From: Jiella mangrovi
GTDB taxonomy: Bacteria; Pseudomonadota; Alphaproteobacteria; Rhizobiales; Rhizobiaceae
NCBI RefSeq assembly: GCF_017815135.1
Contig: NZ_JAGJCF010000015.1
Span: 1-64,000, forward strand
Length of the DNA stretch: 64,000 bases
Direction: 5' to 3'
Shown in pieces: positions 1 through 64,000 of the stretch. The number at the start of each line of letters is the position of its first letter. Position 1 is the stretch's first letter. The position numbers and the translations under genes are program-made. The notes beneath the pieces are model-generated. The model had not been told where the DNA came from, ran no database searches, and saw nothing but the letters and a program-made list of their open reading frames with translations.

Positions 1-493
1 CAGCCTCATGCAACTGTTCAGGTTTCGAAGACGGCGCGGGAAGGGGCCATGCCAGGCACCGGTCTGCCTTGCGGACGACCAGGATTCTCTCGGCCTCCTT
101 CCCGCCTCCCACCATACACCAATTCGAACACACAGGATTCTCGGGACGGGGCCCGAGAATGACGACGCGTCGAGGATGGAGGCCATCCTTCGCCCGTTTT
201 GGCAGCTTCGCCATCACCGAAAATGACGCAGACCCACCCCCCAAACCGTCATTCTCGGGCCCCGTCCCGAGAATCCAGGGGAGCGTCGAACGCCGCCCGG
301 TCGGCCAGGCGCCCTTGAAGCCACAGTGAGAGAGCCGGTCGCAGTCTTTGACCGGCGCCATGGGGTACTCTCATCCGCCGCATAGGCTCCATAGCACTGA
401 ACCCGGAGGCATCCTCGTGGGCCGCTGCTATGACTCCTGCCATTGATCCATGATGGTGGCCCGACGTCCGTTCGCAGGCCCGCCCAACTTCGA
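1..493. other. Gene-poor stretch downstream of hslU with a REPIN-like repeat pair
   Basis: I see no credible gene here. Short open frames exist on both strands but have no recognisable product, no clear ribosome binding site and no codon bias like their neighbours. The stretch holds an inverted pair of palindromic repeats (listed separately) and ends at the hslU terminator hairpin. Confidence 0.6.
135..276. repeat. REPIN-like inverted doublet of a 30-bp palindromic repeat (locus 1)
   Basis: Copy one (135-164) and copy two (247-276) are the same 30-bp unit in opposite orientation, about 82 bp apart. Each unit is itself a hairpin: a 9-bp stem ATTCTCGGG / CCCGAGAAT around a GC-rich 6-base loop, with asymmetric ends (GG before the stem, GACG after). 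The same paired arrangement recurs near 32.7 kb and 61.9 kb. An inverted pair of small palindromes is the architecture of REP doublets (REPINs), which elsewhere are moved by RAYT transposases. No RAYT gene is in this window. Confidence 0.8.
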
Positions 494-526
494 AAACGCG
501 GCCCGGCACGCTGAACGCGCCGGGCC
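494..526 (-). terminator. Rho-independent terminator of hslU
   Basis: A perfect 8-bp stem (GGCCCGGC at 500-507 with GCCGGGCC at 519-526) with an 11-base loop lies a few bases past the hslU stop. On the minus strand it is followed closely by a run of four T. Placement, stem and T tract fit an intrinsic terminator. Confidence 0.7.
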
Positions 527-532
527 TATCCG

Positions 533-1837
533 TTAAAGAATGAACCGCGACAGGTCGACGTTGCCGGCGATGCCGTCGAGGGCCTTGTGGACATAGGCGG
601 CGTCGACCGTGTAGCGCTCGCCGCCCTTGTCCGGGGCTTCGAAGGAGATGTCGTCGAGGACGCGTTCCATCACCGTCTGCAGGCGCCGGGCGCCGATGTT
701 TTCGACCGAGCCGTTGAGCGAGACGGCGAGATCGGCGATCGCGTCGATGGCGTCGTCGGTGATTTCCAGATCGACGTTCTCGGTCTTCATCAGGGCGATG
801 TACTGCTTGATCAGCGAGGCCTCGGTCTCCGTCAGGATGCGGCGGAAGTCCTCCTTGGTAAGCGCCCGCAGTTCGACGCGGATCGGCAGGCGGCCCTGGA
901 GCTCGGGCAGAAGGTCGGAGGGCTTTGACACGTGGAAGGCGCCCGATGCGATGAACAGGATGTGGTCGGTCTTCACCGCGCCGTGCTTGGTCGCCACCGT
1001 CGTTCCCTCGACGAGCGGCAGGAGATCGCGCTGCACGCCCTCGCGGCTGACACCGGCCGAATGCCCGTCCTTGGTCGCGACCTTGTCGATCTCGTCGAGG
1101 AAGACGATGCCGTTGTTCTCCACCGCCTCGATCGCCTCGCGCACGACCTGTTCCTGATCGAGCAGCTTGTCGGATTCCTCGCCGATCAGAAGGTCGTAGC
1201 TCTCGCGCACGGTGGTGCGCCGCTGCTTGGTGCGCCCGCCGCCCATCTTGCCGAACATCTCCGACAGGTTGAGAACGCCGATATTGGCGCCCGGCATGCC
1301 GGGGATTTCCATGCCGCCCATCGGATTGCCGGTATCGGCGACCTCGATGTCGATCTCCTTGTCGTCGAGTTCGCCGGCCCTCAGCTTCCTGCGGAAGGAA
1401 TCCTTGGTCGCCGGCGAGGCGGTCTTGCCGACCAGGGCCTCGAGCACCCGGTCTTCGGCGCCCTGATGCGCCTTGGCCTTGACCTCCTCGCGCTTCTTCT
1501 CGCGCACGAGGCCGATGCCGATCTCCACGAGGTCGCGGATGATCTGCTCGACGTCGCGGCCGACATAGCCGACCTCGGTGAACTTCGTCGCCTCGATCTT
1601 GATGAAGGGCGCGCCGGCGAGCCTTGCGAGGCGCCGGGAAATCTCGGTCTTGCCGACGCCCGTCGGCCCGATCATCAGGATGTTCTTCGGCATCACCTCT
1701 TCGCGCAGCGAGCCCTCGAGCTGCTGGCGGCGCCAGCGATTGCGCAGGGCAACGGCCACGGCGCGCTTGGCGTCCTTCTGGCCGATGATGTGCCGGTCGA
1801 GCTCGGAGACGATTTCGCGGGGGGAGAAGTCAGTCAT
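533..1837 (-). CDS. hslU: HslU, ATPase subunit of the HslUV protease
   Basis: This is the AAA+ unfoldase that feeds substrates to the HslV peptidase in the cytoplasm. The 434-aa product has the family length when started at 1837, where the N-terminus [13 protein letters not shown] matches HslU proteins; an open frame continues upstream but looks non-coding. Visible motifs are the Walker A GPTGVGKT at residues 57-64, the Walker B region ending FLDEIDK, a GAR sensor near the C-terminus, and the final DLSRFIL, the tail HslU inserts into HslV. No hslV lies next to it, although the two are usually adjacent. The upstream region (1838-2506) carries only the divergent LuxR-type gene. A clear terminator follows the gene. 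Confidence 0.97.
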
Positions 1838-2506
1838 CAGTGTCACTTTTTCTGAGGTCGGAATGAGTTGGGGCCCGGGCGGCTGGCCGGTCTTCTGGTC
1901 TTCGTCGGTTTCGTCAGCAGGGCGCTGCCAGCCTCTGCGCATCGTCCTTCTCGGCGAGCCGGTGTTGGCCCTTCGTCGTCGTTCGGCTCGCCTGCGAGCG
2001 CCGGAAACGCCCACCGGCGACCGGGGCGTCAGTCTGTCACAGGTCGGCAGAGCGGCCGCGGACCTGTACGCCCGCAGGAGGCCGAACGAGACCGCGCCGG
2101 ATATTCACCTTTGCGCCTGCGTCCCCTGACTTTGAAAGCTCGCGCCGTGGGGCGGGGCGCGCCGGTTTCGTCCGTCGCATCGTCTGGCTAGATGGGATCG
2201 CGATGGGCCGAGTGCCAGCCTTTCCTTCCAAGATGGTCTCGAACGCGTCATCGGCTCTTCAATCGTCGTGCAAATACGGTCAGACTGAGGCAGCGATTCG
2301 CCTGGGGTGGCGGGTTCCGATCATCGACGAGCGGAGCCGCATTCCGCGCGATGGCTCATGCGGCATCGTTCCTCGCGGCTCATCGTCGGGCCGGGCCAAA
2401 ATCTCGGCAGGGGCACGAGTATCGGGCCGCGACAACCAGGGTCCATGATGGCATCCTCGGTTGGCATCGTTGGAAGACACGCCTGCCGGTCGGCAGCGGG
2501 AAAGGC
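1838..2506. other. Divergent intergenic region between hslU and the LuxR-type gene
   Basis: No gene is supported here. The frame of the downstream regulator stays open back to 2192, but the extra 105 residues are Arg-rich and unlike LuxR proteins. Promoters for hslU (minus) and the regulator (plus) must lie in this stretch, but I could not identify convincing -35/-10 boxes. hslV, expected here in many relatives, is absent. Confidence 0.5.
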
Positions 2507-3223
2507 ATGCCGGTGACAGCGGCTCTGGAAATTCTCGCGCGAATGGCTTCGCCCTGGAGCGAGGACGATCTGGTTCTGGCCATCGACGAGGTAGCAGAGC
2601 AGTACGGTTTCAATCACGCCGCGTCGCTGTCGCTGCCCTCGACCGACGACGTCGGCCTCGCCACCCGTGTTATCCACAGCAACTGGTCGCCGGCTTTCGC
2701 CCGGGGCTACGAGGCGCATGGGCTGCACAAGTCGAAGATCGTCGTCGGAACGCTGAGAACCGATCCGATGCCCTTCGTCTGGGATGCCGAGACGCTCTAC
2801 GGCACCGACGAACCGGATCCGAGTCCCGCCGCGCGCTTCCTCCTGCAGGAGGGGTATCTCGCCGGCGTGCTCCTGCCGGTCCATGCGATGACCTCCTTCA
2901 ACGGCGCCTTGTCCTTCGCGGGCCGAACGCCCAACCTCTCCGATCAGGCCGTCGCCGAACTGCACCGTTTCGCTTTCACCTATTTCTGCATGCTCGCCGG
3001 GGTGCGCTTCGAGGAAAACCAGAAGAACAACCCGCTTTCGGGGCGCGAGCGCGACTGCCTGAAGCTCGCCATGCTCGGCAAGACGTCGAGCGAGATCGGT
3101 ATCATCCTGTCGCTCTCGGAATACACCGTCTCGCAATATCTGACGGCCGCCCAGCGCAAGATGAACGCCGCCAACCGCACCCACGCCGTCGCCATGGCGG
3201 CGCAGCTCGGCTATCTGTCTTGA
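2507..3223 (+). CDS. LuxR-family regulator with autoinducer-binding-like domain (solo)
   Basis: The 238-aa protein has the two-domain layout of quorum-sensing regulators: an N-terminal autoinducer-binding-like domain (about residues 20-160) and a C-terminal LuxR helix-turn-helix (about 175-235; LSGRERDCLKLAMLGKTSSE, then SEYTVSQYL). No luxI-type synthase is nearby, so it would be a solo. The aromatic positions W, Y and the PFVWD tryptophan are kept, but the Asp-Pro that normally contacts the acyl-homoserine lactone amide appears replaced by Ser-Lys (GLHKSKIVVG). Ligand specificity is therefore uncertain. Start: ATG 2507 gives the family length; GTG 2513 has better spacing to the GGGAAAGG at 2498-2505 and may be the true start. 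Confidence 0.85.
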   Translation: MPVTAALEILARMASPWSEDDLVLAIDEVAEQYGFNHAASLSLPSTDDVGLATRVIHSNWSPAFARGYEAHGLHKSKIVVGTLRTDPMPFVWDAETLYGTDEPDPSPAARFLLQEGYLAGVLLPVHAMTSFNGALSFAGRTPNLSDQAVAELHRFAFTYFCMLAGVRFEENQKNNPLSGRERDCLKLAMLGKTSSEIGIILSLSEYTVSQYLTAAQRKMNAANRTHAVAMAAQLGYLS

Positions 3224-3259
3224 GTCAGGTCCGGAATGAGCGCGGACCGGAATTCGGGT

Positions 3260-3592
3260 TCAGTCGGCAACTTCCTTTTCCAGGATTCCCGTAACCAGCT
3301 TGTTCAAGCTGATACCGGCGCGCTTGGCGGCTACCGCAAGCTGTCGGTGCAGACGAGGCTCGGCTCTCACGACAAACTGGCCAGAGAAAGGCTTTTCAGG
3401 TTCTTCCCCGCGCTCCCGACAAAAAGCGATGTAATCTTCGACGGAATCGATAAAGGCCTTTTTCAACTCTTCGACGGATGTTCCTTCAAAGGTAATGACG
3501 TCCCTGAGATTCAGGACCTCTCCGTGGAAACTTTCCGCCTCCTCGTCGAAATCTATCCGCGCCTCGTAGCCGCGGTGGTGCATAATGGTCAT
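3260..3592 (-). CDS. hicB: HicB-family antitoxin
   Basis: A 110-aa antitoxin with the degenerate RNase-H-like HicB fold at the N-terminus (HHRGYEARIDFDEEAESFHG, then the VEELKKAF helix) and a C-terminal ribbon-helix-helix-like DNA-binding segment (RLHRQLAVAAKRAGISLNKL). It should neutralise the HicA partner and repress the pair's promoter. The gene overlaps the end of hicA by 4 bp (ATGA), which implies translational coupling with the toxin first, as is usual for hicAB. An internal ATG three codons downstream of the chosen start is possible. Confidence 0.93.
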   Translation of the reverse strand: MTIMHHRGYEARIDFDEEAESFHGEVLNLRDVITFEGTSVEELKKAFIDSVEDYIAFCRERGEEPEKPFSGQFVVRAEPRLHRQLAVAAKRAGISLNKLVTGILEKEVAD

Positions 3593-3843
3593 GGCTTTCG
3601 TCCTGCCTCTTCGAGAAACCGCTGAAGGGACCGGATCGCCCCCTTGCTGGTTTCCTTCTGCGGATGGGGGCGATGAAACACGGCGCGTGCTCCGCCGAGG
3701 GCCACACGAACCCGCGAGCCGCTGCCTTCGCTCACATCGGCACCCATCGCCACCAACAACGCCTCGATATCCCGCCAGGCGATTCCGCCTGAAGTGGGAT
3801 TGGCGAAGATTTCATCGAGGAGTTTGCGTTGTCGACGGTTCAT
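3589..3843 (-). CDS. hicA: HicA-family toxin
   Basis: An 84-aa protein of the HicA mRNA-interferase family, in the subgroup whose C-terminal half reads AVFHRPHPQKETSKGA. HicA proteins have a double-stranded-RNA-binding-like fold and cleave mRNA during translation when unrestrained. The usual GSH signature is replaced by GSGS, and a His in FHRPHP is the likely catalytic candidate; this is inference from the subgroup's appearance. It is first in a two-gene unit with hicB. No Shine-Dalgarno sequence precedes the ATG, and a small palindrome abuts the start codon. Confidence 0.88.
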   Translation of the reverse strand: MNRRQRKLLDEIFANPTSGGIAWRDIEALLVAMGADVSEGSGSRVRVALGGARAVFHRPHPQKETSKGAIRSLQRFLEEAGRKP

Positions 3844-3855
3844 CTATGAACATAG
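3844..3855 (-). promoter_or_regulatory. Candidate HicAB operator abutting the hicA start
   Basis: CTATGAACATAG is a perfect palindrome of two 5-bp arms around AA, directly before the hicA ATG. On the minus strand a TACTAT-like element overlaps it and no Shine-Dalgarno sequence is present. This could be a repressor operator over a promoter giving a leaderless or near-leaderless transcript. It is seen once only, so the role is inferred from position. Confidence 0.35.
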
Positions 3856-3946
3856 TATCACAAATCGATAGCTTGAAATGGCGGGCGAACGCAATTCCAG
3901 AACAGCCGATCTTTGATCGCGGCGCGATCCAAAACTTAGGAGTGAA

Positions 3947-4558
3947 ATGACGCTTCCGTCCGGCGCTCTCCACCTGCCTGGCCATTTCGATCGCCACGCC
4001 CAGTCGGCGCTGGTCGAGGATATCCGCGTCGTCGTCGCGGCCGCGCCGCTCTATACGCCGGTGATGCCCCGCTGGGGGCGGCCGTTTTCCGTGAAGATGA
4101 CCAATTGCGGCCCGCTCGGCTGGGTCGCCGACAAGTCCGGCTATCGCTATCAGCCCCGGCATCCGGTGACGGGGGAGCCATGGCCGCAGATCCCGCCGGC
4201 GCTGCTTGCCCTGTGGGACGACGTCGCGGGCTATCCCCATCCGCCGGAAGCCTGCCTCGTCAACTTCTACGACGACGCGGCGAAGATGGGGCTTCATCAG
4301 GACAAGGACGAGGCGGATCTCGACGCACCGGTCGTCTCGGTGTCGCTCGGCGACGATTGCCGGTTTCGCGTCGGCGGGACGCAGCGGGGCGGGCCGACGA
4401 CGAGCGTAAGGCTGGCGTCGGGCGACGTCTTCGTCCTCGGCGGCGCCGCACGGCTCTGCCATCACGGCGTCGACCGGATCTATCCGGCGACGTCGACGCT
4501 TCTGAAGAACGGCGGGCGGATCAATCTGACGCTGAGGCGGGTGACGAAGCCGACTTGA
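3947..4558 (+). CDS. alkB: AlkB-type alpha-ketoglutarate-dependent DNA repair dioxygenase
   Basis: AlkB oxidatively removes alkyl lesions such as 1-methyladenine and 3-methylcytosine from DNA or RNA, using Fe(II) and 2-oxoglutarate. The 203-aa sequence has the full iron triad, H117 and D119 (GLHQDKDE) and H173 (HHGVDR), plus the 2-oxoglutarate-binding arginines R191 and R197 (RINLTLR). Length is close to the family norm. An AGGAG sits about 7 bases before the ATG. It is a single gene, divergent from hicA and closed by a strong terminator; no ada-type gene is adjacent. Confidence 0.95.
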   Translation: MTLPSGALHLPGHFDRHAQSALVEDIRVVVAAAPLYTPVMPRWGRPFSVKMTNCGPLGWVADKSGYRYQPRHPVTGEPWPQIPPALLALWDDVAGYPHPPEACLVNFYDDAAKMGLHQDKDEADLDAPVVSVSLGDDCRFRVGGTQRGGPTTSVRLASGDVFVLGGAARLCHHGVDRIYPATSTLLKNGGRINLTLRRVTKPT

Positions 4559-4584
4559 AGGGGCGGCGTGGCCGCCCCTTTTTT
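4559..4584 (+). terminator. Rho-independent terminator of alkB
   Basis: A perfect 8-bp stem (GGGGCGGC at 4560-4567, GCCGCCCC at 4571-4578) with a 3-base loop is followed by TTTTTT. It begins immediately after the alkB stop. On the opposite strand there is no comparable T run, so it mainly serves alkB. Confidence 0.9.
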
Positions 4585-5840
4585 CACTCCGCCGGCGTTC
4601 CTTGGCCGGCGAGCCACCGCTGGTCGATCTCGGGCAGGGGATCGCCGTCGATCCTCGCCTCGAAGCCGCGCAGACGCTTGTAGATCGACAGGAGCTCGAC
4701 GATCGTCGTCCAGGAATTCACCAGATACTGGAAGGATGTGCGCACCTGCTCGAAGGCGTTGAGGATCTGGTTCATGATTCCGAGCGTGATCGCGCCGGCG
4801 ATGATCGTCGGCGCAAGGATGATCATCGGGAAGATGACGTCGGTCTGCAGATACGCAAAGCGCGCGACGTTGAAGTACATATAGTGGAAGTACAGCCGGA
4901 AATAGTTTCTCCGCACATGTGAGAACAGTTCGAAGACCGTCGGCGGCTGCGCGCGCGCGGCCGAATCCTCGCCATAGACGAGCTCCTTGCGATAGGCCGC
5001 CTCGACCCGCTGGTTCTTGAACTCCAGCCCGGGCAGCTTGATGCCGACGAGCGCGAGCAGCGCGGTGCCGAAGGCCGCCCAGAGGATTGCCGCGACGACC
5101 AGCGCATAGGGCACGTCGCCGATCAGCGGCAGCTTGGTGATGTGGGCGGACAGGACGACCAGCACCGGCAGGAAGGCGATCAGCGTCATCACCGACTGGA
5201 CGAGGCTGGTGCCCAGATCCTCGGTGGTGGTCGAAAACCGCATCGTGTCTTCCTGGACACGCTGGGAAGCGCCCTCGATGAGCCTCAGCTTCTGCCAGTG
5301 CGACATGTAATAGTCGTTCATCGCCGTTCGCCAGCGGAAGATCCAGTGGCTGACGAAGAAGGCGGTGAGAACGCTGAGCGTCACGCCGACCAGAGCAAGG
5401 CCCGCAAAGGTTTGCATCTCGCCGTAGAACGCGCCGATCGAGACGGGCTTCGTCTTGCCGAGCGCCGCCTGGATGAGATCGTAGAACGGCCCGTACCACG
5501 AATTGACCGCGACCGAGACCTGCACCTGGAAATAGATGGTGAACAGGATGAGGGCCGAGCCGAGGATCGACCAGTTCATCCACGGATGCGGCGCGTAGAA
5601 ACGCCAGAACGCGTAGAAAGGCAGGGTGAAGGCGGCGAAATAGAGGTAGAACCACAGGAAGGGCGGCGACCAGAAGAGCGATATGCCCACCGCCGGCTCC
5701 AGCCCCGGCCCGAAGGGCGGCATGCCGAACTGCGCCCCGAGCTGATCGCCGCCGGCATACCACAGAGCAATGGCGATCGCCGTCCAGACGAGAAGCGACA
5801 GGAAGAACGGTTTCGGCCTGGGAAAGAAGGATACGAACAT
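4584..5840 (-). CDS. bacA: SbmA/BacA-family peptide transporter
   Basis: This is an inner-membrane proton-driven importer of antimicrobial peptides and related substrates. In rhizobia and Brucella BacA is needed for chronic intracellular life and affects very-long-chain fatty acid modification of lipid A. The 418-aa length matches BacA (about 420). Several hydrophobic membrane segments run from residue 12 to about 380, and the family segment [14 protein letters not shown] is present, as is the C-terminal WLAGQG-type end. It stands alone, transcribed away from coaA across a 188-bp gap, with no ATPase domain or partner gene. Confidence 0.93.
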
Positions 5841-6028
5841 CGCTGGCGGCGTCCTTGGCAGCGGGAAGGCCCCATTTCGACCGGAGGGGGTCGCTGGGCT
5901 GTCACCTCCCCTGAATGCTCACCTAAGCTGTAGGTGCCGCTGACGTCTCGTGAAATATCGTTCATCTCTTGCGGCCAGTATCAGGGAAGCAGACCTGAAT
6001 ACGCCGCCGCCGGCCACCGCGGCCTGAC

Positions 6029-6988
6029 TCAGAGTTTTCTGAGCGCCACCTGCTCGATCAGATGATCCTTGCCCTTTCTGAGGATCAGATCGGCGCGCGG
6101 CCGGGTCGGCAGGATGTTTTCGTGGAGGTTCTGGGCATTGATCTCCGACCACAGCCCCTCCGCGATCTGAAGCGCCTCTTCTTCGGAGACCTTCGAATAG
6201 CGATGGAAGAAGGAGCCTTCCTGGCGAAAGGCGGTCTCACGCAGGCTCATGAAGCGGTCGATGTACCAGCGGTGGATATCGGCTTCCTCGCCGTCGATAT
6301 AGATCGAGATGTCGAAGAAGTCCGAGACGAAGGGGATCGCCTTGCCGTCCTTGGGCATCTCGCGCACCTGCAGGACGTTCAGCCCCTCGAAGATCAGGAT
6401 GTCCGGCCGGTCGACGACGACGGTCTTACCGGGCATCACATCGTAGACGAAATGCGAATAGACCGGCGCCTCGACCTTCGGCCGGCCCGCCTTGATGTCG
6501 GACAGGAAGCGCAGGATCTTGCCGATGTCGTAGCTTTCGGGAAAGCCCTTGCGGCGCATCAGGCCACCGGCCTCGAGCACGGCGTTGGGATAGAGAAAGC
6601 CGTCGGTGGTGACGAGATCGACCTTCGGTGAGGACGGCCAGCGGGCCAGAAGCTCCTTGAGGATGCGGGCCGTGGTCGACTTGCCGACGGCGACCGAGCC
6701 GGCGATGCCGATGATGAAGGGCGTCTTGCGGCCGGGCTGTGCGCCGAAGAGAAAGCTCTGGCGCTGGCGAAACAGCAGCTGCATCGCCTCGACATGGGCA
6801 TAGATCAGCCGCGAGACGGCGAGGTAGATCCGCGCCACCTCGCCGAGATCGATCGGATCGCCGAGGGATCTGAGCCGCGTCACCTCGTCTTCGGAAAGCG
6901 TCAGCGGCGCGTCGGCGCGAAACCGCGCCCATTCATCGGCGGTGAAGACGCGGTAGGGCGAATATTTCGCCGGCGCCAGCTGATCCAT
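6029..6988 (-). CDS. coaA: Pantothenate kinase (type I)
   Basis: CoaA phosphorylates pantothenate to 4'-phosphopantothenate, the first and rate-setting step of coenzyme A synthesis. The 319-aa protein has the P-loop GSVAVGKST (about residues 97-105), TTDGFLYPN after it, and a SYD-x8-FLSDIKAG region, all typical of prokaryotic type I PanK. The ATG overlaps the hisE stop by one base (TGATG), so it is translationally coupled to hisE. hisF-hisE-coaA on one strand is a common arrangement in this order. Confidence 0.97.
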
Positions 6989-7320
6989 CAGTGGCTCGTC
7001 GCCCGCGAGCGGCCGGCTTTCTCCTCGAGGCCGGTCTGTGCGGTTCTTCGGGCAAGCTCGGCCATCACCGACGACAGCGGCACATGCTTTAGATGGAGAA
7101 GCACGAGCAGGTGATAGAGGAGGTCGGCGCTTTCGGAGGCAAGCCTCTCGTCGTCCTCGCCGATCGCGGCGATGACCGTTTCGACCGCCTCTTCGCCGAG
7201 CTTCTTGGCGGTGTGGGCAGCGCCCTTTTCCACCAGCGTCGCCGTGTAGGAGGACGGATCGCCGGACGTGGCGCGCGCCGCGACGATCTTTTCGAGGTCC
7301 TCGAGGGTGAAATCGCTCAT
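6988..7320 (-). CDS. hisE: Phosphoribosyl-ATP pyrophosphatase
   Basis: HisE hydrolyses phosphoribosyl-ATP to phosphoribosyl-AMP and pyrophosphate, the second step of histidine synthesis. The 110-aa single-domain protein belongs to the all-alpha MazG-like fold, and the metal-binding acidic helices are visible ([13 protein letters not shown] and [13 protein letters not shown]). It lies 39 bp downstream of hisF and overlaps coaA by one base. It is the stand-alone form, not fused to HisI. Confidence 0.96.
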
Positions 7321-7359
7321 GCCTGCCCTTTCCTCACATTCTCCGCGCGCATGCCAGCT

Positions 7360-8145
7360 TCAGCCGGTCTTGTCGAGACGCATGGGAATTCCGGCCTTCG
7401 CCATGTGGCGCTTGGCCTCGCCGATCGTGTGGGTGCCGAAATGGAAGATCGAGGCGGCCAGCACGGCCCCGGCATGGCCATCCCGCACGCCGTCGACCAG
7501 ATGATCCAGCGTGCCGACCCCGCCCGACGCGATCACCGGAACATGCACGGCATCGGCGACGGCTCTCGTCAGTTCGAGGTCGAAGCCGGCCTTGGTGCCG
7601 TCCCGGTCCATCGAGGTGAGCAGGATCTCGCCCGCACCGTTGGCGACGACGAGACGGGCAAATTCCGCAGCGTCGATCCCCGTCGCCTGGCGCCCGCCAT
7701 GGGTGAAGATCTCCCAGCGGGGGGTCTCGCCTTCGCCCGCCACGCGCCGGGCGTCGATGGCGACGACGATGCACTGATCGCCGAACTTGTCGGCGGCTTC
7801 CTTGACGAAATCGGGGTTCTTCACCGCGGCGGTGTTGATCGAGACCTTGTCGGCACCGGCGAGCAGCAGCTTGCGCACGTCTGCGACCGTTCTGACGCCG
7901 CCGCCGACGGTGACCGGCATGAAGCACTGTTCGGCCGTCTTGGCGACGACGTCGAAGATCGTCTCGCGCTCGTCGGACGAGGCGGTGATGTCGAGGAAGC
8001 AGAGCTCGTCGGCGCCCGCTGCATCATAGGCCTTGGCGGCCGCCACCGGATCGCCGGCATCGCGCAGGCCCTCGAAATTGACGCCCTTGACGACGCGGCC
8101 GTCCTTGACGTCGAGGCAGGGGATGATGCGGGCTTTGAGGGTCAT
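7360..8145 (-). CDS. hisF: Imidazole glycerol phosphate synthase, cyclase subunit
   Basis: HisF takes ammonia from the HisH glutaminase and converts PRFAR into imidazole glycerol phosphate and AICAR. The 261-aa TIM barrel has the catalytic Asp pair: D12 in IIPCLDV and a second Asp in VVAIDARR at about residue 131. The phosphate-binding GGGVRT and ASGGVG loops are present. Start 8145 gives the family N-terminus [13 protein letters not shown]; an ATG at 8181 would add 12 residues with no Shine-Dalgarno. hisA, hisH and hisB, normally just upstream, are not here, and an unrelated DUF3800 gene faces it instead. Confidence 0.97.
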
Positions 8146-8194
8146 GGGTCCGGCGTTAGTCTGCGTTCGCAGGACGTTCATAAAGGCAAGCCGG

Positions 8195-8971
8195 GTGGAT
8201 CGCGAGAAGTTTTCTGATTTCGTCTTCTACGCCGACGAGAGCGGCGATCACTCGCTCATGTCGATCGACAGAGGCTATCCAATTTTCTGCCTTGCGGTTT
8301 GTGCTTTCGACAAGCGCACTTACTCGCGGTCTATCGTTCCGAAATTCCAAGCATTCAAGTTCCGCTATTTCGGCCATGACGCCGTCATTCTGCATGAACG
8401 CGACATCCGCAAGCAAATCAACGATTTCAAAATCCTGATCGATAAACGCATCGAGGAACGGTTCCACTGAGAACTCACGCATCTCGTTGCGCAATCGCGT
8501 TTTCGGATCTTTGCCTGCGTTATCGAGAAGATGCGGATCGGTGCCGACCTGTTCCCAGAGCACCCGTATCACGTGTCCCTCAAGATGTGTCTGCAATGCG
8601 CGTACCGATTTCTGGAAGAGCGAGCCCAGGCGGATCGGCTTTCCCACTTCGTGTTCGAGCGACGGGGTCTGAAGGAAGACAGGGAACTGGAACTCGAATT
8701 TCTTCGGATCGTTTCAGGGCAGAACGATTTCGGACGCCATTTTGCTGGTTTTCGTCTGGTCTTCGCGGACAAAAAGATCAACTCGACGGGACTTCAGATT
8801 GCCGATCTGGTCGCGCGGCCGACAGGAGTTCATGCCATGCGGCCGGGTCAGAGAAACCGAGCGTTCGCCGCCTTCCGCTCCAAATTCATAGGGATACCGG
8901 CGAGTGGGTACGGGAACCGCGGTATTCATGTGATGAAAAAGCGAAAGGCCTCGGATTCCTCCAAGGCCTGA
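8195..8971 (+). pseudogene. DUF3800 family gene interrupted by an in-frame stop
   Basis: Two blocks in the same frame make one DUF3800 protein of about 258 codons. The first begins at GTG 8195 (RBS AAGG at 8183-8186) and carries the family start [15 protein letters not shown] at 8468-8470 then interrupts it, and the frame continues without shift through THLVAQSRFRIFACVI to LQIADLVARPTG and the C-terminus at 8971. DUF3800 proteins have a predicted nuclease-like fold with an N-terminal DE and a C-terminal QIAD; their role is not established, though they are common in mobile or defence regions. A single nonsense change suggests recent loss, or a sequencing error. ATG 8531 could restart the second half. 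Confidence 0.85.
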
Positions 8972-9094
8972 CGCCGACCGGGAACCCCCAATCCATTTGC
9001 TTGTAAAATAGAGAAAAACGGGACAAATGTCAATTGCGCCCTTGACAAAAAGTCAAAAACGAGTCCGCCGAATCATCCGCGACGCCAAGCTTCG

Positions 9095-9655
9095 TCAAGC
9101 AATCCCGCGATAGAGTTCGGCAAGGGCGAGTGCGATGCCAAGGCCTTTCAGCTCGATCGCTTCCTCTCGCCCGGCCGTCATCTCCGGCTTGCCGAATGCC
9201 CCGTCCTCGCCGCGCGACCAGAGCCAGACGCGGGGCTCGTCCTGGGAGAGGACGAGGTAATGGTGCAGGCTATCGAGGGCGGTGTATTCCTGAGCCTTTT
9301 CGCCGAAGTCAGTGGCCAGCGAGGAGGGTGAGAGAATCTCGGCGACGAGGATCGGACGAGCGCTGGCAAGGCTGATGGCAGAGCTGGCCTCGCGCGGCGT
9401 GACGAGGACGTCCGGGTATCGCACTCCGAGGGGCGTTTTTACGGCGTAATCCGAGCCGGTGACGACGAACCTTGACTGATCGAGGACTGTCTTCAGCACG
9501 AAACCGAGCTGCATCATCAGTTCCGCATGTCTCTCCGTGCCGCCGGTCATCATCTCGACGATCCTCCCGCTGACGAATTCGCGCTTGCCTTCGCGGCCTT
9601 CGTTCCAGCGCAGAAAGTCCTCGACGCTTTTGATGGCAGGGGTCTGGATGTTCAT
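9095..9655 (-). CDS. Uma2-family (DUF820) endonuclease-like protein
   Basis: The 186-aa protein matches the Uma2/DUF820 family, which has a PD-(D/E)XK nuclease-like fold and no settled function. Visible features are KREFVSGRIVEM near the N-terminus, the Asp of VRYPDVLV at about residue 100, and the LVAEILSPSS strand with its Glu, followed by the usual EYTALDSLHHYLVLSQ helix-strand unit. These genes are typical accessory elements, often in many copies per genome. It sits with the DUF3800 relict where the rest of the his operon might be expected. A 123-bp AT-richer gap separates the two. Confidence 0.88.
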   Translation of the reverse strand: MNIQTPAIKSVEDFLRWNEGREGKREFVSGRIVEMMTGGTERHAELMMQLGFVLKTVLDQSRFVVTGSDYAVKTPLGVRYPDVLVTPREASSAISLASARPILVAEILSPSSLATDFGEKAQEYTALDSLHHYLVLSQDEPRVWLWSRGEDGAFGKPEMTAGREEAIELKGLGIALALAELYRGIA

Positions 9656-9876
9656 CGGCGCCTCCGTTTGTCAGCGAAATCGGCAGAACGGCGGGTCATG
9701 CCGGGAGGGCGGTTCGATCAAAGCTTCGAACAAGGCTTCGACCGGCATCGTTTCGTGACGGCATCGTCTCACCATCATAGCCGAAACCGATCCCCTGTGG
9801 AATTGAGGCACAATCGGCTGCTCCCGCTTGCCCCCGTCCAGCCATTTTGCGACGAAGGCGCAGTGGGGAGTATGCC

Positions 9877-10608
9877 ATGCGCGAGATTGTCTTCGACACC
9901 GAAACCACCGGCCTCGACCCTTCGGTCGAGCGGGTGATCGAGATCGGCGGCGTGGAACTGTGGAACCACATTCCGACCGGCCGCGAGTTTCACGTCTTCA
10001 TCAGGCCGGAAGGCCGCAAGGTCGATCCTGCAGCCTTCGACGTTCACGGGATCTCAGACGAATTTCTGGCCGACAAGCCGGTGTTTTCCGAGGTGCTTGA
10101 TGAGTTTCTCGACTTCTTCTCCGATGGCCGGCTGATCGCCCACAACGCATCCTTCGACATGCGCTTCCTCAATGCCGAGCTCGGACGGCTGGGAAAGCCG
10201 CCGCTCGCCCCGGAGCGCGTTCTCGACACGCTGGCGATGGCGCGGCGCAAGTTTCCGATGGCGCCGGCGACGCTGGACGCTTTGTGCTCGCGCTTTTCGA
10301 TCGATACCTCGCGCCGCGACAAGCACGGCGCGCTGCTCGATTCCCAGCTTCTCGCCGACGTCTATATCGAGCTGATCGGCGGCAGGCAGGCGGCGCTTGG
10401 CCTGGTTTTCGGGGCCGACACGGCGGCGGGCGAGGGCGAGGCGGGCGGGACGGTCCACCGGATCGCGCCAAGGCCGGTGCCGCTGGCGCCAAGGGTCAGC
10501 GAGGAGGAGCTGGCCCGGCATCTCGCCTTCGTCGAGACCCTCGGCGAAGACGCGATCTGGTGGCGCTATCTCGACCGGCCCGAAAAGGCAGAGGCCGAGG
10601 CCGGCTGA
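9877..10608 (+). CDS. dnaQ: DNA polymerase III epsilon subunit (3'-5' proofreading exonuclease)
   Basis: DnaQ is the proofreading exonuclease of the replicative polymerase. The DEDDh catalytic set is complete: D7 and E9 (VFDTETTGL), D94 (NASFDMRF), H150 and D155 (HGALLDSQLLADVY). At 243 aa it is of normal length, with a Pro-rich linker and C-terminal segment that would contact the alpha subunit. ATG 9877 has GGGGAG six bases upstream; an ATG five bases earlier is out of frame. It is followed by convergent secB, the usual neighbour in this order. Confidence 0.96.
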   Translation: MREIVFDTETTGLDPSVERVIEIGGVELWNHIPTGREFHVFIRPEGRKVDPAAFDVHGISDEFLADKPVFSEVLDEFLDFFSDGRLIAHNASFDMRFLNAELGRLGKPPLAPERVLDTLAMARRKFPMAPATLDALCSRFSIDTSRRDKHGALLDSQLLADVYIELIGGRQAALGLVFGADTAAGEGEAGGTVHRIAPRPVPLAPRVSEEELARHLAFVETLGEDAIWWRYLDRPEKAEAEAG

Positions 10609-10662
10609 TCGCCACCCTTTGCAGGCTTTGCCGCAAGCTTCGCTCAAAACACCTGAGGCCAT

Positions 10663-10700
10663 GAAAAACGCCGGCTCGATCGCTCGGGCCGGCGTCTGGT
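10663..10700 (-). terminator. Intrinsic terminator of secB, between dnaQ and secB
   Basis: An 8-bp stem (ACGCCGGC at 10668-10675, GCCGGCGT at 10688-10695) with a 12-base loop separates convergent dnaQ and secB. On the minus strand it is followed at once by TTTTT, so it terminates secB. On the plus strand TATTTT follows after a short gap, so it may also serve dnaQ. Confidence 0.75.
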
Positions 10701-10756
10701 ATTTTGCAGCGAGAAAGGATCCTTGGGATCGACCTTCAAAGTCCCCGCAGATCGCC

Positions 10757-11266
10757 TCAGGCGGTCTGCACCTGCTGGCGCGCCCGCTCTTCGGCCATGC
10801 GCTGCTGGAACAGCTTGGCAAAGTCGATCGGGTCGATCATCAGCGGCGGGAAGCCGCCGTTGCGGGTGACGTCGGCGACGACCTGGCGGGCGAAGGGGAA
10901 GAGCAGCCGCGGGCATTCGACGAAGAGCAGCGGCAACATGTGCTCCTGCGGGAAATTCTCCAGCCGGAAGACGCCGCCATATTCGAGTTCGACGGCGAAC
11001 AGCATGTCGGCGCCTTCGCCGGCCTTGGCGTTCAGCGTCAGCCGGACGTCGAATTCGTTCTGGCTGCCCTCGATCTGGTTGGCGCCGACATTGACGCCGA
11101 TATTGATCGCCGGCCCGCGTGCCTGCGAGCGCAGCACCGCCGGGGCATTGGGGCTCTCGAAGGAGAGGTCCTTGATGTACTGGGTGAGGATGTTGAGGCT
11201 CGGCGGCGTGGCGGTCTCGCCGCTCGCGGCGCCATTGGTGCCGTTGGTTTCATCGATCTGGGACAT
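10757..11266 (-). CDS. secB: SecB protein-export chaperone
   Basis: SecB is a cytoplasmic tetrameric chaperone that keeps precursor proteins unfolded and hands them to SecA. The 169-aa product begins MSQIDETNG at 11266, with AAGAAAGG upstream; a longer open frame to 11302 lacks this support. Recognisable SecB segments are [15 protein letters not shown], the [10 protein letters not shown] strand and the [18 protein letters not shown] helix, followed by [13 protein letters not shown]. It sits convergent with dnaQ and in tandem with fxsA, as in many Hyphomicrobiales. Confidence 0.97.
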
Positions 11267-11451
11267 CGTCGACCTTTCTTGCTCGTTCCGTGCGAGACGC
11301 ACCCGAAAGGGGCGCTACGCGAGGTGCCGGGCCCTTCCAGCCGGGACGCCCGGGGAGAAATTCGTTCAGCCGTGCGCCTATCACGCAGCCGTGCCAATCA
11401 CAAGGCGAGGTTCCGCTATGGGATATTCGCCACCGCTCGTGCGGGCGCAGC

Positions 11452-11982
11452 TCAGTGGATCGTGCGATTGGGCGGGCTGCCCCCTTCGTCTTCACCGTGC
11501 CAGGGCGAGGAGGGATCCGGCCGGCGCCGATAATCCTCGCCGGAAAGATCGACGACGTCCGGCTGCGTCCGGCTCGCCCGTTCGGGGGTGGCCCCGAAGC
11601 CGCGGGACGTGCCTGACTTCGCCATCACCACCACCTTTTCGCTCAGGCTGCGCCGGATCCAGCTGCGGATGCCGGGCACGAACAGGAGAAAGCCGATGGT
11701 GTCGGAAACGAGGCCCGGCGTCAAAAGCAGGATGCCAGCCGCCATGATCATCACCCCGTCGACGAGTTCGCGCCCCGGCACGCGGCCGGCGCTGGTCTCC
11801 GCCTGGATGCGTTTCAAGGTCCCGATCCCCTGGCGCCTGAGCAGGAAGGACCCGATCACCGCCGTCAGAACGACGAGGCCCAGTGTCGGCCACAGGCCGA
11901 TCAAGTTGCCGACCACGATGAAGACGGCAATCTCCATGACCGGAATGGCCAGGAGGAGGAACGGGATGATGGCGAATGGCAT
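11452..11982 (-). CDS. fxsA: FxsA-family membrane protein
   Basis: A 176-aa inner-membrane protein of the FxsA family (in E. coli a suppressor of F-plasmid exclusion of phage T7); its biochemical role is unknown. Three to four hydrophobic segments are visible: FAIIPFLLLAIPVMEIAVF at the N-terminus, LVVLTAVIGSFLL, and MIMAAGILLLTPGLVSDTIG, which is the family hallmark, followed by a basic region and a polar tail. ATG 11982 is preceded by an AAGGA about 9 bases upstream. The Tim44-like gene diverges from it across about 190 bp. Confidence 0.92.
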   Translation of the reverse strand: MPFAIIPFLLLAIPVMEIAVFIVVGNLIGLWPTLGLVVLTAVIGSFLLRRQGIGTLKRIQAETSAGRVPGRELVDGVMIMAAGILLLTPGLVSDTIGFLLFVPGIRSWIRRSLSEKVVVMAKSGTSRGFGATPERASRTQPDVVDLSGEDYRRRPDPSSPWHGEDEGGSPPNRTIH

Positions 11983-12173
11983 GAGATCGATCCTTGCAGT
12001 CACCCGGCCGTCCATTTTGCATGTCCGGGCTTCTCACGCCGCGCATCGACGTACGCGGCTCAACAGTATAGTGAGGACGAACATAGGAAGGTCCAGCGGC
12101 GATTTGAATGCGGGGGCAGGCGTCTCTATATGAAGACAGTTCTGATCGGCGGAGACGAGGGTGACAGCGCGCA

Positions 12174-12881
12174 ATGAGTTTTGGGACGATTTTTTTTATT
12201 GTGCTTGCGGCGATCGTCCTGTTTCAGCTGCGCAATGTGCTCGGGCGGCGAACAGGCAACGAGCGACCGCCATTCGACCCGTATTCCCGCACTGAAACCT
12301 CCCGGGAAGAGGCGGCGACGAACGGTAACGTCGTCACCTTGCCCAGCAGGCGGTCCGAGGACGACGAGGGCGTGCCGGCGCGCGTGCTCTACGAGAAGGT
12401 GGACAAGGTTGCGACGCCCGGTACGCCGCTCAATGCCGAGCTTCGCAAGATGCGCGACGCCGATCCCGAGTTCGATCCGATCGAGTTCCTCGACGGCGCC
12501 AAGATCGCTTATGAAATGATCGTGACCGGCTTCGCCGATGGCGACCGGCGTCTGCTCAAGGGCCTGCTCTCTCCCGACGTCTTCGCCGATTTCGACAAGG
12601 CGATCGGCGAGCGCGACGCGGCTGGCCAGAAGATGAACTCTTCCTTTGTCGGCATCGACGACGCCAAGATCGTCGCGGCCGAGCTGAAGGAGCGGGAAGC
12701 GCAGATCACCGTGCGCTTCGTCTCGCAGCTGATCAGCGCGACGCTTGCGCCCGACGGTGCGGTCGTCGATGGCGATCCGGAAGCCGTGGTCGAGGTTCGC
12801 GACGTCTGGTCGTTTGCTCGCGACATCAAATCGCGCGATCCCAACTGGAAGCTCGTCGGCACCGAATCCGACGAGGCGTGA
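12174..12881 (+). CDS. Tim44/TimA-like domain protein
   Basis: The 235-aa protein has one N-terminal membrane anchor (residues 4-20) followed by a polar linker and a C-terminal Tim44-like domain (about 85-230) containing FLDGAKIAYEMIVTGFADGD, a strong family signature. Mitochondrial Tim44 tethers Hsp70 to the import channel; the bacterial relatives, called TimA in Caulobacter, are membrane-bound with unknown role. The gene starts a run with mltA, smr and an XRE regulator, 18 bp before mltA. The same order with secB and fxsA upstream is common in rhizobia. Confidence 0.92.
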   Translation: MSFGTIFFIVLAAIVLFQLRNVLGRRTGNERPPFDPYSRTETSREEAATNGNVVTLPSRRSEDDEGVPARVLYEKVDKVATPGTPLNAELRKMRDADPEFDPIEFLDGAKIAYEMIVTGFADGDRRLLKGLLSPDVFADFDKAIGERDAAGQKMNSSFVGIDDAKIVAAELKEREAQITVRFVSQLISATLAPDGAVVDGDPEAVVEVRDVWSFARDIKSRDPNWKLVGTESDEA

Positions 12882-12899
12882 CTTGCCGGAGGACGCGCC

Positions 12900-14018
12900 G
12901 TGGCCGTTTTCCGCCGTCGCCGCTTCGATGAGCTGACCGGGTTTCGCGATGGCGACCATGGCGCCGCCTTCGCGGCGTTTCGGCAAAGCGCCGGTCGCCT
13001 TCTCGCCGGGGCCTTCGAGACAGGGTCTCTCGGGCTCAAGGTCGAGGCCTTCCACGCCGCGGCGCAGGCTGCGATGGCGGCCGATGAGAGCGGTTCGGGC
13101 AGCGGCCCGGATGATGCCGCCTTTGCACGAGGTTTCTTCGAAACCCATTTCGTGCCGCTGGCGATTGTCCCCGACGACGGCGGCTCCGGCCTTCTGACGG
13201 GCTATTACGAGCCGGTGGTCGAGGCCTCGGCCGTTCGCACCGAGCGGTTTCGCTTTCCGCTCTATGGCAAACCGCACGATCTCGTGAAGATCGACGACAT
13301 CAACCGGCCGCCGGGTTTCGATCCCGAATTCCGCTTCGGCCGGCGTTTCGACGACGGGATGATCGGCGAATATTTCGATCGCGGGGAGATCGAGGCCGGC
13401 GCGCTGAAAGGCCGTTGTCTCGAAATCGCGTGGCTGAAGGACAAGGTCGAGGCCTTCTTCATCCATGTGCAGGGATCCGCGCGTCTCATGATGCAGGACG
13501 GGCGGCAGATCCGCGTCGGCTATGCGGCGAAATCGGGCCATGCGTTCACGGCGATCGGGCGCAGCCTCGTGAAGGAAGGCGCGCTGGAGCTGGCGGCAGC
13601 CGACATGAAGGGCATAAGGGCCTGGCTCGCCGCCCATCCCGAACGCCGCGACGAAATTCTGAACCGCAACCGTTCCTTCATCTTCTTTGCCGAAATGCCG
13701 GTCGAAGATCCGGGGCTCGGCCCGCTCGGGGCGGCGAAGGTGCCGCTGACGCCGCTCGCCTCGATCGCCGTCGATCGCCTCCTGTCGACCTATGGCATCC
13801 CGTATTTTCTCTCCAGCGACAGCCTCAAGATCAATGACGCGCCGTTCTGCCGGCTGATGATCGCGCAGGATACCGGTTCGGCGATCCTCGGTCCGGCGCG
13901 GGCCGACATCTTCGTCGGCACGGGCGACGATGCCGGAGCGATTGCCGGGACGATCCGCCATGCCGCGGATTTCTTCGTCCTCGTCCCCCACGATCTGGCG
14001 GACGAGTTGACCCGATGA
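12900..14018 (+). CDS. mltA: MltA-type lytic murein transglycosylase
   Basis: MltA cleaves the MurNAc-GlcNAc bond of peptidoglycan to give 1,6-anhydroMurNAc ends. The 372-aa product carries the MltA domain (LLTGYYEPVVEAS near residue 105) and the C-terminal 3D domain with the catalytic Asp region FVGTGDDAGAIAGTIRHAAD. The GTG start at 12900 has GGAGGA six bases upstream. The N-terminus MAVFRRRRFDELTGF shows neither a lipobox nor an evident signal peptide, unlike E. coli MltA, so export is unclear. Its stop overlaps the smr start (ATGA). Confidence 0.94.
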   Translation: MAVFRRRRFDELTGFRDGDHGAAFAAFRQSAGRLLAGAFETGSLGLKVEAFHAAAQAAMAADESGSGSGPDDAAFARGFFETHFVPLAIVPDDGGSGLLTGYYEPVVEASAVRTERFRFPLYGKPHDLVKIDDINRPPGFDPEFRFGRRFDDGMIGEYFDRGEIEAGALKGRCLEIAWLKDKVEAFFIHVQGSARLMMQDGRQIRVGYAAKSGHAFTAIGRSLVKEGALELAAADMKGIRAWLAAHPERRDEILNRNRSFIFFAEMPVEDPGLGPLGAAKVPLTPLASIAVDRLLSTYGIPYFLSSDSLKINDAPFCRLMIAQDTGSAILGPARADIFVGTGDDAGAIAGTIRHAADFFVLVPHDLADELTR

Positions 14019-14572
14019 CGCGGCGCAAACGCTCGCTCAGCGAGGAGGACAGGCGCCTGTGGGCCAGCGTCGCCCGGCAGGCCGTTCCGATGAAGGGCCG
14101 CTCGCTCGACGATCTGCCGGCGCCCTTGCCGGATCCCGCCCCCGCGGCCAAACCCGCACCGGGCGGGCAAGCCAAGCCAGCGACGGGAATGTCGGCGGCT
14201 TTGAAGGGGCAGCGCATGGTGCCGATGGCAATCCCTGCCGCTCTCCATCCGATCGAGCGGCCGACGCGGCGCAAGATCGCCAAGGGCCGGTTGGCGATCG
14301 ACGCGCGCATCGATCTTCACGAGATGACGCAGTCGGCGGCCCATGCCGCGCTTTCGCGCTTTCTCGCCCAGGCCCAGGCCATGGGTCTGCGGCATGTACT
14401 CGTCATCACCGGGCGCGGCATGCCCGGAGGCTCGCGCGGGATCTTGCGGCGGGTCGTGCCGCAATGGTTCGCCAGCGCCCCGTTTCGCTCCCTCGTCTCC
14501 GGTTTCGACAGCGCCGAGCGTCATCATGGCGGCGAAGGCGCGCTTTATGTCCGCATCAGGCGTCTGAGATGA
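14015..14572 (+). CDS. Smr-domain protein
   Basis: A 185-aa protein with a disordered basic and Pro/Ala-rich N-terminal half and a C-terminal Smr (small MutS-related) domain. Domain signatures are IDLHEMTQSAAHAALSRFL at about residues 95-113 (the DLHxMT motif) and HVLVITGRGMPGGSRGILR (the HxxGxG-type loop). Smr domains bind or nick nucleic acids, and some act on mRNA of stalled ribosomes; the role in this group is not known. It overlaps mltA upstream and the XRE gene downstream, each by ATGA, so all three are coupled. Confidence 0.93.
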   Translation: MTRRKRSLSEEDRRLWASVARQAVPMKGRSLDDLPAPLPDPAPAAKPAPGGQAKPATGMSAALKGQRMVPMAIPAALHPIERPTRRKIAKGRLAIDARIDLHEMTQSAAHAALSRFLAQAQAMGLRHVLVITGRGMPGGSRGILRRVVPQWFASAPFRSLVSGFDSAERHHGGEGALYVRIRRLR

Positions 14573-14976
14573 CCCCGTTCGGCGCCAAGGTCAGGGAACT
14601 GCGCCGCGAGAAGGGGGTGACCCAGCAGGACATGGCCCGGGCCCTCGGCGTCTCGTCGGCCTATCTGTCGGCGCTCGAGCACGGCCGCAGGGGCCGGCCG
14701 ACCTGGGCGATGTTGCAGCGGATCATCGGATATCTCGGCGTCATCTGGGACGAGGCCGAGGAGCTCGAACGTCTCGCCGAACTCTCTCACCCCAAGATCG
14801 TCGTCGAGACGGCGGGCCTGTCTCCGGAGGCCACGCGCCTCGCCAACCGGTTGGCGGAAACGATCGGGTCCCTAAATTCAGACGAGGTCGGCCGTGTGCT
14901 TGCCGAACTCGAACGCTCGGGCGAGGCGGCAGAAGCGCGCCGCAAGGCGCGGCTCGAGGCGCGGCGCCACCGCTAG
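14569..14976 (+). CDS. XRE-family helix-turn-helix regulator
   Basis: A 135-aa protein with a Cro/C1-type HTH at residues 5-60 (VRELRREKGVTQQDMARALG, then SSAYLSALEHGRRGRP). After the HTH comes an alpha-helical region and a basic C-terminal tail. It starts inside the smr stop codon (ATGA overlap), so it belongs to the mltA operon. Proteins of this type follow smr in related genomes, but target genes are unknown; autoregulation of the operon is possible. Confidence 0.92.
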   Translation: MTPFGAKVRELRREKGVTQQDMARALGVSSAYLSALEHGRRGRPTWAMLQRIIGYLGVIWDEAEELERLAELSHPKIVVETAGLSPEATRLANRLAETIGSLNSDEVGRVLAELERSGEAAEARRKARLEARRHR

Positions 14977-16308
<1,332 letters not shown>

Positions 16309-16316
16309 GCATTCGA

Positions 16317-16345
16317 AAAGCCGGGACGATCGTCCCGGCTTTCTT
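16317..16345 (+). terminator. Terminator-like hairpin between mdh and sucC
   Basis: The palindrome AAAGCCGGGACGA / TCGTCCCGGCTTT (16317-16342) forms a 13-bp stem and runs into TTTCTT. It should end or reduce transcription after mdh, so sucC expression would depend on read-through or on its own promoter in the remaining 50 bp. Confidence 0.8.
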
Positions 16346-16392
16346 CCATCATCTCCGCCATCGAGGCTGAAACGAGAGGCCGGACACGTCCC

Positions 16393-17583
<1,191 letters not shown>

Positions 17584-17588
17584 CGAGC

Positions 17589-17786
17589 ATGTCCGATATT
17601 CTGGCCGCCTGGTTGCCGGTTCTGTTGCTGGTGGTCGTGGTGATCTGGCTGATGCGGCGCTCGCGCCGGGCCATGGATCGCCACGTCGCCGACACGGAGG
17701 CGATCAACAATCGCATTCTCGAGGCCAGTCGCGAGACGGTTCAGGAACTGCGCCAGATCCGGACCCTCCTCGAGGAGCGCTCATAG
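17589..17786 (+). CDS. Small single-pass membrane protein of unknown function
   Basis: A 65-aa protein with one hydrophobic helix ([18 protein letters not shown]) followed by a basic stretch and an amphipathic, probably coiled-coil tail ([15 protein letters not shown]). I do not recognise a specific family, although small proteins of this shape occur widely in alphaproteobacteria. ATG 17589 is chosen; GTG 17580, overlapping the sucC stop, would add three residues and would couple it to sucC. It is the first gene of the block separating sucC from sucD. Confidence 0.65.
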
Positions 17787-17860
17787 GCGCCGACCGGTCG
17801 ATCCGATCAAGGGTCGGCGTGGCTCGGCGTTCCGGCACGATACTGACGGAGGACAGGCTC

Positions 17861-18481
17861 TTGACTCTGGACGGTCCGACAGTCGCGGCTCGAAGAATGA
17901 GCCGGGCCGCATGGGCTTTCGGCTTTTCGCTCGCGCTGGCAGGCCAGGCGTTGGCCGCAGGTGGCGTGAAGCTGCCGCTGACGCCGCCCGACGGCGCTTC
18001 GAAGACGCTCGCCGACTATATCGAGATCTGCTCGACGGGGATGACCAACATTCCCGAAGCCGGCAGCCTCGCCCTCGAGAGGGGCTGGAAGTTGATGGAC
18101 CCGAATGGCGGCGGGATGGCCGCCGGGTTGGCTGCCGCCGCAGGGCTTTTCTCAGCCACCAAAGACGACGGCAGCTTCCTGACGATCAGCCGGGTGCAGT
18201 TCCCCCATGTCGTCGCATCGAGCTGTCAGATGGTGCTGACGGCCAAGCCAGACGATCTCGATACCGCCAAGCTCGGCGAGATCGACGGCGTTGAAGGCGG
18301 CGGCGGGGTGCTCGGCATGGCCCAGCCGGGCGCCGGCTTCTGGAGCTTCGTCGACGATCAGGGCCGGGTGGTGACCATGACGGCGATGCCGGCGGGCGCC
18401 AGCGGACGCTTCGTCCTCAACATGGGGCGGGCGGAGTTGACGGAGCTCGGCAAGAAGGCGGGGGCTGAGTCGGCGGGTTAG
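17861..18481 (+). CDS. Putative secreted protein of unknown function
   Basis: The protein has a Sec signal peptide (FGFSLALAGQALAAG) with a likely AlaXAla cleavage and a mature part of about 170 residues containing two Cys (EICSTGM and ASSCQMV) that could form a disulfide in the periplasm. TTG 17861 is chosen because GGAGGA lies 7 bases upstream, giving 206 aa; ATG 17897 would start directly at the signal peptide (194 aa). I do not recognise the family. It belongs to the sucC-sucD intervening block. Confidence 0.7.
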   Translation: MTLDGPTVAARRMSRAAWAFGFSLALAGQALAAGGVKLPLTPPDGASKTLADYIEICSTGMTNIPEAGSLALERGWKLMDPNGGGMAAGLAAAAGLFSATKDDGSFLTISRVQFPHVVASSCQMVLTAKPDDLDTAKLGEIDGVEGGGGVLGMAQPGAGFWSFVDDQGRVVTMTAMPAGASGRFVLNMGRAELTELGKKAGAESAG

Positions 18482-18537
18482 CCGGAAAACGCTGATTTCC
18501 AGGCGTCAGGCTTTCCAGTGCGAGTGTTCGCTTGCGG

Positions 18538-19134
18538 ATGGACCTGCAAGGAGACCCGAGAACGTTGTCGCAGGAAGAAATTGCCGGAGCCCCGGCAGGG
18601 GTCGACGCCGCCCAAGTCATCGAGATTGAGATGTCGCCGACGAGATTACGTTTGTTTGCGGTCGGGTGTCTCTTAGCCTCGCTTGGCTCGCTTGCCCTGG
18701 TTCTAACCTGGGATGAGCCAACTGCGGAGGATTTCAAGTACTGGATGATATGGCTTGGGGTCCCATTTTTCGGGTTTGGGGCCTGTGTTTTTTTCTCGCG
18801 GATGACATGGTCCGGACCGGTGGTCGTGTTGTCTCCGGAGGGCCTCCGGGACCGGCGTATGTCGCCGGCGATCATCCCTTGGCCCGCCATTCGATCGGTC
18901 AAGACCCGGTCTTACGGCCGTTCGAAGCTTCTCATTCTAGAAATTGACCGCGACTTTGAACGTCGTCTGTCCTGGTCGCTTATTGCCAGGATCTCGAAAT
19001 GGCCAAACGCGATGTTGGGCGCAAATGGACCTTGGGTCGCGAGCTCTGACCTTCGAATAGCTCACGATCATCTTGTCGAGGCCATTGAGGCATATTGGCA
19101 AGCGTTCGGTCAGACCAAGCCAGACAACGCTTGA
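18538..19134 (+). CDS. STM3941-like membrane protein
   Basis: The protein (about 198 aa) has two hydrophobic segments (LRLFAVGCLLASLGSLALVL and MIWLGVPFFGFGACVFF) followed by a PH-like domain in which VVVLSPEGLRDRRM and IIPWPAIRSV match the STM3941 pattern; that family's function is unknown. Start is uncertain: ATG 18538 is used, while TTG 18565 has AAGGAG upstream at a long spacing. Base composition is less GC-rich than sucC and sucD, with codons such as AGA, TTA and TTT, consistent with recent acquisition. Confidence 0.65.
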   Translation: MDLQGDPRTLSQEEIAGAPAGVDAAQVIEIEMSPTRLRLFAVGCLLASLGSLALVLTWDEPTAEDFKYWMIWLGVPFFGFGACVFFSRMTWSGPVVVLSPEGLRDRRMSPAIIPWPAIRSVKTRSYGRSKLLILEIDRDFERRLSWSLIARISKWPNAMLGANGPWVASSDLRIAHDHLVEAIEAYWQAFGQTKPDNA

Positions 19135-19198
19135 ACTAATGCACCACACAGGATATGTGCCACACATAACCCGTGTAAGCGCTGATCGGCTCGAAGCC

Positions 19199-19483
19199 AT
19201 GGCCAAGAACATCACTCTCGCCATTGACGAGGATCTCCTCGACAAGATGCGTGTCCTCGCGGCGATGCGGCGGACCAGCGTCAACGCCATGGTGCGTGAT
19301 TTTTTTGAGCACGAGGTCAAGCGAGAGGCCACGCAGGCGAACCGTGCTGAAGCCTGGGGTCGCCTTTTCGAGGCCGCTGACAACAACGCCGAACGACGGT
19401 CACGGCGTCTCGGTGACGAAGCGCCGCTGTTCGATCGGGAACTGTTCTACGAAGAGGTCATGCGTGAACGCGGCCTTCTTTGA
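19199..19483 (+). CDS. Antitoxin of a VapBC-type pair
   Basis: A 94-aa protein with an N-terminal ribbon-helix-helix (KNITLAIDEDLLDKMRVLAA, then RRTSVNAMVRDFFEHEVKRE), as in CopG/VapB-type antitoxins, and a charged C-terminal tail expected to wrap the toxin. The downstream PIN-domain gene starts 20 bp inside its 3' end. No strong Shine-Dalgarno is visible. The pair is the last unit of the block between sucC and sucD. Confidence 0.85.
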   Translation: MAKNITLAIDEDLLDKMRVLAAMRRTSVNAMVRDFFEHEVKREATQANRAEAWGRLFEAADNNAERRSRRLGDEAPLFDRELFYEEVMRERGLL

Positions 19484-19883
19484 TACCAATGTCATCGTCT
19501 ATGCGGCCGATACGCATGCTTTCGACCCTGCCAAGCGCGACAAGGCTCGGCAGCTGATGCAGACGCGGCAGATCTTCACGTCGACGCAAGTGATGATGGA
19601 ACTCTACGGCGTCCTGCGGAAGAAGCTGGCCTACGGCGCCGATGCCGCGTCGGGCTGGGTTCGGATGCTTTACGGCGACGACGTCGTCACCCTGTCTGCC
19701 TTCGACGTGATCGAAGCGCTGCAGACGGCGCATCGTTACGACATCTCTCACTGGGACGCACTGATCCTCGTTGCTGCCACCCGATCCGGCCAGGAACTCG
19801 TTTACACCGAGGACCTGAATCACGGTCAGAGCTACGGCAGCGTCAGGGTGTGCAACCCGTTCATCGAAGACTTTCTCGCGTAA
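19464..19883 (+). CDS. vapC: PIN-domain toxin (VapC-like ribonuclease)
   Basis: A 139-aa PIN domain with the acidic catalytic residues in order: Asp in AFFDTNVIVYA, Glu in VMMELYGVL, Asp in ISHWDALIL and Asp in VYTEDLNHG. VapC toxins cut tRNA or rRNA when released from the antitoxin. The GTG start at 19464 overlaps the antitoxin gene by 20 bp and has AGAGG six bases upstream. It ends 18 bp before sucD, so sucD may be co-transcribed with the toxin. Confidence 0.9.
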   Translation: MNAAFFDTNVIVYAADTHAFDPAKRDKARQLMQTRQIFTSTQVMMELYGVLRKKLAYGADAASGWVRMLYGDDVVTLSAFDVIEALQTAHRYDISHWDALILVAATRSGQELVYTEDLNHGQSYGSVRVCNPFIEDFLA

Positions 19884-19901
19884 ACTGTAAAGGCTGTAGC
19901 C

Positions 19902-20822
<921 letters not shown>

Positions 20823-20845
20823 TCGCCGCCGGCGAGGAAAAACTC

Positions 20846-20880
20846 TCGACCTTGGCGTTTCATTGCCTCGCCAAGGTCGA
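20846..20880 (+). other. Long stem-loop between sucD and sucA
   Basis: TCGACCTTGGCG (20846-20857) pairs perfectly with CGCCAAGGTCGA (20869-20880) over 12 bp, with an 11-base loop. No T run follows, so it is not a classic intrinsic terminator. It could be an RNA-processing or stability hairpin that separates the sucD and sucA message segments. Confidence 0.55.
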
Positions 20881-20989
20881 ATTCGCGGTGGAGACACTGC
20901 GGCGTCTGTAACCGGCTTTTGGGGATTCGCCCGGCCGGATCGAAATATTCGATAGGAGGCGGCGCCAGGCACGCGCCGCGAACGGTATC

Positions 20990-23974
20990 ATGTCACGCAG
21001 CCCAGCGAACGACCATTTCGCGCTCACCTCCTTCCTGTATGGCGGCAATGCCGACTATATCGAGGAGCTTTACGCGCAGTACGAGGAGGACCCGTCCTCC
21101 GTCGACGCCGAATGGCGCGACTTCTTCAAGGAACTCGGCGATCCGCGCGAGGACGTGAAGAAGAACGCCGACGGCCCGTCCTGGCAGCGTGACAACTGGC
21201 CGATCGCGATGAATGGCGAGCTGGTTTCTGCGCTCGACGGTAATTGGGGCCCGGTCGAAAAGCGCATCGAGACCAAGGTCAAGGAAAAGGCCAAGGCGGC
21301 CGGCGGCGAGCTCTCGCCCGAAGCCGTCAACCGGGCGACGCGCGATTCCGTCCGTGCGCTGATGCTGATCCGCGCCTACCGGGTGCGCGGCCATCTCCAC
21401 GCCAAGCTCGACCCGCTCGGCATCGCCAAGCCCGCCGACGACGACTACAACGAACTGTCGCCCAAGGCCTATGGCTTCACCGAGGCCGACTACGATCGCA
21501 AGATCTTCATCGACAACGTGCTCGGCATGGAGTTCGCGACCATCCGCCAGATGGTCGCCGTTCTCGAGCGGACCTATTGCTCGACCTTCGGCATCGAGTT
21601 CATGCACATCTCCAACCCGGAAGAGAAGGGCTGGCTGCAGGAGCGCATTGAAGGGCCCGACAAGGGCGTCGAATTCACCGAGCAGGGCAAGCGGGCGATC
21701 CTCAACAAGCTGATCGAGGCCGAGGGCTTCGAGAAGTTTCTCGACGTCAAGTACAAGGGCACCAAGCGCTTCGGCCTCGACGGCTCGGAATCGCTGATCC
21801 CGGCCCTCGAGCAGATCATCAAGCGCGGCGGCCAGATGGGCCTGAAGGAGATCGTCTTCGGCATGGCCCACAGAGGCCGGCTGAACGTTCTCGCCCAGGT
21901 CATGGGCAAGCCGCACCGGGCGATCTTCCACGAGTTCAAGGGCGGCTCCTTCAAGCCCGACGACGTCGAGGGCTCGGGCGACGTGAAGTACCATCTGGGT
22001 GCTTCCTCGGACCGCGAGTTCGACCAGAACAACGTCCACCTGTCCCTGACGGCCAACCCCTCGCATCTCGAGATCGTCGATCCCGTGGTGATGGGCAAGG
22101 CGCGGGCCAAGCAGGACCATCTCGTCGGCCCCTCACGCACCGAGGTCGTGCCGCTGGAAACCCGCTCGCAGATCCTGCCGCTCCTGATCCACGGTGACGC
22201 GGCCTTTGCCGGCCAGGGCGTCGTCGCCGAGTGCTTCGGGCTTTCGGCGCTGCGCGGCCACCGGGTCGCCGGCACCCTGCATTTCATCATCAACAACCAG
22301 ATCGGTTTCACCACCAATCCGCGCTTCTCGCGCTCCTCGCCATACCCGTCCGACGTCGCGAAGATCGTCGAGGCGCCGATCTTCCACGTCAATGGCGACG
22401 ACCCCGAAGCGGTGGTCTATGCGGCGAAGATCGCCACGGAATTTCGCATGAAGTTCCACAAGCCGGTGGTCATCGACATGTTCTGCTACCGGCGCTACGG
22501 CCACAATGAGGGCGACGAGCCGGCCTTCACCCAGCCGATCATGTACAAGAACATCCGCAACCATCCCTCGACCCTGGAAATCTATTCCAAGAAGCTGGTC
22601 GAGGAGGGCCTGCTCACGACGGAGGACATCGAGGATCGCAAGGCCGAATGGCGCAAGACCCTCGACGCCGAGTTCGAGGCCGGCCAGAGCTATCTGCCGA
22701 ACAAGGCGGACTGGCTCGACGGCGCATGGTCGGGACTGCGCAAGGCGGAAAAGGAAGACGAACCGCGCCGCGGCATTACCGGTATCCCGCTGAAGACGCT
22801 GAAGGAGATCGGCGGCAAGCTCTCGACCGTTCCTGAGAACTTCAACGTCCACCGCACGGTCAAGCGTTTCCTCGACAACCGCGCCTCGATCATCGACAGC
22901 GGCGAGGGCATCGACTGGGCGACGGCCGAGGCGCTGGCCTTCGGCACCCTCGTCACCGAAGGCCACCCCGTGCGCCTCTCCGGCCAGGACGTGGAACGCG
23001 GAACCTTCTCCCAGCGCCATTCGGTGCTCTACGACCAGGAGGACGAAAACCGCTACATCCCGCTGGCCAATCTCTCGAAGGGCCAGGCGGTCTACGAGGT
23101 CATCAACTCGATGCTCTCCGAAGAAGCCGTGCTCGGCTACGAATACGGCTATTCCCTCGCCGAGCCGAACGCGCTGACCCTTTGGGAGGCCCAGTTCGGC
23201 GACTTCGCCAATGGCGCCCAGGTGGTGATCGACCAGTTCATCTCGTCGGGCGAGCGCAAGTGGCTGCGCATGTCCGGCCTCGTTCTCCTCCTGCCGCACG
23301 GCTATGAGGGGCAGGGGCCGGAGCATTCCTCCGCGCGCCTCGAACGCTTCCTGCAGATGTGCGCCGAGGACAACATGCAGGTCGCCAACTGCTCGACGCC
23401 GGCGAACTACTTCCACATCCTGCGCCGGCAGCTGAAGCGCGAGTTCCGCAAGCCGCTCGTCCTGATGACGCCGAAGTCGCTGCTGCGCCACAAGCGGGCG
23501 GTCTCCAAGCTTTCGGACATGGCGGGCGAGACGAGCTTCCACCGCCTGTTGTGGGACGATGCCGAGCTCGACAAGAATGCCGCGACCAAGCTCGTCTCGA
23601 ACGACAAGATCAAGCGCGTCGTCATGTGCTCGGGCAAGGTCTATTACGACCTTTACGAGGAGCGCGAGAAGCGCGGCATCGACGACATCTACCTGCTTCG
23701 CGTCGAACAGCTCTATCCGTTCCCGGCCAAAGCCCTGATCAACGAACTCTCCCGCTTCAAGCAGGCGGAGATGGTCTGGTGCCAGGAAGAGCCGAAGAAC
23801 ATGGGCGCCTGGTCGTTCATCGACCCTTATCTCGAATGGGTTCTGGACCATATCGATGCCGAGAAGCGCAGGGTTCGCTACACGGGCCGCGCGGCCTCGG
23901 CTTCGCCGGCGGCCGGCACCATGGCGAACCACCTGAAGCAGCTTGCCGATTTCCTCGAGGATGCGCTCGGCTGA
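20990..23974 (+). CDS. sucA: 2-Oxoglutarate dehydrogenase E1 component
   Basis: SucA is the thiamine-diphosphate-dependent decarboxylase of the 2-oxoglutarate dehydrogenase complex. The 994-aa length is typical. The N-terminal E2-binding segment ([20 protein letters not shown]), the [12 protein letters not shown] motif, the thiamine-binding [13 protein letters not shown] to [10 protein letters not shown] region and the C-terminal [11 protein letters not shown] are all present. It starts 167 bp after sucD, past a long hairpin, and is followed by sucB. Confidence 0.98.
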
Positions 23975-24035
23975 TCGCCGGCTTTCCTCATCAAGACTTG
24001 TCGAAACCGACGCCCCAAACGAACGAACGAGACCA

Positions 24036-25643
24036 ATGGCTACCGAAATCAAAGTGCCGACCCTCGGCGAATCCGTCACCGAAGCCACGATCGGCCAATG
24101 GTTCAAGCAGCCCGGGGACCGGGTCGAGCAGGACGAGACGATCGCCGAACTCGAGACGGACAAGGTGACCGTCGAGGTGCCGGCGCCCTCCGCTGGCGTG
24201 ATGCAGGAGATCGTCGCCAAGGAAGGCGAGACCGTCGAGGTCGGCGCGCTGATCGGCATGATCGGCGAAGGCGAGGGCAAGGCCTCCGGCGCGACCAAGC
24301 CGACCGAGAAGCCGAAGAGCCAGGCGGCCAAGGCCGATCAGGCCGCTGACACGGCCGCCGACTATGGCGGCGGCGGATCGGGCGACGCCAAGACCAACGG
24401 AGCGGGCGCCTCTGGCGGCGGCAAGCTGGTCGAGGTCACCGTCCCGGCGGCGGGCGAATCCGTCACCGAGGCGACGGTCGGCGAGATCTTCAAGAAGGTC
24501 GGCGACAGCGTCTCAGTCGACGAATCCCTTCTCGAACTGGAAACCGACAAGGCTGCCCAGGAAATCCCCTCGCCGGTCGGCGGCGTCATCCGCGAGATGG
24601 CCGTCTCCCAGGGCGACGAGGTCAAGGTCGGCGCGCTGCTTCTGAAGATCGAGGAGGGCGCCTCTGCCGGTTCGGGCGCTTCGGATTCCGGCTCCACGGC
24701 CAAGGGCGGCGGCACTGACGAGACGCCGCGTCGGCAGGTCGAGGCGGAAGAGGGCCGTCCGCCGGCACCCTCCGCCGCCAAGATGATGCGTGAAAAGGGC
24801 CTGTCCGACGGCGACGTCGATGGCTCCGGCAAGAAGGGCCAGGTCTTGAAGGGCGACGTGATTGCGGCGATCGCCAAGGGCGCCCCGTCATCACCGCAGG
24901 AAAAGCCGAAGGCCGCCCGCGCGCCGTCCAGCGGCGACGACGCTTCCCGCGAGGAGCGGGTCAAGATGACCCGCCTGCGCCAGACCATCGCCCGGCGCCT
25001 GAAGGACGCTCAGGACACCGCCGCCATGCTCACCACCTTCAACGAGGTGGACATGAAGGCGGTGATGGACCTTCGCTCGAAATACAAGGACCTGTTCGAG
25101 AAGAAGCATGGCGTGAAGCTCGGCTTCATGGGCTTCTTCACGAAGGCCGTCTGTCACGCGCTGAAGGAGATCCCGGCGGTGAACGCCGAGATCGACGGCA
25201 ACGAGATCGTCTACAAGAACTTCTGCCATGTCGGCATGGCGGTCGGCACCGACAAGGGCCTCGTCGTCCCGGTCATCCGCGACGCCGACGAGATGTCGAT
25301 CGCCGAGATCGAGAAGGAGCTCGGGCGTCTGGCAAGAGCGGCGCGTGACGGCAAGCTCGGCATGTCCGACATGCAGGGCGGCACCTTCACCATCACCAAT
25401 GGCGGCGTCTACGGCTCGCTGATGTCGACGCCGATCCTGAACGCCCCGCAGTCGGGCATCCTCGGGATGCACAAGATCCAGGAGCGCCCGATGGCGATCG
25501 GCGGCCAGGTGGTGATCCGGCCGATGATGTATCTGGCGCTGTCCTACGATCACCGGATCGTCGACGGCAAGGAAGCCGTGACCTTCCTCGTGCGCGTCAA
25601 GGAGAGCCTGGAAGATCCCGAGCGGCTGGTTCTCGACCTCTGA
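24036..25643 (+). CDS. sucB: Dihydrolipoyl succinyltransferase (E2o) with two lipoyl domains
   Basis: SucB forms the core of the 2-oxoglutarate dehydrogenase complex. This 535-aa version is longer than the usual 400-430 aa because it has two lipoyl domains. The first covers residues 1-77 with lipoyl-lysine K43 (ELETDKVT); the second covers about 130-206 with K172 (ELETDKAA). They are joined by an Ala/Lys/Gly-rich linker. The peripheral subunit-binding domain follows (243-282), then the acyltransferase domain (306-535) with catalytic H506 and D510 (YDHRIVDG). ATG 24036 matches the family start. Confidence 0.97.
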
Positions 25644-25667
25644 TCGGCGCCTCGCTAAGGTTCCGGG

Positions 25668-26066
25668 ATGGAGACGCTGGTCGATATCTCGGAGGTCTTT
25701 CGCAATCTCGCGCTGACGGCGGCCGCCGCCGTCGGCGCCTCTCTCGCCTGGAAGAAGCTCGGGCCGGAAACAACCCAGGCGGGGACGGCGGTCAGGCAGG
25801 CCGAACTCGCAAGACGTGCTCATGTCATGGAACTCTTCAACCGTGCGGCGGCGCAACTTGGCGACGACAAGCTTGAGGTTCGCTTGGCGGCGATCTACGT
25901 TCTGAGGGAAATCGGCCGTGACTTTCCCGATCTGGCGAACCCGATCTTCGAACTCCTGCAAAACCACCTGGAAGCCAGAAAAGCCGGAGGTTATGGGGAA
26001 GAGGAGCCGCCGGTCGACGTCCGCGCCATTCTCGACGCGCTTTTGCTGAAGACGGGAGCCAGATGA
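25668..26066 (+). CDS. Membrane-anchored helical protein, N-terminal half of a split pentapeptide system
   Basis: A 132-aa protein with a hydrophobic N-terminal segment (NLALTAAAAVGASLAWKKLG) and a helical region (QAELARRAHVMELFNRAAAQ, then DDKLEVRLAAIYVLREIGRD). That second segment is characteristic of the region preceding the repeats in many membrane-anchored pentapeptide repeat proteins, where it is fused to the repeats. Here the repeats are on a separate gene that overlaps by ATGA. Function unknown; I infer that the two products act together. Confidence 0.75.
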   Translation: METLVDISEVFRNLALTAAAAVGASLAWKKLGPETTQAGTAVRQAELARRAHVMELFNRAAAQLGDDKLEVRLAAIYVLREIGRDFPDLANPIFELLQNHLEARKAGGYGEEEPPVDVRAILDALLLKTGAR

Positions 26067-26374
26067 CCATGTCGATTGTCGCATCCAGGACCCTGCCGAA
26101 ACTGCGCCTCAGGAACGTCTTCCTGCGACGGACCGACTGGACCGATGCCGATCTCACCGATGCCGATATTTCCGGGACCGACGTCAGCAACGCCTCATTC
26201 GTTGGCGCCGATTTCACCCGCACGAATCTGCGCGGTACGATCCTTCGCGGTGCCGATCTGAGCGGAGCAAGGAACCTCACACTCGAACAGCTGCAAAGCG
26301 CTGTCCTCGACGAGACCACCACGCTGCCGGACTATATCGACCGCTCGAAGCTGACGCTCGCGCCGGCTGAGTGA
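26063..26374 (+). CDS. Pentapeptide repeat protein
   Basis: A 103-aa protein built around about eight pentapeptide units of the A(D/N)LxX type (DADLTDADISGTDVSNASF, then GADFTRTNLRGTILRGADL), which form a right-handed quadrilateral beta helix. The ATG overlaps the preceding stop (ATGA). Some pentapeptide proteins mimic DNA and inhibit gyrase, but this one has too few repeats for the Qnr/MfpA type. Function unknown. Confidence 0.85.
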   Translation: MTMSIVASRTLPKLRLRNVFLRRTDWTDADLTDADISGTDVSNASFVGADFTRTNLRGTILRGADLSGARNLTLEQLQSAVLDETTTLPDYIDRSKLTLAPAE

Positions 26375-26404
26375 GCTGGCCCGCTGGAAGGGACGCGCAG
26401 AGAC

Positions 26405-26575
26405 ATGCCCGATGTCATGATCGTCACCGGCCGATCGCGCGGCACACGCGCCGGCACCGTTCTTTCAAGGGCCGAAGCTCTTGCGCGGGCAAGCCTCCGG
26501 CCCGCCTCTCATCAAGCAGCATATTACACGGGCGCCAGTCTCGACGGCTCCGGCGCAAGGGCCATCCTTCCATGA
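26405..26575 (+). pseudogene. Remnant of a short-chain dehydrogenase/reductase gene
   Basis: A 56-codon frame starts MPDVMIVTGRSRGTRAG, like the SDR nucleotide-binding start (VTGxSRGxGxA), and ends with HQAAYYTGASLDGSGAR, like the SDR C-terminal strand (ASYxTGAxLDVxGGR). Almost everything between is missing, including the YxxxK active site, as expected from a large internal deletion. It has GGAAGGGA upstream and its stop overlaps the ATG of the next gene (ATGA), so it may still be translated as a leader-like peptide. Confidence 0.55.
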
Positions 26576-27138
26576 AAGTCTTCCGCGCGCTCGCGCTCTT
26601 CAGCCTCGTTGCCGGTTTCGCGGCGTTTTCAGCTCCCGCTCTCGCGATCGATGAGGCGCTGCCCGACGCGACACCGCCGGCAGAACAGGCCGCGCAAGAT
26701 CTCGGCACGGCACCCGACGACACCTATCTCGACGACCGCTCGACGCCGGAATCCCTCATCCGCTCGCTCTACAACGCCATCAACCGGCACGAATACTTAC
26801 GCGCCTGGAGCTACTTTTCCGACGAATCCGGCCGGCCGGACTTTGCCGCCTTCCAGAAGGGCTACGAGACGACCGGCGGGGTGAAGCTGAAGCTCGGCGA
26901 TCCCTTGAGCGAGGGCGCGGCCGGCTCGATCTACACCTCCATCCCGACGGTGATCGAATCCACCGGCACCGACGGGGCCGTGCGAGTGTTTTCCGGCTGC
27001 TATGTCACGCGCTTCGTCCAGCCGGCCAATCAGGCGACGCCGCCCTTCGTGCCGCTGCAGATTTCCAAGGCGACGCTGCGGCCGGCCCGCACCAAGTTCG
27101 ACGAGACCTCCGGCGACTGTCCGCTGGACGGTCAATGA
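26572..27138 (+). CDS. Putative secreted protein of unknown function
   Basis: A 188-aa protein with a clear signal peptide (LALFSLVAGFAAFSAPALA, cut before IDEAL). The mature part includes RSTPESLIRSLYNAINRHEY, then RAWSYFSDE, a pattern seen in NTF2-like or lumazine-binding-like periplasmic proteins. Two Cys (FSGCYVTRF and SGDCPLDG) may pair. I do not assign a function. It overlaps the SDR remnant by 4 bp and lies 163 bp before lpd. Confidence 0.7.
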   Translation: MKVFRALALFSLVAGFAAFSAPALAIDEALPDATPPAEQAAQDLGTAPDDTYLDDRSTPESLIRSLYNAINRHEYLRAWSYFSDESGRPDFAAFQKGYETTGGVKLKLGDPLSEGAAGSIYTSIPTVIESTGTDGAVRVFSGCYVTRFVQPANQATPPFVPLQISKATLRPARTKFDETSGDCPLDGQ

Positions 27139-27301
27139 CCCGCCTCGGCAGGCCATGAACCGCCGAGAGAGTGACCGATGGGCGCAACGGTCCGCTTCGG
27201 GGTTGCATGCCGGGCCGCCGCGTCGGAAATAGACCTCACCCTTTGCTCCCTGAAGGGAGCCTCGTTCCTCATTCATCAATCAGACTGGAAGACTTCTGCA
27301 A

Positions 27302-28711
27302 ATGGCTGACACCTACGATCTCGTCGTCATCGGCTCCGGCCCGGGCGGCTATGTCTGCGCCATCAAGGCGGCGCAGCTTGGCCTCAAGGTCGCCGTCGTC
27401 GAAAAGCGCAAGACCTATGGCGGCACCTGCCTGAATGTCGGCTGCATTCCGTCGAAGGCGCTGCTCTACGCCTCGGAATCCTTTGCCGAGGCGGGCCACT
27501 CCTTCGCCGAGATGGGCATCGAGGTCTCGCCGAAACTCAATCTTGAGAAGATGATGGGACACAAGGACAAGACGGTGAAGGCCAATGTCGACGGCGTCGC
27601 CTTCCTGTTCAAGAAGAACAAGATCACCGGTCTCACCGGGACCGGCAAGATCAAGTCGGCGGGCGAAGTCGAGGTGACCAAGGACGACGGCTCGACCGAG
27701 ACCTTGTCCGCCAAGAACATCTGCATCGCCACCGGCTCCGATGTCGCGGGCATCCCGGGCCTCGACGTGACCTTCGACGAGACCACCATCGTCTCGTCCG
27801 ACCATGCCATCGCGCTGCCCAAGGTGCCGAAGAAGATGGTCGTCGTCGGCGGCGGCGTCATCGGGCTGGAGCTCGGCTCGGTCTGGGCGCGGCTGGGGGC
27901 CGAGGTGACGGTGGTCGAGTTCCTCGACAAGATTCTCGGGCCGATGGACAAGGAGGTTTCCACCGCCTTCCAGAAGCTTCTCGTGAAGCAGGGCCTGACC
28001 TTCAAGCTCGGCGCCAAGGTGACCGGCGTCGAAAAGGCCAAGAGCGGCGCCAAGGTGACCTTCGAACCGGTGAAGGGCGGCGAGGCCGAGACGCTGGACG
28101 CCGACGTCGTGCTCGTCGCGACGGGCCGCAAGCCCTATACGGACGGGCTCGGGCTGAAGGAAGCCGGCATTCGGATGGACGATCGCGGCCGGGTCGAGAT
28201 CGACCAGCACTTCAAGACCAATGTCGACGGCATCTATGCCATCGGCGACGTGGTGAAGGGCGCGATGCTCGCCCACAAGGCCGAGGACGAGGGCGTGGCG
28301 CTGGCCGAAATCCTCGCCGGCCAGTCCGGCCATGTGAACTATGACGCCATCCCCTCGGTGGTCTACACGGCGCCGGAAGTCGCCTCGGTCGGCAAGACCG
28401 AGGAAGAGCTGAAGAAGGCCGGCGTCGATTACAAGGTCGGCAAGTTCCCCTTCATGGCCAATGGCCGGGCGAGGGCGATGCTGCAGACCGACGGCTTCGT
28501 GAAATTCCTGGTGGATGCCAAGACCGACCGGGTGCTCGGCTGCCACATCCTCGGCGCCGATGCCGGCGACATGATCGCGGAAGCCGCGCTTCTGATGGAA
28601 TTCGGCGGCTCTTCGGAAGATCTCGCCCGCACCTCGCACGCCCATCCGACCCTGTCGGAGGCCATGCGCGAGGCGGCCTTCGCGGCCTTCGCCAAGCCGA
28701 TCCATATCTGA
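27302..28711 (+). CDS. lpd: Dihydrolipoyl dehydrogenase (E3)
   Basis: This flavoprotein reoxidises the lipoyl groups of the 2-oxoglutarate dehydrogenase complex and passes electrons to NAD. The 469-aa sequence has the FAD loop GSGPGGY, the redox-active disulfide C43/C48 (GGTCLNVGC), the NAD-binding GGGVIGLELG, and the C-terminal HAHPTLSE with the His-Glu pair (H448, E453). It is the last TCA gene of the cluster, separated from sucB by 1.66 kb of accessory genes. Confidence 0.98.
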   Translation: MADTYDLVVIGSGPGGYVCAIKAAQLGLKVAVVEKRKTYGGTCLNVGCIPSKALLYASESFAEAGHSFAEMGIEVSPKLNLEKMMGHKDKTVKANVDGVAFLFKKNKITGLTGTGKIKSAGEVEVTKDDGSTETLSAKNICIATGSDVAGIPGLDVTFDETTIVSSDHAIALPKVPKKMVVVGGGVIGLELGSVWARLGAEVTVVEFLDKILGPMDKEVSTAFQKLLVKQGLTFKLGAKVTGVEKAKSGAKVTFEPVKGGEAETLDADVVLVATGRKPYTDGLGLKEAGIRMDDRGRVEIDQHFKTNVDGIYAIGDVVKGAMLAHKAEDEGVALAEILAGQSGHVNYDAIPSVVYTAPEVASVGKTEEELKKAGVDYKVGKFPFMANGRARAMLQTDGFVKFLVDAKTDRVLGCHILGADAGDMIAEAALLMEFGGSSEDLARTSHAHPTLSEAMREAAFAAFAKPIHI

Positions 28712-28741
28712 TCGGCGATGGCGGGCGGCCTAGAGTGCCGG

Positions 28742-28833
28742 GCGAAAAAGTGGAATCCGGTTTTTCGATAAACCGGCGCGCCAGATAGAATCTACAGCCT
28801 CGGGCGATGCGAAGTTATCACCTGATGCTGTAG
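28742..28833. repeat. Intergenic repeat-like segment with hairpin
   Basis: The stretch reads GTGGAATCCGGTTTTTCG, then AAACCGG, AGATAGAATCTACAGC and a terminal GATGCTGTAG. CCGGTTT / AAACCGG (28757-28776) forms a 7-bp hairpin. Both the wording and the ending resemble the tail of the repeat at 32850-32909 (TTGAATCTACGCATC, GATTCCGATTTTGG, GATGCTGTAG). I infer a shared, degenerate intergenic repeat family. Confidence 0.5.
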
Positions 28834-28876
28834 TCGCCCGCCGTTCTCTTGCCGACGCGGCTGCTCAGGTGCGTGA

Positions 28877-28931
28877 AATCTCCCTCGCCCTTCGAGGCCG
28901 CCTGCGGCGGCACCTCAGGATGAGGGAGATT
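28877..28931. repeat. Palindromic intergenic repeat
   Basis: AATCTCCCTCGCCCTTCGAG and GCACCTCAGGATGAGGGAGATT are imperfect inverted arms around GCCGCCTGCGGCGGC, which folds into an inner hairpin. Repeats with the sense CCTCATCCTGAGGTGC...CCTCGAAGG are common between genes in Hyphomicrobiales. Lying 165 bp after lpd and before the convergent phosphatase stop, it might also act as a bidirectional terminator. Confidence 0.7.
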
Positions 28932-28955
28932 TGGCGGCGCTGCTGCGCGGCGTTG

Positions 28956-29471
28956 TCAAAGGGTCAATGGCAGGACGAAGGGTGTGCCGGAAAAGGCGTC
29001 GGCGCCCCGGCCGATGCTTCGGATCGCTTCCACCATGCGGCCGCCGCGTCCGAGCCTTTCGTCGGCAAGGGCGACGAGGCGGGGATTGGGCGTTGCCGAA
29101 GGCGCGCGGTGGCGCAGCTCTTTTGCCAGCGCCGCTTCGTCGAGATCAGGATTGATCGCCAGAGCCAGGATATAGGCGGCTGCCGTCGAGCGGCTGATGC
29201 CGGCCCAGCAGTGGATCGCCAGCGGCTGTTCGCGGCTCCAGCCTTTGCCGAAGTCGAGCAGCTGGTCGAGATGATCGGTCGAGGGGGCGGTGAACCCGTC
29301 CATCGGCTCGGCGATGTCGTTGAAACCGAGAAACAGGTGGCGCTCTGCCTCGACCATCTGCGGCCGCTGGACCACGGTCTCGGCATTGATCAGCGTGACC
29401 AGATCGAGCGCGCCGTGCTCGGCAACGGTCTTCGGCATGTCGGCGAGGGAAGAGACGACGAGATAGCTCAT
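28956..29471 (-). CDS. Tyrosine/dual-specificity phosphatase-like protein
   Basis: A 171-aa protein with the Cys-based phosphatase signature HCWAGISRST, fitting HCx5R with Cys and Arg in place. Upstream features (LVTLINAETVVQRPQMV and HLFLGFNDIAEPMDG) match the group of rhizobial proteins usually annotated as tyrosine phosphatase family, in which the general acid lies in the FND loop. Substrate unknown. Start 29471 gives MSYLVVSSLADM; the open frame upstream to 29549 is not supported. It is followed by no partner on the same strand. Confidence 0.85.
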   Translation of the reverse strand: MSYLVVSSLADMPKTVAEHGALDLVTLINAETVVQRPQMVEAERHLFLGFNDIAEPMDGFTAPSTDHLDQLLDFGKGWSREQPLAIHCWAGISRSTAAAYILALAINPDLDEAALAKELRHRAPSATPNPRLVALADERLGRGGRMVEAIRSIGRGADAFSGTPFVLPLTL

Positions 29472-29582
29472 CGCCCCGCTATAGGCTCTTTGGCCGGAGG
29501 TGGCCAGCGCCCCGGCGCCCGGCCGGGTGAAGCGGGATCGTTCCTGCATGGCCCTGAAGGCGAAGGGGCGGTCCCGGCGGGC

Positions 29583-30287
29583 TCAGACGCTGTTCGAGCG
29601 GGCGGGCTGCGGCGTTTCGAGAGGCTTGGCCGAAGCGCTTGTCCGCCGATCTTTCGCGGTCAGCGCCGCGTCGAGCTCTGCGAAGCGGGCGAGGAAGGCC
29701 GCTTCCATTTCCCGCGCCGGGCGCGGGGTGAATTCGGCGGGCTCGCAGGCGGCATTGCCCGGCTCGCCGAAGAACTTCGCCGCTTCCTTTTCCTCGAAGC
29801 CCGCGAGCAGCGTCGCCTCGAAATAAGCCGAGATCCGGTCTGCGGCCTTGATCGCCTTCTCGATCGGTGGCGGCAGGTCGCCGGGCAGGCCGAAGCGCAG
29901 ATGGATCGCCGTCTCAAGCCGTTTTTCCACCGCCTTGTAGTCGCCGCCCATCACCGCCTTGAACGGCGAGATCATGTCGCCGACGACATATTCGGGGCCG
30001 TCATGGAGGAGGGCGGCCATGCGCCAGCGTGGGTCGTCCTCCTTCGCCGCGACGATCCGCTCGACGATCAGCGAGTGCTGGGCGACGGAAAAGGCGAAGT
30101 CGCCACGGGTCTGGCCGTTCCAGCGGGCGACGCGGGCAAGCCCGTGGGCGATGTCGGAAATCTCGACGTCGAGCGGCGAGGGATCGAGGAGATCGAGCCT
30201 GCGGCCGGACAGCATGCGCTGCCAGACGCGCGGGACGGCTTTCGGCGGCGAGGCCTTTTTCGAGGGAGCGCGGCGCGTCCCGCTCAT
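29583..30287 (-). CDS. HD-domain hydrolase (YfbR-like)
   Basis: A 234-aa HD-superfamily phosphohydrolase. Metal ligands are visible: His in FSVAQHSLIV, the HD pair in LLHDGPEYVVGD, and Asp in IKAADRISAYFEA. The nearest characterised relatives are YfbR-type 5'-deoxynucleotidases, so nucleotide dephosphorylation is a reasonable guess. The C-terminal tail is Arg/Ala-rich and probably disordered. Its start overlaps the ygfZ stop by 4 bp, so it is coupled to ygfZ. Confidence 0.88.
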   Translation of the reverse strand: MSGTRRAPSKKASPPKAVPRVWQRMLSGRRLDLLDPSPLDVEISDIAHGLARVARWNGQTRGDFAFSVAQHSLIVERIVAAKEDDPRWRMAALLHDGPEYVVGDMISPFKAVMGGDYKAVEKRLETAIHLRFGLPGDLPPPIEKAIKAADRISAYFEATLLAGFEEKEAAKFFGEPGNAACEPAEFTPRPAREMEAAFLARFAELDAALTAKDRRTSASAKPLETPQPARSNSV

Positions 30288-31147
30288 GCCGGGCCGCCAG
30301 CGGCATCTGCCGCATCGCCAGCGGCCGGGATGGCGTAGCCGGCATAGGGCGGGATCGACAGCGCCACCGGCACGCCCTCGACGCTGAGCCCCGCGCCGCT
30401 CGCGGCCGCTTGCGCCAGCCGGTCGATGCGCACCATGGCAAGGCCGGCCGCGTCCTCGATCGACAGGATCTCGCCGACGCTTCGCTCTCCGGCCCTGATC
30501 TCGCTGCCGGCGATCAGCGGGGCTTCGCCGGTAACCAGCATCAGCCGGCGGCGCGCCGTGCCGCGATGCTGCATGCGCGAGACCACCTCCTGGCCGACAA
30601 AACAGCCTTTCTTGAAGGAGACGCCGGCGTTGTAGTCCATCAACACGTCATGGGGGAACACTTCGGAAGGCGGATAGTCGGCGCCGAGTTCGGCGACGCC
30701 AAAGGTGATCCGCAGCTTGCGGTAATCTTCGGCCGCAGCCTCGGCAGCGCCCGCCGGCGGCGCGCCATAGGCCCGGTAAACCGGCTCGTTCGAAAAGCGC
30801 CGATCGGAAAGGGCGCCGTCACCACCGCCATCGACCTCGTCCCAGACGGCGAAGACCGCCTCGTCGCTCTCTTCGATCGCGATCTTCAGGCGCAGGCGAT
30901 AGAGCGTCAGCCGCTTCTTCAGATCGGCCCTGAGGCCGGCCGGCCCGTCGAGCCGCATGCCGCCCTCGATGCGGCTGAGGAGGAACTCGAACATCACCTT
31001 GCCCTGCGGCGTCAAAAGCGCGGCGGGGCTGGCGGCATCCCCCGTCACGGCCGCGACATCGGCGGTGACGAGACCTTGCAGGAATTCCTCGGTCTCGGCG
31101 CCGGAAAGATGCAGCGTCGCGCGGTCGTCGAGGCGGGCATAGGGCAT
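30284..31147 (-). CDS. ygfZ: YgfZ/IbaG-type folate-binding protein for Fe-S cluster enzymes
   Basis: YgfZ (mitochondrial Iba57 relative) helps assemble or repair [4Fe-4S] clusters in a tetrahydrofolate-dependent way. The 287-aa protein has the GCV-T-like fold and the diagnostic motif KGCFVGQEVVSR (K-G-C-x-x-G-Q-E) at about residue 180. The N-terminal YARLDDRATLHLSG and C-terminal IRAGERSVGEILS segments also match. It starts about 740 bp from the divergent ankyrin gene and overlaps the HD gene downstream. Confidence 0.92.
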   Translation of the reverse strand: MPYARLDDRATLHLSGAETEEFLQGLVTADVAAVTGDAASPAALLTPQGKVMFEFLLSRIEGGMRLDGPAGLRADLKKRLTLYRLRLKIAIEESDEAVFAVWDEVDGGGDGALSDRRFSNEPVYRAYGAPPAGAAEAAAEDYRKLRITFGVAELGADYPPSEVFPHDVLMDYNAGVSFKKGCFVGQEVVSRMQHRGTARRRLMLVTGEAPLIAGSEIRAGERSVGEILSIEDAAGLAMVRIDRLAQAAASGAGLSVEGVPVALSIPPYAGYAIPAAGDAADAAGGPA

Positions 31148-31888
31148 GGGATCACTCGTCTTTGGTCGAGGCAGGCGCGGTCTGGCAATGGCGATCGGCG
31201 GCGCGTCGGCATCGCCCGATCGCTTCCTCCTACCTATGCCGAGGCCGATGCCGCGACAAGCGAAGGCCTTGGGATTGACGCGTTCTGCCGGGCGACCGGA
31301 ACTAAGTAAGCCGGCCTTTCCTCATCGATCCGCTAACCCTTCGCCGACTTTCCCGGCCTTCGGTAAGCCGCTTTTCACCGCTGAGGGTCAGGCTTGTCCC
31401 GAGCCGGGCACGAACCGGCAGAAACGAGAGGCCGGCGACGCCGCCGGACGAATCGCGAGACGAATGCGATCATTGCGTTCTGGCGTTGCCGCAAACGGCC
31501 TCCTTCAAGGGAGACGAGCCAATGTCGAACTGCTTCTTTCATCGCGGCATTCCGGTCATGCCGGAAAAAGCGACCTTTACCTCGCCGGGCGAAAATCGCA
31601 CCAGCCAGCGGATGGCGATCTATTCGCCCCTGCCCGGCAAAAAGCCGGCGACGCCCGCGCGGCGGGTCATGCGGGAGCCGGCCGTCCATTCCGCCTTCGA
31701 ATGGCTTCCCCATTGCAGCCAGCGACTGAAACGCCTGACTCGTCGGGCGAAGGCGTCGGCTCCGAGATCCTTGCGCGTGCCGGCCCTTTCCTGAGCCGGA
31801 CGCTCGGGGTTGGCAGGGCGGGCGGCAGCGCCATCTTGCGAAACCAGCGGGCTGAACCTTCGTCCGCCCCGAAAGGAGCCGCCTGCCG
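31148..31888. other. Long divergent intergenic region, ygfZ to the ankyrin gene
   Basis: Apart from the weak 90-codon candidate at 31522-31794, I see nothing definite in these 741 bp. No tRNA, terminator or repeat from the families seen elsewhere in the window is evident. Promoters for ygfZ (minus) and the ankyrin gene (plus, RBS AAAGGAG at about 31871) must be here. Confidence 0.5.
31522..31794 (+). CDS. Possible small basic protein (low confidence)
   Basis: A 90-codon frame starts MSNCFFHRGIPVMPEK and has a good Shine-Dalgarno (AAGGGAG at 31507-31513, spacing 8). The product is basic with no recognisable domain or membrane segment. Overlapping frames are also open here, as is common in GC-rich DNA, so the ribosome binding site is the only positive evidence. 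Confidence 0.3.
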   Translation: MSNCFFHRGIPVMPEKATFTSPGENRTSQRMAIYSPLPGKKPATPARRVMREPAVHSAFEWLPHCSQRLKRLTRRAKASAPRSLRVPALS

Positions 31889-32416
31889 ATGACCGAGCCG
31901 ACACCCGAGGAAGACGCCGCGATCGAGGCCCTTGCGACCCGCGTCTTCGACGCCGCGCGCGAGGGCGATGCCGCACAGCTGGCCGCCTTTCTCGACGCCG
32001 GAATGCCGGCCAATCTTTCCAACGAGAAGGGTGACAGCCTGCTGATGCTGGCGAGCTATCACGGCCATGTGGCCGCGACGAAGGTTCTTCTCGAAAAGGG
32101 CGCCGACCCGGAGCGCCGCAACGATCGCGGCCAGACGCCGCTCGCCGGTGCCGCTTTCAAGGGCGAGACGGCGATCGCCCGGCTGCTCATCGATCACGGT
32201 GCGTCGGTCGACGGGGCGGGCGACGACGGCCGCACGGCCCTGATGACGGCGGCGATGTTCGACCGGGTGGAGATGATCGACCTGTTGGTCGAGCGCGGGG
32301 CGAGGATCGACGCGACCTCCGCCGACGGCGTCACGGCGCTCGACGCAGCGAAGGCGATGGGCGCGAAAAGGGCGGTCGATCATCTGGCGGCATTGGGGAA
32401 GGAAAAACGCCCCTGA
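31889..32416 (+). CDS. Ankyrin repeat protein
   Basis: A 175-aa protein made of four ankyrin repeats: FDAAREGDAAQLAAFLDAG, then the KGDSLLMLASYHGHV, RGQTPLAGAAFKGE and DGRTALMTAAMFDR units, each followed by a helix ending LL..GA. No signal peptide or membrane segment, so it is a cytoplasmic protein-binding module. Partner unknown; single small ankyrin proteins of this size are common in rhizobia. AAAGGAG lies upstream of the ATG. Confidence 0.93.
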   Translation: MTEPTPEEDAAIEALATRVFDAAREGDAAQLAAFLDAGMPANLSNEKGDSLLMLASYHGHVAATKVLLEKGADPERRNDRGQTPLAGAAFKGETAIARLLIDHGASVDGAGDDGRTALMTAAMFDRVEMIDLLVERGARIDATSADGVTALDAAKAMGAKRAVDHLAALGKEKRP

Positions 32417-32675
32417 CAGGCAAATAGGGATGGACGCTTGAAAGACGGCAAATGCGTCTGAATGATCGCGGCACGGACCACCACGCAAATTTCTCTGTGG
32501 TCAGGGACCGTTCGTGGGCCGAGGATGCTATCTCTTGCAGTGGGGCGACGCCGTCCAACACACCGTCGTGCTCGGGTTTCGTCTCTGCCGCATTGGCTTG
32601 TTTTGGCCAAGCCTTGCGGTGTCGCCGCCATTATGCGGCAGACGAGGGTCGAAGTGGCCGCGAAAATTGAAACGC

Positions 32676-32797
32676 CGTCATTCTCGGGCCCCGTCCCGAG
32701 AATCCAGGACAGCGCTTCAAGCTGCTGATCGAATAGTAGAAATAGTCACGATCTCCGACGTTGGACTGGATGCTCGGGATGGGGCCCGAGCATGACG
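32676..32797. repeat. REPIN-like inverted doublet (locus 2)
   Basis: 32676-32705 is identical to the unit at 247-276. 32768-32797 is the inverted partner with three changes (TGCTCGGG / CCCGAGCA in the stem, ATGGGG in the loop); the two stem changes are compensatory and keep pairing, which suggests selection on hairpin structure rather than on sequence. Spacing between units is about 62 bp. Confidence 0.8.
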
Positions 32798-32803
32798 ATC
32801 GCT

Positions 32804-32909
32804 TAGAGCGCCGTGCGTCCGAATAGACGCACAAAGGACGCTCTAACCTATTGAATCTACGCATCCTGCTTTCCAAAAATCGATTCCGATTTTGGGCCGA
32901 TGCTGTAGC
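32804..32909. repeat. Hairpin repeat, family B copy 1
   Basis: TAGAGCG (32804-32810) pairs with CGCTCTA (32839-32845), and an inner GTGCGTC / GACGCAC extends the hairpin. A tail follows with TTGAATCTACGCATC and a second inverted segment AAAATCGATTCCGATTTT, ending GATGCTGTAG. The hairpin is found again, inverted, at 34729-34769. Confidence 0.75.
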
Positions 32910-32923
32910 ATGCGCGAGATCCA

Positions 32924-33352
32924 CTATCCCGGGACCAGAGCTTCCAGATCCGGCCGCAGCACGACGCTTTCCTGTTCGTTCGGATCGGTGCGGGCGATCA
33001 CCGCGACGACGGGCTCCGGCCCGCTGTTGTAGGGCAGATGCGGCACGCCGGCGGGGATGTAGAAGAGATCGCCGGCCGCGACGGTCGCGTGGTGTTCGAG
33101 CCTGTCGCCATACCACGTGCCGGAACTGCCGCTGATCACGTAGATCGCCGTCTCGTGGCTCTCGTGGAGATGGGCCCTGGCGCGGCCGCCCGGCGGGATG
33201 GTCAGAAGGTGCATGCACAGCCCCTTTGATCCGACGGTTTCCCGGGCTATCCCCGCGAAATAGCTGAATCCCTGCTTGCCGTCATAGGTCGAAGCGGGCC
33301 TTATGAGGGTGCATTCGGCACGCGGACTTGAAGGAGTTGTGGATGCTTCCAT
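32924..33352 (-). CDS. Cupin-domain protein
   Basis: A 142-aa single-domain cupin. The metal-binding motif 1 is visible as ARAHLHESHETAIYVISG (G-x5-HxH-x-E type) and motif 2 as GDLFYIPAGVPHLPYN. The enzyme or sensor role cannot be set from sequence; small cupins include sugar isomerases, dioxygenases and regulators. Start 33352 has GGGAG eight bases upstream; ATG 33367 or 33385 would be longer options. It diverges from the ABC ATPase gene, and their 5' ends would overlap if the longer ATPase start were used. Confidence 0.85.
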   Translation of the reverse strand: MEASTTPSSPRAECTLIRPASTYDGKQGFSYFAGIARETVGSKGLCMHLLTIPPGGRARAHLHESHETAIYVISGSSGTWYGDRLEHHATVAAGDLFYIPAGVPHLPYNSGPEPVVAVIARTDPNEQESVVLRPDLEALVPG

Positions 33353-33441
33353 CGGAAAGTCTCCCATCGTCGCAAGGGGAGACAACGACCTCCCGCAAAG
33401 TTGGAGATAGGGCAGAGCGCGACGCGGCGGGAGGGGTGCCG

Positions 33442-34209
33442 GTGATCGCCGCGCGCGGGCTCGATCTCGTCTTTGCGACCGCCGACGCGCCGGTCCATGC
33501 GCTGAAGGACATCGACCTTTCGATCCATCGCGGCGAGTTCGTGTCGCTGATCGGCCCCTCGGGCTGCGGCAAGACGACGTTGCTGCGCGTCATCGCCGAT
33601 CTGGAACGCCCGACCGGCGGCACCATCACGGTGAACGGCATGAGCCCCGACGCGGCGCGGCGGGCGCGGGCCTATGGCTATGTCTTCCAGGCGGCGGCGC
33701 TCTATCCCTGGCGCACGATCGAGAAGAACCTCGCTCTGCCGTTGGAGATCATGGGCATCGACAAGGCCGAGCAACGGCGGCGGATCGAAGAGGGGCTGGA
33801 GCTGGTCGGGCTGTCCGGCTTCGGCAAGAAGTTTCCCTGGCAGCTTTCCGGCGGCATGCAGCAGCGCGCCTCGATCGCGAGGGCTCTCTCCTTCGATCCG
33901 GATCTCCTGTTGATGGACGAGCCCTTCGGCGCGCTCGACGAGATCGTCCGCGATCATCTCAACGAAGAACTTCTGAAGCTCTGGGCGAAGACCGACAAGA
34001 CCATCGTCTTCGTCACCCACTCGATCCCCGAGGCGGTGTTCCTGTCGACCCGCATCGTGGTGATGAGCCCAAGGCCGGGCCGCATCCACGAGATCATCGA
34101 CTGCGATCTCGGCCCCGACCGGCCGCTCGACATCCGCGATACGCCGGAATTTCTGGCCATCGCGCACCGGGTCCGCGAGGGCCTGAGGGCCGGCCACGGC
34201 TATGACTGA
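33442..34209 (+). CDS. ABC transporter ATPase of the nitrate/sulfonate/taurine type
   Basis: The ATPase has the complete set: Walker A GPSGCGKTT, Q-loop FQAAALYPWRT, signature LSGGMQQRASIARAL, Walker B LLLMDEPFGALD, and switch His in VFVTHSIPEAV. These details fit the SsuB/TauB/ThiZ subfamily, which powers uptake of sulfonates, nitrate or pyrimidine precursors. No permease or binding-protein gene is adjacent, so the substrate is unknown and partners must be elsewhere. GTG 33442 (GGGAGG 7 bases upstream, 255 aa) is preferred; ATG 33343 with AAGGAG would add 33 residues of atypical codon use. Confidence 0.88.
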   Translation: MIAARGLDLVFATADAPVHALKDIDLSIHRGEFVSLIGPSGCGKTTLLRVIADLERPTGGTITVNGMSPDAARRARAYGYVFQAAALYPWRTIEKNLALPLEIMGIDKAEQRRRIEEGLELVGLSGFGKKFPWQLSGGMQQRASIARALSFDPDLLLMDEPFGALDEIVRDHLNEELLKLWAKTDKTIVFVTHSIPEAVFLSTRIVVMSPRPGRIHEIIDCDLGPDRPLDIRDTPEFLAIAHRVREGLRAGHGYD

Positions 34210-34237
34210 CGGGCGATAGCCAAGGCGGCGCGGGGCA

Positions 34238-34690
34238 TCATTCGGGCGGCCCGAGCCTCGGGGTCTCGTCTTCCTCGCCGCGATATTTCAGCGCCGTCTC
34301 CCAGCCCTCGCGCCGCGCCTCTTCCAGCCCCTCCTCGCGCGCGGCGATCTCGTCCTCCAGCGCTTCGCGCAGGAGACGCTGCCGGCGGAACGAGAGGCCG
34401 ATCAGGATCATCGCCAGCATCGACAGGGCGCAGAAGGCCTGACGCTTGTCGAGTTCGCGCACCGGCTCGGCGCCGATCAGCGCGGCGACGGCCATGAAGC
34501 ACAGGACGAGGCCGATCATCACGACGCCGCGCGACAGGACGAGCGCGGCGAGAAAGGCGACGAGGATGGCGATCGCCAGAAACGGATGTCCCTCGGCAGC
34601 GGCGAGGCAATCCTCAGCGAGCGCGCCGAGAAGGGCGAGGAGGTCCCACAGCAACCGGCCGGGAAAGGCGACGACGTCGTCGACACTCAT
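34238..34690 (-). CDS. Small membrane protein with charged C-terminal helix
   Basis: A 150-aa protein with about three hydrophobic segments (LAIAILVAFLAALVLS, VVMIGLVLCFMAVAALIG, FCALSMLAMILIGLSF) and a charged, probably coiled-coil tail (LREALEDEIAAREEGLEEAR). I do not recognise a family. It is convergent with the ABC ATPase gene and preceded by a family B hairpin repeat. Confidence 0.75.
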   Translation of the reverse strand: MSVDDVVAFPGRLLWDLLALLGALAEDCLAAAEGHPFLAIAILVAFLAALVLSRGVVMIGLVLCFMAVAALIGAEPVRELDKRQAFCALSMLAMILIGLSFRRQRLLREALEDEIAAREEGLEEARREGWETALKYRGEEDETPRLGPPE

Positions 34691-34728
34691 GGGCGGGCGG
34701 GGCTCCTCACCTTACAGCATCAAAAGGT

Positions 34729-34769
34729 TAGAGCGTCCTTTGTGCGTCCGAGCGGACGCACGGCGCTCT
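34729..34769. repeat. Hairpin repeat, family B copy 2 (inverted)
   Basis: TAGAGCGTCCTTTGTGCGTC and GACGCACGGCGCTCT form the same hairpin as at 32804-32845 but in reverse orientation. It lies just past the M42 peptidase stop, where it could act as a transcript end. Copies 1 and 2 bracket the cupin, ATPase and membrane-protein genes. Confidence 0.75.
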
Positions 34770-34772
34770 CGG

Positions 34773-35927
34773 TCATTCGGCGGGGTCGGTGTCGCTGGCG
34801 AGTTCCTGCTGGGCCTCGACGTCCGGCTGGCGGGTAAAGCCCTTCAGCCCGGCATGGTAGTTGCGATCGCGCTCGATCTCCACCGGGGAGGTCAGATAGG
34901 CGGTGATCAGCTCCGACAGCGAGCGCAGCGCGTGCATGTGGATCCGCTCGTAGCCATGCGAGGCGTCGACGCCAAAGGTGATCAGCGCGGTGCGAACGTC
35001 GTGGCCGGCTTCCAGCGCCGAGGCCGAATCGGAGCGGTAGTAGCGGAAGATGTCCTTCTGGTAGCGGATGTCCTCGTCCTGGCAGATGCGCACCAGCTTC
35101 TTGGTCAGGTGATAGTCGAACGGCCCGGTCTGGTCGGCCATGCCGATGGTCACGCCGAATTCCGCCGAGTTCTGCCCCGGCGCCGAGGTGCCGTTGTCGA
35201 CGGCGATCATCGAGGCGATGTCGGGGGTGAGGATCGAGGCTGCGCCGACGCCGACCTCCTCGGCGATGGTGAACAGCCAGTGGGTGTCGACGGGCGTTGC
35301 GGCGCCGCTGTCTTCCATCGCCTTGATCGCCGCCAGCATCACCGCGACGCCGGCCTTGTTGTCGAGATGGCGCGAGACGATGTAGCCGTTGTCGAGGAAT
35401 TCCGGCTGCGGTTCGATCGCCACCGTGTCGCCGACCTCGATGCCGAGCCTGTGGAGTTCGCTGATGTCGCGGGACAAAGCATCGACGCGCAATTCGACAT
35501 AGTCCCAGCCGACGGGGAGCGTATCGACTTCCTCGTTATAGGTGTGGCCGGAGGCCTTCAGCGGCAGGATGGTGCCGCGATAGGTGCCGGCGTCGGAAAA
35601 CACCATGCAGCGGGCGCCCTCGGCGAAGCGGGCGGACCAGTGGCCGATCGGCACGAGTTCCAGCCGGCCGTTCTCCTTCAGTCGCTTGACCTGCGCGCCG
35701 AGGGTGTCGAGATGGCTGACGATGGCGCGCGCAGAGGCCCGGCGGGAGCCCTGGCGCGTCGCGCAAATTGCGCCCCGGCGTGTCAGCTCGACCCTGAGGC
35801 CGAGCCGCTCCAATTCCTGGGCGACATGGCGCACGACCGTGTCGGTGTAGCCGGTGGGGCTGGGGATTTTGAGTAGCGCCTTCAGCTGCTCGGTCAGATA
35901 CTCGGTATCGATCGTAAGCCTCGGCAC
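34773..35927 (-). CDS. M42-family peptidase of the NAGGN osmoprotectant system
   Basis: A 384-aa metallopeptidase of family M42/M20-like, of the kind found with N-acetylglutaminylglutamine amide (NAGGN) synthesis genes. Ligands for the two metal ions are visible: SHLDTLG, the bridging Asp in RHLDNKAG, the Glu pair in TIAEEVGVG, Asp in IAVDNGTS, and the late His in HGYERIHMHAL. Its exact role is not known; turnover of the osmolyte dipeptide is a natural guess. The GTG start directly follows the ngg stop (TGAGTG) with AAGGAGG upstream, so the genes are coupled. Confidence 0.92.
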   Translation of the reverse strand: MPRLTIDTEYLTEQLKALLKIPSPTGYTDTVVRHVAQELERLGLRVELTRRGAICATRQGSRRASARAIVSHLDTLGAQVKRLKENGRLELVPIGHWSARFAEGARCMVFSDAGTYRGTILPLKASGHTYNEEVDTLPVGWDYVELRVDALSRDISELHRLGIEVGDTVAIEPQPEFLDNGYIVSRHLDNKAGVAVMLAAIKAMEDSGAATPVDTHWLFTIAEEVGVGAASILTPDIASMIAVDNGTSAPGQNSAEFGVTIGMADQTGPFDYHLTKKLVRICQDEDIRYQKDIFRYYRSDSASALEAGHDVRTALITFGVDASHGYERIHMHALRSLSELITAYLTSPVEIERDRNYHAGLKGFTRQPDVEAQQELASDTDPAE

Positions 35928-37736
35928 TCAGCCCTCCTTGCGCGACCTCCTCTGATTCGTACGGGCCGCTCTGACAGAAAATGGCACGGACAACGGGAAA
36001 AGCAGATCGATGAACCGTTCCGCCGTCGGCTGCGGTTCGTGATTCGCCAGTCCCGGCCGCTCGTTCGCCTCGATGAACACGTAGTCGGCCAGGGCCGGCG
36101 ACTTGATCATCAAGTCGATGCCCGTCACCGGTATCTCAATTGCCCGTGCGGCGGCAACAGCGGCTTCGACGAGAGCGGGGTGAATGTCGCCCGTCACGTC
36201 GTGGATCGTGCCGCCCGTATGGAGATTGGCGGTCTTGCGAACGGTGATGCGCTCGCCCTCCGGTAGCACGTCGTCCATGCCATAGCCGGCCTGCCTGACG
36301 CAGCGCTCGGTCTCCTTGTCCATCGGCACTCGGCTCTCGCCGCCCGTCGCAGCCGAGCGGCGGCGCGACAGGTGTTCGATGAGGTCGACGACGGTGGAGC
36401 TGCCGTCGCCGGTGATCATCGGCGGCTTGCGCAGCGCCGCGGCGACAAGCCGGTAGTCGATGACGATCAGTCGCAGGTCGTCGCCCTGAAAACAGGCCTC
36501 GAGCAGGACGGTGGGCGAATGCTGCCTGGCCGCTTCGATGGCCGCTTTGGTATCCTCGAGGGTCTCGATGCCGACGGAGATGCCGCGCCCCTGTTCGCCC
36601 CGGGCGGGCTTGACGACGACCTGGCCGTGCTTTTCCAGAAAGGCCGAAATCGCCTCGTCGTCGCTGTCCCCGGAGATCTGTTCGGGCACCTTGACGCCAG
36701 CCCCCTCGACCATGCGCCGGGTCACCGTCTTGTCGTCGCAGATCGACATGGCGACGGCCGACGTCAGCTCCGACAGGCTCTCGCGGCAAAGCACCGTGCG
36801 TCCGCCATGGGTGAGGCGGAAGAAGCCGCCGGCGGCGTCCACCACCTCGGTGTGGATGCCGCGCCGCCGCGCCTCGTCGACGATGATCTTGGCGTAGGGA
36901 TTGAGCCCTTCATACTCGTCGTTGGGGCCGGTGAAGAGCCGCTCGTTGATCTCGTTCTTGCGCTTGATGGTGAAATAGGAGACGCGCACGAAGCCGAGCT
37001 TGTCGTAGAGCGCGATCGCCTGTTCGTTGTCGTGCATCACCGACAGATCCATGAAGGCGCAGCCTCTGGCCTGGAAATGCTCGGCGAGCCGGCGGACCAG
37101 GCTTTGTCCGATGCCGGGATGGGGCGCCTGCGGATCGACGGCGAGGCACCAGAGCGAGGAGCCGTTTTCCGGATCGCCGAAGGCGCGCTTGCCGTGAACG
37201 CCGGTGACCGTGCCGAGGATCGCCCCGGTGGTCTCGTCCTCGGCGACGAAATAGGTCAGCGCCCGGTTGCCGCGGTTCGACCAGAAGAAGGCCGGATGCA
37301 CCTGCACCATGTGGCGCGACTGGTAGATGCGGTTGACCTCCGTCGCGTCCCCTTCCGAGGCGAGGCGGCGGATGAAGTAGCCGCGCGGGCGCCGGTTCCC
37401 CGGCCGGTAGGTGGACAGATCGAGCCGGTAGGTATGGGACGGGTCGAGGAACAGCTCCTGCGGCGCGTGGGAGAGGAGGACGTGCGGGTCCTTGATGTAG
37501 AAGGCGATGTCGCGCCGGTCCGGCCCCTCCTCGCGCAGGGAATTGGCGATCTCGCGCGGATCCTCGAAGGTCTGGCCGAAGACCAGCCGTCCCCAGCCGC
37601 AGTCGAGAATGGCATTCTTGCGCATCCCGTCATTGTCGGCGCGCTCGCGCGCGGCCGACCCTTTCGGCGCCGAGGCACGCATTTTTTCCAGTCGGTGGTC
37701 GTGTTTCGATCGGTCGGCCTGCCTGTCGCCTGCCAT
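35928..37736 (-). CDS. ngg: N-acetylglutaminylglutamine synthetase
   Basis: This enzyme makes the dipeptide N-acetylglutaminylglutamine, precursor of the osmolyte NAGGN. The 602-aa protein has an N-terminal acetyltransferase (GNAT) domain (about 100-270; LGTVTGVHGKRAFGDPENGS, then PGIGQSLVRRLAEHF) and a C-terminal ATP-grasp ligase domain (about 310-590; VVKPARGEQGRGISVG and FIEANERPGL). The early segment SKHDHRLEKMRA matches family members, which supports the upstream ATG. It lies 4 bp after asnO. Confidence 0.95.
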   Translation of the reverse strand: MAGDRQADRSKHDHRLEKMRASAPKGSAARERADNDGMRKNAILDCGWGRLVFGQTFEDPREIANSLREEGPDRRDIAFYIKDPHVLLSHAPQELFLDPSHTYRLDLSTYRPGNRRPRGYFIRRLASEGDATEVNRIYQSRHMVQVHPAFFWSNRGNRALTYFVAEDETTGAILGTVTGVHGKRAFGDPENGSSLWCLAVDPQAPHPGIGQSLVRRLAEHFQARGCAFMDLSVMHDNEQAIALYDKLGFVRVSYFTIKRKNEINERLFTGPNDEYEGLNPYAKIIVDEARRRGIHTEVVDAAGGFFRLTHGGRTVLCRESLSELTSAVAMSICDDKTVTRRMVEGAGVKVPEQISGDSDDEAISAFLEKHGQVVVKPARGEQGRGISVGIETLEDTKAAIEAARQHSPTVLLEACFQGDDLRLIVIDYRLVAAALRKPPMITGDGSSTVVDLIEHLSRRRSAATGGESRVPMDKETERCVRQAGYGMDDVLPEGERITVRKTANLHTGGTIHDVTGDIHPALVEAAVAAARAIEIPVTGIDLMIKSPALADYVFIEANERPGLANHEPQPTAERFIDLLFPLSVPFSVRAARTNQRRSRKEG

Positions 37737-37740
37737 CGGA

Positions 37741-39516
37741 TCAGACCCCCTGTTCCTGCAGCCACATTTCGAGCAGCGCGACCTGCCACAGCTCCGAGCC
37801 GCGCAACGGCGTGATGTGATCGGACGGGTTGGCGAAGAGTTCGTCGAGATAGCTCTTCTGGAACAGGCCCCGGCCTCTCGCTGCTTCCGATCCCAGCGTG
37901 TCCTTGACCATGTCGAGATAGGGCCCGGAGATGTATTTCAGCTGCGGGACGGGGAAATAGCCCTTCTTGCGGTCGATCACCTCGGAGGGAACGACCTGCC
38001 GGGCGACCTCCTTCAGGACGCCCTTGCCGTCCTGCTTGAGCTTTTCGGCAGCCGGCACGCGGGCGGCGAGCTCGACCAGCTCGTGGTCGAGGAAGGGGAC
38101 GCGCGCTTCGAGGCCCCAGGCCATGGTCATGTTGTCGACGCGCTTGACCGGATCGTCCACCAGCATGACATGGGCGTCGACACGCAGCGCCTTGTCGACC
38201 GGGTCGGTCGCGCCTTCCATGGCAAAGTGCCGGGCGACGAAATCGCGGGAGACGTCGTCTTCCGTCTGCCATTCGGGCGCGATCTGGCCCTTCAGCGTCT
38301 CGTGGCTGCGGTCGAAGAAGGCGCCCGAATAGGCGGCGAGCGGATCGTTGGCGCCGACCATCTTCGGATACCAGTGATAGCCGCCGAAGATCTCGTCCGC
38401 TCCTTGCCCGGACTGCACCACCTTGATGTGCTTGGAGACTTCGCGCGAGAGCAGATAGAAGCCGACATTATCGTAGGAGACCATCGGCTCGGACATCGCC
38501 TTGATCGTGCCCGGCAGATGCTCCATCAGCTCCGAGCCCGGCACGAAGATCTTGTGATGCTCGGTGCCGTAGTGCTTGGCGATGATGTCGGAAAACTCGA
38601 ACTCGTTGCCGACCTCGCCATTGGCGTCCTCGAAGCCGATCGAGAAGGTGTTGAGGTTTTTCTGGCCGGCTTCCGCGAGAAGCCCGACGATCAGCGAGGA
38701 ATCGACGCCGCCCGACAGAAGCACACCGACCGGAACGTCGGCGACCATGCGCCGGTCGACGGCGAGCTTCAGGGCATCCATGACGAGATCGCGCCAGTCG
38801 GTCGGCGACAGCTTGTCATCGCCGGGGCGGGGCGCAAAGTCCGGCGCCCAGTATTCCTGATCGTCGAAGGAGCCGTCCGGCTCGATCATCCGCGTCGTTG
38901 CGGGGGGAAGCTTGCGCACGCCCTTGACGATGGTCAGCGGCGGCGGGACGACCGCGTGGAACGTCATGTAGTGGTGCAGCGCCTCGCGGTCGATCGTCTT
39001 GTCGACGTCGCCGGTGGCGAGAATCGCGGGGAGCGAGGAGGCGATGTAGAGGCGCTTGTCGTTCTGCGAGAGATAGAGCGGCTTGATGCCGAAACGGTCG
39101 CGCGCCAGCATCACCCGGCCGCTTTCGCGCTCGGCAATGGCAAAGGCGAACATGCCGTGGAAGCGCTTGACGCAGTCCCGGCCCCAGGCGTGATAGGCCT
39201 TGATGATGACCTCGGTGTCGCCGGTCGAGAAGAAGCGGTAGCCCCTGCCTTCCAGCTCCTGGCGCAGCTCGGGATAGTTGTAGATGCAGCCGTTGAAGGC
39301 GATGGTGAGACCCAGCTCCGGGTCGACCATGGGCTGCTGGGCCTTTTCGGAAAGGTCGATGATCTTCAGCCGCCGGTGGGCGAGGCCGATCGGCCCGCGC
39401 ACGACCTGGCCGGAGCCGTCGGGCCCGCGCCGGGCCAGACAGTCGCCCATGCGTTGCAGGCGGTCGCCCGAGGCTGCATTTCCATCGAAGCGAATCTCAC
39501 CGCAAATTCCGCACAT
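37741..39516 (-). CDS. asnO: N-acetylglutaminylglutamine amidotransferase (AsnB-like)
   Basis: This asparagine-synthetase-like enzyme amidates the N-acetylglutaminylglutamine dipeptide to NAGGN, using glutamine as nitrogen donor. The 591-aa protein has the class II glutaminase nucleophile Cys2 (MCGICGE), the RHRGPDG-equivalent ARRGPDGSG, and the ATP pyrophosphatase loop GVLLSGGVDSS at about residue 255. It is the first gene of the asnO-ngg-M42 operon. In rhizobia this pathway is induced by osmotic stress; I see no specific regulatory site in the 195 bp upstream. Confidence 0.95.
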   Translation of the reverse strand: MCGICGEIRFDGNAASGDRLQRMGDCLARRGPDGSGQVVRGPIGLAHRRLKIIDLSEKAQQPMVDPELGLTIAFNGCIYNYPELRQELEGRGYRFFSTGDTEVIIKAYHAWGRDCVKRFHGMFAFAIAERESGRVMLARDRFGIKPLYLSQNDKRLYIASSLPAILATGDVDKTIDREALHHYMTFHAVVPPPLTIVKGVRKLPPATTRMIEPDGSFDDQEYWAPDFAPRPGDDKLSPTDWRDLVMDALKLAVDRRMVADVPVGVLLSGGVDSSLIVGLLAEAGQKNLNTFSIGFEDANGEVGNEFEFSDIIAKHYGTEHHKIFVPGSELMEHLPGTIKAMSEPMVSYDNVGFYLLSREVSKHIKVVQSGQGADEIFGGYHWYPKMVGANDPLAAYSGAFFDRSHETLKGQIAPEWQTEDDVSRDFVARHFAMEGATDPVDKALRVDAHVMLVDDPVKRVDNMTMAWGLEARVPFLDHELVELAARVPAAEKLKQDGKGVLKEVARQVVPSEVIDRKKGYFPVPQLKYISGPYLDMVKDTLGSEAARGRGLFQKSYLDELFANPSDHITPLRGSELWQVALLEMWLQEQGV

Positions 39517-39711
39517 GGGGCGTCAGTCTCCGTCGATCTCAATGGCTTTCGAAGGTGTCGATCCATCGGGATATAGAGACCGACGCGAAACAAAAACCGT
39601 TTGCGCCGCATGTTTTTTCGCAGTGCGGCAGCGAGCGGGCCTTCGTCCCCTCGTCGCAATGCAGGTTTCAGCTGCTCTCGGACGGCCGGAAAAGCCAGTG
39701 GTCTGCGGAGT

Positions 39712-41499
39712 TCAGGCCCTGAGCTTTGCCTCGAATTCGTCGCCCTGGCACGACCAGACGGCTTCGAGAAGGCTCGCCGGCTGGGGTTTTGCGAACAGGA
39801 AGCCCTGTGCGTCGAGCCCCTCCTGCTCGGCCATGATGGCGCGCTGCTCGGAGGTTTCGATTCCCTCGGCAACGGTCTCGAGGCTGAGGCTTCGGGACAG
39901 GCCGATCAGCGAGTTGACGATCGTGCGATCGGCGGCGCTGCCGCCGATCCCCGAAATGAAGGACCGGTCGATCTTGATACAGGAGACGGGATAGTGCCGG
40001 AGTGCCGCGAGCGAGGCGAAGCCCGTTCCGAAGTCGTCGAAGGCGATGCCGACGCCCATCGCTCGCAATTGCCGCACCTGCTCGAGGATGCGGGGGTCCT
40101 CGGCCAGAATGATCCGCTCGGTCAGTTCGAGCTGCAGCGCGGCCGGCGGCAGGCCATGCCGCGCGAGCGCGCCGCACACGCGATCCACCAACGTCTGGCA
40201 GTTGAACTGCAGGGCGAAGAGATTGACGGCGATCTTGAAGTCCGGCGCGAAACGTTTGCGCCAGATCGCCACCTGCCGGCAGGCTTCGTCGATCACCCAG
40301 CCGCCGACATCGACGGCAAGATGGCTCTTTTCCAGGATCGGCAGAAACATCGCCGGCGGCAGGACGCCGCGATAGGGATAGTTCCAGCGAAGCAGCGCCT
40401 CGGCGCCGGTCCAGGCCCCGTCGCTCAGCCGTACGATCGGCTGGTAGTAGAGTTCGAAACTGCCGCCTTCCCAGGCGTCCTGCATCTCCAGGACGACGTT
40501 GCCGCGTTCCAGTGCGACGTTGCGCATGTCGCGCGTGAAGTGACGATAACAGTTACGACCCTCTTGCTTGGCCTGATACATCGCAAGATCGGCATTGCCG
40601 AGAATCTGGATGGCCTCGGCTTCGACCGTGCGAAGCGCGACTCCGACGCTTGCGCCGAAATGGACGACATAGCCGCGCACGGTAAAGGGTTCGGCGAGGC
40701 GTGCGACGACGGCTCGCGCGACCTTCGAGGCGGCGATGGGATCGGCCTCGCCGTCCAGGAAGATGACGAATTCGTCGCCGCCGAGCCGCGCGATCACCCG
40801 GCAATCGCCGGCAAATTCGCCAAGCCGTTCGGCGACCTCGGTGAGTGCCTCGTCGCCGCAGGCATGGCCGAGCGAATCGTTGATTTCCTTGAAGCCGTCG
40901 AGATCGATCAGAAGGACAGATGAGGCGTTGCCGGCATCGATCGAGGCCTGAATGGCGGCAAGGAGAAAGGGCCGGTTGCGCAGTCCGGTCAGCGGGTCGT
41001 ATTTCGCCTCCTCGGTGACCCGCACGAGTTCCATGTGCTCGATCGCGAAGCAGGCCAGTTCCGTCAGCAGTTGGGTGTCCTTGTGGCTGAACTGGCGTGG
41101 CTTGGTGTCGAGCAGGCAAAGGGCGCCGATGCAGTGGCCCGACGGGGCGATGAGCGGTGCCCCTGCATAAAAACGCAGAGAGGGATTGCCGACCACCTCG
41201 GGGATGTCCTTGAAGCGCTCGTCCTTGGTGAGGTCGTGCACCACCAGGGTCTCTCCGCTCTCAACGGGAACGCGGCAGATGGTTCGCTCGCGCGGGAGCG
41301 TCGCGCCGAGCTTTCCCGCCCGCACGTGACAGATCTGAAGATGTTCGTGATGCGTCGAGATGAGGGCGTTCTCAAAGCCGAAGATCGAGGCTGTCAGGTT
41401 GACGAAGCGGACGAGCTTCTCGCCCCCGAGCGCGCCGCTTTTGCGATAGCGCTCCACCTGAGCGAGGCGAGCGCTGTCGTTCGAATTGACTGGTGCCAT
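39712..41499 (-). CDS. GAF-GGDEF-EAL cyclic-di-GMP enzyme
   Basis: A 595-aa cytoplasmic protein with an N-terminal GAF sensor (about 25-165), a GGDEF domain (about 170-330; ARLGGDEFVIF intact) and an EAL domain (about 345-590). EAL catalytic landmarks are present: EALLRW, ELTERI, FDDFGTGFAS, IKIDRSFI, ETVAEGIE. Both synthesis and hydrolysis of c-di-GMP are possible; no RxxD inhibitory site is seen before GGDEF. The GAF ligand is unknown. It is transcribed away from the cobalamin operon. Confidence 0.95.
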   Translation of the reverse strand: MAPVNSNDSARLAQVERYRKSGALGGEKLVRFVNLTASIFGFENALISTHHEHLQICHVRAGKLGATLPRERTICRVPVESGETLVVHDLTKDERFKDIPEVVGNPSLRFYAGAPLIAPSGHCIGALCLLDTKPRQFSHKDTQLLTELACFAIEHMELVRVTEEAKYDPLTGLRNRPFLLAAIQASIDAGNASSVLLIDLDGFKEINDSLGHACGDEALTEVAERLGEFAGDCRVIARLGGDEFVIFLDGEADPIAASKVARAVVARLAEPFTVRGYVVHFGASVGVALRTVEAEAIQILGNADLAMYQAKQEGRNCYRHFTRDMRNVALERGNVVLEMQDAWEGGSFELYYQPIVRLSDGAWTGAEALLRWNYPYRGVLPPAMFLPILEKSHLAVDVGGWVIDEACRQVAIWRKRFAPDFKIAVNLFALQFNCQTLVDRVCGALARHGLPPAALQLELTERIILAEDPRILEQVRQLRAMGVGIAFDDFGTGFASLAALRHYPVSCIKIDRSFISGIGGSAADRTIVNSLIGLSRSLSLETVAEGIETSEQRAIMAEQEGLDAQGFLFAKPQPASLLEAVWSCQGDEFEAKLRA

Positions 41500-41717
41500 A
41501 GATCTCCGTCCTCCGGCGAAACTCAGGGCAATCGATGCTTGGGGCGGAGTCTGGCCGAAAGGGATTGAAATTTTGTTCGCACACTGAGCATTTAATCAGG
41601 CGGGCTTTGCCACCGAAGGTGGATCGGCTTGCCGAACCGGGATTTCGCTTGCGCTCGCCGGGGCGGCTGCTAGTTTGCCCGCAGCCTTTGCAAAGCCATG
41701 TTTTGCTTCGGCCGAAG
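41500..41717. other. Divergent promoter region between the c-di-GMP gene and the cobalamin operon
   Basis: No gene is supported. It must hold the promoter for the minus-strand c-di-GMP gene and the promoter for the riboswitch-led operon on the plus strand. I could not define boxes confidently. Confidence 0.45.
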
Positions 41718-41950
41718 GACGGTTCCCCGGTCACCACGTGGCAGGGGCGAAGAGGGAATGCGACGGGTCGACCCAAGCCGGGGGCCTTCATCGCAGCCGA
41801 CCCCGCGACTGTAGAGCGGCGAGAGATTCGTCACTGGCCCGGAGCGCTTCAAAACGAGCGAAACGGTGTCCTGAAAGCCACTGGAGAGACCTCCGGGAAG
41901 GCGAGACGCAATTTCGACGACCCGCGAGCCAGGAGACCTGCCGACCTTCC
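41718..41950 (+). promoter_or_regulatory. Cobalamin riboswitch
   Basis: The leader of cbtB carries the conserved core of the adenosylcobalamin riboswitch in the right order: AGGGAATGCGAC at 41752-41763, GCCGACCCCGCGACTGT at 41796-41812, GAAAGCCACTGG at 41873-41884, GGGAAGGCGAG at 41895-41905, and the B12-box-like GAGCCAGGAGACCTGCC at 41926-41942. It ends about 45 bp before the cbtB start, and the GGAGG of cbtB lies just downstream, so control of translation initiation is likely. High cobalamin should turn the operon down. Confidence 0.95.
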
Positions 41951-41993
41951 ATGCACCCGCTGCCCATCCCGGGCGGCCGTCACGGAGGTTGAT

Positions 41994-42170
41994 ATGACGA
42001 CTGATTCGAGAACCGTCGCGCAGGGCGCGACGAATACCCGCTTAGCCGCGGGCTTTTTTGCGCTGTTTCTAGGCGCCTTCTTCGTCTGGGGGGCGGGCTT
42101 TGCCCACTCCGCAGCCCTGCACGACACGGCCCACGACGTGCGCCACGCCTTCGGCTTTCCCTGTCACTGA
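41994..42170 (+). CDS. cbtB: CbtB cobalt transporter subunit
   Basis: A 58-aa membrane protein with one hydrophobic helix (LAAGFFALFLGAFFVWGAGF) and the characteristic C-terminal metal-binding tail LHDTAHDVRHAFGFPCH, rich in His with a final Cys-His. CbtB with CbtA forms a proposed cobalt uptake system under B12 riboswitch control. GGAGG sits six bases before the ATG. It is first in the operon. Being small, it is easily missed by gene finders. Confidence 0.93.
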   Translation: MTTDSRTVAQGATNTRLAAGFFALFLGAFFVWGAGFAHSAALHDTAHDVRHAFGFPCH

Positions 42171-42180
42171 GTTTTCGAGC

Positions 42181-42201
42181 GCCGGCAAGAGGCCGGTTTT
42201 C
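42181..42201 (+). terminator. Weak terminator-like hairpin between cbtB and cbtA
   Basis: CCGGC-AAGAG-GCCGG (42182-42196) followed by TTTTC is a short, 5- to 6-bp stem with a T tract. It could attenuate transcription into cbtA and the cob genes, but the stem is short. Confidence 0.4.
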
Positions 42202-42259
42202 AGGACCAGAATCCACCAGTCAAAGGCCGGCCTTCGCGCCGCCACGGGAAAGCTACACC

Positions 42260-43027
42260 ATGATCATCCGATATCTGCTCGCCGCGCTTGTGGCCGGGCT
42301 TGTCGCCGGCGTTCTCGTGACGCCAATCCAGTACCTCAAGGTCATCCCGCTGATCGCCCATGCCGAAGCCTATGAAAACGGTGGCCATGGCATTGAGCCG
42401 CACGATCATCATCAGGCGGGCCTCGTGTCTTCGGCTCATGCTCACGGCCCGGACGCGTTGGGGAAGGGCCGCGTCATCCTCGCCCATGCTCCGGCGGCCG
42501 GCGGAGGCGAAGACGCGGGCGATGCCAGCCTGTTTCAAAGCCGCGCCCTCGGGACGCTGACGGCGAATGTCGTGACCGGTGGCGGCTTTGCGCTGATGCT
42601 TGCTGCGGTTGCCCTTCTGGCCGGCCGCTCGATCACCACCCGCAACGGTGCGCTCTGGGGGCTTGCCGGCTTTGCCGCCGTGGCGCTTGCGCCCGCGCTC
42701 GGCCTGCCGCCGGAATTGCCGGCGATGCCGGCCGCCGATCTCTCGGCCCGCCAGGCCTGGTGGATCATGACCGTCGGGCTCACGGCAGTCGGTCTCTACT
42801 GCCTCATCCTGCGGCGTGAGGTGCCGCTGCGAGCCCTCGGCGTCGCCCTGCTCGTCGTTCCACATCTCTTCGCCGCGCCTCATCCGGCACAGCTTGCAAG
42901 TCCCATCCCGCCGACGCTGGCGGCGGAATTCGCCGTCGCGTCGCTGGCGACGGGGGCGGCGTTCTGGGTGCTTCTGGGGCTTGGCGTCGGCTTTGCCATG
43001 GATCGCTTCGGGACGAGCGAGGCATGA
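42260..43027 (+). CDS. cbtA: CbtA cobalt transporter
   Basis: A 255-aa inner-membrane protein with about five hydrophobic segments, starting [20 protein letters not shown] His-rich periplasmic or cytoplasmic loop ([18 protein letters not shown], residues 47-64) is a likely metal-binding site. This layout and the pairing with cbtB identify CbtA, predicted to bring in cobalt for B12 synthesis. It overlaps the next gene, cobU, by ATGA. Confidence 0.93.
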
Positions 43028-43554
43028 CGTCGGCGCCGCCAGCGAAGGTCGCCTTCGTCCTTGGCGGCGCCCGCTCCGGCAAGAGCGCCTTTGCCGAGGG
43101 GCTGGTGGGACAAAGCGGTCGTGCCAAGGTCTATGTCGCGACGGGCCGGGCCTTCGACACCGAGATGCAGGCGCGCATTGCCCGCCATCAGGCCGATCGC
43201 GGGGAGGGCTGGACGACGATCGAGGCGCCGCTCGATCTCGTCGGCGCGCTGCGGCGGGAAACCTTGCCGAACCGTATGGTTCTCGTCGATTGCCTGACGC
43301 TCTGGGTGACCAATCTGATGATGGCCGGGAGCGACATCGAGGCTGAATGCGCGGAGCTGATCGACTGCCTTGGCGAAGGTCTGCCAGGGCCTGTCGTCCT
43401 CGTTTCCAACGAGGTCGGCCTCGGCATCGTGCCGGAAAACCGGATGGCGCGAGAATTCCGCGACCATGCCGGCCGGCTGCACCAACAGATCGCGGCGGTG
43501 GCCGAGACGGTCACTTTCGTCGCCGCCGGTCTGCCGATGAAACTCAAGGGTTGA
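43024..43554 (+). CDS. cobU: Adenosylcobinamide kinase / guanylyltransferase
   Basis: A bifunctional enzyme (CobP in aerobic pathway naming) that phosphorylates adenosylcobinamide and then attaches GMP, preparing nucleotide-loop assembly. The 176-aa sequence has the P-loop [14 protein letters not shown] near the N-terminus, the guanylylated-His region ([11 protein letters not shown]), [12 protein letters not shown], and [13 protein letters not shown], all family hallmarks. It is coupled to cbtA by an ATGA overlap. Confidence 0.96.
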
Positions 43555-43600
43555 GCGGAGAAACCGCTCCCCGGACAAGATATAGCAAAAGGAGGCTTTC

Positions 43601-44692
43601 ATGCCCGCCGCCAAAATCCCCGCCACCGTCATCACCGGCTTTCTCGGCGCCGGCAAGACGACGCTGATCCGCAACCTGTTGCAGAATCCCGGCGGCCGCA
43701 AGATCGCGCTGATCATCAACGAGTTCGGCGATCTCGGCGTCGATGGCGACATCCTGAAAGGCTGCGGCATCGAGACCTGCAGCGAGGATGACGTCGTCGA
43801 ACTCAACAATGGCTGCATCTGCTGCACCGTCGCCGACGACTTCATCCCGGCGATGACCAGGCTGCTCGAACGCGACACGCTGCCCGACCACATCATCATC
43901 GAAACCTCGGGACTGGCTTTGCCGCAGCCCCTCGTCGCCGCCTTCAACTGGCCCGAGGTGAAGACCAGGGTCACCGTCGACGGGGTCGTCACGGTGATCG
44001 ACGCGGCGGCGGTTGCGGCCGGGCGCTTTGCCGAGGACGAGGCGAAGGTCGCGGCGCAGCGCGCGGCCGATACGAGCGTCGATCACGACAACCCGCTCGA
44101 AGAGCTGTTCGAGGACCAGATCCGCGCCGCCGATCTCATCGTTCTCAACAAGGCCGATCTCATCGATCGTGACGCGCTGGAGCGTGTGCGCAAGGAGACG
44201 GCGCGCGCCACGCCGCGGACGGTGAAGACCGTCGCCGCCGAGAACGGCAAGCTGCCGGCCGACGTTCTGCTCGGCATCGCCGCCGGCACCGAGGCGCTGA
44301 TCGGCGAGCGCAAGTCCCATCACGAGATCGAGCACGAGGGCGGCGAGGACCACGACCACGACGAGTTCGAGAGCTTCGTTGCCGAAGCCGGGCCGGTCAA
44401 GGATTTGAACGCCTTCGTCGAAGGTCTGAAGGCCTTGATCGGCGAACACGACATCCTGCGGCTGAAGGGCTTTGCCGACGTGCCGGGCAAGCCGATGCGT
44501 CTCGTCGTCCAGGCCGTCGGGCAAAGGATCGAGACCTATTTCGACCGGCCATGGGGCAAGGACGAGACCCGCCAGACAAAGCTCGTCGTCATCGGGCTGC
44601 ATGACGGGCTGACCGACCAGCTTTGCCGGACGATCGCCGGTCGCATCGCGGCGCTCGCGGGAGGTGACAACGCCGCCGAGGCCGCCGAATAG
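43601..44692 (+). CDS. cobW: CobW GTPase, metal chaperone of cobalamin synthesis
   Basis: CobW is a G3E-family GTPase thought to deliver cobalt to the CobNST chelatase. The 363-aa protein has the P-loop GFLGAGKTTL, the metal-binding CxCC motif in NGCICCTV, the GTP-base motif NKAD, and a His/Asp-rich segment (HHEIEHEGGEDHDHDEF) at about residue 240 that could bind extra metal. AAAGGAGG lies upstream of the ATG at 43601. It is followed 10 bp later by cobN. Confidence 0.96.
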   Translation: MPAAKIPATVITGFLGAGKTTLIRNLLQNPGGRKIALIINEFGDLGVDGDILKGCGIETCSEDDVVELNNGCICCTVADDFIPAMTRLLERDTLPDHIIIETSGLALPQPLVAAFNWPEVKTRVTVDGVVTVIDAAAVAAGRFAEDEAKVAAQRAADTSVDHDNPLEELFEDQIRAADLIVLNKADLIDRDALERVRKETARATPRTVKTVAAENGKLPADVLLGIAAGTEALIGERKSHHEIEHEGGEDHDHDEFESFVAEAGPVKDLNAFVEGLKALIGEHDILRLKGFADVPGKPMRLVVQAVGQRIETYFDRPWGKDETRQTKLVVIGLHDGLTDQLCRTIAGRIAALAGGDNAAEAAE

Positions 44693-44702
44693 GGGCGGCG
44701 CA

Positions 44703-47700
44703 TTGCACCTCCTCCTTGCCCAGAAGGGCACGATCGACGACGGCGGCGAGGCGGTGGATCTCGGCCAGTCGCCGGGCGAGATCGTGTTTCTGTCGGCAGC
44801 CGACACCGAGATCGCCTCGCTTGCCTCGGCGGCGCACCGTCTTGCGCTCGGCCCGAGCGAACTGCGTCTGGCGAACCTTCTCCGGCTGAAGCATCCGATG
44901 TCGGTCGACACCTATGTCGAGCGCACGCTTCGCCATGCGCGGCTGGTGGTGGTGCGGCTGCTCGGCGGGCAGGCTTACTGGCCCTATGGTCTCGACGCGC
45001 TGCTTGCCAACGCGCAAGCCTCTGGCGGCAGGCTCGCCGTCATTCCCGGCGACGACAAGCCGGATGCGGGGCTCGATGCCTATACGACGATCCCGCTCGC
45101 AGAGCGCGACCGGCTGTGGCGCTTCCTGATCGAGGGCGGGCCGGCCAATGCCGAGGGGTTTCTGCTCGGCTGCCGGGCGGTGCTGGGGAAGGGAGACTGG
45201 CCGGGCGAGGCGACGCCGTTGTTGAAGGCGGGGGTGGTGCAAATTCGCCGGGATGGCGCAGAGGGGGGTAACGCCGGCAGAAGCGCAGACGGTCCAAGGG
45301 CGGCAATCGGCGACGTTCAACGCGGCGAAAGCGGTTTGGACTGGATCCCGGGTCAAGCCCGGGATGATGAAGCCCGTCGCAAACCCTTGGCAGCCATCGT
45401 CTGCTACCGGGCGCTCGTCCAGAGCGGCCAGACAGAGCCGGTGGAGGCGCTGGCGCAGGCGCTTTGCGAAAGCGGCCTCGACGTTCTGCCGGTCTATGTG
45501 TCCAGCCTGAAAAACCCGGTCTCGATCGAGACCCTGCGCGGCCTCTTCGCTCGCCGGCAGCCTGCCGTGGTGATCAATCTCACCGGCTTTGCCGTCTCAT
45601 CGCCCGCCGCCGCTGCCGGGGCCGAGCGCTTGCCGACGGTTCTGGAGGAAAATGGCGCCGTCGTCCTCCAGGCGGTTCTCGCCTCTGGCTCGAAGGATGC
45701 CTGGCACGCTTCGAGCCAGGGCCTCACCGCCCGCGATCTCGCCATGAACGTCGCCTTGCCGGAGCTCGACGGGCGGGTGCTGTCGCGGGCCATCGCCTTC
45801 AAGTCCGCCGGTGAGTGGGACGCGCTCACCGAAACCGACATCGTCGCCCATCGCCCGGCTTTGGATCGCGTCGCCTTCGTCGCCGAGCTTGCCAGCCGCT
45901 GGGCGCGGCTCGGCGCCAGGCCGAACGCCGACAAGCACGTCGCCATTCTCCTCGCCAACTATCCGAACCGCGATGGCCGGCTCGGCAACGGCGTCGGGCT
46001 CGACACGCCGGCCGGCACCATCGAGGTGCTGAAGGCCATGGAGGCGGCGGGCTATCCGGTCGCCGGAATCCCGGAAACCGGCAACGCCCTGATCGATCAT
46101 CTGATGGCCGGGCCGACCAATGCCGGAACGGTGGCGCGAAAGGTCCGCGAGGCCCTGTCGCTGAAGGACTATCAGGCGTTTTTCGACCAGCTTCCCAAGG
46201 CGATCCGCGACGCCGTGACCGATCGCTGGGGCCCGCCCGCCGACGATCCATTCGTCGGCGTGCACAATGGTAAGCCGGCTTTCGCCCTGCCATTGGCGCG
46301 TTTCGGGCAGACGCTCGTCGGCATTCAGCCGGCACGTGGCTACAATATCGATCCGAAGGAGACCTACCACTCGCCGGACCTCGCGCCGCCCCACAACTAT
46401 CTGGCGCTCTACGCCTTCCTGCGGTCGGATTATGGGGCCGACGCCGTCATCCACATGGGCAAGCACGGCAATCTGGAATGGCTGCCGGGCAAGGCGCTGG
46501 CGCTTTCCGATAGCTGTTTTCCCGAGGCCGTCTTCGGCCCCGTGCCGCATCTTTATCCCTTCATCGTCAACGATCCCGGCGAGGGGACGCAGGCCAAGCG
46601 CCGGACCTCGGCCGTCATTGTCGACCACCTGACGCCGCCTTTGACCCGGGCCGAGACCTACGGGCCGCTGAAGGATCTCGAAGCCCTCGTCGATGAATAT
46701 TACGAAGCGGCCGGCGGCGATCCGCGCCGGCTGGTCATGCTCAAGAGCCAGATCCTTGATCTCGTGACCGACATCGGCCTCGATCATGACGCGGGCATCG
46801 CGGCCGGCGAGGGCGAGGAGACGGCGCTGGAAAAGCTCGACGCCTATCTCTGCGAATTGAAGGAAATGCAGATCCGCGACGGGCTGCATGTTTTCGGCGT
46901 CGCGCCCGAGGGGCGGCTCTTGACGGACCTCGTCGTGGCGCTGGCGCGGCTGCCGCGCGGGAGCGGGGCGGGGGACGCCTCGCTGTTGCGGGCGCTGGCG
47001 GAGGATCTGGGGCTTTGTGGTTCGGCAGGCGATCGCGGCGGCGGGCACCCCCCTCTGGCTTGCCAGCCATCTCCCCCACAAGGGGGGAGATCAGGCGGGG
47101 GGGACGGCGACGCGGATCCTGAAGCGTCTTCGCTCGCCACAGCGGTCGATCGAGAGGGGAACAGCGTCGAACGAGGTTCGATCTCCCCCCTCGTGGGGGA
47201 GATGTCCGGCAGGACAGAGGGGGGCGCATCGGGGCGCGACATTGCAACGGATCACGCTGCATCGCGCCAGGCAGACGTCCCTCCCTTCGACCCCCTCGAC
47301 TGCGACATGGCGGCGCCCTGGACGGGCGCTCGTCCACAGCTTCTCGCCAGCCTGTCCCCAGACCCGTGGCGCACGACCGGCGACACCGTCGAGCGGCTGG
47401 AGCTTCTGGCTGCCAGACTGGTCGAAGGCGAATCTCACCCGGATATCCACTGGCGATCCACACGAGCCGTGCTCGAGGCGATTGAAACCACGCTGAAGCC
47501 TGCCGTCACCCGTTCCGGTCCGGCCGAGATCGGTGGCATCCTCGCCGGCCTTGCCGGACGCTTCGTTGCGCCCGGCCCGTCCGGCGCGCCGACGCGGGGG
47601 CGGCCCGACGTCTTGCCGACGGGGCGCAACTTCTTTTCCGTCGATACCAGAGCGGTGCCGACCGAGACGGCCTATCGCCTGGGGAAGAAGTCCGCCGAGC

Positions 47701-48815
47701 TTCTCGTCACGCGCCATCTGCAGGACCATGGCGAATGGCCGACCTCGCTCGGGCTGACGGCCTGGGGCACCTCCAACATGCGCACCGGTGGCGACGACAT
47801 CGCCCAGGCGCTGGCGCTGATCGGCGCAAGGCCTGTCTGGGACCGGGCCTCGCGGCGGGTGACGGGCTACGAGATCGTGACGCTGGCCGAACTCGGCCGG
47901 CCGCGCGTCGACGTCACCTTGCGCATTTCCGGCTTTTTCCGCGATGCCTTTCCGGACCAGATCGCCCTTTACGACAGGGCGATCCGGGCCGTCGGCGCGC
48001 TGGATGAGGACGCGGAGGACAATCCGATCGCCGCCAGAATGCGGGCCGAAAAGGCGGCGCTGATCGAAACGGGCGTCGCCGAGGCCGAGGCCCAAAAGCG
48101 CGCCGGCTTCCGCATCTTCGGTTCGAAGCCGGGCGCCTATGGCGCGGGGCTGCAGGCGCTGATCGACGAAAAGGGCTGGGACGACAAGGCCGATCTCGCG
48201 GAGAGCTATCTTGTCTGGGGCTCTTATGCCTATGGGGCGGAGACCGAGGGCGCGGCCGAGCGGGACCGTTTCGAGGCGCGGCTTTCGGGCATCGAGGCCG
48301 TCGTCCAGAATCAGGACAATCGCGAGCACGACCTTCTCGATTCCGACGACTACTACCAGTTCGAAGGCGGCATGACGGCGGCCGTGGAGCATCTCTCGGG
48401 CGCGCGGCCGGTGGTCTATCACAACGATCATTCGCGGCCCGAGCGCCCGGTGGTGCGCACGCTGGAAGAGGAGATCGGCCGGGTGGTGCGGGCGCGCGTC
48501 GTCAATCCGAAATGGATCGCCGGCGTCATGCGCCACGGCTACAAGGGCGCCTTCGAGATCGCCGCGACGCTCGACTACATGTTCGCCTTCGCCGCGACGA
48601 CCGGCGCGGTGCGTGACCATCATTTCGAGGCGGCCTGGAACGCGTTCGTGATGGACGACGAGGTGCGCGATTTTCTCGAGGCGAACAATCCGGCCGCGCT
48701 CGCCGAGATCCGGGATCGATTCGCCGAGGCGATCGACCGCGGCTTGTGGAGCCCGCGATCGAATTCGGCCCGCGCCGAACTGGCGGCGCAAGCCGAGCAC
48801 GAGGTCGGGGCTTGA
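44703..48815 (+). CDS. cobN: CobN, large subunit of cobaltochelatase, with in-frame repeat insertions
   Basis: CobN, with CobS and CobT, inserts cobalt into hydrogenobyrinic acid a,c-diamide. The TTG at 44703 gives the family start (HLLLAQKGTI) with AGGGG 7 bases upstream. Conserved blocks are RALVQSGQTEPVEAL, IHMGKHGNLEWLPGKALALS, TGRNFFSVDTRAVPTETAY and EGGMTAAVEHLSGARPVVY. At 1370 aa it is about 100 residues longer than usual. The excess falls in two places that do not look like CobN: about residues 180-225 (45240-45385) and 770-862 (47020-47285). Both contain palindromic repeats translated in frame. cobS and cobT are not in the window. Confidence 0.96.
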   Translation: MHLLLAQKGTIDDGGEAVDLGQSPGEIVFLSAADTEIASLASAAHRLALGPSELRLANLLRLKHPMSVDTYVERTLRHARLVVVRLLGGQAYWPYGLDALLANAQASGGRLAVIPGDDKPDAGLDAYTTIPLAERDRLWRFLIEGGPANAEGFLLGCRAVLGKGDWPGEATPLLKAGVVQIRRDGAEGGNAGRSADGPRAAIGDVQRGESGLDWIPGQARDDEARRKPLAAIVCYRALVQSGQTEPVEALAQALCESGLDVLPVYVSSLKNPVSIETLRGLFARRQPAVVINLTGFAVSSPAAAAGAERLPTVLEENGAVVLQAVLASGSKDAWHASSQGLTARDLAMNVALPELDGRVLSRAIAFKSAGEWDALTETDIVAHRPALDRVAFVAELASRWARLGARPNADKHVAILLANYPNRDGRLGNGVGLDTPAGTIEVLKAMEAAGYPVAGIPETGNALIDHLMAGPTNAGTVARKVREALSLKDYQAFFDQLPKAIRDAVTDRWGPPADDPFVGVHNGKPAFALPLARFGQTLVGIQPARGYNIDPKETYHSPDLAPPHNYLALYAFLRSDYGADAVIHMGKHGNLEWLPGKALALSDSCFPEAVFGPVPHLYPFIVNDPGEGTQAKRRTSAVIVDHLTPPLTRAETYGPLKDLEALVDEYYEAAGGDPRRLVMLKSQILDLVTDIGLDHDAGIAAGEGEETALEKLDAYLCELKEMQIRDGLHVFGVAPEGRLLTDLVVALARLPRGSGAGDASLLRALAEDLGLCGSAGDRGGGHPPLACQPSPPQGGRSGGGDGDADPEASSLATAVDREGNSVERGSISPLVGEMSGRTEGGASGRDIATDHAASRQADVPPFDPLDCDMAAPWTGARPQLLASLSPDPWRTTGDTVERLELLAARLVEGESHPDIHWRSTRAVLEAIETTLKPAVTRSGPAEIGGILAGLAGRFVAPGPSGAPTRGRPDVLPTGRNFFSVDTRAVPTETAYRLGKKSAELLVTRHLQDHGEWPTSLGLTAWGTSNMRTGGDDIAQALALIGARPVWDRASRRVTGYEIVTLAELGRPRVDVTLRISGFFRDAFPDQIALYDRAIRAVGALDEDAEDNPIAARMRAEKAALIETGVAEAEAQKRAGFRIFGSKPGAYGAGLQALIDEKGWDDKADLAESYLVWGSYAYGAETEGAAERDRFEARLSGIEAVVQNQDNREHDLLDSDDYYQFEGGMTAAVEHLSGARPVVYHNDHSRPERPVVRTLEEEIGRVVRARVVNPKWIAGVMRHGYKGAFEIAATLDYMFAFAATTGAVRDHHFEAAWNAFVMDDEVRDFLEANNPAALAEIRDRFAEAIDRGLWSPRSNSARAELAAQAEHEVGA
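45341..45369. repeat. Palindromic repeat inserted in frame in cobN (first site)
   Basis: ATCCCGGG-TCAAG-CCCGGGAT (45345-45365) forms an 8-bp hairpin flanked by CTGG before and GATGA after. The skeleton (TGGAT, CGGG, loop, CCCG, ATGA) parallels the REP unit at 135-164, so it may be a related family. It is translated as DWIPGQARDDEARRK. The surrounding 45240-45385 also lacks CobN similarity. Confidence 0.85.
47047..47225. repeat. Inverted pair of palindromic repeats inserted in frame in cobN (second site)
   Basis: Copy A (47047-47092) and copy B (47180-47225) are inverted relative to each other and share CCCCCTCTG at the outer ends and ATCTCCCCCAC(A/G)AGG inside. Each folds alone into a hairpin, and the two could pair over about 45 bp around an 85-bp centre. 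Copy B is translated as SISPLVGEMSGRTEGGA, a peptide that recurs wherever this rhizobial repeat is read in frame. Confidence 0.85.
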
Positions 48816-48846
48816 AGCCTTGCCAAGTTCGGCTCATGACACCGCC

Positions 48847-49329
48847 ATGACCATCAACGTGACGACACAGACCCCCGCCTTGCCGACCATCCAGCACCTG
48901 GACCATCCGGGGCCGGATCTGAGATCGCGCATCGTCGCGCCGCTTGCCGAATTCTCGACCAAGAAAGACTTCGCCTTCGCGCCGCAATTCGTGACGCTGG
49001 GGCTTCAGACCGAGGATGGCATCGACGGCGGGCTCGCCTGTCAGCTCTACTGGGACTGGATGCATATCGAGATTCTCGCCGTGCCGGAACGCTGGCGTGG
49101 GCTCGGCCTTGGCCGCGCCCTGGTCGAGCGGGCCGAGGCGATCGCTCGCGAGGCGGGCTGCACGGGCGTCTGGGTCGATACCTATTCCTTCCAGTCGCCG
49201 GGCTTTTATGCAGCGATGGGCTATGCGCCCTTCGGCCGCCTGCCCAACTATCCGAAGGGCGAGACGCGGATCTTCTTCGCGAAGCTCTTCGACGAGGATT
49301 TCCTGTCACCACCGGAGAAGGCTGCATGA
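48847..49329 (+). CDS. GNAT-family acetyltransferase inside the cobalamin operon
   Basis: A 160-aa acetyltransferase with the acetyl-CoA-binding loop RWRGLGLGRALVERAEAIA and the later SFQSPGFYAAMGYAPFG typical of GNAT proteins. The substrate is unknown. It lies between cobN and cobO and overlaps cobO by ATGA, so it is part of the riboswitch-led transcript; a role in cobalamin metabolism is suggested only by position. ATG 48847 is preferred over the upstream GTG 48820. Confidence 0.88.
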   Translation: MTINVTTQTPALPTIQHLDHPGPDLRSRIVAPLAEFSTKKDFAFAPQFVTLGLQTEDGIDGGLACQLYWDWMHIEILAVPERWRGLGLGRALVERAEAIAREAGCTGVWVDTYSFQSPGFYAAMGYAPFGRLPNYPKGETRIFFAKLFDEDFLSPPEKAA

Positions 49330-49976
49330 GCGACGAGACGCCCGAGCGCGGCAAGATTACCGACGGCATGAGCGAAGACGAACTCAACGCCCGCCACGCC
49401 GAGAAGATGAAGAAGAAGAAGGCGGCGCGCGACAAGATCCTCGCGACGAAGACGATCGAGAAGGGGCTCCTGATCGTCCATACCGGCAAGGGCAAGGGCA
49501 AGTCGACGGCGGCCTTCGGCCTCGTCTTCCGGGCGCTCGGCAACGGCATGAAGGTCGGCGTCGTGCAGTTCGTCAAGGGCAAGTGGGAAACTGGCGAGCG
49601 CAAGATCCTCGAGCATTTTCCCGATCAGGTGACGATGACGGCGATGGGCGACGGCTTCACCTGGGAGACCCAGGACCGCCAGCGCGACATCGCCGCCGCC
49701 AAAGCTGCCTGGGAGCGAGCGCAGGCGATGATCATGGATGACGAGCATGATCTCGTCCTGCTTGACGAGATGAACATCGTCCTGCGCTACGACTATCTCG
49801 ACATTGCCGAGGTGGTAGCGTTCCTGAAAGATAAGCCAGCGAACAAGCATGTCGTCGTCACCGGCCGCAACGCCAAGGACGAGCTGATCGATCTGGCCGA
49901 TCTCGTCACCGAGATGGAGATGATCAAGCACCCCTTCCGTTCCGGCGTGAAGGCGCAGAAGGGAATCGAGTTCTGA
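49326..49976 (+). CDS. cobO: Cob(I)yrinic acid a,c-diamide adenosyltransferase
   Basis: CobO transfers the adenosyl group of ATP to the cobalt of corrinoids. The 216-aa protein has the family P-loop VHTGKGKGKSTAAFG, the Walker-B-like LVLLDEMNIVLRYDYLD, and the C-terminal MEMIKHPFRSGVKAQKGIEF end. A Lys-rich N-terminal extension (residues 1-45) precedes the core, as in rhizobial CobO. It is the last gene of the operon. Confidence 0.97.
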   Translation: MSDETPERGKITDGMSEDELNARHAEKMKKKKAARDKILATKTIEKGLLIVHTGKGKGKSTAAFGLVFRALGNGMKVGVVQFVKGKWETGERKILEHFPDQVTMTAMGDGFTWETQDRQRDIAAAKAAWERAQAMIMDDEHDLVLLDEMNIVLRYDYLDIAEVVAFLKDKPANKHVVVTGRNAKDELIDLADLVTEMEMIKHPFRSGVKAQKGIEF

Positions 49977-50171
49977 GCGGGCGACGCGCCGCTTGAAGCC
50001 TCGACTGATTTGAGCCCGACCCGGCTGATCGGGCTTGGCTTCGGGATAATTCTGCCGGAAAATAACCGAAACTTATCGGAATGGGATGCAAGGTTTTCAT
50101 CGGCCGAACCGGGGCTCCACCCTTTGCATCGCCGGGACCGAACCGGCAAACGATCATGCTGCAGGAATGAA

Positions 50172-51266
50172 ATGACACTCAAACTGCTCATTGCCGCTTT
50201 CCTGCAGAGCCTCGGTATCGTCTTTCTCGCCACCTTGCCCTATCGACTGGCGCTGACACGGGTGAAGAGCCAGGCCAACCGCCGGATGGTGTCGGGCATC
50301 GTTCTGACGGCCTGTGCGCTGGGCTCGATGACGGTTCCGGTCACGCTCGTCGATGGTCTGATCTTCGACATGCGGCACGTCTTTCTGATTCTCGCCGCTA
50401 CCTATGGCGGCGTGCCGGCGGCGATCCTGATGGCGGCTGCAACTCTCGCCTATCGGTTGTTCGTCGGGGGACCGGGCGTTCCGGCCGGAGTCGTCGGCAT
50501 TGTCCTGTGCACCTTGCTCGGGATTGCGATCGCCCAGTGGAGCAGGATCGGCGGCCTGACACGGACGCAGAGGCTCGTCTTGATGGGGCTTTGCGCATCG
50601 CTGTCTCTGGCCGGACTGGCGGTGACGCCACAAGAAACCGCCGTCATCGTGCTTTCCCATGCCGGCCCCATCTTCGTGATCGCCAATTTCGTCGGCGTCG
50701 TCCTCACCGCCACGATGCTCGACCATGAACAGGCACGCGTGATGCGCGAGCAGGCGCTCGCCGAGGATGCGTCTCACGACGCCCTGACCGGGCTCGTCAA
50801 CCGTCGCAGCTTCGATCGCCGTGCGCCCGAGGTGATCGCCAAGGCAAGGGCGCAAGGCAGGCCCTGTTCGCTGCTTCTGGTGGATATCGATTATTTCAAG
50901 CGGGTCAACGACACCCATGGCCATCCGGCCGGAGATGCGGTGCTGCGCGCCGTCGCCGACATTCTCAACGCGCGATCCGGCACGTCGGGTATGGCGGCGC
51001 GGCTCGGTGGCGAGGAATTCGCCATCCTTCTGCCGGGAGTCGACGAGATCTCGGCGAGACGCAAGGCCGAGCGCCTTCGAACCGAGGTCGCCGAAACCAG
51101 CCATGACGTCGGCGACGCGAAGATCTCGGTGACCGTCAGTATCGGCATCGACACCATCATCGACGATGGAAGGCCCTTTCAGGAGGCCTTCAGCCGGGCC
51201 GACGCCGCACTTTACCGGGCCAAGCAGACCGGCCGCAACCGGGTGACGGCGGGGCGGGCCGCCTGA
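50172..51266 (+). CDS. Membrane-bound diguanylate cyclase
   Basis: A 364-aa protein with about six membrane segments (residues 3-190) in the 5TM-5TMR-LYT-like arrangement (LIFDMRHVFLILAATYGG, then AAATLAYRLFVGGPGV), followed by a GGDEF domain with an intact GGEEF (ARLGGEEFAILLPG). It should make c-di-GMP; no RxxD inhibitory site precedes the motif. The signal is unknown, although similar LYT domains sense cell-wall or small ligands. It stands alone after cobO. Confidence 0.93.
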   Translation: MTLKLLIAAFLQSLGIVFLATLPYRLALTRVKSQANRRMVSGIVLTACALGSMTVPVTLVDGLIFDMRHVFLILAATYGGVPAAILMAAATLAYRLFVGGPGVPAGVVGIVLCTLLGIAIAQWSRIGGLTRTQRLVLMGLCASLSLAGLAVTPQETAVIVLSHAGPIFVIANFVGVVLTATMLDHEQARVMREQALAEDASHDALTGLVNRRSFDRRAPEVIAKARAQGRPCSLLLVDIDYFKRVNDTHGHPAGDAVLRAVADILNARSGTSGMAARLGGEEFAILLPGVDEISARRKAERLRTEVAETSHDVGDAKISVTVSIGIDTIIDDGRPFQEAFSRADAALYRAKQTGRNRVTAGRAA

Positions 51267-51268
51267 CT

Positions 51269-52339
51269 TCAGCCGCGTCGTTGGGGAGCGGCGAGCGACA
51301 GCTTGTCGAGAAGGTCGAGGCCCGTGCGCGTCGCCGCGCCCGCCGCCATTGCCATCTGCGGCAGCAGCATCCATTCCAGCGACCAGGCAGCGCCGGAGCG
51401 TTCGTTCTCGTGGACGAGCGCGTGATGCATGCCGGAGACGAGCGTCGCGTTGAACCTTGCCAGGGTGACGAGGATCTCGGCGCCGACCGGATTGTTTTTG
51501 TGCGGCATCGCCGAGGACCCGCCACCGCCCGAAAGCTGCAACTCGCCGACCTCGCTCTGAAGGGCGAGCGCCGCATCCTGGCCGAATTTGCCGAGAGCGC
51601 CGGTGATCAGGGAAAACCAGTCGGCGAGTTCGACGAGGCCGTCGCGCTCGGAATGCATCGCCGCGGGAACGGCGGTCAGGCCGAGGCGGCTTGCGACGCC
51701 GTCGACGATCCGGTCCGCCTCGTTTCCCAGGCCCGCGCGATCGCCGACGGCGCCGCCGATCCGGAGCGCAAAGGCGCGCGGGGCGATCGTCTCGCGCCTG
51801 AGGCGGCAGCGCACCAGCGGATCGCCCCACGAGGCGAGCTTGCGGGAAAAGCGGGTCTCCTTCGCCGCCTGCATGCGGGTATGGGCCATGACTTTGGTAT
51901 CGCCGGCTTCGAGATTCCAGCGGGTGAAGGCGTCGGTGATCGCCGCGAGCCGCCGGTCGAGGACGAGCGAGACGCCCTGCATGCGCATGGCGAGCGACGC
52001 GTCGATCACGTCCTGGCTGGTCGCGCCCTTGTGAAGGGCTGTGGCCGCGTCCTCGGGAAGGCCGGCCCGGAGCTGTTTGAGGAGGCTCGGTACGACGACG
52101 CCGTCGCGAGCGGTGCCGGCCGATAGCGCGGCAAGGTCCGGGGTGAAGCCGGCCGCCCGAGCCTGGATGGCCTGAAGATGCGATGCTTCGATCAGCCCGG
52201 CATCGGCCTGCGCCTCGGCGAGGGCCACCTCGAAAGCGACCATCGCCTCGATGTCGGCCGCGGCCAAGAAGTAGCTGCCGATCTCCTCGTCGCCGAACAG
52301 CTGGCCGAGGACGGGGCTGGAAAAGACGGAGGCGGTCAC
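51269..52339 (-). CDS. pcaB: 3-Carboxy-cis,cis-muconate cycloisomerase
   Basis: PcaB converts 3-carboxymuconate to gamma-carboxymuconolactone in the protocatechuate branch of the beta-ketoadipate pathway. The 356-aa protein belongs to the fumarase/aspartase superfamily; the signature loop GGSSAMPHKNNPVGAE is clear, as are HKGATSQDVIDASLAMRM and MAHTRMQAA. Its stop abuts the diguanylate cyclase stop (convergent). It starts 4 bp inside the pcaD stop region (overlap 52336-52339), so the two are coupled. Confidence 0.96.
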   Translation of the reverse strand: MTASVFSSPVLGQLFGDEEIGSYFLAAADIEAMVAFEVALAEAQADAGLIEASHLQAIQARAAGFTPDLAALSAGTARDGVVVPSLLKQLRAGLPEDAATALHKGATSQDVIDASLAMRMQGVSLVLDRRLAAITDAFTRWNLEAGDTKVMAHTRMQAAKETRFSRKLASWGDPLVRCRLRRETIAPRAFALRIGGAVGDRAGLGNEADRIVDGVASRLGLTAVPAAMHSERDGLVELADWFSLITGALGKFGQDAALALQSEVGELQLSGGGGSSAMPHKNNPVGAEILVTLARFNATLVSGMHHALVHENERSGAAWSLEWMLLPQMAMAAGAATRTGLDLLDKLSLAAPQRRG

Positions 52340-53142
52340 TTGGCGCCGCCCGCGGCAAAGACTTCGTCGGCAAAGGCGCCGACGAGCCGCGCCGTCACCT
52401 CCGGCCGTTCGATGCAGGGCAGATGCCCGGCGCCGGCAACGATTTCAAAGCGGGCTCCATCGATCAGATCGGCGCAGCTGCGAACGAGATCGGGCGGCGT
52501 CGAGCCGTCCTGATCGCCGACCATGCAAAGGGTCGGAACCTTAAGATTACGCGCGGTTTCGGTATGATCGGCATCGCGCAGAGCCGCGCAGGAACCGAGA
52601 TAGCCCTCGGCCGGCGTGTTCACCAGCATGCTGGAATAGCCGGTGAAGGCCGCGTTGTCCGGAGAGCGGAAGGCGGGCGTGAACCAGCGAGTCAGGATCT
52701 GTTCGGCGATCGCGGCGATGCCGTCCTTCTCGATCGCGGCGATCCGGCCATTCCAGCCGGCCTCGTCGCCGATCTTGTGGGCGGTGTCCATCATCACGAG
52801 GCCGGCGAGACGCCGGTCATTCCTCGCTGCAAGGCCGAGCGCGATCTGGCCGCCGATCGAAAGCCCGACGACGAAGGCGCGTTCGACGCCATGGTGATCG
52901 AGGAGGGCCAGGAGATCGGCCGAGTGATCGTCCATGCGATAGGGGGCGGGCGGCACCTCGGAGAGGCCGTGGCCGCGCTTGTCGTAGCGAATCACCCGGT
53001 AGCGATCGGCAAGATGGGGAACGACCGCGTCCCAGATCCGGTAGTCGGTCCCCAGAGAGTTGATCAGAACGAGGGCAGGCGCGCCTTCGGGCCCGTCGAC
53101 ACGGTGATGGAGGACGATCCCGTTTATTCGGTCGAAGGGCAT
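52336..53142 (-). CDS. pcaD: 3-Oxoadipate enol-lactonase
   Basis: PcaD hydrolyses beta-ketoadipate enol-lactone. The 268-aa alpha/beta hydrolase has the nucleophile elbow GLSIGGQIALGLA, the oxyanion region INSLGTDYRIWD, the catalytic Asp in MVGDQDGSTPP and the His in AGAGHLPCIERP. Start 53142 gives MPFDRINGI; a longer frame to 53187 lacks support. The usual pcaC, pcaH and pcaG partners and a PcaQ regulator are not in this window, so the pathway is split or completed elsewhere. Confidence 0.94.
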   Translation of the reverse strand: MPFDRINGIVLHHRVDGPEGAPALVLINSLGTDYRIWDAVVPHLADRYRVIRYDKRGHGLSEVPPAPYRMDDHSADLLALLDHHGVERAFVVGLSIGGQIALGLAARNDRRLAGLVMMDTAHKIGDEAGWNGRIAAIEKDGIAAIAEQILTRWFTPAFRSPDNAAFTGYSSMLVNTPAEGYLGSCAALRDADHTETARNLKVPTLCMVGDQDGSTPPDLVRSCADLIDGARFEIVAGAGHLPCIERPEVTARLVGAFADEVFAAGGAK

Positions 53143-53312
53143 GATGTGTTTCCGATGACGATTGCGGTGTCGCTCGAGACCGAGCATGGGCTTTCGATCA
53201 TAGGGGCGTGCGGGTGTGAAGGAAGCCCTGTGCGGGTGCCCCTCTCTTTCGCGTCGCGGTCTTTCCTGCTAGCGGCTGTTGCAGCGACGCGGTTTTTGAG
53301 GGGAGGGCGAAC

Positions 53313-54263
53313 ATGTTTCTCAGCTGTGGAGATTGCCTGTTCGACGTTTTCGCGCTCCCGCAGGAGGATGTCGCGACGATCGGCCTTTCGGGCCGGGTGG
53401 GCGGCTCGCCGCTCAACGTTGCGCTCGGTCTCTCGCGGCTCGGCCACCATGCGGCCTATTTCACCAAGATGTCGGATGACCTTTTTGGCGAGCGCATCCG
53501 CAAATTCATGGAACGCGAGGGGATCGATCAGCGGTTTCTCATTCCGACCCATCGCAATACAAGCCTTGCCATGGTCTCGCTCGCCGCAGACGGCTCGGCG
53601 AGCTATGCCTTCTACATCGAGGGGACGGCGGACCGGTCGATCGAGCTCGACGAGGTGCCTCTGTCCCTGCCGGCCGAGGTCGAGGTGGTCCACGTGGCGT
53701 CCTATTCCACGGTGACGGAGCCGACGGCGAGCGCCCTTGCCCGCCTCGTCCGTCAGGAAGCGCCCAACCGCTTCATCTCCTATGATCCGAACATCCGCGC
53801 GTCGATCGAGCCCGATCTCGACATCTGGCGGGCCAAGGTGGCCGAGATCGTGCCCTTCGCCTCGCTCGTCAAGGCGAGCGAGGAGGACATCGCGCAGCTC
53901 TATCCCGGCCGTGCCATCGAAAGCGTGATCGCAGAGTGGGTTTCGGCCGGCGCCGAGCTTGCCGTCGTCACCCTCGGCGAGCGCGGTGCGATTGCCGGAA
54001 CTGCCGGCGGCCCTGGCGCCAGAGTGCCGGGACGCGCCGTCACGGTGGTCGATACGGTCGGTGCCGGCGATACGTTTCAGGCGGCACTCCTGGCCGGTCT
54101 GAAGGAGCGGCAGGCGCTGTCGCGGTCGGCGATCGCCGGCTTTGCCGAAGCGGATCTCAAGGACTTTCTCGGCTTCGCCGTCGAGGCCGCCGCCATCACC
54201 TGCAGCCGCAAGGGCGCGGATCTGCCGCGCCGCGAAGATCTCGGGCTCGCGCCGCTCGGCTGA
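53313..54263 (+). CDS. PfkB-family carbohydrate kinase (fructokinase-like)
   Basis: A 316-aa ribokinase-superfamily enzyme. The PfkB signatures are present: GGSPLNVALGLSRLG (N-terminal) and VDTVGAGDTFQAALLAGL with the catalytic Asp (C-terminal), plus ASEEDIAQLYPG. Family members phosphorylate fructose, ribose or other sugars; the exact substrate is not set by sequence, but fructokinase is the nearest pattern. It is monocistronic, divergent from pcaD, and closed by a strong bidirectional terminator. Confidence 0.92.
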   Translation: MFLSCGDCLFDVFALPQEDVATIGLSGRVGGSPLNVALGLSRLGHHAAYFTKMSDDLFGERIRKFMEREGIDQRFLIPTHRNTSLAMVSLAADGSASYAFYIEGTADRSIELDEVPLSLPAEVEVVHVASYSTVTEPTASALARLVRQEAPNRFISYDPNIRASIEPDLDIWRAKVAEIVPFASLVKASEEDIAQLYPGRAIESVIAEWVSAGAELAVVTLGERGAIAGTAGGPGARVPGRAVTVVDTVGAGDTFQAALLAGLKERQALSRSAIAGFAEADLKDFLGFAVEAAAITCSRKGADLPRREDLGLAPLG

Positions 54264-54340
54264 CAGGCGCATAACCGTCGCTTGGTCCGCTCGGCCTGAG
54301 GCGTCGCAGCCTTCCGCTCGTCCCTGCCGATCCCACAGAC

Positions 54341-54381
54341 GAAAAACGGCCGGCGGATGAGGCATCCGCCGGCCGTTTTCA
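54341..54381. terminator. Bidirectional terminator between the sugar kinase and the porin gene
   Basis: A perfect 17-bp stem (AAAACGGCCGGCGGATG at 54343-54359, CATCCGCCGGCCGTTTT at 54363-54379) with a 3-base loop. T runs lie at both ends in the respective directions, so it can terminate the kinase gene (plus) and the outer membrane protein gene (minus). Confidence 0.93.
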
Positions 54382-54430
54382 AAAGACCCTCGATGGGGCG
54401 GCTTGAGCCACCCCATGCTCCATGGTGCTC

Positions 54431-55219
54431 TTAGTTGAAGTGGTAGGACGCCTTGGCCCAGACCGTGTGGAAGTCGAGGTCCTTGTCGTCGTCGCTCTTG
54501 AAGCTGACCTCGTTGCCGAGGCCATCCGTGCCGTTGATGGTCTGGGTGTTCTTGCCGAGATTCGTGTAGAGATACTCGACACCGAAGGACAGATTCTGCG
54601 TCGCCATGTAGTCGACGCCGGCGCCGACCGCGTAGCCGACCGAGTGCTTGTCGCTGTCGGTCGTGAAATCGTAATCTGCGAATTCCGAACCGGCCGCCGT
54701 CGAGGGCGTTGAGGTGCTCTGCTTGACGTCGCCATAGGCAAGACCGCCGGTGCCGTAGAACAGGACGTTGTCCATGGCGTAGCCGAGGCGGGCGCGGACG
54801 GTGCCGAGATAGTTCAGCTTGGTCTCTGACGAGAATTCAGAACCGTCCGGTGTGGTGTAGGAGGTGTCTTTCTTCCGGTTGATGTAGTTGAAGTCGGCGA
54901 CGGCACCCAGAACGACGTTGTTCTGGAACTGGTAGTCGTAGCCGATGTTGGCGCCGCCGATGAAGTTGCCCGTGTCATCGCCGTCGACGTCGCCCTCACC
55001 GAAGGCGGCGTTGCCGCCGGTGTCGAAGCTGGCATCGCCGTTATGGCCGAAGACACCGCCGGCCTGAACGCCGAGATTGAGGCCGGTCCAGGTGGTGGTC
55101 TGGGCGATCGGCTCGATCACCATCGGGGCCGGCGCCGGCGGCTCGGGCGCGATGATGTCGGCAGCCATGGCCGGGGTTGCGAACGCTGCGGTGGTCAGAA
55201 GCAGTGCAAAGCGTTTCAT
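54431..55219 (-). CDS. Omp25/Omp31-like outer membrane beta-barrel protein
   Basis: A 262-aa outer membrane protein. It has a signal peptide (FALLLTTAAFATPAMA, then AD), a Pro-rich linker, the family segment TWTGLNLGVQAGGVFG, eight or so amphipathic beta strands with many Tyr/Asn/Gly, and a C-terminus of alternating residues ending WAKASYHFN as required for barrel assembly. Such proteins are abundant immunogenic porin-like proteins in Brucella and Bartonella (Omp25, Omp31). The upstream region is unusually AT-rich, as expected for a strong promoter. Confidence 0.92.
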   Translation of the reverse strand: MKRFALLLTTAAFATPAMAADIIAPEPPAPAPMVIEPIAQTTTWTGLNLGVQAGGVFGHNGDASFDTGGNAAFGEGDVDGDDTGNFIGGANIGYDYQFQNNVVLGAVADFNYINRKKDTSYTTPDGSEFSSETKLNYLGTVRARLGYAMDNVLFYGTGGLAYGDVKQSTSTPSTAAGSEFADYDFTTDSDKHSVGYAVGAGVDYMATQNLSFGVEYLYTNLGKNTQTINGTDGLGNEVSFKSDDDKDLDFHTVWAKASYHFN

Positions 55220-55748
55220 GTGTCATTCTCCTAGGTCGCGGGTCGCGACGGAAAGGCAGGGGGCTGGCCTCCTGCATGCGTCGGATTCAGCTGTCAGCCG
55301 AATTCGGAACGATCCCTGATCACTTTGGTTGGCTGAATGATGGCAGGAATGCGGTCTTATTTCTGCTGTTGCAAAAGGGTCTCAGCCTGGGTTGCCGTCG
55401 CGATTTCGATGGCCCCAAATGCGGCATAAAGCCTTTATAATCGCTGAAAAATCTAAGTTAATTAAAATTTCCTCAAAAGCGTCAGGGGTTTACGAGTATG
55501 GCGAAAGTGTGGAGACATTATTCCCAAGCGGAAGCTGCCAAACGCCGTCGGTTGCATTCCCTGGCGACTGCTATCGCGGTCAGGGCGGACGCTCCGACCG
55601 CCGGCGAGGCGACCGTGCCCCACCATGCGTTTGGTCGCAGACATTGGATTCGTTCGAAACTTTGATTGCCAAGCCGAGCCAGGCTCCAATATTCTGAGGC
55701 CGTGGGTGCTTGGACAATGCGACCAGGTTCGTACGATTGGGAGGTTTC
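55220..55748. other. Long divergent promoter region between porin and cytochrome c genes
   Basis: No gene is supported in these 529 bp. The stretch 55425-55490 (AAAGCCTTTATAATCGCTG, then AAATCTAAGTTAATTAAAAT) is strikingly AT-rich for this genome and contains TTTATAAT, a plausible -10 element. It probably holds promoters and regulator sites for the porin and cytochrome genes. Confidence 0.55.
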
Positions 55749-56195
55749 ATGCGTAAATTCAGTCTCGTTTTCGCCTCGACGGCGCTTGCTTTCGCCGCCG
55801 GTGCCGCTTCGGCCCAGGACATGGGCGATCCTGCGGCCGGCGAGAAAGTGTTCAACAAATGCAAGGCATGCCACGCCGTCGGCGAAGGCGCGAAGAACAA
55901 GATCGGACCGCAACTGAACGGCATCGTCGGCGAAAAACCGGGGGCCGACCGGGGCGGCTACAAGTTCTCCAAGCCTTTCCAGGAGTGGGCCGCCGACAAG
56001 ACGGCGTGGAATCAGGAGCTGCTGACGACCTGGCTTTCGGACCCGCGCGGCACGGTCAAGGGCACCAAGATGGCCTTTGCCGGCCTGAAGAAGCCCGAAG
56101 AGATCAACAATGTCATCGCCTATCTGGCGAGCTTCGACGAAGGCGGTGCCAAGCGCGATCCGGCCGAGGCTCTGAAAGCCGCCGCCTCGCAATAA
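55749..56195 (+). CDS. Class I cytochrome c (cytochrome c2-like), periplasmic
   Basis: A 148-aa protein with a signal peptide (FSLVFASTALAFAAGAASA) and one heme c attachment site CKACH; the distal ligand is the Met in VKGTKMAFAGLKKPEEINNV. Features FNKCKACHAVGEGAKNKIGP match mitochondrial-type cytochrome c and c2, which carry electrons to terminal oxidases. GGGAGG lies before the ATG. The maturation genes (ccm) are nearby. An intrinsic terminator follows. Confidence 0.95.
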   Translation: MRKFSLVFASTALAFAAGAASAQDMGDPAAGEKVFNKCKACHAVGEGAKNKIGPQLNGIVGEKPGADRGGYKFSKPFQEWAADKTAWNQELLTTWLSDPRGTVKGTKMAFAGLKKPEEINNVIAYLASFDEGGAKRDPAEALKAAASQ

Positions 56196-56234
56196 AGACA
56201 GCATCGGCCGCGGCTTGTGGCCGGATCATGAAAG

Positions 56235-56273
56235 AGGGCGGTCCCGTCCGGGGTGACGGGGCCGCCCTTTTGT
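56235..56273 (+). terminator. Rho-independent terminator of the cytochrome c gene
   Basis: AGGGCGGTCCCGTC pairs with GACGGGGCCGCCCT (14 bp with one G-U pair) around a short loop, followed by TTT. It ends before the convergent Nudix gene and is the clear end of the cytochrome transcript. Confidence 0.88.
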
Positions 56274-56304
56274 CATGTGCCGGGAAACGGGCCGTTGCGG
56301 CAGC

Positions 56305-56868
56305 TCAGACTTCGCCATCGGCGATGGGCTGGCCATCGGGCATCCGGCTGCCGCTCTCGCCGGGCGGGTTGGAGAACGGCACCGGCGGCGCGCCGGCTTC
56401 GGCCTCCGCGTCATGGGCGAGCGCCCAGTGCACGGAGGGGAAGGCGAGCTCGCCATAGGGGATCGCCGCTGGCTCGAACAGCTGAACCTCCAGGCTTTCG
56501 GGGCCGGGAGCGACGTGCGCCGTCTTGAGCTTCGCCCGATAGATCAGCTGCACCTGGCTGATGCGCGGCACCGAATAGACTGCGAGGAGCCGCTCGATGC
56601 CAAGATCCGCTTCCGCCTCCTCCATGGCCTCGCGCCTTGCCCCGTCCTCCGGTGTCTCATTCAGCTCCATGTAGCCGGCCGGAATGGTCCAGAAGCCGCG
56701 CCGCGGCTCGATCGCGCGGCGGCAGAGCAGGATCCGCCCCTCATGGCGCACCACCGAGCCGACGACGATCTTGGGATTTTCATAGGCGACGTAATCGCAA
56801 TGGTCGCAGATCCTGCGCGGCAGGTTGTCGTCGTCGGGCGTGCGGAGGGAAAAGGACGGATCGATCAT
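56305..56868 (-). CDS. Nudix hydrolase with N-terminal zinc-ribbon-like segment
   Basis: A 187-aa Nudix protein. The Nudix box is GYMELNETPEDGARREAMEE, fitting GX5EX7REUXEE, with AEADL in place of the usual G-U. A CDHCDYVAYENP segment near the N-terminus resembles a half zinc ribbon (two Cys), as in the NudC/YfcD-like group. Likely substrates are nucleotide diphosphate derivatives; no narrower assignment is safe. It is convergent with the cytochrome c gene. Confidence 0.92.
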   Translation of the reverse strand: MIDPSFSLRTPDDDNLPRRICDHCDYVAYENPKIVVGSVVRHEGRILLCRRAIEPRRGFWTIPAGYMELNETPEDGARREAMEEAEADLGIERLLAVYSVPRISQVQLIYRAKLKTAHVAPGPESLEVQLFEPAAIPYGELAFPSVHWALAHDAEAEAGAPPVPFSNPPGESGSRMPDGQPIADGEV

Positions 56869-57008
56869 CGGCCTATAGATGGTCCGGCATGGTCATCGGG
56901 AAATGGGGGATGCTGTCGGTCGACGGGCCGGCGGGTTTCCTCGAGTCGGTCCATCACGGAGATGCAACCGGGTGGTTTCGCGGGCGGGGCGAGATGCGTC
57001 GTCATTCT

Positions 57009-57674
57009 TCAGCTCGTCGGCGCGCGGGCCTTCGGCTCGCGCTTCAGCGCCTCTTCGACGGCGGGCATCAGCCCGGTCTTGATCGATTCCGGCGAGAATG
57101 GGCCGGTCTGCTTGTAGAGGATCTCGCCATCGGGGGCGATGAGGAAGCTTTCGGGCACGCCGTAAACGCCCCAGTCGATGGTCGCGGCACCCTTCTGGTC
57201 GACGCCGATGGCGGCATAGGGATCACCGAGATTGTTCAGGAAGGCGCGGGCGTTTTCCGGCTTGTCCTTGTAGTTGATGGCGACGAGCCTGAAGCGCTTG
57301 TCCTTCGACAGCTGCATCAACAGGGGATGCTCTTCCCGGCAGGGCGCACACCAGGATGCGAAGACGTTGACGAGAACCGGGCGGCCGTCGCCGGGGCCCG
57401 AAAGATCGAGGCCGGGCGTCGGCGAGCCGTCCGGCAAGGTCGCGCCTTCGAGCGCCGGAAGCACCGTCATCGGCGCGGTCTTGCCGATCAGCACCGAGGG
57501 GATTTCCTTGGGATCATGCCCGGAAACGAGCTGATAGAGAAACACGCCGGCAAGGCCGAAGAACAAAAACAGCGGCAAAAGGACGACAAGCCGCGGTCCG
57601 CGACGCCGGGCCGGCTGGGGCTCGTCGGCCGGGGCGGTTTCAAGAAGTGTGTCCTTGTCCGCGCCTGCCGTCAC
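57009..57674 (-). CDS. ccmG: CcmG/DsbE thiol:disulfide oxidoreductase
   Basis: CcmG keeps the Cys of apocytochromes c reduced in the periplasm so that heme can be attached. The 221-aa protein has one N-terminal membrane anchor (LVVLLPLFLFFGLAGVFLY) and a thioredoxin fold with the active site WCAPC in ASWCAPCREEHPLL and the cis-Pro in YGVPESFLI. The start overlaps the ccmD stop by 4 bp. It is last in the ccmC-ccmD-ccmG unit. Confidence 0.96.
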   Translation of the reverse strand: MTAGADKDTLLETAPADEPQPARRRGPRLVVLLPLFLFFGLAGVFLYQLVSGHDPKEIPSVLIGKTAPMTVLPALEGATLPDGSPTPGLDLSGPGDGRPVLVNVFASWCAPCREEHPLLMQLSKDKRFRLVAINYKDKPENARAFLNNLGDPYAAIGVDQKGAATIDWGVYGVPESFLIAPDGEILYKQTGPFSPESIKTGLMPAVEEALKREPKARAPTS

Positions 57675-57862
57675 TGCCCGGCCTCCGAAGCGCTGCCCGC
57701 GGCGCTTGCCTGCGACCGGCGGCGGATGCCGCGGGCGTCGAGGCTCCTCAGGGCACGGCGCTGGGCCCGCGCATCGAAGAGGATCCAGGCGAAAAGCGCG
57801 GCGATGGCGACGGCGGAGATGCCGTAGGCGCTGGCGATGAAGGCGGAATATTCGGCCTGCAT
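57671..57862 (-). CDS. ccmD: CcmD, heme exporter small subunit
   Basis: A 63-aa protein with a single membrane helix (YGISAVAIAALFAWILF) followed by DARAQRRALRSLDARGIRRR, the basic region typical of CcmD. It stabilises the CcmABC complex and helps release holo-CcmE. It lies between ccmC (22 bp gap) and ccmG (4-bp overlap). Short but strongly supported by context. Confidence 0.93.
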   Translation of the reverse strand: MQAEYSAFIASAYGISAVAIAALFAWILFDARAQRRALRSLDARGIRRRSQASAAGSASEAGQ

Positions 57863-57884
57863 GATCGATCTTTCGAATGTCGGC

Positions 57885-58646
57885 TCAGGCTTCGGCCCGC
57901 CGGGCGGCGAGGCGCGACAGGGCCGCGACCCGGCGGCGCAGGATTTCGGTGCGCATCGCCGTCAGATGCAAAGCGAAGAAGAGGAGGGTGAAGCCCAGCG
58001 CCGAGATGAGCAGGGGCGTCAGATAGGCAGCCGGCATCGCCGGCCCGCCGACCCGCAGAACGCTCGCCGGCTGGTGCAGCGTGTTCCACCAGTCGACGGA
58101 GAACTTGATGATCGGAATGTTGACGAAGCCGACGAGGACGAGGATCGCCGCCGATCTGGCGCTCTTGCCCGGCTCATCGAGCGCCCGCGTCAGGGCGATC
58201 AGCCCGAGATACATCAGGAACAGGACGAAGACGGAGGTCAGCCGCGCGTCCCAGACCCACCAGGTGCCCCACATCGGCCGGCCCCAGATCGAGCCGGTGA
58301 TCAGGCAGAGCGCCGTGAACACCGCGCCGATGGGCGCTGCCGCCTTGACCGCGACATCGGCGAGCGGATGGCGCCAGACGAGGGTGCCGAGCGCCGAGAT
58401 GCTCATCACCGTCCAGATCATCATCGAAAGCCAGGCGAAGGGCACGTGGATGAACATGATCTCGACGGTCGAGCCCTGCTGATAGTCGGCCGGGGCCGTC
58501 AGGCCGAGAAAGAGGCCGATGGTCAGCGCGATCAGCGCCGCTCCGTAGAGCCAGGGCTGGAGCCTGCCCGACAGCTCCAGAAAGCGGGTCGGGTTGGCGA
58601 GGATCGAGAAGCGCGAGGGTTTGGCGCTGGCGGGAACATCGGTCAT
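57885..58646 (-). CDS. ccmC: CcmC heme handling protein
   Basis: CcmC transfers heme to the chaperone CcmE. The 253-aa membrane protein has six membrane segments, the heme-binding tryptophan-rich motif MWGTWWVWDARLTS, and periplasmic His residues (IHVPFAW and TLHQPAS) on either side. Its upstream neighbours should be ccmB and ccmA, but these lie 2.5 kb away past a diguanylate cyclase, a toxin-antitoxin pair and an unknown gene. Confidence 0.97.
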   Translation of the reverse strand: MTDVPASAKPSRFSILANPTRFLELSGRLQPWLYGAALIALTIGLFLGLTAPADYQQGSTVEIMFIHVPFAWLSMMIWTVMSISALGTLVWRHPLADVAVKAAAPIGAVFTALCLITGSIWGRPMWGTWWVWDARLTSVFVLFLMYLGLIALTRALDEPGKSARSAAILVLVGFVNIPIIKFSVDWWNTLHQPASVLRVGGPAMPAAYLTPLLISALGFTLLFFALHLTAMRTEILRRRVAALSRLAARRAEA

Positions 58647-58918
58647 AAGACGAATTTAGACGCTCTCGAAGAGGCGGGCAAATGGCGCTTTCGTCATTTT
58701 GCACGAAAGCGCTGCCGCGTCGCCTGCCCGAGGCGACGGGAGTCTGGTCGGGCTGTGATTAAAACGAAGTTCACACTTGTGTCCTAGAAACGCAAAGGCC
58801 GCTCGAGACTGCGGATACAGATTGTTGGACTGCGGCTTATTCTTTTGAATGCTTCGGGTGGTCTGTTCGACAGCAGTCCTGTTCAGAAACCGAGATCTGA
58901 AAGAACGAGCGTCAAGCT

Positions 58919-59944
58919 TTGGCGAAAGAACCGATCATCGCTGATACTGTCGAGGCGTTCCGGCGATCGATCCTTCTCGCTTTGTTGGGTTTCACGAGCA
59001 GTTTCGGCCTGATCTTTGCCATCCTTAATTACTACAACGACAATTATGCGGCGATGATCGGCGAGATCGCCATGGGAAGTTTCGCGTTTTTTCTTATCCC
59101 GGTCGTGAGAAGAACGAGCCATCTCATTCGATGGTCCTTTATTTATCTCGTCCTGTTCAATTCGACGATGATGCTGATCCTGACGACGCCGATGGCGGCC
59201 CCATCCGTCTTCGCCTGGGTTCTCCTGATTCCGATCCTGTCGCAGATGCTTCTCGGCCGGGCCTTGGGCGGCGGCGTCACCATCGTCTTCATGGCGATCG
59301 CCTATTCGATCTACGTCATGCGCTATTCCGAGAGCGCGGTGAACGGCAATCCCCGCGCGCTGTTCAACATCGCCGGAGTGGCGATGTGCATCTTCGGCTT
59401 TTCCTTCATCTATGAAACCTCCAGGTCGCGCGCGGAAAAGGCGCTGAAGCGTCAGGCCTATACCGATCCTCTCACGGGCCTTGGAAACCGGGCTTATCTG
59501 CATGAGCGGTTCGAGGAGGAGAAAACGCGATACGAGCGCGACGGGAGCGCCCCCGCCATCCTGCTTCTCGACATTGATTTCTTCAAGAAGATCAACGATT
59601 CCTACGGCCATGAGGCCGGCGACAATGGCCTGAAGGCGATGTCCGCCCTGTTGATCGCCAACATCCGACAGAACGACGACGTCTTCCGCTACGGCGGCGA
59701 GGAGTTCTGCGTGCTTCTGGCGAATGCCTCCGCGCAGGAGGCGCGGGATACGGCGGAGAAGCTGCGCCGGATCGTCGAGACCTCGTCCTTCGACGAGTCC
59801 GGAGAGGCGTTGCGCCTCACGACGAGCATCGGCGTCGCCTCCTGTCCGGGCGATGGCACCGATCTCCAGACCCTTCTCGGCGCCGCCGACAAGCGGCTTT
59901 ATGCGGCCAAGGTCGCGGGGCGCAACAGGGTGGTCTGGGCGTGA
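58919..59944 (+). CDS. Membrane-bound diguanylate cyclase with inhibitory site
   Basis: A 341-aa protein with about five or six membrane segments (residues 15-170) and a C-terminal GGDEF domain with GGEEF (FRYGGEEFCVLL). RQND, a fit to the RxxD product-inhibition site, lies five residues before it. The TTG at 58919 is used because it gives a sensible N-terminus before the first membrane helix; no strong Shine-Dalgarno is visible. It is the first gene of the block that separates ccmC from ccmB. Confidence 0.9.
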   Translation: MAKEPIIADTVEAFRRSILLALLGFTSSFGLIFAILNYYNDNYAAMIGEIAMGSFAFFLIPVVRRTSHLIRWSFIYLVLFNSTMMLILTTPMAAPSVFAWVLLIPILSQMLLGRALGGGVTIVFMAIAYSIYVMRYSESAVNGNPRALFNIAGVAMCIFGFSFIYETSRSRAEKALKRQAYTDPLTGLGNRAYLHERFEEEKTRYERDGSAPAILLLDIDFFKKINDSYGHEAGDNGLKAMSALLIANIRQNDDVFRYGGEEFCVLLANASAQEARDTAEKLRRIVETSSFDESGEALRLTTSIGVASCPGDGTDLQTLLGAADKRLYAAKVAGRNRVVWA

Positions 59945-60015
59945 CGGGCTGTCGGCACGATTGTGGCCCTCGATCGCATGACGTCTTTGCCACCGATATT
60001 GACGCCCGCACCTTG

Positions 60016-60033
60016 TGTACGTAAATATGTACA
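60016..60033 (+). promoter_or_regulatory. Operator of the YefM-YoeB pair
   Basis: TGTAC-GTAAATAT-GTACA is an inverted repeat just upstream of the antitoxin gene and includes a complete TGTACA at 60028-60033. TGTACA-core palindromes are the known binding sites of YefM in E. coli and Streptomyces, so this fits autorepression by the YefM-YoeB complex. Confidence 0.7.
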
Positions 60034-60055
60034 TCGACTGAGGTGGAGAATGATC

Positions 60056-60325
60056 ATGGCTGATGTCGGTTTCACGCAGTTTCGCGCCAATCTTGCCAAT
60101 CACTTCGACGAGGTGATCCGGTCGCGATCGCCGCTTCTCGTCACGCGGCAGGGAAGCGAATCCGCCGTGGTCATGGCCGCGAGCGAGTGGGAAAGGGTGC
60201 AGGAGACGCTGCATCTTCTCGGCAGTCGCAACAATGCCGGGAAACTGTTCGGCGCGATCGCCGAACTCGACGCCGGGCGCGGGGTCGAGAACGATCCCAC
60301 CACCGATATCGAAGACGGGGCATGA
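60056..60325 (+). CDS. yefM: YefM/Phd-family antitoxin
   Basis: An 89-aa antitoxin whose N-terminal DNA-binding fold reads GFTQFRANLANHFDEVIRSR, with SPLLVTRQGSESAVVMAASEW, the Phd/YefM signature, after it. The C-terminal acidic tail should fold over YoeB. ATG 60056 has GGTGGAG at a good distance; ATG 60050 is too close. The stop overlaps the toxin start (ATGA). Confidence 0.92.
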   Translation: MADVGFTQFRANLANHFDEVIRSRSPLLVTRQGSESAVVMAASEWERVQETLHLLGSRNNAGKLFGAIAELDAGRGVENDPTTDIEDGA

Positions 60326-60588
60326 AGCTCGTCTGGGCCGAGCAGGCCTGGAGCGACTATCTGCATTTTCAGGCGACGGACGAGACGATCCGGAACCGGA
60401 TCAACGCGTTGATCAAGGAAGCGAAGCGAACGCCTTTTCGGGGCATGGGAAAGCCGGAGCCGCTGAAGGGCGATCTGAAAGGGTGGTGGTCCCGCCGCAT
60501 CACCGGCGACCACCGCCTCGTCTACCGCGTCGTGGGTAAGGCCGACGACCAACGCCTCGAAATCGCGGCATGTCGCTATCATTATTGA
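60322..60588 (+). CDS. yoeB: YoeB toxin (ribosome-dependent mRNA interferase)
   Basis: An 88-aa toxin with the YoeB hallmarks: VWAEQAWSDYLHFQ at the N-terminus, FRGMGKPEPLKGDLKGWWSR with the catalytic Glu and Arg region, DHRLVYRV, and the terminal ACRYHY whose His-Tyr pair is catalytic. It cleaves mRNA in the ribosomal A site when freed from YefM. Coupled to the antitoxin by ATGA. It is inside the interrupted ccm region. Confidence 0.95.
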   Translation: MKLVWAEQAWSDYLHFQATDETIRNRINALIKEAKRTPFRGMGKPEPLKGDLKGWWSRRITGDHRLVYRVVGKADDQRLEIAACRYHY

Positions 60589-60629
60589 CCGCAGGGATCT
60601 GAAATAGAATTGCGAATTCTGTTCCGAAA

Positions 60630-61043
60630 GTGACGGAGAGGCAGGAAGTGCTGGACGAGCAGTTGCGGGTTCAAAAGGCTTCTGCCGATGACATTTTTTC
60701 CGATATCGTTCGTATCCCGGAGGACCATCGAGTTGGCGGCTCTGGGGGAACCATCCGGAATGGCGCAGTCATCCGCATTGAGCACAAAGGGCGAAAGACC
60801 TTTGCAATTGTGAGAGGGTTGGATTGTGCGCAACCCATTGTCCAGATGGACGAATTCATTCGCGACCGGCTTTGTGTGAAGCCGGGGGAATTCATCAGGA
60901 AAAGCGGAATAAGGTTGGCGAGGTGGTACGAAAAGCCTTGGTGGCTTTTATTTGTCACCAACCCAACGGTGCATGTTAGCGCTTGGCTGGCCGTGATATC
61001 GGTTGGGCTGGGCGCCCTCTCGATTTTTCTTGCTCTGTGTTGA
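60630..61043 (+). CDS. Unknown protein with C-terminal membrane helix
   Basis: A 137-aa protein, soluble for about 105 residues (TFAIVRGLDCAQPIVQMDE is the most structured-looking part), with a C-terminal hydrophobic helix (VSAWLAVISVGLGALSIFLA), so probably tail-anchored. GTG 60630 is taken; GTG 60648 is possible. Lower GC and different codon use from the ccm genes suggest transfer. I do not recognise a family. Confidence 0.6.
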   Translation: MTERQEVLDEQLRVQKASADDIFSDIVRIPEDHRVGGSGGTIRNGAVIRIEHKGRKTFAIVRGLDCAQPIVQMDEFIRDRLCVKPGEFIRKSGIRLARWYEKPWWLLFVTNPTVHVSAWLAVISVGLGALSIFLALC

Positions 61044-61118
61044 AAGAGAATCATCGTATTCTGTTTCACGTTGCCGATGCGCAAGGATGGCATAAAGGCG
61101 CCAAGCGCCGCTTGCCTC

Positions 61119-61778
61119 TCAATCCCCGCTCGCCTTCAGCGCCGCCCCCGCCGCCAGCGGCCCGAGCGCCCCGAAGAACAGCGTCAGCGCGCATAAGATC
61201 ATGAAGGGCGGCCAGAACGGGTCCGGCTGGTTGACCGCCGCATAGGTGGCCGAGACGCCGAAGATCAGGACGGGGATCGAAAGCGGCAGCACCAGCACCG
61301 AGACGAGGAGACCGCCGCGGGGCAGCGCCACGGCGACGGCGGCGCCGACGGCGCCGATGAAGACGATGGCCGGGGTCCCGACGAAGAGGGTCGCCATCAC
61401 CGCGAAGAGGGCGGCGGGCTGAAGGGCGAGGAAGAGGCCTAGGACAGGGGAGGCCAGCACCAGCGGCAGGCAGGAGGCGGCCCATAGCGCGAGGCATTTC
61501 GCCAGGACGACGATGGGCATCGGGAGGGGGCCGGCGATCAGGAGATCGAGGGTGCCGTCCTCCCGGTCGGCCTGGAACAGCCGGTCGAGGGTGAGGAGCG
61601 CTGAAAGGAGCGCGCCGATCCACAAGATCGCCGGGCCGATGCGCGACAGAAGGTTGAGGTCGGGGCCGACGCCGAAGGGTATCGTCGCGATCACCGCGAG
61701 AAAGAAGATCACGCCGGTGGTCGCCCCGCCGCCGCCGGAAAAGGCGAGCCGCAGGTCGCGGAGGAAGAGGGCGGTCAC
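61119..61778 (-). CDS. ccmB: CcmB heme exporter permease
   Basis: CcmB is the membrane subunit of the CcmAB ABC complex that releases holo-CcmE. The 219-aa protein has six membrane segments and the family segments FLRDLRLAF near the N-terminus, DREDGTLDLLIAGPLP, and GASAT-like FGVSATYAAV. It is separated from ccmA by 232 bp with two palindromic repeats, where normally there is little or no gap. Confidence 0.95.
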   Translation of the reverse strand: MTALFLRDLRLAFSGGGGATTGVIFFLAVIATIPFGVGPDLNLLSRIGPAILWIGALLSALLTLDRLFQADREDGTLDLLIAGPLPMPIVVLAKCLALWAASCLPLVLASPVLGLFLALQPAALFAVMATLFVGTPAIVFIGAVGAAVAVALPRGGLLVSVLVLPLSIPVLIFGVSATYAAVNQPDPFWPPFMILCALTLFFGALGPLAAGAALKASGD

Positions 61779-61840
61779 GGACGGGCCTCGGCGGGCAGGT
61801 GTGGCAACGGCGAGACGTGACGCGCCACCCCCACCGCGTC

Positions 61841-61969
61841 GTCATTCTCGGGCCCCGTCCCGAGAATCCAGCGATCGTCGGGTCGGTTTCGTTTCAGCTG
61901 CGCGAGGAGCGAGCGGCCGAAGCTGCGGCCGCCGCCCCTGGATTCTCGGGACGGGGCCCGAGAATGACG
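61841..61969. repeat. REPIN-like inverted doublet (locus 3) between ccmB and ccmA
   Basis: The units at about 61841-61869 and 61940-61969 are the same 30-bp palindrome as at 135-164 and 247-276, in opposite orientation, with about 70 bp between. This is the third doublet in the window and lies inside an operon (between ccmA and ccmB), so the message would carry two hairpins. Confidence 0.82.
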
Positions 61970-62010
61970 GTGTGTTGAGGGGCAGCGGCTCTTTTGCATG
62001 ATGAGAGGCG

Positions 62011-62748
62011 TCACAGCCAGCCCTCGGCTTCGGCGAGTGCGGTGTCGTCGATGGCGGGCGCTGGTTTGTCGTTCAGGCCGGCAGCGCCCTCCGGTCCGAC
62101 ACGCGGTGCGATGTGGAGCGTCTTCGCGGCCTTCAGACCGAGCGGCTGGTGGGTCGCGGCGATGACGATCCCGCCGGCCGTGAGGTGAGTTTCGACGAGG
62201 CCGGCGAAGCGTTCCTGCGAGGCCGCGTCGAGGGCCGAGGTCGGCTCGTCGAGGATCCAGACCTTGCGCTCTGCAACGAGAAGCCGGGCAAGGCTCGCCC
62301 GGCGCTGCTGGCCGGCGGAGAGATAGGAAAAGGGGATTGCGTCGAGACCGGGCAGGCCGACCGCGGCGAGCGCTTCGGCTGGCGTGGCGAGGCGATCGCG
62401 GGCCTTGGCCGCGCCGCCGAGATAGCGCGCCCAGAAGGCAAGATTGTCGCCGACGGTGACAGGGCCCTTCATGCCGTGGCGATGGCCGACGTAATGGGCC
62501 GCATCGGCCAGGCGCGCGGCCGGTTCGCCGTCGGCGGCGTCGATCCCCTCCAGGCTGATCGCGCCGGTAACGGGCGGGAGCAGGCCGGCCAGCGTGCGCA
62601 GAAGCGTCGACTTGCCGGCACCATTCGGGCCAGTGACGACGAGGGCTTCGCCCGCCGAAACACCGGTGTCGAACGGACCGGCGGCGGCGACGGAGCCTCG
62701 GCCGACGACGAGGCCGCGAAGCGCGACATGGCTCACGGAAGCTGCCAT
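62011..62748 (-). CDS. ccmA: CcmA heme exporter ATPase
   Basis: CcmA is the ATPase that powers the CcmABC(D) complex. The 245-aa protein has Walker A GPNGAGKSTL, the signature YLSAGQQRRASLARLL (LSAGQ as in CcmA), Walker B KVWILDEPTSALD and the switch His in IAATHQPLGL. ATG 62748 is used. It begins 4 bp after the stop of the flavoprotein gene, so the two are probably co-transcribed, with ccmB downstream past the repeats. Confidence 0.95.
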   Translation of the reverse strand: MAASVSHVALRGLVVGRGSVAAAGPFDTGVSAGEALVVTGPNGAGKSTLLRTLAGLLPPVTGAISLEGIDAADGEPAARLADAAHYVGHRHGMKGPVTVGDNLAFWARYLGGAAKARDRLATPAEALAAVGLPGLDAIPFSYLSAGQQRRASLARLLVAERKVWILDEPTSALDAASQERFAGLVETHLTAGGIVIAATHQPLGLKAAKTLHIAPRVGPEGAAGLNDKPAPAIDDTALAEAEGWL

Positions 62749-62752
62749 CGAA

Positions 62753-63367
62753 TCAATAGAGCGTCGCTCGGCAGCCCTGCTCCAACGCCCGGTCGATCTC
62801 GCCAAGATCGCCTTCGAGCCCGGCCTGATCCTTCAGCATCGCGCCGAGCGTCGGCATCGTCTCGCGGTCGATGCGCGTTTCGGGGTCCCAGAGCTTCGAG
62901 CGCATGAAGGCCTTGGCGCAGTGGAAATAGACCTCGTCCGTCGCAACGACGAGGGCGGAGATCGGCGCTTTGCCGCGCACAGCCATGCGATCGAGAATGT
63001 CGCGGTCGGTGCGGATCTCCGCCTGGCCGTTGATCCGTAAGGTCTCGCCCATGCCCGGAAGAAGGAAGAGGAGCCCGACCGCCGGATTGGCGATGACGTT
63101 TTCGAGGGTGTCGAGCCGGTTGTTACCCGGCCAGTCCGGTATGGCAATCCGGTCGTCGGAAAGAACAAGCGTGAATCCCGGCCTGTCGCCCTTGGGGCTG
63201 ACATCGGGCAATCGTCCCGGCGCCGACGAGCCGATGAGGACGAAGGGGCTCTTTTCGAGAAAGCGCCTGGCATGGGAATCCAGCCGGCGCATCTCTTTTG
63301 TCACCGCCAGTTCCTGCGGTTCGCCGTAAAGCGCCCGCAATGCCTCGGAGGTCGTGATGGCGCTCAT
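62753..63367 (-). CDS. Pyridoxamine 5'-phosphate oxidase-like flavoprotein
   Basis: A 204-aa protein of the PPOX split-barrel family, in the MSMEG_1061-like FMN-binding group. Typical segments are FVLIGSSAPGRLPDVSPKGD near residue 45 and NRLDTLENVIANPAVGLLFL, with LRINGQAEI after. It probably binds FMN or another flavin and acts as an oxidoreductase of unknown substrate. It directly precedes ccmA and is divergent from acnA. Confidence 0.9.
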   Translation of the reverse strand: MSAITTSEALRALYGEPQELAVTKEMRRLDSHARRFLEKSPFVLIGSSAPGRLPDVSPKGDRPGFTLVLSDDRIAIPDWPGNNRLDTLENVIANPAVGLLFLLPGMGETLRINGQAEIRTDRDILDRMAVRGKAPISALVVATDEVYFHCAKAFMRSKLWDPETRIDRETMPTLGAMLKDQAGLEGDLGEIDRALEQGCRATLY

Positions 63368-63781
63368 CGTCTCGTCCTTCCTCGCCTTTGCCTGCCTCGC
63401 GACCGACTCGCGGCGGCTGCGTCATGGGAGCGGGTGCTCGCCCTCAGGCAGTCCGCAGCAGCCTTGTCGCGCAGTCCGCGCAGACAGGCAAGAACCGCCG
63501 GGCGGCACGGCCGCCGGACGGCGCAGGGCACAAAAAGCGTCCGCTCGGCCTCTTCAGGCCTTTATAGCCATTACAAACTTGCCTATAACCCCCTCAACCA
63601 CTCCAGCGACCGGCGTGGAATCATCAAGCGCCGATCTCATGGCGCCCGCACGGCACCGACGGGCGTCAGGGCGGACAGCGGAAATGGTCGTACCCGCATC
63701 TTCGAGCGCGCTCTTCCGCGGCGCATGAAGGCCGTTCGCCCTTCGGACTATCCCATCGGTTCGAGAAGGAATGTGAGCCTC
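63368..63781. other. Divergent promoter region between the flavoprotein gene and acnA
   Basis: 414 bp with no supported gene. It should contain the acnA promoter and leader. A short AT-richer patch at 63560-63595 (TTTATAGCCATTACAAACTT) is the best candidate for promoter elements. I did not find a riboswitch-like or repeat structure. Confidence 0.5.
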
Positions 63782-64000
63782 GTGACCAATCATCCCGACA
63801 GTTTCAAAGCCAGGAAGACGCTTGCCGTCAATGGCAAGGACTATGTCTATTTCGATCTGAAGGAAGCCGAGAAGAACGGCCTTTCCGGCGCCTCGCGCCT
63901 GCCGTTTTCGATGAAGGTCATTCTGGAAAACCTCCTGCGCAACGAGGACGGGCGCACCGTCACCGCCGACGACGTCAAGGCCGTCGCCAAGTGGCTCGAC
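63782..64000 (+). CDS. acnA: Aconitate hydratase A (5' end; continues beyond the window)
   Basis: The first 73 codons encode an AcnA N-terminus: SFKARKTLAVNGKDYVYFDL, then LSGASRLPFSMKVILENLLR (the LPFSxKVLLENLLR block is diagnostic) and VKAVAKWLD. The enzyme is the 4Fe-4S aconitase that converts citrate to isocitrate; the Fe-S Cys lie beyond the window. Start GTG 63782 (AAGGA at 63766-63770); GTG 63773 is in frame but too close to the Shine-Dalgarno. Confidence 0.92.
   Translation, partial: MTNHPDSFKARKTLAVNGKDYVYFDLKEAEKNGLSGASRLPFSMKVILENLLRNEDGRTVTADDVKAVAKWLD

Follow-up and report, generated by a model that had tools for sequence, protein, structure and literature searches.

Three kinds of palindromic element described previously come closest to the repeats analyzed here, and what is said of them below draws on parts of the sources cited. 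Intragenic REPs of the CGTC and GTAG types occur in several species, more than half of them as dimers or groups, and many lie in genes for DNA synthesis and repair; two Xanthomonas recB genes carry different REPs at about the same site (portions of PMC3733652). In the same portions, CGTC REPs are characterized by an 8- to 9-bp stem starting with AT, a 4- to 5-nt loop, and a CCA tail, and their transposase is given as not known. Rickettsia palindromic elements (RPE) are palindromic, dispersed, and located in frame in conserved genes (portions of PMC3733652 and PMC2229807). REPINs are inverted REP doublets that form hairpins, have a spacing of 71 or 110 bp and a less conserved spacer, are extragenic, and are tied to RAYT transposases (portions of PMC3116915). 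Judging from these portions, the earlier basis for mobile palindromes adding to working proteins was the Rickettsia elements together with scattered intragenic REPs.

We analyzed elements of this kind in cobN of Jiella mangrovi and its relatives. The window is the whole stretch of DNA analyzed (64,000 nt, positions 1 to 64,000 of contig NZ_JAGJCF010000015.1), and coordinates given without a locus name are positions in it. The cobN elements, which belong to families A to D defined below, resemble RPE as described in those portions in that they are in frame in conserved genes and also have intergenic copies. They differ in that they are found in other bacteria and at recurrent sites in one gene, and the likeness is drawn from descriptions of RPE. 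The family B arm (ATCCCGGG, a 5-nt loop, and CCCGGGAT, in which TGG is CCA on the other strand) has the stem, loop, and tail features that portions of PMC3733652 give for CGTC REPs, and inverted dimers are frequent in the genome, a comparison made without the head-to-head naming of that paper. Family A arms, which start with GATCTCCCCC and end with AGAGGGGGG, do not have the CGTC or GTAG tag. Family A pairs are like the REPINs of PMC3116915, as far as it is drawn on here, in being inverted, with a favored spacing of mostly ~110 and an unconserved spacer, but some of them lie in genes, and no RAYT linked to the arms was found in the J. mangrovi genome, so these elements can be said to work like REPINs, not to be REPINs. 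Compared with the intragenic REPs in the portions of PMC3733652 used here, the present case concerns two positions of one metabolic enzyme, repeatedly filled by at least four families within one bacterial family. The main text of PMC3733652 mentions neither cobN nor cobaltochelatase. In the literature on cobN, on intragenic palindromes, and on rhizobial REPIN/RIME elements, with most subscription papers and the supplement of PMC3733652 outside the scope, we found no recurrent CobN hotspot, although an earlier mention of cobN as a REP target may exist. Palindromic elements that lie in frame have been described before (Rickettsia, intragenic REPs); a recurrent hotspot for them in CobN is apparently new in the literature searched.

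Two excess segments in J. mangrovi CobN

In the open reading frame list, the cobN frame runs from a GTG at 44664 to 48815 (1383 aa), and homology suggests a TTG start at 44703, which gives a CobN of 1370 aa. In a profile search, residues 1 to 1362 align with positions 1 to 1219 of the TIGR02257 model, an excess of ~140 residues. As judged from the alignment with relatives, the bulk of this excess is in two places, site 1 and site 2, where the shortest relatives have far fewer codons than J. mangrovi. The features are as follows.

44703 to 48815 (open frame from 44664), plus strand: cobN, cobaltochelatase subunit CobN; TIGR02257 1637.5 bits, PF02514 1260.3 bits; TTG start by homology to MHLLLAQKG
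45234 to 45383, plus strand: site 1 excess segment of 50 codons, flanked by KAG and PLAAIVCYRAL, from alignment with relatives
45250 to 45269, plus strand: possible family A tail remnant (GCAGAGGGGGGT) in site 1, a fuzzy match with 4 errors, weak because equally loose tails also occur six times in 264 kb of the rest of cobN
45341 to 45367, plus strand: family B arm in site 1, a CGTC-type palindrome with an 8-bp stem and a 5-nt loop, read LDWIPGQARDD
47016 to 47285, plus strand: site 2 excess segment of 90 codons, flanked by EDLGL and FDPLDCDMAAPW, from alignment with relatives
47045 to 47092, minus strand: family A left arm, inverted, read HPPLACQPSPPQGGRS
47093 to 47179, plus strand: spacer between the family A arms, unconserved among genome copies
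47180 to 47227, plus strand: family A right arm, read ISPLVGEMSGRTEGG

The site 1 palindrome is ATCCCGGG-TCAAG-CCCGGGAT, read DWIPGQARDDEAR. The site 2 arms are 48 nt each, 88% complementary, and separated by 87 nt. The RNA of 47040 to 47232 is predicted to fold at -122 kcal/mol (z of -7.4; 0 of 200 shuffles equally good), and the site 1 hairpin is unremarkable (z of -2.0; 8 of 200 shuffles as good). The original prediction placed palindromic repeats in both segments; segment 2 contains a full inverted pair, and segment 1 contains one arm instead of a pair. Two Rfam matches to known structured RNA, both outside the two sites, are at chance level and far under gathering scores. The only Pfam model that matches CobN is CobN itself.

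The closest CobN relatives are from Jiella, Aurantimonas, and one Fulvimarina MAG (80 to 82% in the best segment), and identity to CobN of locus L080 is 86% over core columns. Both sites coincide with small gaps in an alignment to M. tuberculosis CobN (7c6o). Within 41950 to 49976 of the window, the frames upstream of cobN are presumably cbtB/cbtA-like, cobP/cobU-like, and cobW-like, and those downstream we take to be an acetyltransferase-like frame and a cobO-like frame.

Palindrome families in the J. mangrovi genome

At ≤3 mismatches, the family B 27-mer is found at 34 places in the 4.93-Mb genome and the family A right-arm 46-mer at 32 places, and backwards controls gave 0 in both cases. 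A looser family A core pattern gives at least 98 matches per strand, with most arms counted on both strands. In 409 kb read around the listed copies there are 79 element clusters, many of which are inverted pairs ~110 bp apart. At least 8 of the 79 clusters lie in frame inside conserved genes, the genes hit being cobN (twice), glyS, pcrA, bchB, the gene for ATP-dependent DNA ligase, the linker of the lipoyl E2 gene, and the C-terminal tail of uvrB. In the pcrA/uvrD helicase gene (G000:C3:55899-58829, L139), a family A pair separates helicase motifs II and III, and bchB (protochlorophyllide reductase subunit B; G000:C23:385699-387612, L176) has an in-frame family A pair; the genome accordingly has at least one bacteriochlorophyll gene. 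One arm pair straddles a permease/ATPase junction. Three more open frames across arms were judged spurious.

The second stem of family A occurs in paired variants (GTCC/GGAC, GCCC/GGGC, GGGC/GCCC, and GGCT/AGCC); this stem is complete, with four pairs, in 61 of 95 arms, and among the others 29 share one identical 3-bp form. The 37 inverted family A pairs all have a single orientation and a spacing of mostly ~110, and their spacers are mutually unrelated (2 of 666 spacer pairs alike). Inverted pairs ~100 to 140 bp apart are common among family B clusters, and the site 1 copy in cobN is single. An arm-flanked RAYT transposase was not found in the genome. The single Y1 (HUH) transposase match (G000:C3:83276-83602, L138) has an internal TGA, and the 3.3 kb around it contain no A or B arms.

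The two sites in related cobN genes

Among 77 named cobN loci, the 73 with an open frame of >1100 aa were aligned with J. mangrovi cobN, for a total of 74 genes. Four were dropped before alignment: L099 is cut by a contig end, L105 has two breaks outside the sites, L130 is broken just past site 2, and L092 is broken near the start and inside both inserts. L075, which is shifted inside the site 1 insert, was retained from its second frame. The big length differences in the 74 genes map to the same two sites, except for N-terminal extensions of stop-to-stop frames and three spots of 22 to 40 aa in Rhodobacterales. Inserts at both sites are built from at least four palindrome families.

Family A: site 2 in J. 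mangrovi cobN
Family B: CGTC-type; site 1 in J. mangrovi cobN
Family C: CCCCTCCC...GGGGAGGGG; Rhizobium site 2
Family D: TTCTCCCC...GGGGAGAAG; Rhizobium site 1 and Aurantimonadaceae site 2

The 30,774 nt of the two sites contain 109 arms (A/B/C/D, 71/11/15/12), compared with 0/3/0/0 in 264,297 nt elsewhere in the 74 genes. At ≤4 errors, the sites contain 105 arms (70/10/13/12) and the rest contains a single one, in L077 and upstream of its start; the other two B arms outside the sites have 6 errors each. An arm at ≤4 errors is present in 31 of the 74 genes. Loose family A tail matches number 84 in the sites and 6 in the rest. In place of the CGTC tag, the J. mangrovi site 1 arm has CATC, and its relatives L061 and L067 have CGTC.

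Several elements stand in tandem at one site in L120 and L065, and a hairpin is nested within arms of L069, L073, and L120. The nested palindrome in these three loci (approximately GGGGNCGAGCC...GTCCTNCGGACCCC) lies in A and C arms and keeps the frame, and the L219 peptide suggests one more nested case. At site 1 of L256, L236, and L218 there are further peptide families (SPRLRGEGARRADEG, HPEVRAKRASKGEG, and PLTPALSPQAGRG), which suggests that there are more than four repeat families.

There is no insert in 49 of the 74 genes at site 1 and in 44 of the 74 at site 2, and many of these genes are from close relatives. On a tree made from CobN outside the sites by a quick method (LG+G4; 23 of 71 inner branches weak), insert class changes no fewer than 18 times at site 1 and no fewer than 16 times at site 2, and insert presence changes at least 11 and at least 10 times, counts in which gain is indistinguishable from loss. 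The sisters L078 and L101, for example, have family D and family A, respectively, at site 1.

Even draw of genomes and control regions

Because a CobN with inserts was used to find the named loci, the share of inserts among them is biased, a problem that an even draw of 111 genomes over the family answers. Of these, 59 have CobN at an E value of ≤1e-100, including J. mangrovi itself, and the 58 others were counted; the draw overlaps the named set in at least 6 genomes. A site of ≥50 aa is found in 17 of the 58, both sites are long in 11, and 16 of the 17 contain one or more hairpins of ≥7 bp in a site. Hairpins occur at 4.0 per kb in the sites, compared with 0.66 per kb in the rest. The stop-to-stop frames of the 41 short-site relatives are 1233 to 1288 aa in 36 and 1322 to 1664 aa in five, and element-free sites still vary in length (21 to 47 and 21 to 42 aa). 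Thirty further loci were used for position only.

Family A core matches are concentrated in cobN, with 73 of 1491 in the even draw (1.24 expected by length) and 111 of 2083 in 48 named genomes (1.62 expected); matches were mostly counted once per strand, so that arms are about half as many. Long sites occur in 14 of 24 even-draw genomes with ≥6 A matches and in 3 of the 34 others (Fisher p of 7.5e-5, kinship ignored). The other 10 of the 24 have short sites, including G368 with 150 matches. Among the named genomes, A is present in cobN in 20 of 27 with ≥6 matches, 0 of 3 with 1 to 5, and 0 of 18 with none. In G445, cobN accounts for 4 of 5 A matches, equivalent to 2 of its 3 arms, and G454 has 2 of its 4 arms there; the pattern misses or merges subfamilies in these two genomes, and diverged subfamilies are undercounted. 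For family D, the matches listed, which are pieces on both strands, number at least 65 to 117 in four Rhizobium genomes, 14 (all weak) in the genome of L102, and 0 in that of L113, whose cobN is clean.

In the 3 kb on each side of cobN at 73 loci, the upstream side (207 kb) has 16 arms and the downstream side (216 kb) has 3, compared with 102 in 291 kb of cobN. On these flank counts we rejected a hot genomic locus. As a control gene we used pcrA, which was picked because it is hit in the J. mangrovi genome. In the same 58 even-draw genomes, arms are found in pcrA in 5 and in cobN in 15. The pcrA loop is 23 to 119 aa in relatives, and its arms are from A, C, or D. Since pcrA is hit too, hotspots seem to be a trait of tolerant linkers, and cobN is the stronger hotspot of these two genes; given the difference in frequency, tolerance by itself may be insufficient to account for the preference for cobN.

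Reading frames and selection

The consensus family A arm is open in all six frames. The ISPLVGEM... frame is used by 34 of 35 right arms in the named loci and by 21 of 23 in the even draw, where the two exceptions, L218 and L234, use the two other frames. Left arms by frame are 17/16/0 and 9/7/0, respectively. All these counts are inflated by relatedness and by the overlap of the two sets. We take the right-arm bias to reflect selection against the two remaining frames, each of which contains Cys, although Cys is also present in one of the two frames in which left arms are read.

Same-family inserts have dN/dS values of 0.41 to 1.15, compared with 0.06 to 0.20 for the core, which indicates that the inserts are under relaxed selection, though their values are mostly <1. 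This comparison leaves out different-family pairs (L070/L071 at site 2; L073/L112, L078/L101, and J. mangrovi/L076 at site 1), mixed or remnant pairs at site 1 (J. mangrovi/L061 and L070/L079), and very short inserts. The 54-codon D insert at site 1 of L072 and L078 has 0 synonymous and 6 nonsynonymous differences, while the cores have 255 synonymous differences in 890 codons, which suggests a recent arrival or exchange of the insert. Insert peptides are rich in G (14.6%), P (11.8%), S (11.1%), and E (9.1%) and poor in L, F, and Y.

One frame is open across both sites in 72 of the 77 named loci. In the J. mangrovi genome, 21 of 34 noncoding A pairs would likewise have an uninterrupted ISP frame on their own, which makes an open frame no more than moderate evidence for translation. 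The length differences between filled and empty sites are multiples of 3, but this adds no evidence, as it is bound to happen when both genes are in frame and the cuts are placed at codons. In Rhizobium sp. CCGE 510 (L075:3490-3840) there is a frameshift inside the site 1 insert. In Rhizobium sp. G21 (L092:3480-3830 and 5290-5640) the gene is out of frame through the site 1 insert, and its site 2 spacer contains stop codons; a further break near the start of L092 makes sequencing error likely for this locus. Both breaks could be homopolymer errors; if they are real, insertions sometimes break cobN. The complete Jiella pelagia genome (L105:3950-4080 and 5700-5900) has a cobN with two frame breaks away from both sites.

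Discussion

The arms at the two sites of CobN are dispersed repeats, and the same two positions receive at least four families in many genera. The elements there turn over, stack, nest, and decay, and one open frame is kept in most relatives. The original prediction that palindromic repeats found genome-wide were inserted in frame is supported by the copy counts, the empty sites in relatives, and the turnover of families; the frame across both sites of J. mangrovi cobN is intact, as had been proposed. A recurrent hotspot across genera and repeat families is beyond that one-gene observation. We consider it very likely that REPIN-like elements, with inverted hairpin arms and an unconserved spacer and by now partly decayed, were inserted at two indel-tolerant positions of CobN, where they settle and turn over.

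Palindromic elements would enter coding DNA and be lost nearly everywhere in cobN, and in-frame copies would persist at the two indel-tolerant positions, gain neighbors, and decay. Both positions may fill because an in-frame insertion there costs little, with insertions elsewhere in cobN purged. Mobility probably comes from an enzyme that acts on hairpin DNA in trans, and resident elements may serve as landing sites for further elements. Spacers are not homologous, so whole-element transposition is not directly seen. The segments would be translated as flexible surface loops, with activity kept, although they may instead be removed at the RNA level. A surface position has indirect support from the small gaps at both sites in the alignment to 7c6o and from the varying length of element-free sites.

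That the segments are genuine CobN domains inherited by descent, with incidental palindromes, is scarcely credible. Alike peptides are indeed found in Jiella, Aurantimonas, Rhizobium, and Ensifer, and a B arm with like flanks in J. mangrovi, L061, L065, and L087 points to some inheritance. However, the same DNA is dispersed through genomes, left arms are read in two frames, and the sisters L078 and L101 have different families at site 1. We rejected the domain reading because arms are confined to the sites, CobN itself is the sole Pfam match, and families turn over on the tree. The original prediction took similar residues in distant CobN as the mark of a domain. Such residues do exist (ISPLVGEMSGRTEGG in Rhizobium and Ensifer), but they are the same DNA repeat, with clean genes between, so residue similarity fails to discriminate a domain from an insertion. 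The probability of an assembly or annotation artifact is close to nil: homopolymer-rich arms can give sequencing errors, and the L075 and L092 breaks are inside inserts, but ~30 named and 17 even-draw assemblies, two sets with some overlap, have inserts with an open frame at these sites. It is very unlikely that the insertion machinery recognizes DNA at both sites, even though only two sites are in use, given that at least four families with different arms share them, that junctions seem by eye to vary between genera, and that in pcrA and other genes the arms lie in linkers of those genes.

A use for the inserts, as flexible loops for CobN motion or CobST binding or as mRNA hairpins that pace translation, would be consistent with A matches in cobN 59- to 68-fold above the length expectation, the strongly preferred right-arm frame, the highly stable fold at site 2, dN/dS values mostly <1, and the lack of synonymous changes in some inserts where the core predicts several (L072/L078 site 1). 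We nevertheless find it improbable that inserts are kept for such a use: they are absent from so many genes, including many from close relatives, their content, length, and family change freely, their dN/dS is far above that of the core, and the solved CobN 9uk9 is only 1263 aa. It is also improbable that the CobN loops are a preferred refuge and not merely tolerant, most palindrome-hosting lineages keeping copies in cobN even where there are few arms elsewhere. The insertion machinery would then favor cobN, or inserted peptides or mRNA hairpins would be selected, for example, by pacing synthesis of a very large enzyme.

With insertion and turnover of REPIN-like elements as the preferred explanation, cobN provides, at two fixed positions, dozens of naturally occurring states (filled, empty, nested, or decayed), which allows direct measurement of insertion cost, benefit, frame choice, and turnover. 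It also calls for caution, since peptides that recur in rhizobial proteins can stem from repeat DNA instead of being conserved domains. In cobN, which encodes the cobalt-inserting enzyme for the synthesis of vitamin B12, nature has left a clear record of how repeat DNA enters a working protein; as far as the reading frames tell, the inserts appear to be translated.
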